In this document: piece after piece, positions 1-21,036 of the stretch
How positions within the stretch are numbered: position 1 is the first letter of the stretch
Layout: each line of letters opens with the position of its first letter
IMG/VR virus record: IMGVR_UViG_3300006805_000197
Coordinates: 1-21,036 of that record
Length of the DNA: 21,036 nt
Strand: one strand, 5' to 3'
Origin: a virus
Notes under the pieces: generated by a model
Databases searched by the model: none
The model's input: only the letters and a program-made list of their open reading frames with translations
What the model was told of the DNA's origin: nothing
Made by a program: the position numbers and the translations under genes

Positions 1-15
1 AAACGTATTGACTTC

Positions 16-210
16 ATGTACACAGAACAAGGGCAAAAGGAGATGAAGTGTGCGGCAAAGGGTGGGGAGTGGTTACATGAAGGGTATAGTTCAGGTTGGG
101 AGAAAGTGTATGACAAAACAGGCAAACTAATAAGTGAAGGTGCATCCAGCATAGAGCTCAAGAACGGCTGCTACTCTACCAAGTCAGAGGAGGTTAAGAT
201 AGAAATATAA
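16..210 (+). CDS. Small hypothetical protein, possibly 5'-truncated
   Basis: A 64-residue soluble protein that I do not recognise. It has a central GW-x2-VYDKTGKLISEG stretch that reads like a beta hairpin, two cysteines (residues 12 and 52) and no membrane segment. The reading frame stays open upstream to the first base of the window (K-R-I-D-F before the ATG), so the true start may lie outside and the ATG at 16 is only the first one visible. It ends 5 bases before the next small gene, so the two are probably cotranscribed. Being short, close-packed and co-oriented fits a phage accessory region. Function unknown. Confidence 0.5.
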   Translation: MYTEQGQKEMKCAAKGGEWLHEGYSSGWEKVYDKTGKLISEGASSIELKNGCYSTKSEEVKIEI

Positions 211-215
211 ACAAT

Positions 216-401
216 ATGATATGCTTTAAACACGAACCTGGCGATATAGTATACTTAACAAATCCACCAATCTATACGTGTAGAAATTGCGGGGAAGAGT
301 ACACACAAGAAAGTAATGATATGCGAGCGCGGATATACACACCCGAGGAATTAGCCAAGCTTATGGCCGATATGCAGCCTCAAAAGCCTAAGGAAATATA
401 A
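216..401 (+). CDS. Small zinc-ribbon-like protein
   Basis: A 61-residue protein. Its N-terminal half holds C3-x2-H6 and, 15 residues later, C22-x2-C25 followed by G-E-E-Y, the spacing and glycine of a small zinc ribbon in which three cysteines and a histidine would bind one zinc ion. The C-terminal half (about 40-61) looks helical and charged. The start follows an A/T-rich stretch (aaacaatATG) with no Shine-Dalgarno sequence, as elsewhere in the window. Small zinc ribbons in phages often bind nucleic acid or proteins, but nothing here shows a partner. Zinc binding is an inference from spacing. Confidence 0.55.
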   Translation: MICFKHEPGDIVYLTNPPIYTCRNCGEEYTQESNDMRARIYTPEELAKLMADMQPQKPKEI

Positions 402-403
402 AC

Positions 404-505
404 ATGTACATATCAACAACAACACTGATACTAGGAGGGTTACTAGGGGTAGTATCACCAAGGACATTATTCTTTGCAGTAGTGCTGTATGCAATCTTTT
501 CCTAA
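404..505 (+). CDS. 33-residue single-span membrane peptide
   Basis: A short open frame starts 2 bases after the preceding stop. The product is 33 residues: a short polar N-terminus (MYISTTT), a hydrophobic run rich in L, I, G and V, a kink at S-P-R (residues 18-20), then a second hydrophobic run ending in A-I-F-S. About 25 of 33 residues are hydrophobic, so it would sit in a membrane as one long or two short helices. It could be a holin-like or other small phage membrane peptide, but it is too short for a family assignment. Support is the tight spacing and strongly biased composition. Confidence 0.4.
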   Translation: MYISTTTLILGGLLGVVSPRTLFFAVVLYAIFS

Positions 506-521
506 GCCTAACTATTGCTTA

Positions 522-550
522 TTGACAACCATGAACATAGCAAGTGTGAT
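522..550 (+). promoter_or_regulatory. Candidate sigma70-like promoter
   Basis: TTGACA at 522-527, a 17-base spacer and TGTGAT at 545-550 (4 of 6 to TATAAT). It lies in the 144-base gap between the membrane peptide and the 650-814 gene. The -35 is perfect but the -10 is weak. The first part, TTGACAAC-N4-AACA, recurs at the end of the large terminase gene (2599-2614). Confidence 0.35.
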
Positions 551-572
551 TTAAGTTATCCCCAATCAACTA

Positions 573-600
573 TTTACATAACCCAACGCTAGGATATACT
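573..600 (+). promoter_or_regulatory. Candidate sigma70-like promoter
   Basis: TTTACA (573-578, 5 of 6) and TATACT (595-600, 5 of 6) are separated by 16 bases. The predicted start near 607 would give a leader of about 43 bases for the 650-814 gene and could carry on through the 823-969 gene to the terminator at 956-982. The surrounding DNA is AT-rich, so chance matches are possible. Confidence 0.4.
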
Positions 601-649
601 AATAATATCAATAGAGAAACAAATAAGACACTCATATTGAATATAGTAT

Positions 650-814
650 ATGACATTAAGTGTTAACGAAGATGACGGTACTCTTAATATAAATATAGGT
701 AAGGTTCGTGGATGCTTTATATGTGACCAAGACCTTAGCGCTAGTGCATGGAACAAGAAGGCACAACCTATAGTAAATCTTTTTGGTTTCAATTGGTCAG
801 ACCTTAATCGATAA
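650..814 (+). CDS. Small CxxC protein
   Basis: A 54-residue open frame. The N-terminus is acidic (N-E-D-D-G), followed by a beta-like stretch (T-L-N-I-N-I-G-K-V-R) and G-C22-F-I-C25-D, a CxxC pair that may bind metal with residues outside this short chain or form a disulfide. The C-terminus is aromatic (F-G-F-N-W). The start is tatATG, the pattern used by many genes here, and the gene lies 8 bases before the next one. I do not recognise the family. Confidence 0.45.
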   Translation: MTLSVNEDDGTLNINIGKVRGCFICDQDLSASAWNKKAQPIVNLFGFNWSDLNR

Positions 815-822
815 TTAGCAAC

Positions 823-969
823 ATGGAAAAGGTAAAAAACGAAGCAGCTGTTGCACTAGGTTCTATCAAGTCTGAAAAAAAAGCAAAAGCTAGTAGAGAA
901 AATGGTAAAAAAGGCGGTAGACCAAGGAAGTTTTACAAACAAAACTATCTTGCAGAAAGCCAGCAATAA
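823..969 (+). CDS. Small basic GGRPRK (AT-hook-like) protein
   Basis: A 48-residue, strongly basic protein. Residues 15-36 form a lysine/arginine-rich helix-like stretch followed by E-N-G-K-K-G-G-R-P-R-K. The GRPRK core is that of an AT-hook, which binds the minor groove of AT-rich DNA; short proteins with the ENGKKGGRPRK ending are common in phages and plasmids, usually unannotated. Its last codons run into a hairpin with a T-run (956-982), so it is the final gene of the left-hand unit. It sits just upstream of the terminase genes and could bind DNA there, but that role is inferred. Confidence 0.55.
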   Translation: MEKVKNEAAVALGSIKSEKKAKASRENGKKGGRPRKFYKQNYLAESQQ

Positions 970-982
970 AAGCTGGTTTTTT
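956..982 (+). terminator. Intrinsic (rho-independent) terminator
   Basis: The left arm AAAGCCAGC (956-964) and right arm GCTGGTTTT (972-980) pair over 9 positions with one G-T wobble, around a 7-base loop (aataaaa), and the right arm runs into six T residues (977-982). The stop codon of the 823-969 gene lies at the top of the stem. It separates the small-gene unit from the terminase genes. Confidence 0.65.
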
Positions 983-1029
983 GTTTGAGTAGACACCAAT
1001 AGCCTATTCGTTGTAGAATGTGGGTATAT

Positions 1030-1449
1030 ATGGCACACCCAGGAGGAAGACCAACAGTAATAACAGATGAAGTAATCCGCAAACTTGAGGAAGTTTTTGC
1101 GTTGGGAGGTACAGACCTTGAAGCATGTCTTTATGCTGGTATATCAAAGAGCGCATTTTACGACTATCAACAGGAAAACCCAAAGTTTCTGGAGAGAAAA
1201 GAGGCTTTGAAGGAAACACCTATTTTGCGAGCTAGAACAACGATAATTAACAGTCTTGAAAACCCAATACACGCCCAGTGGTACTTAGAGCGTAAGAAGC
1301 GTAACGAATTTAGCACAAGGACTGAAACAGAGCACAGTGGGGCCATAAATATCCAACTCACAAGTGAACTAGCTAACAAGTACGATGTTACAACTAACAC
1401 AGAGCCAATCAATAATAGCGAAGGACAATCACAGGTTCAGAGTTCTTAG
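1030..1449 (+). CDS. terS: Terminase small subunit (DNA-binding, HTH)
   Basis: The small terminase subunit recognises the phage DNA and hands it to the large subunit for packaging. From the ATG at 1030 the protein is 139 residues and opens with M-A-H-P-G-G-R-P-T, close to the usual start of this family. Next comes a helix-turn-helix (about residues 10-50) with the turn A-Y/C-x-A-G-I-S-K-S-A-F-Y, typical of phage TerS. A charged helical region follows (W-Y-L-E-R-K), and the C-terminus is polar and disordered. The frame also has an ATG at 1018, adding four residues; I prefer 1030 because it has the tatATG context seen across the window. The last 65 bases overlap the large subunit gene. Confidence 0.8.
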   Translation: MAHPGGRPTVITDEVIRKLEEVFALGGTDLEACLYAGISKSAFYDYQQENPKFLERKEALKETPILRARTTIINSLENPIHAQWYLERKKRNEFSTRTETEHSGAINIQLTSELANKYDVTTNTEPINNSEGQSQVQSS

Positions 1450-2602
1450 ATGCGGTCGCCGTTTTGGTAAAACCTCCTTAGCGATTGAGGAGATGTTCAC
1501 CTTAGCTTTTGCTAGGAAAGGTAGACGTGTATCGTACTACGCACCAACACGAGACGACGCAAGGGAAATCACATGGGCAGAACTTATAACAAGGTGCGAG
1601 CCAGTCATCATAAAGATGAATGAAACCTTGCTACAGATAACCATAAGGACGGTTGATGAAGGTAAGTCAACCATTACTCTCTACGGATGGGAAGCTCTTA
1701 AAGAACGTGGCAAAGGACGTGGACTAGCAAATGATTTCATAGTGCTTGATGAAGTACCGACATATAAAGATTTTTGGGTAGGGTGGGATGAAGTTCTCTC
1801 ACCAACGCTTATCGACCGACGTGGCAGTGCAATGTTTATCGGCACACCACAGGGATACAACCATTTTTATGATTTAAGCTTACGTGAAGCCACAGACCCA
1901 GATTTCAAGTCATTCCACTTCACCACGTACGACAATCCCCATATCCCAGTTGATGAAATAGAGCGTGAGAAGCGAGCTAAGCCAGACACCGTGTTTAGCC
2001 AAGAGTACCTTGCTCTATTCACCAAGCGCCAAGGGCTTGTATACCCTGATTTTGATAGAAAGAAACACATATTCGACGACAAGACACCGTACAACAAGAT
2101 AGAGCGAATTGCAGGTGTGGACTTTGGTTTTAGAAACCCAGCAGTAGTACTCTCCATTGATGTTGATAACCGTGGCATATATTGGATACGTGAGGAATGG
2201 TATAAGACAGAAAAGCTCAATGCTGAAGTAATAGAATACGCTGGTACAATCAATGCAAACGTCTTCTACCCAGACCCAGCAGAGCCAGACCGTATCGAGG
2301 AGATGAAACGTGCAGGGTTAAACGTGCGTGAGGTGGTGAAAGATGTTCACGTGCGTATTGATAAGGTTACAGAACTCATACGTGCAGGCCGAGTACGTGT
2401 GCATGAAAGTTGCAAGAATACCATTATGGAATTTGAAACATACTCTTGGAGGAATGACCTACCAGGCCCTAAAGATGCTGTGCTTAAAGAGAATGACCAC
2501 GCAATGGACGCTATGGGAATGGCCCTTGTAATGCACAGTAAAAACACAGGCAACTCATTCGAGTATGGCGACTTTAACATGTATACGACGAACTACACTT
2601 GA
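1385..2602 (+). CDS. terL: Terminase large subunit (ATPase and nuclease)
   Basis: The packaging motor protein: an N-terminal ATPase drives DNA into the prohead and a C-terminal RNase H-like nuclease cuts the concatemer. In its 405 residues I see Walker A, C-G-R-R-F-G-K-T-S (23-31), Walker B, F-I-V-L-D-E (118-123), and the coupling motif F-I-G-T-P-Q-G (151-157). In the nuclease part are G-V-D-F-G (Asp246), Y-P-D-P (Asp297) and N-D-H-A-M-D-A (Asp371, Asp375), giving the acidic residues that bind metal. The length is usual for a compact TerL. The start lies 65 bases inside the terS gene, suggesting coupled translation. It stops with TGA, overlapping a TTGACA box. Confidence 0.93.
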   Translation: MLQLTQSQSIIAKDNHRFRVLRCGRRFGKTSLAIEEMFTLAFARKGRRVSYYAPTRDDAREITWAELITRCEPVIIKMNETLLQITIRTVDEGKSTITLYGWEALKERGKGRGLANDFIVLDEVPTYKDFWVGWDEVLSPTLIDRRGSAMFIGTPQGYNHFYDLSLREATDPDFKSFHFTTYDNPHIPVDEIEREKRAKPDTVFSQEYLALFTKRQGLVYPDFDRKKHIFDDKTPYNKIERIAGVDFGFRNPAVVLSIDVDNRGIYWIREEWYKTEKLNAEVIEYAGTINANVFYPDPAEPDRIEEMKRAGLNVREVVKDVHVRIDKVTELIRAGRVRVHESCKNTIMEFETYSWRNDLPGPKDAVLKENDHAMDAMGMALVMHSKNTGNSFEYGDFNMYTTNYT

Positions 2603-2608
2603 CAACAC

Positions 2609-2638
2609 TTAACAAAAGTACTTGTGGTATGGTATGAT
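2609..2638 (+). promoter_or_regulatory. Promoter candidate for the portal-capsid unit
   Basis: In the 65-base gap before the portal gene, TTAACA (2609-2614, 5 of 6) and TATGAT (2633-2638, 5 of 6) stand 18 bases apart; transcription would start near 2645 and leave a leader of about 23 bases, T-rich and without a Shine-Dalgarno sequence. A perfect TTGACA lies just upstream at 2599-2604, overlapping the terL stop, and may give a second, overlapping promoter with TGTGGT (2623-2628). Confidence 0.5.
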
Positions 2639-2667
2639 TAGCGCATCTCATTTTTATATATTCTATT

Positions 2668-4506
2668 ATGTCGACACAAACACAAACTCCACTGCCTAAG
2701 ATGACCGAACAGCAAATCAAAGACGAAGCAATACGAATCGTAAATCAAGAAAGGACAAGATGGCAGGATGCAGTTTGTTTTGTAACAGACCGTGTAGCGT
2801 TTCAGATGCGTCCGCTCATTCGTAAGTTACGTAAGAACTATTGGGGTATATTTGATATTCAAACAGACCCACTCACAGGACGTGATAAAACATGGGTTCC
2901 ACTTACTCGTGTTGCAGTTGATGCAAACGTAAAGAACGCCGATGTTGATACAAAGGACATTTCAACACGTGCAAAGAATAGTAAAGGATACACAGAAGCA
3001 AAGGTAGTGCGTGCGGTGCTCACAAACCACCTCCAGACCACTTATTTTGGTGAAGATATCGACCAGTTTATTTTGAATACGGCAATTGACGGTACTGGTG
3101 TGATGAAGTTTATTAAGGCATACGACAAGGAAGGTAAGCCATACTGTAAGCGTGTACAAGTTGACCTTTTGAATGTATATATTGACCCTAACGCAAAGAG
3201 TATTCAGGACGAGTTTCGTTTTACAGAGCGTGCACTAGCTCTACCTGATGAAATTGCAGCAATGGACTCATGGTGGGATACAGAAAACCTCATTGGCTCA
3301 ACAACGGTGTCGAGAATTGATGGAAATTATACCTCTACAAGCAATGGTACTACTGCATCATACCGGGATTTGTGGGAAACGTGGGGTAAAATTCCTAAGT
3401 ATTTGCTTACTGGAAATCCAAAAGATAAGGAATTAGTTGAAGGACACATTGTGGTATCAGGCCTAGAAGCTGCTGACCCTAAGTGTCACTACATTGAAGG
3501 AAACCCAGATGGAATCAAACCATACGAGGAATGGCAGTGGAAAAAGATTGCAAATCGCTGGTACGGTCTCGGTATTGCTGAACGCCTCCTTGCTCTCCAG
3601 GCATGGATGAACACAATCGTGAATATTCGCATTAACCGCTCATACGTTTCTCAGTTGGGCTTGTTCAAAATCCGCAAAGGTTCAGGCATCACACCACAAA
3701 TACTCTCAAGACTTGGTGCAAACGGTGCAATTGTGGTTAATGACCCTAGTGATATCGAGCAGATGGCAGTGCAAGAAGCATCTCAAGCTTCATATGCTGA
3801 TGAAGACAAGATTAATGACTGGGCACAGCGTGACTCAGGTGCATTTGATATTTCAGTTGGTGACCCAACCCCAGCGTCAAAGCCTGCAACTACCTCAGTT
3901 ATAGAAAACAACGCTGCAAAAAGTGGCTTTGGTCTCATTAAGGATGGATTGGGTGCGTTCATTGAGCGCGCGGCTGACCGTCATATCCTCCCAGTGCTAG
4001 GCGAGACGATTAAGGTAAACGATGTTATTGAGCTTGTTAGTGACGACACAATGAATGAAATCATTGAAAACATTGTTGCTGCCGATGCTGATAATGAGCT
4101 CGAAAAGTTGTGGGCACGTGGCATTATTCCATCTCAAGAACAGATGATGCAGTCTATTGAAACGGCTAAGAAGAAGCTATCAGGCCGCCCTAACATTTTC
4201 CTTAAGACAGTGCGTCGAATGCTTGTGAAGCACACATACACACGTGTATTCGTTACGAACGAGACTATTGACCCTTCAGTGATTGTTTCAAACCTCACGT
4301 CAATCCTAAAGTTCCTCCCACAGCAGGTAATCCCAACTATTGTAAAAGAGATTACAGACCTCATGGGCCTCTCTATTGATTTCCCTCGTATGACCGAACA
4401 AGCTCCAGCACCACAGCTGCCACCACAGCAGGCAAATCCACAAAGCCCGTTACTTAGTGCAATGAATAACCCTCAGCCACAATCGACGGAAGCTAACACA
4501 TTATAG
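2668..4506 (+). CDS. Portal protein
   Basis: The portal is the twelve-part ring at the head vertex through which DNA enters and leaves. The 612-residue length and the position directly after terL and before a scaffold and capsid gene are as expected. The N-terminal 100 residues are helical and charged, with W-G-I-F-D; the middle contains F-I-L-N-T-A-I-D-G-T-G-V-M-K (about 133-150), a turn that recurs in P22/SU10-type portals as the A-x-x-G-T-G-x-x-K stretch, followed by V-D-L-L-N-V-Y-I-D-P. A long helical part (about 300-480) would form the stem and crown. The last 40 or so residues are proline- and glutamine-rich and probably disordered. Assignment rests on motif character and gene order. 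Confidence 0.82.
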   Translation: MSTQTQTPLPKMTEQQIKDEAIRIVNQERTRWQDAVCFVTDRVAFQMRPLIRKLRKNYWGIFDIQTDPLTGRDKTWVPLTRVAVDANVKNADVDTKDISTRAKNSKGYTEAKVVRAVLTNHLQTTYFGEDIDQFILNTAIDGTGVMKFIKAYDKEGKPYCKRVQVDLLNVYIDPNAKSIQDEFRFTERALALPDEIAAMDSWWDTENLIGSTTVSRIDGNYTSTSNGTTASYRDLWETWGKIPKYLLTGNPKDKELVEGHIVVSGLEAADPKCHYIEGNPDGIKPYEEWQWKKIANRWYGLGIAERLLALQAWMNTIVNIRINRSYVSQLGLFKIRKGSGITPQILSRLGANGAIVVNDPSDIEQMAVQEASQASYADEDKINDWAQRDSGAFDISVGDPTPASKPATTSVIENNAAKSGFGLIKDGLGAFIERAADRHILPVLGETIKVNDVIELVSDDTMNEIIENIVAADADNELEKLWARGIIPSQEQMMQSIETAKKKLSGRPNIFLKTVRRMLVKHTYTRVFVTNETIDPSVIVSNLTSILKFLPQQVIPTIVKEITDLMGLSIDFPRMTEQAPAPQLPPQQANPQSPLLSAMNNPQPQSTEANTL

Positions 4507-4508
4507 TT

Positions 4509-4817
4509 ATGGATAACAAGTTGCCAGATAAAGAAACAATAGAAGTAACACGAGTTGGTAATGACCTCAAGTCACTCATTGAAAGTGCAGGGTGGGCCAT
4601 TGCTCGTGAACGTCTCATGAAAAAGATTGCAGGCATGCTTAACCTCATGACTATCGAGAGCCCTAACCCTAGTGTTATTATTCAAGAAATTGCAGCACGA
4701 CAGTTAGCAGCAGCTCACGTTATTGAATGGATTAAAGACATCGAAGGCACAGTACACCAAGCAACAAGCAATGACGTCAAGAAAGAGATTAAAGACGAAT
4801 ACATATTCAGAATGTAA
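4509..4817 (+). CDS. Small helical phage protein between portal and scaffold
   Basis: A 102-residue, all-helical-looking protein starting 2 bases after the portal stop. It has S-L-I-E-S-A-G-W near residue 25, a run of charged helix to about 80 including R-Q-L-A-A-A-H-V-I-E-W, and a basic/acidic tail. Phages often have a protein of this size and pattern (E-S-x-G-W then a long helix ending in E-W-I/L) between portal and scaffold genes; it usually has no assigned function and may help prohead assembly. No catalytic motif is visible. Confidence 0.65.
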   Translation: MDNKLPDKETIEVTRVGNDLKSLIESAGWAIARERLMKKIAGMLNLMTIESPNPSVIIQEIAARQLAAAHVIEWIKDIEGTVHQATSNDVKKEIKDEYIFRM

Positions 4818-4825
4818 GGCATTGA

Positions 4826-4853
4826 GCCTCCACTTTTGGACTATTCCAGAGGC
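4826..4853 (+). promoter_or_regulatory. Hairpin in the leader of the scaffold gene
   Basis: In the 90-base gap before the scaffold ATG, GCCTC (4826-4830) pairs with GAGGC (4849-4853), and inside it TGGA (4837-4840) pairs with TCCA (4845-4848), with a 6-base bulge on the left side. A competing pairing is AGCCTCC (4825-4831) with GGGGGCT (4854-4860, one wobble). No T-run follows, so it is not a normal terminator. It may affect translation or mRNA processing before the highly expressed scaffold and capsid genes. Confidence 0.35.
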
Positions 4854-4907
4854 GGGGGCTTAATAGCAAAGGTCGAACCCGAATTATTAGAAAGCAAACT
4901 TAAACTT

Positions 4908-5492
4908 ATGGACAATCAAAACAATCATCAAGACCCTTTCGCTGGTGGTATCGATATCGAATCATCAGACAGGACTGGAAATGTTACTGACAAGGCCAAC
5001 TCTTTGTTGACCCTTGAGGAAATCAACAACCTTACGGGACGAAATTACAAAGACGTTGAAACTGCGCGGAAAGGTCTTACTGAAACCTACAAGTTCGTCG
5101 GTAAGGCTGGTAAATATGAATCTGAGGTAAAGAAGCTACAGGAAATTGTTGAAGAGAAGGATAAACTTCTCGGTTCTGAGCTCACTCAGGTCAAAGAAAC
5201 GCTTTTCTACACACAAAACCCAGAGTACGCCCCATACAAGGACATTATTGCCTCAATGGGAAAGGACGCTGCTAAAGTGGTAGAATCAGAGACTTTTAAG
5301 AAGGTCTTTGAAGCAGTTTCACAGGCTGACAAAGCCAAGAAGTCTAAGTCTGTGCTTGAAACTAATCCACGTATTGGTGAAGCAAAGACTAAGATTGATG
5401 AAGCGAAAGCTCTCGTCGACAAAGGACGACATTCAGATGCTCGTGATATTGCCGTTCAGGCAGTGTTAGAGACCATGAATCTCGGCCAGTAG
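4908..5492 (+). CDS. Scaffolding protein (capsid assembly)
   Basis: Scaffolding proteins guide capsid subunits into a prohead and then leave or are cut. From the ATG at 4908 this one has 194 residues: an acidic, disordered N-terminus (D-P-F-A-G-G-I-D), then L-T-L-E-E-I-N-N-L-T-G-R-N-Y (about 34-47), a charged coiled-coil-like centre (Y-E-S-E-V-K-K-L-Q-E-I-V-E-E-K-D-K-L-L, about 68-88), and a lysine-rich helical C-terminus as in many scaffolds that contact the capsid. It lies just before the capsid gene. The frame can be read from a TTG at 4836, 24 codons earlier, but that part covers the hairpin region and the ATG start gives a better N-terminus. Confidence 0.75.
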   Translation: MDNQNNHQDPFAGGIDIESSDRTGNVTDKANSLLTLEEINNLTGRNYKDVETARKGLTETYKFVGKAGKYESEVKKLQEIVEEKDKLLGSELTQVKETLFYTQNPEYAPYKDIIASMGKDAAKVVESETFKKVFEAVSQADKAKKSKSVLETNPRIGEAKTKIDEAKALVDKGRHSDARDIAVQAVLETMNLGQ

Positions 5493-5522
5493 CTCATTGT
5501 ATAAACCAATACGTAACAGTAT

Positions 5523-6443
5523 ATGGCTTCAGATGCAATCCTTCGTTCCTACGGTGACGTATCCGCTCGCGAAGACGTTGTGATGAATAGTATTGAAATT
5601 CTTACCGCAAAGGAAACTCAGCTTTACAACAAGCTCGGTAAGACTTCAGCTATCAACACAATTCACTCGTACCTTGTAGATACTCTCCGCACAGCTCAAT
5701 CACAGGCTGTCGAAGAAGCTGCTGACTATACTAGCCTTGCGAATAACACTCCTTCACGCCTCACCAACATTGTTGAGGTTGTAGCAGTGCCATTCAAGGT
5801 GTCCCGTACACAACAGGACATTCAGCACTACCAGGGTAGCAATGAACTTTCTCGTCAAACAGAAAAGGCATTGATGGACTGGGCAAACGCTGCTGAATTT
5901 GACCTCGTTCGTTCAACTTTGACTTCAGGTGCCTCAGGCACTGCGCCAAAGATGTCCGGGGTCATCCAAGGCATTAGTAAAAGTACAACATATACTAGCC
6001 ACACGTCTGGTACGGCATGGAACTCGAGTATTCTCGATGGCCTCGTACAGAATAGTTGGGATAACTCTAAGGGTGACTTAGCAACAGATATTTACATGGG
6101 TTCAATCCTACGTAAGAATACTGACTACTTCACTCAGAAGACTAACGTCGTCGTAAACGCCGCCGTTCCTGACATTATTAAGACTGTGTCTACGTATACC
6201 ACTGCGTTCACTACACTTTCTGTACATACTCATCGTTTTGTACAGCAATCAGGTGACGCAACTGGTCGTGTACTCGCCTTGAATACGGAAAAATTGAAGG
6301 TAGCTGTCCTCCGCGCTCCTTACATTGATAGTACACTTGGTCGTTCAGGTGACTATGATGCAAGAGCAATCGTAGGTAAGTTTACCCTCGAAGTACGTAA
6401 TCAGGACGTTAACTTCTATGCGGACGGCTTCCTAAAGGCCTAA
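5523..6443 (+). CDS. Major capsid protein, SU10-like (DUF5309) HK97 fold
   Basis: The shell subunit of the head. The 306-residue protein matches the pattern of the SU10 major capsid family (DUF5309): an N-terminal region with L-T-A-K-E-T-Q-L-Y-N-K-L-G-K-T (about 27-41), then A-I-N-T-I-H-S-Y-L-V-D-T-L (the conserved T-x-x-H/x-W/Y-x-x-D-T-L), followed by E-E-A-A-D-Y and N-I-V-E-V, the helix E-L-S-R-Q-T-E-K-A-L-M-D-W (spine-like) and A-E-F-D-L-V-R-S-T-L. The C-terminal part is beta-rich, as in the A and P domains. It follows the scaffold gene by 30 bases, with no Shine-Dalgarno sequence (agtatATG). The stop is 4 bases before a structured element. Confidence 0.85.
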   Translation: MASDAILRSYGDVSAREDVVMNSIEILTAKETQLYNKLGKTSAINTIHSYLVDTLRTAQSQAVEEAADYTSLANNTPSRLTNIVEVVAVPFKVSRTQQDIQHYQGSNELSRQTEKALMDWANAAEFDLVRSTLTSGASGTAPKMSGVIQGISKSTTYTSHTSGTAWNSSILDGLVQNSWDNSKGDLATDIYMGSILRKNTDYFTQKTNVVVNAAVPDIIKTVSTYTTAFTTLSVHTHRFVQQSGDATGRVLALNTEKLKVAVLRAPYIDSTLGRSGDYDARAIVGKFTLEVRNQDVNFYADGFLKA

Positions 6444-6447
6444 ACGT

Positions 6448-6508
6448 AGTTGTTTGTGCCCGTACTCACTCCAGAATGAGACGTATGGGCACAATTCTGG
6501 AAACAACT
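6448..6508 (+). promoter_or_regulatory. Structured intergenic RNA element between capsid and chaperonin
   Basis: Three perfect or near-perfect complementary pairs lie nested and crossing in 61 bases. P1: AGTTGTTT (6448-6455) with AAACAACT (6501-6508), 8 pairs. P2: GTGCCCGTAC (6456-6465) with GTATGGGCAC (6483-6492), 10 pairs with one G-T wobble. P3: CCAGAAT (6471-6477, in the P2 loop) with ATTCTGG (6494-6500), 7 pairs. P2 and P3 cross, so they form either a pseudoknot or, more likely given the single base between 6492 and 6494, two alternative hairpins inside the shared P1. No T-run follows, so a plain terminator is unlikely. Function unknown. Confidence 0.65.
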
Positions 6509-6522
6509 TAATTAGTTAATTA
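6508..6522 (+). repeat. Short AT-rich direct repeat before the chaperonin start
   Basis: TTAATTA occurs at 6508-6514 and again at 6516-6522 with one base between, ending 6 bases before the chaperonin ATG at 6529. It makes the start region fully A/T, which keeps the start codon unstructured; a protein-binding site is also possible. Confidence 0.4.
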
Positions 6523-6528
6523 AAAGAT

Positions 6529-8028
6529 ATGAAAGAAATAAGAATCGACAACGAAGCTAGGCAAGCGCTCAAGCGTGGTGCTGACTTTGTTGCTAACATT
6601 GTAAAGAAAACTCTAGGGCCTGATGGTCGTAACGTCGCAATTGGTAGTCAGTTTGTACACCCAGTAATCACGAATGACGGCGTTTCTATTGCCCGTGCCA
6701 TTGAGCTCAAAGACCCTATCGAAAACTTAGGCGTGCAGATTATCCGTGAGGCATCACAGAAGACAAACGACAAGGCAGGTGATGGCACTACTACTGCTAT
6801 CACACTTGCACAGGCAATCATGAACGCTGGTTTTAATAAGTTAGAATCAGATGACAAGTTATTTGTTAACAGTAAGAAAGAAAGCAGTCTCGACATTAAG
6901 CGACAAATAATTGATGCAGGTGCACTTGTTATTTCTGAACTCAAAAAGATGGCAAAACCCGTAAAAGCACTCGAAGATTTACAAAAGGTTGCCTTCATTG
7001 CCGTTGAAGATAAAAAACTTGGTGACCTTATTGCAGAAGTTGTAGACAAAGTTGGTGCAGAAGGTGTTATTAAGGTTGAGGAAAGCGACGGTGTGGCTGT
7101 TGAATATGAAATCACCGACGGTATGGAAATCCCAAGTGGCTACATTTCACCTTACATGGTAACGAATGACGAAACACTTGAATCTGTCGTTCAGCGCGCA
7201 AATATCCTCGTCACAAACGGTAACATTGCCTCACCTGCCGAGCTTTTACCTATCATTCAAGAGCTCCAGAAGGAAAGTATTAGCGAGCTTGTAGTGTTTG
7301 CTGAAAATGTCGACAAGAATGTGATTGAGATTTGTAACCTAAACCGTATTAAGGGTGGTGTGAAGGTTCTCATTGTAAAGCCAAGCCTATGGAATAAGGG
7401 TATCTTTGAAGATATCGCCACGGTATCAGGTGCAACACTCATAGACGTGAATACTGGCATGGTGTTGTCAAAAGCAACACGTCAAATGTTGGGTAAAGTA
7501 ACCTCGGTTGTTTCTACCTCAGATAAGACTGTTATCACTGGTGGTAAGGGTGACCGTGAGACAGCGATTAAGCGTCTAAAGGCAGAGCTCAAGACAACTA
7601 AAGCCCCATTTGATAAGGAAAAGATTGAAGAACGCATTGCACGCATTGCAGGTAAAGTTGCCCTAATCAATGTTGGTGCTGTGTCTAACACAGAACGTAA
7701 GTATTTGAAGGATAAGATTGATGATGCTGTAAATGCCACACAGTGCGCACTAGCAGAAGGTGTTGTAGCGGGTGCAGGACTTGCTCTCAAGGCGGTATCA
7801 GAGAAGCTGAAAAAGAACATTATCACTGAAGCAATCCTTGCACCGTATAACCAGATACAGGAAAACAGCGGTGGACTAAAGATAGCTGAATCAGTCATTG
7901 ACCCTGTAAAGGTCACACGCACAGCGGTCGAAACTGCGTGTTCAGTAGCAGCAAACCTCCTCACCATTGAGGCGGCAATAGTAGACATACCAAAGAAAAA
8001 TGAAAGCAATACAGGGGAAAATAATTAG
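6529..8028 (+). CDS. groEL-like: GroEL-like type I chaperonin, divergent and shortened
   Basis: Group I chaperonins enclose and fold proteins with ATP. This 499-residue copy keeps T-L-G-P (28-31), T-N-D-G-V-S with Asp50, G-D-G-T-T-T (84-89, with the Asp85 that corresponds to catalytic Asp87 of E. coli), Asp399 (matching Asp398), V-V-A-G-A-G (412-417) and I-D-P-x-K-V-T-R (457-464). The apical domain has G-Y-I-S-P-Y-M (204-210) and L-L-P-I-I, matching hydrophobic substrate-binding sites. It is about 50 residues shorter than E. coli GroEL: the equatorial stem-loop carrying the N-A-A nucleotide contacts and the G-G-M tail are missing, and the Lys51 position is Asn49. No groES is in the window. 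Placement after the capsid gene suggests capsid folding. Confidence 0.93.
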   Translation: MKEIRIDNEARQALKRGADFVANIVKKTLGPDGRNVAIGSQFVHPVITNDGVSIARAIELKDPIENLGVQIIREASQKTNDKAGDGTTTAITLAQAIMNAGFNKLESDDKLFVNSKKESSLDIKRQIIDAGALVISELKKMAKPVKALEDLQKVAFIAVEDKKLGDLIAEVVDKVGAEGVIKVEESDGVAVEYEITDGMEIPSGYISPYMVTNDETLESVVQRANILVTNGNIASPAELLPIIQELQKESISELVVFAENVDKNVIEICNLNRIKGGVKVLIVKPSLWNKGIFEDIATVSGATLIDVNTGMVLSKATRQMLGKVTSVVSTSDKTVITGGKGDRETAIKRLKAELKTTKAPFDKEKIEERIARIAGKVALINVGAVSNTERKYLKDKIDDAVNATQCALAEGVVAGAGLALKAVSEKLKKNIITEAILAPYNQIQENSGGLKIAESVIDPVKVTRTAVETACSVAANLLTIEAAIVDIPKKNESNTGENN

Positions 8029-8302
8029 GACGGTAAACCGTTACATTAAAAAGAACTACCTCGAATATGAAGCGTTTTGTGAATCAATGCGTGACATTCG
8101 TCTTGTGCAAAAGAATGAAATGGCGTCTACAGAAGACCCGAACGCATACATGAAGCAACTTGCCTACCAAGTGCCAGCGACACTCTATAACCTCATTGAG
8201 AGCAATCTTAGTACGGAGGAATTCCAGTATTTTAAGTCTATACCAGGCACAGTGTGGTTCGCTAAGACGTTCCCAGAATTTAGCCCAGCAAGTAAAATAT
8301 AA
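8000..8302 (+). CDS. Hypothetical protein overlapping the chaperonin gene end
   Basis: A 100-residue protein whose ATG lies 29 bases inside the 3' end of the chaperonin gene, in another frame, so translation is probably coupled. The N-terminus is basic and helical (I-I-R-T-V-N-R-Y-I-K-K-N-Y), the middle is helical and amphipathic, and the C-terminus has an aromatic stretch (W-F-A-K-T-F-P-E-F). It does not look like GroES: there is no early beta strand with the R-P-L-x-D-R-V-x-V pattern and no mobile-loop glycine run, although the length is similar. I do not recognise a family. Being coupled to the chaperonin, a partner role is possible but unproved. Confidence 0.65.
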   Translation: MKAIQGKIIRTVNRYIKKNYLEYEAFCESMRDIRLVQKNEMASTEDPNAYMKQLAYQVPATLYNLIESNLSTEEFQYFKSIPGTVWFAKTFPEFSPASKI

Positions 8303-8305
8303 TCA

Positions 8306-10654
8306 ATGAACAAAATTAAAGTTGCGTTGGCTCTCATTGTGAAGCCAACAGATGATGAAGCTAACCTACTTAAAAGATGTCTCGACAACGTCTCGCAGCA
8401 TGTTGATGGCATATTCGTCACCATTACAGGTGAGAACGCCCTAACAGAAGAAGTATGCAAGGACTATAAAGCAAATATATCGCATTTCACATGGGTAAAT
8501 GACTTTGCTGCTGCCCGTAACTTTAACTTTTCACAGGTTCCAAAGGACTACACACACATTTTGTGGTGTGACGCTGATGACGTATTCCGTGGATTAAAAA
8601 ATCTAAAGCCTATTTTGAAGCAATACAGTGACGTGGATGTTTTCTCAGTAAACTACTTGTACCATTTCAATGAATACAAGCAGGCTGATGTCGTACACAT
8701 GAAGACACAGATTGTTAAGAATGATGGCTGTGTTGAATGGGCTGGTGCACTGCACGAAGATTTTAAGGAAAACAGAGCTATTACACGCTATTTCATACAA
8801 GACATTGAGCGCCTCCATCTCACTGACGAAGACCGTATAGTGCTTGCAAAGACACGTAACGTAGAAGTATCACTTGCAGACCTTGAGAAGAATCCCAATG
8901 ACCCGCGCTCATACTGGAATCTCGGTAATTCATACCTTGGCGCAGGTAAGTACGTAGAAGCGAAAGACACCTTACAGAAGTTTGTTGATAAATCAACCTC
9001 TAGTGAGGAAAAGTACCTTGCATACATTAACCTTTCAAGAATCTGTGAATGGACTGGTGATAGAAACAAGGCTATTGAGTACGGGCGTATCGCACTTGGT
9101 CTAAAACCTGAATACCCAGATGCATATCACAACCTTGGCCAGATTTACTACAATAAAGAGGACTATCGTGAAGCAGAAAAGCTTATTTTGATGGGTCTCA
9201 CTATGAAGCCGCCGTACAAATCAATCATTGTGTTTAACCCACGTGATTATGATTTTACGCCGCTCATGTTGCTCTCAAAGGTGTATTACCAGCTCTCAAG
9301 ACCCGACCAAGCTGTTACTTGTATTGAAGGGTGTTTGAAGATACAGCCAGGAAATACTGAACTCAAGAAGATGCTTGTTTACCTAAAGTCACAGGCCAAG
9401 ATTTTTGAAACTGTAGTAAAGGTATTGGGCAAGGCAAAGAAACTCAAGTCAAAAAAAGCAATCAAGAAGCTTATTGATGAACTGCCAGAAGACCTCCAGT
9501 CACACCCCGGCATTTGTAACCTAAGGAATATCCATTTCCAGAAGACTGGATCAACAGGTAAGGACATTGTGTATTTCTGTGGTTTCACAGAGGAGGAATG
9601 GACACCTGATACAGCAAAAACTAAAGGCATCGGTGGTTCAGAAGAAGCTGTTATTTGGCTTACCTCTATGTGGGCAAAGCAGGGTTACAACGTAACGGTA
9701 TATAACAACTGCGGACACAAGGAAAAGGTATTTGACGGTGTAACATATAAGCCTTTTTGGTCATGGAATTACCGTGACAAGCAAGATGTGGTTATTGTTT
9801 GGCGCAATCCTGGTATTTTGAAACATGAAATCAATGCACCAATTGTTCTTCTAGACATGCATGACGTTATTCCAGAGGGTGAAATGTCACCTGAACGTAT
9901 TGCACGAGCTTCTAAGATTATGGTGAAGTCTAAGTACCAGCGTGATTTGTACAAGAGTATTCCAGATGACAAATTCATCATTGTTCCGAACGGTATTGAT
10001 GCTAAGTTGTTTGATGTGGTATCAGAACGTGATAACAACCTTATCATTAACACCTCTGCTCCTAACCGTGGCATATACATACTCACACACATGTTCCGTG
10101 AGATTAAGAAGCGTCACCCAGAAGCACGCCTACAGTGGGCATATGGCTGGACTACATTCAATAACGGTTTCAGAGATAATGCAGAGGTTATGCAGTGGCG
10201 AGAAAAGCTAGAGAATGACATGAAAGAAATTGGCGTTGAAATTCTCGGCCGTCTATCTCATGGAGATGTTGCAAAACTCTACCTTAAGGCAGGTATATGG
10301 GCGTACCCTTCTGGTTTTGGTGAAATTGATTGTATTTCGCTTTCAAAGGCAATGGCAGCAGGTGCTTTCCCTGTGACTACAGACTTTGCAGCCCTTGGTG
10401 AGAAGCAAGGACATGGTGGACACTTTATTCACTCAGACATTACGTCAAACAATTGGCTCAAACCTAATCAGCACGACTTTTCTATTATCGACGAGAAACA
10501 AGTCAACGAATCAATTGATGCAGTAGTGCACTACTTGAAGAACCCACCAACAGAAGAAGCTCGTAAAGAAATGCGTAAATGGGCACAGGAAACATTCGAC
10601 TGGAATCGTATATTCACCAAGTGGAATGAGGTTATTGAATTATTAAAGAAATAA
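8306..10654 (+). CDS. Two-domain glycosyltransferase: GT2 - TPR - GT4
   Basis: A 782-residue fusion. Residues 1-180: a GT-A (family 2) transferase with the nucleotide-sugar site C-D-A-D-D (88-92) after a hydrophobic strand, and W-A-G-A-L-H-E (145-151), as in bacterial enzymes annotated as SPBc2/WaaE-like transferases. About 195-350: tetratricopeptide repeats (W-N-L-G-N-S-Y, A-Y-I-N-L-S-R, A-Y-H-N-L-G-Q-I-Y-Y), a protein-binding superhelix. About 418-782: a GT-B (family 4) transferase with G-I-G-G-S-E-E-A (441-448), P-N-G-I-D (561-565) and G-F-G-E-I-D-C-I-S-L-S-K-A-M-A-A-G, the E-x7-E-type donor site. It could add two sugars in turn to a protein or glycan held by the repeats. It starts 3 bases after the preceding stop. 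Confidence 0.88.
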   Translation: MNKIKVALALIVKPTDDEANLLKRCLDNVSQHVDGIFVTITGENALTEEVCKDYKANISHFTWVNDFAAARNFNFSQVPKDYTHILWCDADDVFRGLKNLKPILKQYSDVDVFSVNYLYHFNEYKQADVVHMKTQIVKNDGCVEWAGALHEDFKENRAITRYFIQDIERLHLTDEDRIVLAKTRNVEVSLADLEKNPNDPRSYWNLGNSYLGAGKYVEAKDTLQKFVDKSTSSEEKYLAYINLSRICEWTGDRNKAIEYGRIALGLKPEYPDAYHNLGQIYYNKEDYREAEKLILMGLTMKPPYKSIIVFNPRDYDFTPLMLLSKVYYQLSRPDQAVTCIEGCLKIQPGNTELKKMLVYLKSQAKIFETVVKVLGKAKKLKSKKAIKKLIDELPEDLQSHPGICNLRNIHFQKTGSTGKDIVYFCGFTEEEWTPDTAKTKGIGGSEEAVIWLTSMWAKQGYNVTVYNNCGHKEKVFDGVTYKPFWSWNYRDKQDVVIVWRNPGILKHEINAPIVLLDMHDVIPEGEMSPERIARASKIMVKSKYQRDLYKSIPDDKFIIVPNGIDAKLFDVVSERDNNLIINTSAPNRGIYILTHMFREIKKRHPEARLQWAYGWTTFNNGFRDNAEVMQWREKLENDMKEIGVEILGRLSHGDVAKLYLKAGIWAYPSGFGEIDCISLSKAMAAGAFPVTTDFAALGEKQGHGGHFIHSDITSNNWLKPNQHDFSIIDEKQVNESIDAVVHYLKNPPTEEARKEMRKWAQETFDWNRIFTKWNEVIELLKK

Positions 10655-10658
10655 ATTT

Positions 10659-11558
10659 ATGCGTATAGCCTTTGTGTGGTTCGGCATAGACGGGAGATAT
10701 GGCAAGTGGAAAGATGGCTTGTGGAAAGCTATGCAGCTTATCGAACAGCAGCATGAGGTGCGGTATTTTGAGCCTAAAGAGGACATAATTGCGTGGAAGC
10801 CGGACGTTGTTTTGTTTTGGGAAGCAGCCTGCACTATAAATGGGCCAATTCCTGAATCAGACATGTACAAGAAGATACACTCATTACCTTGTAAGAAAAT
10901 CCTCCTTTTTGCAGGTGGGCCATTAGAAGCAATGTGGGTGTACCAGTTTGACATGATACTTGTTGAAAGTGCAATCAATGAAGAAGATTGCGAGCGACAA
11001 GGATTGAAGTACATGCGCGCTTTTGGTGTAAATGACGATATATTTAAGCCTGCTAACTTGCCTAAAATCTTTGACGCAACCATGCAGGCAACCTGTGCAT
11101 CATGGAAGCGCCAAGGGCTACTTGCAGAAGCACTCAAAGAGCGTGTTGTATTCTGTGGCCGTGACCAAAAGAGCGACCCACAACCATTTATTGACGCTAG
11201 GAAGTACTCACTCGTATTACCTGACTTGCCTATGGACGCTGTAGCAACACTCATTAACTCATCACACACAGTAGTAAATACAGCTTCATTTTGGGGTGGT
11301 GGCCAGCGCTGCACACTTGAAGCACTAGCATGTAACGTGCCTGTTATTGCTATGACTGATAGCCCTAAGAACGCCGAATACGTGAGAGAAAGCGGCTGTG
11401 GCGTTGTTTGTGAACCTACAGTTGAAGCCATACGACGAGCGGTTGATGAAGTGAAGCAAACCAATTACGGTACAAAGGGTATCGACTATATCCAGTCAAA
11501 GTGGACTGCAAGACACTATGCAGACTCAATATTACGAGCTATCGAAGCAATTAAATGA
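10659..11558 (+). CDS. GT-B glycosyltransferase-like protein
   Basis: A 299-residue protein beginning M-R-I-A-F-V-W-F-G, a first beta strand with a glycine turn typical of GT-B transferases. The first half has D-V-V-L-F-W-E (about 49-55) and a loop with F-A-G-G-P-L-E. The second half has V-V-F-C-G-R-D (strand), A-T-L-I-N-S-S-H-T-V-V-N, and G-G-G-Q-R-C-T-L-E-A-L-A-C-N-V-P-V-I-A-M, the part that in GT4/GT1 enzymes binds the sugar nucleotide: the E-A-L-A-C-x-x-P-V-I stretch is characteristic. It is shorter than usual (about 350-400), mainly in the N-terminal domain. It ends ATGA, overlapping the next start by 4 bases. Confidence 0.8.
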   Translation: MRIAFVWFGIDGRYGKWKDGLWKAMQLIEQQHEVRYFEPKEDIIAWKPDVVLFWEAACTINGPIPESDMYKKIHSLPCKKILLFAGGPLEAMWVYQFDMILVESAINEEDCERQGLKYMRAFGVNDDIFKPANLPKIFDATMQATCASWKRQGLLAEALKERVVFCGRDQKSDPQPFIDARKYSLVLPDLPMDAVATLINSSHTVVNTASFWGGGQRCTLEALACNVPVIAMTDSPKNAEYVRESGCGVVCEPTVEAIRRAVDEVKQTNYGTKGIDYIQSKWTARHYADSILRAIEAIK

Positions 11559-12010
11559 AACTAATACTTTGTGCAGGAGAAAGACACATTGAAGGCTATA
11601 AGCACCACGATGTAAAAGCGTACCCAAGTACTGATTACGTATGTGACCTATTCGATGTAGCCAAACTTGTGGGAGAAGGAGAATGCGAAGAAATCCATTT
11701 TACCCACGCACTTGAGCATTTTTCTAAGGCAGATGTCCCTAGGGTATTAGCACTAATTTATTCATTGTTAAAAATTGGCGGAAGGTTATACATTGAGGTT
11801 CCTAACTTTGCGTGGCACGCTAACCTTTGCCTTGTCGAAGGTAAAGACCGAGAAGCTATTTACTACGCATTCGGTGGGCAACTTGACCAGTGGGATTTTC
11901 ACAAAACAGGGTTTACAGAAAAAATACTCGAAGAAGATTTGAGACTTGCTGGTTTCAAGCACATAGAGGTGTCTGGATACGACTCACTAAAAGCTAACTG
12001 TATAAAGTAA
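11555..12010 (+). CDS. Class I SAM-dependent methyltransferase-like protein with degenerate motif I
   Basis: A 151-residue protein. F-T-H-A-L-E-H-F (about 49-56), L-K-I-G-G-R-L-Y-I-E-V-P-N (about 71-84) and a C-terminal strand-helix part (L-R-L-A-G-F-K-H-I-E-V) match the second half of class I methyltransferases (motif IV to post-IV, then the G-G-R-L-x-I/V-E-V-P strand). The SAM-binding motif I, normally L-D-x-G-C-G, is degenerate here: L-I-L-C-A-G-E-R near residues 3-10. This pattern is common in small methyltransferases of glycan clusters. It shares a one-base stop/start overlap (TAATG) with the next gene. Whether it is active cannot be told from sequence. Confidence 0.72.
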   Translation: MKLILCAGERHIEGYKHHDVKAYPSTDYVCDLFDVAKLVGEGECEEIHFTHALEHFSKADVPRVLALIYSLLKIGGRLYIEVPNFAWHANLCLVEGKDREAIYYAFGGQLDQWDFHKTGFTEKILEEDLRLAGFKHIEVSGYDSLKANCIK

Positions 12011-12507
12011 TGCCATCATCATTTAGGGAAAATATCCCCGACATTCTAAAGGAAATAGAAAAGGCTAACCCTAAGACAATACTCGATATTGGGTTTGGCC
12101 GTGGTAAGTACGGATTGCTTGTGCGTGAATACTATCCCGATATGCAGATTGATGGGCTAGAAGTGTTTAACGCATACATTGGTGAGGTGCAACGTGCTAT
12201 TTACGGTAAGGTGTATCAAGAAAATATCTTTGAAATGACAGAAATACCAGCTTATGACCTGTACCTTATCATTGATGTGATTGAGCATTGGGATAAAGAA
12301 AAGGCTCGCGAATTACTTAAAAAGCTCACGAAACACGGTGACGTTCTTGTATCTACCCCTCGTGCTGTAGGCGAGCAAGGTGCTGTGTATGGCAATGAAT
12401 GGGAAAGACACGTCTCACAGTGGCAGGGGAGTGACTTTGAGGTATATCCACACAAACATTTACACAACGAACTATCATTTATTTACCTAATCAAAAAACA
12501 TGCCTAA
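12010..12507 (+). CDS. Class I SAM-dependent methyltransferase
   Basis: A 165-residue protein with a clear SAM-binding motif I, T-I-L-D-I-G-F-G-R-G-K-Y-G (about 24-36), followed by I-D-G-L-E-V-F (motif II, with Glu to bind the ribose) and L-Y-L-I-I-D-V-I-E-H (motif IV, about 83-92). The C-terminal part is shortened relative to the usual 200-250 residues and ends in F-I-Y-L-I-K-K. It may methylate a sugar hydroxyl or an O/N atom of the glycan. Pairing with the shorter preceding enzyme suggests two methyl groups, or a catalytic and a helper subunit. It overlaps the next gene by 8 bases. Confidence 0.83.
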   Translation: MPSSFRENIPDILKEIEKANPKTILDIGFGRGKYGLLVREYYPDMQIDGLEVFNAYIGEVQRAIYGKVYQENIFEMTEIPAYDLYLIIDVIEHWDKEKARELLKKLTKHGDVLVSTPRAVGEQGAVYGNEWERHVSQWQGSDFEVYPHKHLHNELSFIYLIKKHA

Positions 12508-13153
12508 AGTATCAGTGATAACACCAACAATTAGAACAAGAGGTTTAGAGATACTAGAAAAATGTCTACGTGAGCAAACATTTCAAGATTTTGAATGGCT
12601 TATTGAACCTAACGTGCATAAATCGCAGCCAGACCTCAATGCTGCACTTAACAGAATGATTAAGCGTTCTCGTGGCGAGATTATTGTTTTTCTACAAGAC
12701 TTTATCAAAATACCTAAAGATGGTATTGAGCAATTCGTAAAAGCTTTAGAGAAGGAAAAAGCATTTTACACAGCACCAGTAAACAAAACAGAGGACGAAA
12801 CATTTACTTTACCCGTTATGGAGTATGACTGGCGACAGTTTAGGAAAGACAAACAGCGATTAGACTGGAAAGATTGGGAGATTGACTGGGCAGCAACAAC
12901 GAAAGAGCTACTCTATGACGTTGGCGGCTTTGACGAAGAGCTTGATAAACACTGGGGCTTTGATAACGTCAACATTGGCCTACGACTTGATATAAAAGGA
13001 CACAAGATATACAACTTAGACGAGAATGAGGCTCTTGGATACCTTCACAACATAGGAATCAAGCACCCTTTCATTGGAAAAAGAAACCCAATTCACCACA
13101 ACATGCGACTTGACGAAATCCGTCGTGGGCTTGTTGTAGACTTCCTCAAGTAA
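12500..13153 (+). CDS. GT2 family glycosyltransferase, atypical acidic motif
   Basis: A 217-residue GT-A protein. It opens with P-K-V-S-V-I-T-P-T-I-R-T-R (2-14), the first strand and turn of GT2 enzymes, then L-R-E-Q-T-F-Q-D-F-E-W-L-I (23-35). The nucleotide-sugar metal site, normally D-x-D, reads F-L-Q-D-F (64-68), keeping one Asp. Further on, V-G-G-F-D-E-E-L-D (141-149) and W-G-F-D-N-V-N-I-G-L-R-L (152-163) match the acceptor part of GT2 (the G-G-F-D-E and E/D-D stretch). It overlaps the methyltransferase gene by 8 bases and ends the cassette, 74 bases before the next gene. Confidence 0.85.
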   Translation: MPKVSVITPTIRTRGLEILEKCLREQTFQDFEWLIEPNVHKSQPDLNAALNRMIKRSRGEIIVFLQDFIKIPKDGIEQFVKALEKEKAFYTAPVNKTEDETFTLPVMEYDWRQFRKDKQRLDWKDWEIDWAATTKELLYDVGGFDEELDKHWGFDNVNIGLRLDIKGHKIYNLDENEALGYLHNIGIKHPFIGKRNPIHHNMRLDEIRRGLVVDFLK

Positions 13154-13165
13154 CCATAGTATAAT
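13137..13165 (+). promoter_or_regulatory. Promoter candidate for the tail module
   Basis: A perfect TATAAT at 13160-13165 with TAGACT (4 of 6 to TTGACA) at 13137-13142, 17 bases upstream and within the last codons of the GT2 gene. Transcription would start near 13172. It precedes the connector gene by 62 bases, a long gap for this window where most genes are 1-5 bases apart. Confidence 0.55.
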
Positions 13166-13177
13166 ATTGTCAATATT
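13163..13177. promoter_or_regulatory. Operator-like palindrome over the -10 and start site
   Basis: AATATTG (13163-13169), T, CAATATT (13171-13177) form a perfect 7-base-arm palindrome overlapping the TATAAT box and the predicted start at about 13172. A dimeric protein bound here could block or set the promoter. The binder is unknown, and AT-rich palindromes of this size can arise by chance. Confidence 0.4.
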
Positions 13178-13180
13178 GTG

Positions 13181-13223
13181 AGAGGTGTATCCGTCCTTGC
13201 AAGAGATTATATGGATATCCTCT
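13181..13223 (+). promoter_or_regulatory. Leader hairpin just before the connector start
   Basis: AGAGG (13181-13185) and TATCC (13188-13192) pair with GGATA (13213-13217) and CCTCT (13219-13223): ten pairs with a 2-by-1 internal loop and a 20-base apical loop (13193-13212). It ends 4 bases before the ATG at 13228. There is no T-run, so it is more likely a translation-control or stability structure than a terminator. Confidence 0.5.
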
Positions 13224-13227
13224 TTAC

Positions 13228-14001
13228 ATGACTCTACAAGACATAAACTCAAAGATAAGTTTCCTCACTGGAGCAGATACGACTTCTGGTGGTTTTGCCA
13301 CCGCTGACCGTGTATCAGCAATCAACAACTATTACCAGCGTGTGCTCACGTTTATCCTCCGTTCACAAGATGAATGGGATTTTGATGACGCGAGTATTAC
13401 AAGTACCTACCCACTAGCTAAGCGTAACCTTGTAGCCAACCAAGAAGACTACAAATTCAGTACGGCACAGTGGGCGCTTACTTCACCAGAAGGTGGTGCT
13501 GACGCTTCTGTTGCCGCAATCTCACCATTTAGACTCAAGCGTGTTGAAGTTTCGTACGATAGTACTAATTGGTATCAAGCATTTCCTTTTGATATCAATC
13601 AAATGTCTTCTGACAACACTACGACGACAATAAATAACTTGTTCCAGACTACGAAGCCATTTTATGACCTACAGTGGAATGCTATTTTCTTGAAGCCTGT
13701 ACCTACTGCAAACGTAACAAAAGGTCTGAAGGTGTGGTTTGACCGCTCAATTACTGAATATACTTCTTCTGACCTTACAACAGGTACAAAAGTCCCTGGT
13801 TTTGACGCTAATTTTCACCAGATTTTGGCTTACGGCCCAGCTTACGAGTTCGCTCTTGCTTACGGTAAGGACAACGGAGAGTCTATCAAAGCAGAGCTCA
13901 CGGAACTATTTGTTGAACTGATGGCGTTCTACGGCAAAAAGGATACTGACCGAAACTGGCAGCTTGCATCTAACTTTGGAGATAATCGCTACGGCTCATA
14001 A
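13228..14001 (+). CDS. Head-tail connector/adaptor-like protein
   Basis: A 257-residue protein at the start of the tail unit. The N-terminal part (about 1-60) is helical with A-I-N-N-Y-Y-Q-R-V-L-T-F-I-L-R-S-Q-D-E-W-D-F, the A-I-N-x-x-Y and W-x-F pattern common in phage connector and tail-tube-adaptor proteins that follow capsid genes, where short helices start the chain and a beta part follows. Next come beta-like stretches (F-R-L-K-R-V-E-V-S-Y) and a helical C-terminal part with Y-G-P-A-Y-E-F-A-L-A-Y. Beyond character and position I cannot assign a fold. A podovirus adaptor or tail-tube protein is most likely. The stop is 2 bases before the next ATG. Confidence 0.55.
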   Translation: MTLQDINSKISFLTGADTTSGGFATADRVSAINNYYQRVLTFILRSQDEWDFDDASITSTYPLAKRNLVANQEDYKFSTAQWALTSPEGGADASVAAISPFRLKRVEVSYDSTNWYQAFPFDINQMSSDNTTTTINNLFQTTKPFYDLQWNAIFLKPVPTANVTKGLKVWFDRSITEYTSSDLTTGTKVPGFDANFHQILAYGPAYEFALAYGKDNGESIKAELTELFVELMAFYGKKDTDRNWQLASNFGDNRYGS

Positions 14002-14003
14002 AC

Positions 14004-15587
14004 ATGGCACAATTTAAGATAACAATTAACAGCGTTCTTGGCGGTTGGGCTCCATCACAAAACATTGGGCTTGAGTCACAGTTCGACTCGTCTCTTGGTA
14101 TTGACCCTGACATGCCTGTTACAGACAGTTCTACACGTACCTCGGGCATTATTCGACCAACAGCAACAACTAAATTTTCAGGTGGTAACATTACTGACGC
14201 ACCATTGTGGTTTTTGACTAACCCTAAGGACTCGCTTGTGTATGCATACATGAAAGATGGTAAGATTGTTTCATATTCAAACACACTAGCTTCAGAAACG
14301 CTCGTTGGTACACCAACTTCAGGTGCTGGAAACGGTGCAGCATATTATGACAACTATCTTTATTTCACTACACCGACGGACGTTGCTCGTTACGGCCCTT
14401 TGAATGGTTCACCATCACTCACGAACAGCTACTGGACGTCATCACTTTCTAAAACAGCGCTTGTAAACACAACATACCCGACGATAAATGGCATACAGAT
14501 GCCTAATCACGTAATGTACTACCACCCTGCAAACAATACTCTTTACTTTGCGGACGTTATTAGTGGTAAAGGCACTATTCATTACATAGCGACAACAAAG
14601 ACCTCAGTTGAAGGTGATACCGACAATGGCAGCACATACGCAAAACTTACAACTACACCCTACGGGTACTTACCAACCTCAATGGCACACTATGGTACTG
14701 ACCTTGTTATTGGCTGTGTTCAGGGTACAGACTCATCACTTATTCAAAAGAAAGCAGTAATACTATTCTGGGATACTGTTTCAACTGCACCCTCTAAGTC
14801 AATTGCAGTAGAATTGCCCGACCCATACGTAACAGCTCTACTCAACGTAAACGGTGTACTTTATGCATGGCTAGGAAACGCACAGGGAGGGACACGTGTT
14901 GTACGTTTCGCAGGCGGTTATTCATGGGATGAAGTAGCGTTTATTGAAGATGCTTACCCACCATTTCAGGGCGCTGTAGACCACTGGATGAACAAAGTGG
15001 TATGGGGCTCTAATTCTATCTATCCAGAGGCTTCTGCATGTGTATGGTCGGTCGGTTCTAAAAACAAAGTACTTGGTAATGGTAATCCCCTTCATAACAT
15101 ACTTCGCACGACCTCAACAGGCTCTACGCCACTTGCAACAGCACTTAAGTACGTTCAGCAATCATCTAACATAATCAGGCAGCCAATAGTTGGTTGGAAG
15201 GACGCTTCAGCACAAGGAATCGACAAAGTAACTACTGGTCTAAACTCAAACTCGCCTAATGAGTTCCGAAGTCAGGTGTTTAAGATTGGTAAACCATTTC
15301 AACTCATGCGCATGCGTATTTGTCTTACTAACGCAATAGCTTCTGGTGTTACTATCACACCAACATTTTATACGGACGAATTGAGTTCAAACGTTGCTGC
15401 AACAACAATAAATAACACTAATTATCCTGGCAATAAAAACATTGTGCAAAGACTCTCCAACTCCTCAACAATGATTAAAGGTCAACATAGTTTCATTCTT
15501 GAGCTCAGGTGGACTGGCTCTACACTTGCAGGTGTTACCTTACCTATTGTCATTGAAGGTGAATTGCTAAAAGACCAAAACGAATAA
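14004..15587 (+). CDS. Beta-propeller-like tail protein (nozzle/stabiliser-like)
   Basis: A 527-residue beta-rich protein. Repeating strand pairs of the form L-W-F-L-T-N-P-K-D-S-L-V-Y-A-Y, A-A-Y-Y-D-N-Y-L-Y-F-T, V-M-Y-Y-H-P-A-N-N-T-L-Y-F-A-D and M-A-H-Y-G-T-D-L-V-I-G-C recur every 40-60 residues from about 65 to 330, as in beta-propeller blades. The C-terminal part (about 400-527) is beta-sandwich-like. Podovirus tail nozzle and stabilising proteins such as T7 gp12 and P22 gp10 contain propellers and stand beside the connector, so this is the best guess. Q/N-poor, with no catalytic motif. Spacing to neighbours is 2 and 1 bases. Confidence 0.55.
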   Translation: MAQFKITINSVLGGWAPSQNIGLESQFDSSLGIDPDMPVTDSSTRTSGIIRPTATTKFSGGNITDAPLWFLTNPKDSLVYAYMKDGKIVSYSNTLASETLVGTPTSGAGNGAAYYDNYLYFTTPTDVARYGPLNGSPSLTNSYWTSSLSKTALVNTTYPTINGIQMPNHVMYYHPANNTLYFADVISGKGTIHYIATTKTSVEGDTDNGSTYAKLTTTPYGYLPTSMAHYGTDLVIGCVQGTDSSLIQKKAVILFWDTVSTAPSKSIAVELPDPYVTALLNVNGVLYAWLGNAQGGTRVVRFAGGYSWDEVAFIEDAYPPFQGAVDHWMNKVVWGSNSIYPEASACVWSVGSKNKVLGNGNPLHNILRTTSTGSTPLATALKYVQQSSNIIRQPIVGWKDASAQGIDKVTTGLNSNSPNEFRSQVFKIGKPFQLMRMRICLTNAIASGVTITPTFYTDELSSNVAATTINNTNYPGNKNIVQRLSNSSTMIKGQHSFILELRWTGSTLAGVTLPIVIEGELLKDQNE

Positions 15588-15588
15588 T

Positions 15589-16611
15589 ATGGCTATTGAA
15601 TACGACGAAAAAGACACAGAAGCATTAAAGCAGGATTACATCTTGCCTGATTCGTCTACCACTTTTGACAAGTTTTTTTCAGAGCAAAATGGTTCACTTA
15701 ATCTATACGGTGGACAAATGCAGTCTCCAAACTACGCCGCAGGTGAGTCTGGTTGGGCATTGTTTCCAGACGGTAGTGCAGAATTTCAAAGTGTGCGTGC
15801 TGCGCTTTCTCAGGTGATTAAGAAGTATGTATGCGGCGATGACATTACCCTTGGTCAAGCAGTATTTATTTGTAACGGTACTCAACAGTTCCAAAAATAT
15901 GATAAGGCTTCAGTTAACACGAACACAGAAGAATTCGGTAACACAACAAACAGACAAAAGTTCGCAACCCTAGTCACCATGTCGTCAACGATAACAGTTG
16001 ACCGAGTTAAGGTAACTCTACAAAACTTAGGCACGCCTACTGATAGTGCAGTAATTTCAATACAGGCGAATGTTGGTGGTGTTCCAAGCGGTACAGACTT
16101 GTGCACGGGTAGTATTGCAGCAGCGTCAATCACTGGTTCGGCAGAATATAACATTCAAATGAACCAAAAGGTTACGCTTACTTCTGGTGTCCAGTATTGG
16201 ATAGTGCTTTCTCGTTCTGGTACTTTAAGCGCAACTAATCGCTACGGGGTTGGTGTAAAGCTAAGTGGAGGTTCAGACAAGGTATACAACGGTAGTGCAT
16301 GGGCAGTTCTTGGCACTGATACTGAAATTAAACTGATTCTGACACCAGCATCGGGTGAAATTGCACCAAGTAATTCCGCTACAGCAGGTTATTTTGAAAC
16401 ATTTGTTGGCTTTGCTACTAAAAATAGCTTACGTACCTCACAGTGCCCTGTCATTATTGCAGGTGAGCTTACTGGAAAAACTGGATTGACGGTAGGGCAC
16501 TACTATTTAAGTGATTCTTCTGGAGCTATAGGCACAAGCCCAGGCACTAACACTAGAAAAATAGGCATAGCAACGTCATCGACAACACTACTCATAACAA
16601 ACATTTGGTAA
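15589..16611 (+). CDS. Tail fibre or spike protein with nested beta domains
   Basis: A 340-residue virion surface protein. Residues about 1-50 are an acidic, extended attachment part (D-K-F-F-S-E-Q-N-G-S-L-N-L-Y), followed by S-G-W-A-L-F-P-D-G-S-A-E-F (54-66), a turn found in many phage fibre stems. Residues 80-108 (D-D-I-T-L-G-Q-A-V-F-I) and 262-340 (F-V-G-F-A-T..., G-L-T-V-G-H-Y-Y-L-S, G-T-N-T-R-K-I-G-I-A-T) look like one beta domain common in phage fibres. Between them, about 126-255, a jelly-roll-like domain (V-D-R-V-K-V-T-L-Q-N..., Y-W-I-V-L-S) is inserted, resembling carbohydrate-binding or choice-of-anchor modules. It may bind the host surface glycan. Confidence 0.7.
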   Translation: MAIEYDEKDTEALKQDYILPDSSTTFDKFFSEQNGSLNLYGGQMQSPNYAAGESGWALFPDGSAEFQSVRAALSQVIKKYVCGDDITLGQAVFICNGTQQFQKYDKASVNTNTEEFGNTTNRQKFATLVTMSSTITVDRVKVTLQNLGTPTDSAVISIQANVGGVPSGTDLCTGSIAAASITGSAEYNIQMNQKVTLTSGVQYWIVLSRSGTLSATNRYGVGVKLSGGSDKVYNGSAWAVLGTDTEIKLILTPASGEIAPSNSATAGYFETFVGFATKNSLRTSQCPVIIAGELTGKTGLTVGHYYLSDSSGAIGTSPGTNTRKIGIATSSTTLLITNIW

Positions 16612-16615
16612 ATAT

Positions 16616-18616
16616 ATGAATCCAACATTAAACCCAACAAGCGACCAGTTACAAGCAAGGCTAAACCCACAGGCTGTTGACGTGCAAACACCAGCTAGTG
16701 CAGGATTTTTTCGCTCTAGTGGCGATTTTGGTTCTACTTTGTATAAAAAGCTTGATAATGGCCGTGTTCAGGCAATAAACCTTATTGGTGATAACTCTCC
16801 ATTGTTTAATGGCACAGAAGACCGTGTGAAGTATGGTAATGCAGGTGGACAAGCACAGGAGGCACTAAATCGATTAAAGACCAAGTATGGTGTTGATTAC
16901 AACTCTTTGAATCAGGTAAATATTGGTGACCTCTACTCGACAATGAATAAAGATGCTAATGCTCTCCAGCGTGCTGGCTTTTCAGGGCCTACAGGGTTTC
17001 AGATTGACCAAGGTGGTAGTGATTTTTTTGGTAATGCAGTATCAGCAAGTCTTGGCAGAACGTCACTAAACACAGAAGCTAATAAGTTGGCGAGTACACC
17101 TTCTACAAATCCTCCTACTGGTTCATATGCGGCTGCAACAGTACCGTCATATACAGGTAACTCTATTGTTGATTTCCTTAATAGCTCAGGGCAAGCTTCT
17201 GACTTTAACTCACGTGCTGCTCTTGCAAGTAAGTACGGCATTTCAAACTACACAGGCACAGCCGACCAGAATATAGCGTTGCTCAATAACATGCGGGGAG
17301 CACCGCAACCTTTCTCTATTGGTTCAGTGAACCCTTCAATGCCTTTTAATCTAAACTCAGGACAACAGAGCACGTTTGATACATCTGCACTTGATAAAGG
17401 TCTTACTACACAAGACGTAATGAGTAAGCGCCAGTCGTATGAAGATACAATCACTAATTACCTTAAGAGTATCAGCCAAGCACAAGCGGCAGTAAACAAC
17501 ACAAAAGCAGGTGAGCTACAGAACCTAGCAAACAGTATGTATGGACTTAATGGTGCAGGCGGTGCAGACACCCCTCTCCAGGGTCTACAGTTGCAACAGT
17601 ACAACCGTGAGCAGGCATTCAAAACAGTGCCAGCAGAAATCGCTTTGAGTAACGCACAAAATGCACTCGCGCTTTACAAGCAGTCACCTGAGTACATGAC
17701 CCAGAATCAAGCTTTGAGCACGGCATATAACCTCTTGCAGTCATACCCAGATATCCAGTATCAGTACAATCCAAACGTAAGTCCACAGCAAAACTTGCAG
17801 GCTATCCAGGCAGCTCTTCCTTCATCACAACGTTATCAGGCATCACTTGTTTCTACATATACAAACCCTCTTACGGGCAATGTTGGTCTTATTAACAAGG
17901 CTGGTGGACAAATAGGGGGCAGCTCTATCGGTGGTGGTATACAGCAACAAAGTACAGGTGGCCAGCAAGCACCAGTATCATTACAGTCTATCCCAGTAGA
18001 AATTCGTGCAGCAGTAGCTAACACAGCAGGCACTCAATACATTGACATGGGTAAGCTAAATCCATCACAGATTCCAACTGCACAGCGAGTATCAATTGGT
18101 TCAGGCATACCACTGCTATCAAAAGAAGATGCTAATAAAGTACAGGAAACTTACTCGGCATATAAATCAGCACTTGGCCTTATTAACACAATAGGTAATC
18201 TAGCAGGCCAAGTTATTACAGCAAAACCTACTGCTACTGACCAGACAAAACAATACGCATATCTAAAAGGTATTGAAGTTGCTCCATTTGTCTACACAAA
18301 TCAACCTGCAAAACTTTTTGTTTCACAATTACAGGCAATGCTTTCAACCATTAGTCGTGCCACTGGCGAACGTGGTGTACTTACCGAACAAGATGTTAAT
18401 CGTGTAAAAAATGCTTTGCCTGCTTACGGTGATGATAGAGATACAGCCATGAAAAAAGCTCAGATGCTCGGAGACGTAATCAAGTCTACGTTTGATGGCG
18501 CTATGGATTCTTATGTTGGTGCAAATGGAAAGATACCAAGCCAAGTCAACGACCAAGCAAGACAGCCAGCCGCAGGCACAACGACGAATGGTGTTAAATG
18601 GACAATAGAAAAATAA
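16616..18616 (+). CDS. Large virion (ejection/internal) protein
   Basis: A 666-residue protein, polar and rich in Q, N, S, G and A. The first 270 residues are low in hydrophobic cores and likely extended; a helical stretch (about 280-420) follows with Q-A-Q-A-A-V-N-N-T-K-A-G-E-L-Q-N-L-A, then a Gly/Gln-rich linker (G-G-Q-I-G-G-S-S-I-G-G-G-I-Q-Q-Q). The C-terminal third has L-G-L-I-N-T-I-G-N-L-A-G-Q-V-I and S-T-I-S-R-A-T-G-E-R-G-V-L-T-E-Q-D-V-N-R-V-K-N-A-L, a helix pair that recurs at the ends of large phage internal proteins. Size, composition and place after the tail genes suggest a protein ejected with DNA in a podovirus. No lytic motif is seen. Confidence 0.6.
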   Translation: MNPTLNPTSDQLQARLNPQAVDVQTPASAGFFRSSGDFGSTLYKKLDNGRVQAINLIGDNSPLFNGTEDRVKYGNAGGQAQEALNRLKTKYGVDYNSLNQVNIGDLYSTMNKDANALQRAGFSGPTGFQIDQGGSDFFGNAVSASLGRTSLNTEANKLASTPSTNPPTGSYAAATVPSYTGNSIVDFLNSSGQASDFNSRAALASKYGISNYTGTADQNIALLNNMRGAPQPFSIGSVNPSMPFNLNSGQQSTFDTSALDKGLTTQDVMSKRQSYEDTITNYLKSISQAQAAVNNTKAGELQNLANSMYGLNGAGGADTPLQGLQLQQYNREQAFKTVPAEIALSNAQNALALYKQSPEYMTQNQALSTAYNLLQSYPDIQYQYNPNVSPQQNLQAIQAALPSSQRYQASLVSTYTNPLTGNVGLINKAGGQIGGSSIGGGIQQQSTGGQQAPVSLQSIPVEIRAAVANTAGTQYIDMGKLNPSQIPTAQRVSIGSGIPLLSKEDANKVQETYSAYKSALGLINTIGNLAGQVITAKPTATDQTKQYAYLKGIEVAPFVYTNQPAKLFVSQLQAMLSTISRATGERGVLTEQDVNRVKNALPAYGDDRDTAMKKAQMLGDVIKSTFDGAMDSYVGANGKIPSQVNDQARQPAAGTTTNGVKWTIEK

Positions 18617-18620
18617 AACT

Positions 18621-20276
18621 ATGCCTATCATTAAATTTAACGACGGGACAAAGGTAAACGTTCAAGGCAATCCTACTGATGCTGACATTATTGAAATTGC
18701 GAAACAATTAGGAGTTGATAAGCGCATGCAATCAATGGGCGTGCAAGGTGACTCTACGGGTGTAGGTGACCAAGGACAGGGTATGAGTCAGCCTAGTGCA
18801 CCACAGAATTTTCAAATGCCACCAGCACCACAAAGAAGCGCACCTGGTGTATTTTCATCGAATGTCGGTCAAGACTCAGGTCTAACCTCGGCACTCAAAA
18901 CAGCAGCTAATATACCCTTTGACGCAGCCGCTGCTGCTTACAACTTTGGAGCTGGAGCTGTTAAAGGTTTAGCTGGTATCCCAGATATTTTTAGTGGTGC
19001 AAAAGATTATTACAACGAGACAAAAGGTCTACCTATTGGCCAGAGAGTCGGCCAAGTCTTAGGAGGTCTCGGCGAAACAGCCTATCAAAGTTTTGTTCCA
19101 CCTGCTGCCCGAGACATTGTAAATGCTGGGGTTAACAGTGTTGGATTAAATAACGTACTGCCAGAAGGTGTGAAGCAAACAATTGCACCAAAAACGACAG
19201 ATGAGGCTCTTGCTTCAGCCCAAGAGAATATTGTCGGCAATCCTGTACAAAATATCCTACCTTTCATTATGCTTGGACGTTCAGCAGCAACACGCGCTGG
19301 ACTTGGTGCAGAATTTGACGGTGCAATATCAACTCTTGCTAAACCAGTAACAAAACCTATGAATTACGCAGCTGGCAAAGGTCTTGATTTTTTGAGCTTT
19401 ACTTCTGACCAACCACGTGCTGCTTTTGACACCATGCTTAATAACCGCAATCAATATCTACAACAGCTAAAGAGCAACCCGACACAAGAGACTGTATACA
19501 GCACCGCTGTTGGCGCTGTTAAAGCTGCCCGTACAAGAGCCACAGCAGGTTATCAAGCAGGTCTAGAGCAGATTTCTAAAGAATATAACGGTGTTCGTAC
19601 TGGTCTACCAGACAACTTAGAGGCTCAATACCAGAAGTTTGCAAACGAATACAGTTTTGAGAATGTGCCGCAAAATATCAAAAACGTATCAGCTCTTGAG
19701 GCTTCTAAGGTCTTGAATGACGTAAATGATGCTTTGAATAGACTGCAAGAAGGCACACCCGATTATGCAAAAATTTCTATTCTAAAAAACTCACTTAAAA
19801 ACAGATTTGTAGACGCTTTTGGTGGTAAAGATGGCTCATTCAACCGTTTGTTTACTAACTACAGCTCAATAACACGTGTAGTTGATATTGCAGACGATTT
19901 GATTAAAAGTCGTGTCGATAACCCAAAGACAGTAACAACAGCCCAGAAGGCTCTGCTTGACGTGTTTAATGAAAACAAGCCAGCCTACTTAAACGCAATT
20001 ATTAACCTTGAGAAAATGACTGGCAAACCAATTCTTGAACAAGTCGCTGCACAAAAACTTGGTAAAAGAATGCCTGAAATTGGTAAAGTGAATAGTGTAT
20101 TTGACTCAGGTGTTGCCTTAGTAAAACTCTTGGCCGCACCACTTGTAACATCACCTCGTATGGCTTCTTTCATTGCTCGAAGCTTTAAGGGCTTAAATGA
20201 AGTACCTAACACAAGTACTGGCACAAAGGGTGTTCTTATCAACACGGCAAACAATCTAAACAATAACGACAAATAG
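18621..20276 (+). CDS. Large virion (ejection/internal) protein with FxDG N-domain
   Basis: A 551-residue protein. Residues 1-33 form a small domain (I-I-K-F-N-D-G-T-K-V-N-V-Q-G-N-P-T-D-A-D-I) found at the head of many large phage virion and transfer proteins. Residues 40-80 are a P/Q/G-rich linker. Residues 90-125 (A-A-N-I-P-F-D-A-A-A-A-A-Y-N-F-G-A-G-A-V-K-G-L-A-G-I) are hydrophobic and glycine/alanine-rich, likely to contact membrane, and a second such helix is near 497-524. A charged helical middle follows. It starts 4 bases after the previous gene. A DNA-ejection or internal virion role is inferred from position and this pattern; I see no enzyme motif. Confidence 0.6.
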   Translation: MPIIKFNDGTKVNVQGNPTDADIIEIAKQLGVDKRMQSMGVQGDSTGVGDQGQGMSQPSAPQNFQMPPAPQRSAPGVFSSNVGQDSGLTSALKTAANIPFDAAAAAYNFGAGAVKGLAGIPDIFSGAKDYYNETKGLPIGQRVGQVLGGLGETAYQSFVPPAARDIVNAGVNSVGLNNVLPEGVKQTIAPKTTDEALASAQENIVGNPVQNILPFIMLGRSAATRAGLGAEFDGAISTLAKPVTKPMNYAAGKGLDFLSFTSDQPRAAFDTMLNNRNQYLQQLKSNPTQETVYSTAVGAVKAARTRATAGYQAGLEQISKEYNGVRTGLPDNLEAQYQKFANEYSFENVPQNIKNVSALEASKVLNDVNDALNRLQEGTPDYAKISILKNSLKNRFVDAFGGKDGSFNRLFTNYSSITRVVDIADDLIKSRVDNPKTVTTAQKALLDVFNENKPAYLNAIINLEKMTGKPILEQVAAQKLGKRMPEIGKVNSVFDSGVALVKLLAAPLVTSPRMASFIARSFKGLNEVPNTSTGTKGVLINTANNLNNNDK

Positions 20277-20277
20277 T

Positions 20278-20409
20278 ATGAAAAAGAAACTAACACCCAG
20301 ACGCATGCGTAGTATTAAAAAAGTCGCTGGACTCAAAACAAAGAAAATAAATCTTACACTCAAGAAGGTCGAAACACTCCTAAAGGTAAATAAGAATAAG
20401 TATATATAA
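20278..20409 (+). CDS. Small basic protein
   Basis: A 43-residue protein with 15 lysines and 3 arginines and almost no acidic residues (one Glu). It starts one base after the preceding stop (tagtATG) and ends in Y-I-TAA, 4 bases before the next gene. Likely helical and nucleic-acid- or polyanion-binding by composition. Small basic proteins within virion operons are sometimes packaged; I do not recognise this one. Its tight fit between the two neighbours is the main support. Confidence 0.5.
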   Translation: MKKKLTPRRMRSIKKVAGLKTKKINLTLKKVETLLKVNKNKYI

Positions 20410-20413
20410 TCAC

Positions 20414-21036
20414 ATGGACAAACAAGAAAAAACACTCTATAAGACACAAAGCTTTCTAGCAGACCGTGAGCTTGCTGTTTTTGAAGAACTACAGGAAACA
20501 AATGAAAGCCTAGAAGAAGTAGAGGTTGAGCTTGCCCGTCTCAATGGGTATCTTGCTGGTAAAGGAGAAACTGGTGATGATGCAAACCTTTTTAGTGATG
20601 ATGAAGTAAAAGAAATACTCGAAAAAATTAAGCCGAAACTTGGCATTAAGACTGACGCAGACATTATCAAGCTTGTATTAGCAGAGATTGCTAAAGCAAA
20701 TGTCAACAAGAAACCAGTCGCTATTGATACGCCAGAAAAGGGCATAGACTACTTTACAGACGACGATATTCGGGAAATTGTTTCTAGTGTCACTAAGCAA
20801 CTTGCACCATATATACCTAAAAAAGACGTTGTAGAAGATATTGGCTTGCGTCTAAAGCGCCTTGAGGAATATGAACGTGAGGAAGATGAAGAAGTTGAAG
20901 AGCCTGTACGTGCAGAGGAAATTGAAGGCCTCGCAGAGTATATCAACGTAATCGTGAGCAAGTACGTCGGCTTGTTTAGTAATAACCTAAACCAGAACCA
21001 AAATCGTGGAGGCATCTGGAGCGGTTCAGCCAACCC
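20414..21036 (+). CDS. Tail-fibre stalk or neck-like protein, 3' end outside the window
   Basis: The frame opens at the ATG at 20414 and runs to the window end without a stop, giving at least 207 residues. The N-terminus is a charged helical stalk (E-L-Q-E-T-N-E-S-L-E-E-V-E-V-E-L, about 26-41), then a turn, an acidic region and P-E-K-G-I-D-Y-F-T-D-D-D-I-R-E-I-V (about 107-123), a motif seen in fibre and stalk proteins with short G-x-D-Y-F-T repeats. Near the cut end is N-L-N-Q-N-Q-N-R-G-G-I-W, a low-complexity hinge of the kind that often precedes a globular or receptor-binding part. A fibre or adhesin role is inferred; the C-terminal part is unseen. Confidence 0.65.
   Translation, partial: MDKQEKTLYKTQSFLADRELAVFEELQETNESLEEVEVELARLNGYLAGKGETGDDANLFSDDEVKEILEKIKPKLGIKTDADIIKLVLAEIAKANVNKKPVAIDTPEKGIDYFTDDDIREIVSSVTKQLAPYIPKKDVVEDIGLRLKRLEEYEREEDEEVEEPVRAEEIEGLAEYINVIVSKYVGLFSNNLNQNQNRGGIWSGSAN

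Follow-up and report, generated by a model that had tools for sequence, protein, structure and literature searches.

In RNA phages of the MS2 type, the coat/replicase operator is a simple hairpin whose loop and bulge letters are conserved and to which the coat protein binds. The element described here, which follows the major capsid gene of a DNA phage, resembles this operator in being an RNA structure between coat and next gene that, at the start codon, would limit the downstream product. It differs in being a pseudoknot in which hardly any letters are conserved, and no conserved protein-contact letters were seen.

Among structures with a comparable fold are the exoribonuclease-resistant xrRNA-D elements of dianthoviruses and tombusvirids, which block a 5'-to-3' exoribonuclease. 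They have a P1-L1-P2 architecture in which letters of L1 and L2B are nearly invariant (PMC6299227). As in xrRNA-D, a hairpin uses its apical loop to pair with the 3' flank (here as helix P3), the helices show little sequence conservation and an intergenic position is possible (PMC6299227), whereas in the present element an outer P1 encloses the knot, P2 is uninterrupted and near-invariant loop letters are absent; it also comes from a DNA phage. The repZ pseudoknot of plasmid ColIb-P9 activates translation from a position just upstream of the ribosome binding site and is regulated by an antisense RNA (PMC8383071). In our set, a start codon adjoins the element in about half of the cases, but a Shine-Dalgarno (SD) sequence is not used and no antisense partner was seen. 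For some T7-like phages (phiIBB-PF7A), frameshift pseudoknots at the capsid end have been proposed (PMC3080317), which likewise lie directly past the capsid stop, whereas here the slippery site is absent and the spacing is variable. Intrinsic terminators after phage major capsid genes, finally, share the genomic place and are actual replacements of the element in some relatives; in contrast to these, the present pseudoknot carries no U-tract after its stem.

We regard xrRNA-D and translational pseudoknots such as repZ as the nearest known shapes, yet the element falls under the full definition of none of the systems compared, and its topology, an enclosed, cis-acting RNA pseudoknot with minimal linkers, is undescribed. 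A search of Rfam 15 gave no family above its gathering cut-off, the best match being a chance-level hit to potC on the opposite strand (20.5 bits versus a cut-off of 44), and no description of this pseudoknot was found in the open-licence papers searched. A known RNA family or ribozyme was consequently rejected, and an earlier note on this DNA, to whose reader no RNA class of this layout was known, agrees with these results.

Architecture and conservation of the element

In the window, by which we mean the whole stretch of 21,036 nucleotides that was analysed, the element occupies positions 6448-6508 of the plus strand, beginning 4 nt past the stop codon of the major capsid gene (SU10_MCP, PF17236; 5523-6443, plus strand), whose 3' end it follows in all relatives, and ending 20 nt short of the ATG of a chaperonin gene, exactly as the earlier note had placed it. 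Direct reading also bears out the three complementary helices, with P2 and P3 crossing, that had been proposed for this gap; the helix lengths of 8, 10 and 7 given for P1, P2 and P3 depart from our reading only in two T-A pair assignments. From 5' to 3', the strand consists of the P1 5' arm AGTTGTT (6448-6454), the P2 5' arm TGTGCCCGTAC (6455-6465), linker L1, TCAC (6466-6469; usually 5 nt in relatives), the P3 5' arm TCCAGAAT inside the P2 loop (6470-6477), linker L2, GAGAC (6478-6482; usually 3 nt in relatives), the P2 3' arm GTATGGGCACA (6483-6493), the P3 3' arm ATTCTGGA that crosses P2 (6494-6501) and the P1 3' arm AACAACT (6502-6508), which abuts or overlaps the next start codon in many relatives. 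P2 thus pairs TGTGCCCGTAC with GTATGGGCACA, including one G-U pair, and P3 pairs TCCAGAAT with ATTCTGGA. All three helices can be read directly and covary in relatives; P2 is in addition recovered by folding, and P3 as well as both linkers by the layout parse described below. The folding z-score of the stretch is -4.3, a value that counts nested pairs only and leaves P3 out. The noted absence of a T-run also held, and a terminator search found none at the element; intrinsic termination at this site was rejected on the grounds that a U-run is missing and that the 10 nt past the P1 3' arm are A-rich over all members.

Relatives were gathered from IMG/VR by scans that used the capsid protein and three alignments of capsids; an alignment in which distant capsids were mixed proved too diverse for use as a search query. 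Removal of duplicates left 82 distinct capsid-3' gaps, chosen by capsid homology only. A parser that seeks nothing but the layout P1-P2-L1-P3-L2-P2'-P3'-P1' found it in full, at a cut-off score of at least 48, in 46 of these gaps, two of them (L221 and L073) being weak parses, versus none of 2050 dinucleotide shuffles, which confirms a real structured RNA element in the gap between capsid and next gene. Typical members have a P1 of 6-9, a P2 of 8-10 and a P3 of 9 pairs, with 5 nt in L1, 3 nt in L2 and 0-1 nt at each of the three remaining joins. The layout is retained between subgroups, whereas the letters are almost unrelated, and owing to this near-absence of sequence conservation the element is missed by ordinary homology searches.

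Compensatory changes among relatives, set beforehand in the earlier note as the test of P1-P3, were found in all three helices. When eight members were aligned without gaps (A3), 95.3% of the pair cells were kept versus 67% in shuffled alignments, with none of 500 shuffles reaching the observed level, and 19 of the 24 pairs showed two-sided changes. P3 was paired throughout, with two-sided changes in 7 of its 9 pairs, and is supported as well as P2. When the partner columns were slid by 1-3 positions, pairing fell to about 38-47%. As the A3 members were picked partly for pairing, the shuffle test on the 82 gaps is the cleaner proof of existence; the covariation nonetheless supports selection on all three helices. 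With respect to the strand, a parse that tolerates G-U pairs beat one that tolerates A-C pairs in 42 gaps and lost in 3. This result indicates that it is the sense-strand RNA that is conserved and constrained, and led us to reject a minus-strand explanation.

Several variants accompany this picture. Diverged members in the capsid gaps of L005 and L027 resemble ordinary H-type pseudoknots in which P1 is absent and the third linker is longer, and perhaps represent a step between a hairpin and the full element. In L002 (3930-3967) and L003 (3930-3964), an extra hairpin lies directly upstream of the element; its 5' flank and loop match by GAGT/ACTC, so that it is perhaps a second small pseudoknot. 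In many elements, e.g., those of L024, L030 and L099, folding with P3 open predicts a weak mini-stem within the P2 loop, in which CTA is joined to TGG beyond a TT/TT internal loop; this mini-stem may be the reason for the T-rich L1.

Compatibility of the three helices

The earlier note had considered a full pseudoknot with P1 closed to be strained and two alternative hairpins to be more likely. Neither view is supported by our results. In a coarse model of rigid A-form P1, P2 and P3 with chain-length and clash limits, all three helices fit at once with zero violation for the geometry of the window. The canonical geometry (P2 of 9, L1 of 5, L2 of 3) fits as well, with residuals of about 1 Angstrom, and its summed squared violation rose from 6 to 25, 71 and 137 when L2 was cut to 2, 1 and 0, to 38 and 72 when L1 was cut to 3 and 2, and to 47 when P2 was extended to 11. 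Within this model, an L1 of 5 and an L2 of 3 would be about the shortest linkers that permit the full knot in the relatives. Observed linkers at the geometric limit are what one would expect from selection for the complete pseudoknot. In some members, e.g., L040, L052 and the window, a longer P2 goes with a longer L2.

From our point of view, it is improbable that the element represents a two-state switch, in which P2 and P3 form alternative hairpins within a permanent P1 and are toggled by a protein or by translation. P2 and P3 do have loop strands in common, and in some elements P1+P2 and P1+P3 are just 1-3 kcal/mol apart, as would suit such a device. However, computed stabilities favour P1+P2 in 40 of 43 elements, the margin exceeding 5 kcal/mol in 22, and the mutually exclusive helices that define a bistable switch were not found, since the coarse rigid-body model accommodates all three. 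This joint fit in space, the linkers near the shortest possible length and the stability difference all speak against alternative hairpins. A dimer formed in trans by kissing of P3 is also conceivable, but would leave the limits on P2 length and linkers without a reason.

Genomic place, neighbouring genes and the next start codon

A strict scan over 466 kb of loci found the element at the capsid 3' end only, barring opposite-strand reads of two copies, one weak chance match and the second element of L001 described below. In nine near-complete contigs (338 kb), there is a single strong copy per contig, without exception at the capsid 3' end, and one borderline extra match (score 48.4) overall, so that a genome-wide repeat was rejected. 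In L001, an HNH-type ORF lies between two elements (3943-3999 and 4390-4446), each just ahead of a start codon; the two are alike in shape and unrelated in sequence, the second resembles the element of L004, and the HNH-type gene starts with TTG 2 nt past the first.

The next gene is mostly a conserved gene of about 100 aa (8000-8302 in the window, plus strand) and otherwise a chaperonin, an HNH gene or a small zinc-ribbon gene, the GroEL-like chaperonin (6529-8028, plus strand) being the next gene in this phage and a few relatives only. Since the next gene varies and the element stays at the capsid 3' end, the element is not bound to the chaperonin, and control specific to that gene was rejected. 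Of the suggestion that the element sets the ratio of capsid to chaperonin, it is therefore the general part, a ratio of capsid to next gene, that stays as the best guess.

The gap between the element and the gene of about 100 aa (6509-8028 in the window, and its counterpart in relatives) is an insertion hot spot, with a chaperonin in the window and, by sequence, in L033, L051 and L055, an HNH-type gene in L001 and a zinc-ribbon gene in L002 and L003. The protein of about 100 aa gave a confident helical predicted model (pLDDT 88), for which a comparison with the PDB found no match. In L060, L061, L062, L063 and L150, the capsid gene itself is broken after about 145-155 residues by an insert, which in L063 carries an HNH ORF and is perhaps an intron; an Rfam search of these inserts found neither a group I nor a group II intron. 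A search for the host, in which bacterial genome contigs were compared with the capsid and portal, found no relatives.

If start codons are taken as the first ATG, the distance from the P1 3' arm to the next start is -3 to +2 nt in 17 of 36 loci and exactly +1 in 9, with the ATG lying within P1 in L048 and partly overlapping it in L011, L030, L031, L057 and L099. In about half of the relatives, as in the window, the next start follows 4-34 nt (once 100 nt) past P1. The distance from the capsid stop to P1 spreads from -2 to 60 nt and is 0-5 nt in 8 of 39 loci. This variable spacing on the upstream side bears on a role in processing or recoding, i.e., self-cleavage, an RNase site or a frameshift where the capsid gene ends, for which the proposed T7-like pseudoknots just past the stop offer a precedent (PMC3080317). 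We consider such a role highly improbable, as besides the inconstant spacing the element lacks conserved catalytic letters and an Rfam ribozyme match, and a slippery heptamer was present in 0 of 43 loci, where the shifted frames are short and scattered; -1 frameshifting was rejected on these grounds.

SD sequences showed no enrichment at the start codons of the window and related contigs (GC 0.30-0.59), and SD sequestration was rejected accordingly. Instead, starts of these phages are preceded by A at -6 to -2 and T at -1. The P1 3' arm (AACAAT) resembles this preferred context, and its match to the pattern suggests that P1 masks it. In the SD-less Flavobacterium johnsoniae, mRNA structure and an A-rich context tune initiation (PMC6847099).

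Possible roles at the end of the capsid gene

In our best explanation, the element is a compact, cis-acting three-helix pseudoknot on the capsid mRNA, with P1 enclosing the crossed P2 and P3 and all three formed at once; its structure, strand, place and single copy are established by computation. With regard to its function, we tentatively favour, at somewhat less than an even chance, that it separates capsid from next-gene expression and acts mainly on translation initiation. The initiation region of the next gene would be buried in P1/P3, such that free 30S subunits would rarely start there and far less of the next protein than of the capsid protein would be made. Initiation could perhaps occur mainly when the weak P1 is opened by ribosomes that terminate at the capsid stop close by.

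In some relatives, the place of the element is taken by an intrinsic terminator (L038, L092, L097, L104, L119 and L134, and also the annotated phages L069 and L071) or by a plain hairpin (L009, L012, L014 and L017), which suggests that some barrier is wanted at the capsid 3' end. Together with the ATG spacing and the SD-less starts, these replacements would fit low expression of the next gene relative to capsid, and we count the double element of L001, each copy preceding a start codon, for an initiation barrier. Against it, the start is not directly buried in the window and in about half of the relatives, and the window, with its chaperonin start 20 nt downstream, illustrates such burial less well than other loci. 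Genome compactness alone may also account for part of the tight 3' spacing, and terminators and hairpins at the same site fit a transcript-end or 3'-protection role equally well.

The latter role constitutes the main rival, which we consider unlikely but worth taking seriously: after cleavage or decay further downstream, the pseudoknot would stop 3'-to-5' exonucleases and the capsid mRNA would live longer. It would be well suited to this, as P2'-P3'-P1' form a single continuous, fully paired 3' strand, the shape is kept without sequence and one copy per genome trails the capsid gene regardless of what comes next; the replacing terminators and stable hairpins would share the 3' protection. However, the spacing is tighter on the side of the next start codon than on that of the capsid stop, and the second element in L001 comes after the HNH gene. 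As a second benefit, an initiation barrier of this shape could also halt such exonucleases where the capsid message ends.

By analogy with the coat/replicase operator of RNA phages, the site between capsid and next gene could further suggest an operator bound by a phage protein, e.g., the capsid protein, for feedback control. This is very improbable, given that almost no unpaired letters are conserved for sequence-specific contacts and that plain hairpins and terminators can replace the element.

One could speculate, at low probability, that closure of P1 brings the capsid stop and the next start together, so that a terminating ribosome would be handed to the next gene, or withheld from it, across about 60 nt of folded RNA. 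The element would then stand for a shape-selected, almost sequence-free, minimal-linker class of RNA that serves as punctuation between genes in a large uncultured phage group.

Overall, the present study adds a strongly supported structured RNA family, absent from Rfam and found in over 40 distinct phage sequences, whose topology is unusual in that all junction linkers are about zero and whose sequence is hardly conserved. Being short, the element offers a clean model for the limits that linker length sets on pseudoknot geometry. It further makes testable how dsDNA phages obtain hundreds of capsid copies versus few copies of the next protein from one late mRNA in SD-less hosts.

Follow-up and report, generated by a model that had tools for sequence, protein, structure and literature searches.

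What are glycosyltransferase and methyltransferase genes doing in the middle of a phage virion operon? The window, i.e. the whole stretch of DNA analysed, is a complete IMG/VR record of 21,036 bases; it is linear and probably a partial genome, and genes elsewhere in the phage are not visible in it. Five open reading frames on the + strand between positions 8306 and 13153 make up the cassette. They are spaced, in order, by a gap of 4 bases and overlaps of 4, 1 and 8 bases, which agrees with the initial annotation, where the five genes were described as overlapping or adjoining by 1-8 bases. Its placing of the cassette among virion genes also holds. On the 5' side we found a terminase gene (Pfam), a gene in the portal position, a gene in the scaffold position, the SU10-type major capsid protein (MCP; 5523..6443, +; PF17236, E 7.6e-43), a phage GroEL (6529..8028, +; PF00118 and NCBIfam GroEL models) and a 100 aa protein, g100 (8000..8302, +). 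On the 3' side lies an adaptor-like gene (13228..14001, +) that is common to relatives at this place. The names portal, scaffold and adaptor come from gene order and annotated relatives, without a family match. The same gene order was found again in many separate contigs, and the arrangement is therefore not due to chance. Shuffled sequences contained promoter-like and terminator-like sites at least as often, and such sites thus have no bearing on the operon structure.

The first gene of the cassette (8306..10654, +) encodes a 782 aa, two-domain glycosyltransferase, GT2-TPR-GT4, whose identity is backed by sequence matches in the PDB, by a structural model with a pLDDT of 94.6 and by a fold search of that model. 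Residues 11-195 matched GmaR (E 2.3e-16), SunS (3.3e-4) and 7msk, i.e. ThuS (6.3e-3), in the PDB sequence search, and the DXD of the GT2 domain aligned with the DXD in the GmaR match. A profile search gave E values of 6.4e-32 for GmaR, 2.9e-22 and 1.4e-21 for SunS, and 5.7e-18 for 7msk over positions 15-355, the 7msn match spanning positions 8-283. When the model was submitted to Foldseek, the top PDB hit was SunS 7msn (E 1.9e-17), ThuS was within the first ten, and 7msp superposed with an rmsd of 2.8 over 292 columns. The DXD was invariant, D89, D91 and D92 being present in all 74 homologues (74/74), and a TPR domain directly C-terminal to GT2 was indicated by Pfam TPR matches, by the profile spans and by the helices of the model. 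Residues 1-200 scored 25.5 bits with the model of the SunS family proper (NCBIfam TIGR04195), against an equivalog cut-off of 350; judged by these scores, the GT2-TPR part is a relative of SunS and not a SunS. The C-terminal half, residues 418-782, has a GT-B fold of the GT4 kind, with Z scores of 25-31 over about 300 residues to GT4 enzymes. We applied to this half the E-x7-E pattern, which we take to be the GT4 motif: its first position, E673, is kept in 74/74 homologues, and the second is Lys in 71/74 and Glu in 3/74.

How does this enzyme compare with its relatives of known function? GmaR, the flagellin O-GlcNAc transferase and antirepressor of Listeria, has the same succession of GT2 and TPR and is the best PDB match of residues 1-200; passages of PMC9638930 describe an N-terminal domain that adds GlcNAc to flagellin and a TPR proposed to recognise flagellin. 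The C-terminus of GmaR, however, is a linker followed by an antirepressor domain (same passages), whereas the phage enzyme carries a GT4 domain there and its gene lies in a phage head module. The glycocin S/O-glycosyltransferases SunS and ThuS likewise combine GT2 and TPR, but according to passages of PMC12457901 their substrates are bacteriocin peptides, and the phage enzyme has the extra GT4 half. OGT and SPINDLY, protein O-glycosyltransferases in which a TPR is joined to a GT-B fold, appeared near the top of the fold search with the whole model; in the phage enzyme, by contrast, a glycosyltransferase domain flanks the TPR on either side, and the matches of residues 418-782 are to GT4 enzymes. 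The GT2-TPR half thus looks related to the protein and peptide glycosyltransferases GmaR, SunS and ThuS, and sugar transfer to a protein is predicted. That protein could belong to the host, since GmaR itself acts on a protein of the bacterial surface (PMC9638930, in part) and TPR domains are able to hold many partners. Glycosylation of a host flagellin, pilin or defence protein in place of a virion component would nevertheless not require the gene to stay behind MCP and g100 throughout the clade, and we regard it as improbable.

GT2-TPR-GT4 was present in 63/63 MCP-anchored contigs having at least 1.5 kb 3' of the capsid gene, and a glycosyltransferase gene is thus tied to virion genes, as in phage virion glycosylation systems; GT2-TPR-GT4 is a core head-module gene of an uncultivated phage clade. 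The small, helical g100 (model pLDDT 87.9) was located between MCP and GT2-TPR-GT4 in 69/69 contigs having the enzyme. Compared with 38 chains, g100 reached Z scores of 2.5 at most; the missing match is no proof of a new fold. By contrast, GroEL is an optional insertion between the capsid gene and g100, found there in 8/81 other capsid-anchored contigs. A joint replacement of g100 and the glycosyltransferase between loci L002 and L026 was considered and rejected, as a single blastn alignment of about 11 kb runs through both. When one set of 62 contigs was used for all comparisons, the distances of GT2-TPR-GT4 correlated with those of MCP (0.73), portal (0.78) and scaffold (0.76); the fit to MCP is no closer than that to portal and scaffold, and the capsid protein is therefore not singled out. 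A first comparison had given 0.868 for MCP with the glycosyltransferase (n=79) against 0.54 for MCP with portal (n=92), but this contrast disappeared with the equal set of 62 contigs, and the capsid as a specific evolutionary partner was discarded. Moreover, the core enzyme is under purifying selection: dN/dS was 0.05-0.15 in the pairs that had a finite dS (6/9), some dS values exceeding 1, all pairs being drawn from relatives and not from the window itself, whose nearest relatives are too distant.

The genes behind the core enzyme behave differently. The initial annotation had treated the five genes as one cassette; the genes are real and adjacent, but they do not form a single unit, gene 1 being core and genes 2-5 belonging to a variable island that ends at the adaptor-like gene. 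In the window, this island holds GTB (10659..11558, +), a GT-B glycosyltransferase; MT1 (11555..12010, +) and MT2 (12010..12507, +), two predicted SAM methyltransferases; and GT2b (12500..13153, +), a GT2 glycosyltransferase. The enzyme names given earlier stand for GTB (PF00534, 33.5 bits, cut-off 26.4) and for GT2b (PF00535, 23.7 bits, barely over the cut-off of 23.3). MT1 and MT2 have only PHROG matches (phrog_5399, E 1.2e-6, and phrog_3382, E 5.4e-7) and fall under the Pfam cut-off of 27 (PF13489 at 25.9 bits for MT1; 22.5 bits at best for MT2), so that methylation of the glycan is predicted from family assignments that are themselves weak. With GTB, the PDB sequence search returned nothing at E values up to 0.1, and with GT2b three weak matches, none of them to a glycosyltransferase. 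Simple hydropathy revealed no membrane segment across the cassette (maximum 1.40). Over 46 islands compared by presence and absence, GTB occurred in 24/46, MT1 in 9/46 and GT2b in 33/46. The suggestion that the cassette might be replaceable in related phages consequently applies to genes 2-5 and not to GT2-TPR-GT4. Relatives' islands additionally hold nucleotide-sugar, aminotransferase, LicD, sulfotransferase and methyltransferase genes, and the donor-sugar genes for which a search elsewhere in the genome had been suggested are thus present in the same island of relatives. The distances of GTB and GT2b over 30 contigs correlated with MCP at 0.23 and 0.48 and with portal at 0.64 and 0.62, respectively, and MCP-GTB gave 0.60 over larger, unequal contig sets. 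The distance decoupling is therefore mixed, and the case for a replaceable island is made by the presence/absence counts.

Variable islands are also consistent with surface arms races, and the genes might act during infection on the LPS, the capsule or a similar envelope glycan of the host, e.g. to block the attachment of other phages, with the place in the virion operon reflecting late expression only. Passages of PMC7824862 describe surface-polysaccharide clusters of cyanophages and jumbo phages, such as P-SSM2, in which glycosyltransferases accompany epimerase/dehydratase, nucleotidyltransferase and methyltransferase genes, and read them as host-surface modifiers. In addition, the GT2-TPR part matches PHROG 13126 (E 1.4e-30), named beta-1,4-glycosyltransferase in the category host takeover, and a PaBG gene annotated as LOS glucosyltransferase (E 1e-6), which suggest LOS-type transferases. 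Many of the GT4 enzymes related to the C-terminal half act, by their structure titles, on small molecules or lipids (e.g. PimA, WaaG), and this half also scored with an LPS N-acetylglucosaminyltransferase model, though far under the cut-off (37 of 618 bits). However, proteins or peptides are the substrates of the enzymes nearest to the GT2-TPR half in the PDB. Clusters of the P-SSM2 type are sporadic (PMC7824862, same passages), whereas here the genes are anchored to a conserved protein-glycosyltransferase-like gene behind MCP, core in every long MCP-anchored contig and inherited with the head genes. The markers of gtr-type or lipid-carrier envelope glycan systems, namely the flippase GtrA (PF04138), the carrier-lipid sugar transferase Bac_transf (PF02397) and the polysaccharide flippase Polysacc_synt (PF01943), were each found in 0/23 long records, which may be incomplete, against 7, 9 and 13 of 14 controls; this weakens the host-surface explanation, although cytoplasmic core-LPS transferases need none of the three. 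We consider a host envelope target unlikely. DNA-acting phage glycosyltransferases are also known (reference cited in PMC12619734, seen in part), and the enzymes might glycosylate phage DNA bases. PF00303, the thymidylate synthase/dCMP-hydroxymethylase family, was absent from the same long records (0/23, possibly incomplete; control 9/14), and the GT2-TPR relatives act on proteins; DNA modification was discarded as the main reading and appears very improbable. The Tet/JBP dioxygenase PF12851 was found in 0/23 long records and likewise in 0/14 controls.

The initial annotation had left a choice between decoration of the virion and a change of the host surface. The former is the better supported, because the first enzyme shares the inheritance of the head module, has relatives among the protein glycosyltransferases and occurs in every long-enough MCP-anchored contig; the latter is weakened. 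We therefore favour a reading, likely in our judgement, in which the phage encodes a cytoplasmic pathway for protein glycosylation and uses it to decorate its own virion, with donor, acceptor, order of sugars and role all inferred. According to this proposal, the TPR of GT2-TPR-GT4 would guide the GT2 domain in transferring a first sugar onto a virion protein, most likely MCP, and the GT4 domain would add a second sugar. GTB and GT2b would then lengthen the chain and MT1 and MT2 would methylate it. In relatives, other genes that replace the GTB/GT2b/MT1/MT2 step would give lineage-specific glycans. The glycan may serve in shielding, attachment or stability.

Is the capsid protein itself the acceptor? 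A candidate Ser/Thr loop was found at MCP residues 135-164. Residue 135 is Ser/Thr in 110/112 enzyme carriers and 0/16 non-carriers, residue 162 in 112/112 and 0/16, and residue 164 in 105/112 and 2/16, the 16 non-carriers being those that remained of 21 loci after manual removal of the five whose MCP scores were lowest (L206, L208-L211). A quick tree built from 69 rows accounts for the carrier label with 2 changes, of which ctf1B273 is responsible for one, and the direction may be either gain or loss. Ser/Thr columns of MCP as a whole were not over-represented (4/16 discriminating against 12/72 conserved). With very few transitions on the tree and no overall enrichment of Ser/Thr columns, the loop is therefore a lead only, and we would put MCP as the acceptor at somewhat below an even chance. 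More speculative still, and tentatively offered, is an obligatory head glycan in a deep uncultivated clade of tailed phages, in which g100 and GT2-TPR-GT4 would form a priming module with a remodelled MCP Ser/Thr loop, and the hotspot would act as an exchangeable unit for finishing the glycan (methyl, amino-sugar, sulfo or LicD-type caps), so that relatives differ in their outer coat.

Phage virion glycosylation is already known, and the proposed system would be a variant of it. Passages of PMC12363180 and PMC12619734 describe phage-encoded glycosyltransferases of the mycobacteriophages Che8, Corndog and Myrna that act on capsid and tail tube and, as citing papers, report that virion glycosylation shields mycobacteriophage particles from antibodies. 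The proposed system would resemble them and differs by its core enzyme with a variable island; no mycobacteriophage was among the 15 phage records matching GT2-TPR-GT4 at E 1e-5. Contigs with the same operon were also seen in two MAGs labelled Patescibacteria/Taylorbacteria, an observation too weak to name a host, and the operon is not described in the passages available of a paper on groundwater Patescibacteriota phages. Altogether, the computations establish gene identity, domain architecture, core status, island variability and, for relatives, purifying selection acting on the core enzyme. If the proposed pathway is true, GT2-TPR-GT4 may prime and extend a protein glycan within one polypeptide, and an environmental phage clade would have made protein glycosylation a fixed part of particle building, beside a changing glycan-finishing island. 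Sugar coats for shielding, attachment or stability in water and soil phages would then become testable.

The window comprises an entire IMG/VR record of 21,036 bases, which is linear. The five cassette genes, all on the plus strand, are tightly packed: GT2-TPR-GT4 (8306-10654, 782 residues), GTB (10659-11558), MT1 (11555-12010), MT2 (12010-12507) and GT2b (12500-13153) follow one another at successive spacings of +4, −4, −1 and −8 bases. They are preceded, in order, by the terminase gene, the genes in the portal and scaffold positions, the gene of the SU10-type major capsid protein (MCP, 5523-6443), groEL and g100, a gene of 100 codons at 8000-8302, and are directly followed by an adaptor-like gene. 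The cassette does not stand out by base composition (GC 0.40-0.44 in its 1-kb windows vs 0.38-0.46 window-wide), and no membrane segment was found in it by simple hydropathy. A predicted protein of the tail region (15589-16611) scores 34.9 bits with NF041539, a model of the choice-of-anchor R domain whose cut-off is 30.

The first gene of the cassette appears as a constant neighbour of the capsid gene. Two capsid-protein scans, the second reduced to the best 80 of 93 matches, together gave 81 distinct contigs, and GT2-TPR-GT4 lies downstream of the MCP in all 63 that extend at least 1.5 kb beyond it. At 1 kb the count is 67 of 68, the sole miss stopping within the groEL gene, and the 12 contigs without the enzyme each end at most 1,220 bases from the MCP. 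The profile of the second scan was built from 12 MCPs, six of which came from contigs first found via the glycosyltransferase; the window's MCP alone retrieved five loci, each with the enzyme (one truncated by the contig end). The capsid proteins of carriers, that is of loci with the enzyme, are as little as 24% identical to that of the window. Over 30 common contigs, GT2-TPR-GT4 distances track those of MCP and portal at 0.79 each. The enzyme was also found in 23 of 23 long records (22 from IMG/VR and ctKR88; one match has an internal stop codon), which is a positive control only since these records were picked as carriers. It is under purifying selection in relatives: dS was finite for six of nine pairs, and these gave a dN/dS of 0.05-0.15, two of the six being almost duplicates of each other.

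Among more distant capsids, 41 loci of at least 2.5 kb, a set that retains near-copies and in which L160, L186 and L194 belong to contigs already counted, comprised 18 with g100 and the enzyme, two with the enzyme only, 21 with neither and none with g100 alone. The distance from the MCP to the downstream enzyme is 5.7 kb in L194, which shares its contig with L144. The isolate phages HTVC106P and RHph_N2, which have related capsids, showed no annotated glycosyltransferase in the stretches examined. When carriers were marked on a quickly built capsid tree (69 rows), two changes of state were required, gain and loss being indistinguishable; one concerns ctf1B273, whose genome holds a partial relative of the enzyme at another place.

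The g100 gene was found between MCP and enzyme in 69 of 69 cases and accompanies GT2-TPR-GT4 nearly without exception. Its product is fast-evolving and helical with a conserved Trp-Phe near the C-terminus, and is perhaps a dedicated partner of the enzyme. The phage GroEL (499 residues, 6529-8028), between the capsid gene and g100, occupies this insertion point in 8 of the 81 contigs; it lies upstream of the terminase in others and is present in 6 of 22 long records. A second case of chaperonin and glycosyltransferase genes as neighbours is ctf1B273 (MW202497, L214), with a related capsid protein, where groEL is grouped with two glycosyltransferase genes, one of them of the GT2 family, upstream of the portal (3472-7791). 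In ctKR88 (MW202524, L158), adjoining genes annotated as nicotinate phosphoribosyltransferase and PRPP synthetase (31626-33805) look like an NAD-building pair. Two contigs with parts of the same operon (L145, L148) are filed in metagenome-assembled genomes named Taylorbacteria and Patescibacteria, which is either a binning error or a hint of the host.

Behind the core enzyme the gene content is variable. From the enzyme to the adaptor-like gene, this island measures 851-9,017 bases and holds 1-14 genes in the 46 contigs compared, with GTB in 24, GT2b in 33, MT1 in 9 and neither GTB nor GT2b in 12; its 198 genes fall into 92 clusters, 71 of them singletons. At an E value of 0.001, 20 of 30 hand-picked island genes could be assigned to Pfam families, a few of them scoring under Pfam's cut-off. 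The families include NDP-sugar dehydratase/epimerase, DegT aminotransferase, two kinds of cytidylyltransferase, LicD, a sulfotransferase with APS kinase, methyltransferases, further glycosyltransferases and a nitroreductase. In L002, L019 and L095, long structural-looking ORFs take the place of such enzymes; the two that were scanned had no Pfam match. GTB and GT2b are paired upstream of the terminase in L002, L004, L024 and L026. Whether island genes are decoupled from head genes receives a mixed answer by this measure because, over the 30 common contigs, the distance correlations of GTB are 0.23 with MCP and 0.64 with portal, and those of GT2b 0.48 and 0.62. Short island ORFs with HNH/homing-endonuclease-like starts, recognized by eye in L103 (12304-12759), L118 (20164-20538) and L129 (14923-15228), are a possible route of gene exchange.

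What, then, does the core enzyme resemble? Residues 11-195 match the glycosyltransferase domain of GmaR in the PDB (E 2.3e-16), followed by SunS (3.3e-4) and 7msk/ThuS (6.3e-3), the DXD being aligned. With a profile of 74 relatives, which also draws diverse TPR proteins through their repeats, the E values improved to 6.4e-32 (GmaR), 2.9e-22 and 1.4e-21 (SunS chains) and 5.7e-18 (7msk, whose alignment over positions 15-355 covers GT2 and TPR together). The AlphaFold2 model (pLDDT 94.6, pTM 0.79, 73 sequences) gave SunS as the top PDB hit in Foldseek (7msn, E 1.9e-17; 7msp, rmsd 2.8 over 292 columns). SPINDLY and ThuS ranked closely after it and OGT further down, and residues 418-782 adopt a GT4 fold (Z 25-31 across about 300 residues). 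D89, D91, D92, H150, E151, R184, N185 and E673 are invariant in the 74 homologues. Read against E-x7-E, which we take to be the GT4 motif, E673 is its first position, and the second is Lys in 71 homologues and Glu in three. The core enzyme is thus built like a protein glycosyltransferase joined to a second transferase, its activity being predicted from sequence and model. In L010 (11594-14560) and L011 (11596-14583), a methyltransferase-like C-terminal fusion, seen by eye, looks to join priming and capping in one protein.

One alternative is that such genes act on the host surface, as phage glycosyltransferase clusters are interpreted in PMC7824862 (section 22). This counts against virion decoration, as do the matches of the GT2-TPR part to a PHROG named beta-1,4-glycosyltransferase (E 1.4e-30) and to a PaBG gene annotated as LOS glucosyltransferase, the spread of GT4-half relatives over many pathways, and the occurrence of the C-terminal part alone in some cyanobacterial and Granulicella contigs. 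The host-surface reading is weakened by the absence of the GtrA, Bac_transf and Polysacc_synt families from the 23 long records (22 IMG/VR and ctKR88), and the DNA reading by that of PF00303 from the same records.

We propose cytoplasmic glycosylation of the phage's own virion, by analogy with GmaR, whose N-terminal domain adds GlcNAc to flagellin and whose TPR has been suggested to hold the substrate (PMC9638930), and with ThuS, described as a peptide O/S-glycosyltransferase (PMC12457901). The GT2-TPR half would prime a protein, most simply one from the same operon, the GT4 half would add a second sugar, and the island genes would extend and cap the glycan. Correlation did not single out the MCP as acceptor. 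Capsid loop residues 135-164, whose Ser/Thr positions are kept by carriers and missing in most non-carriers, are a candidate acceptor, a lead only because very few transitions are involved. No account of this operon appeared in the literature accessible to us, most subscription papers lying outside that scope, so that its absence is unproven; related work concerns mycobacteriophage virion glycosylation and giant-virus glycans.
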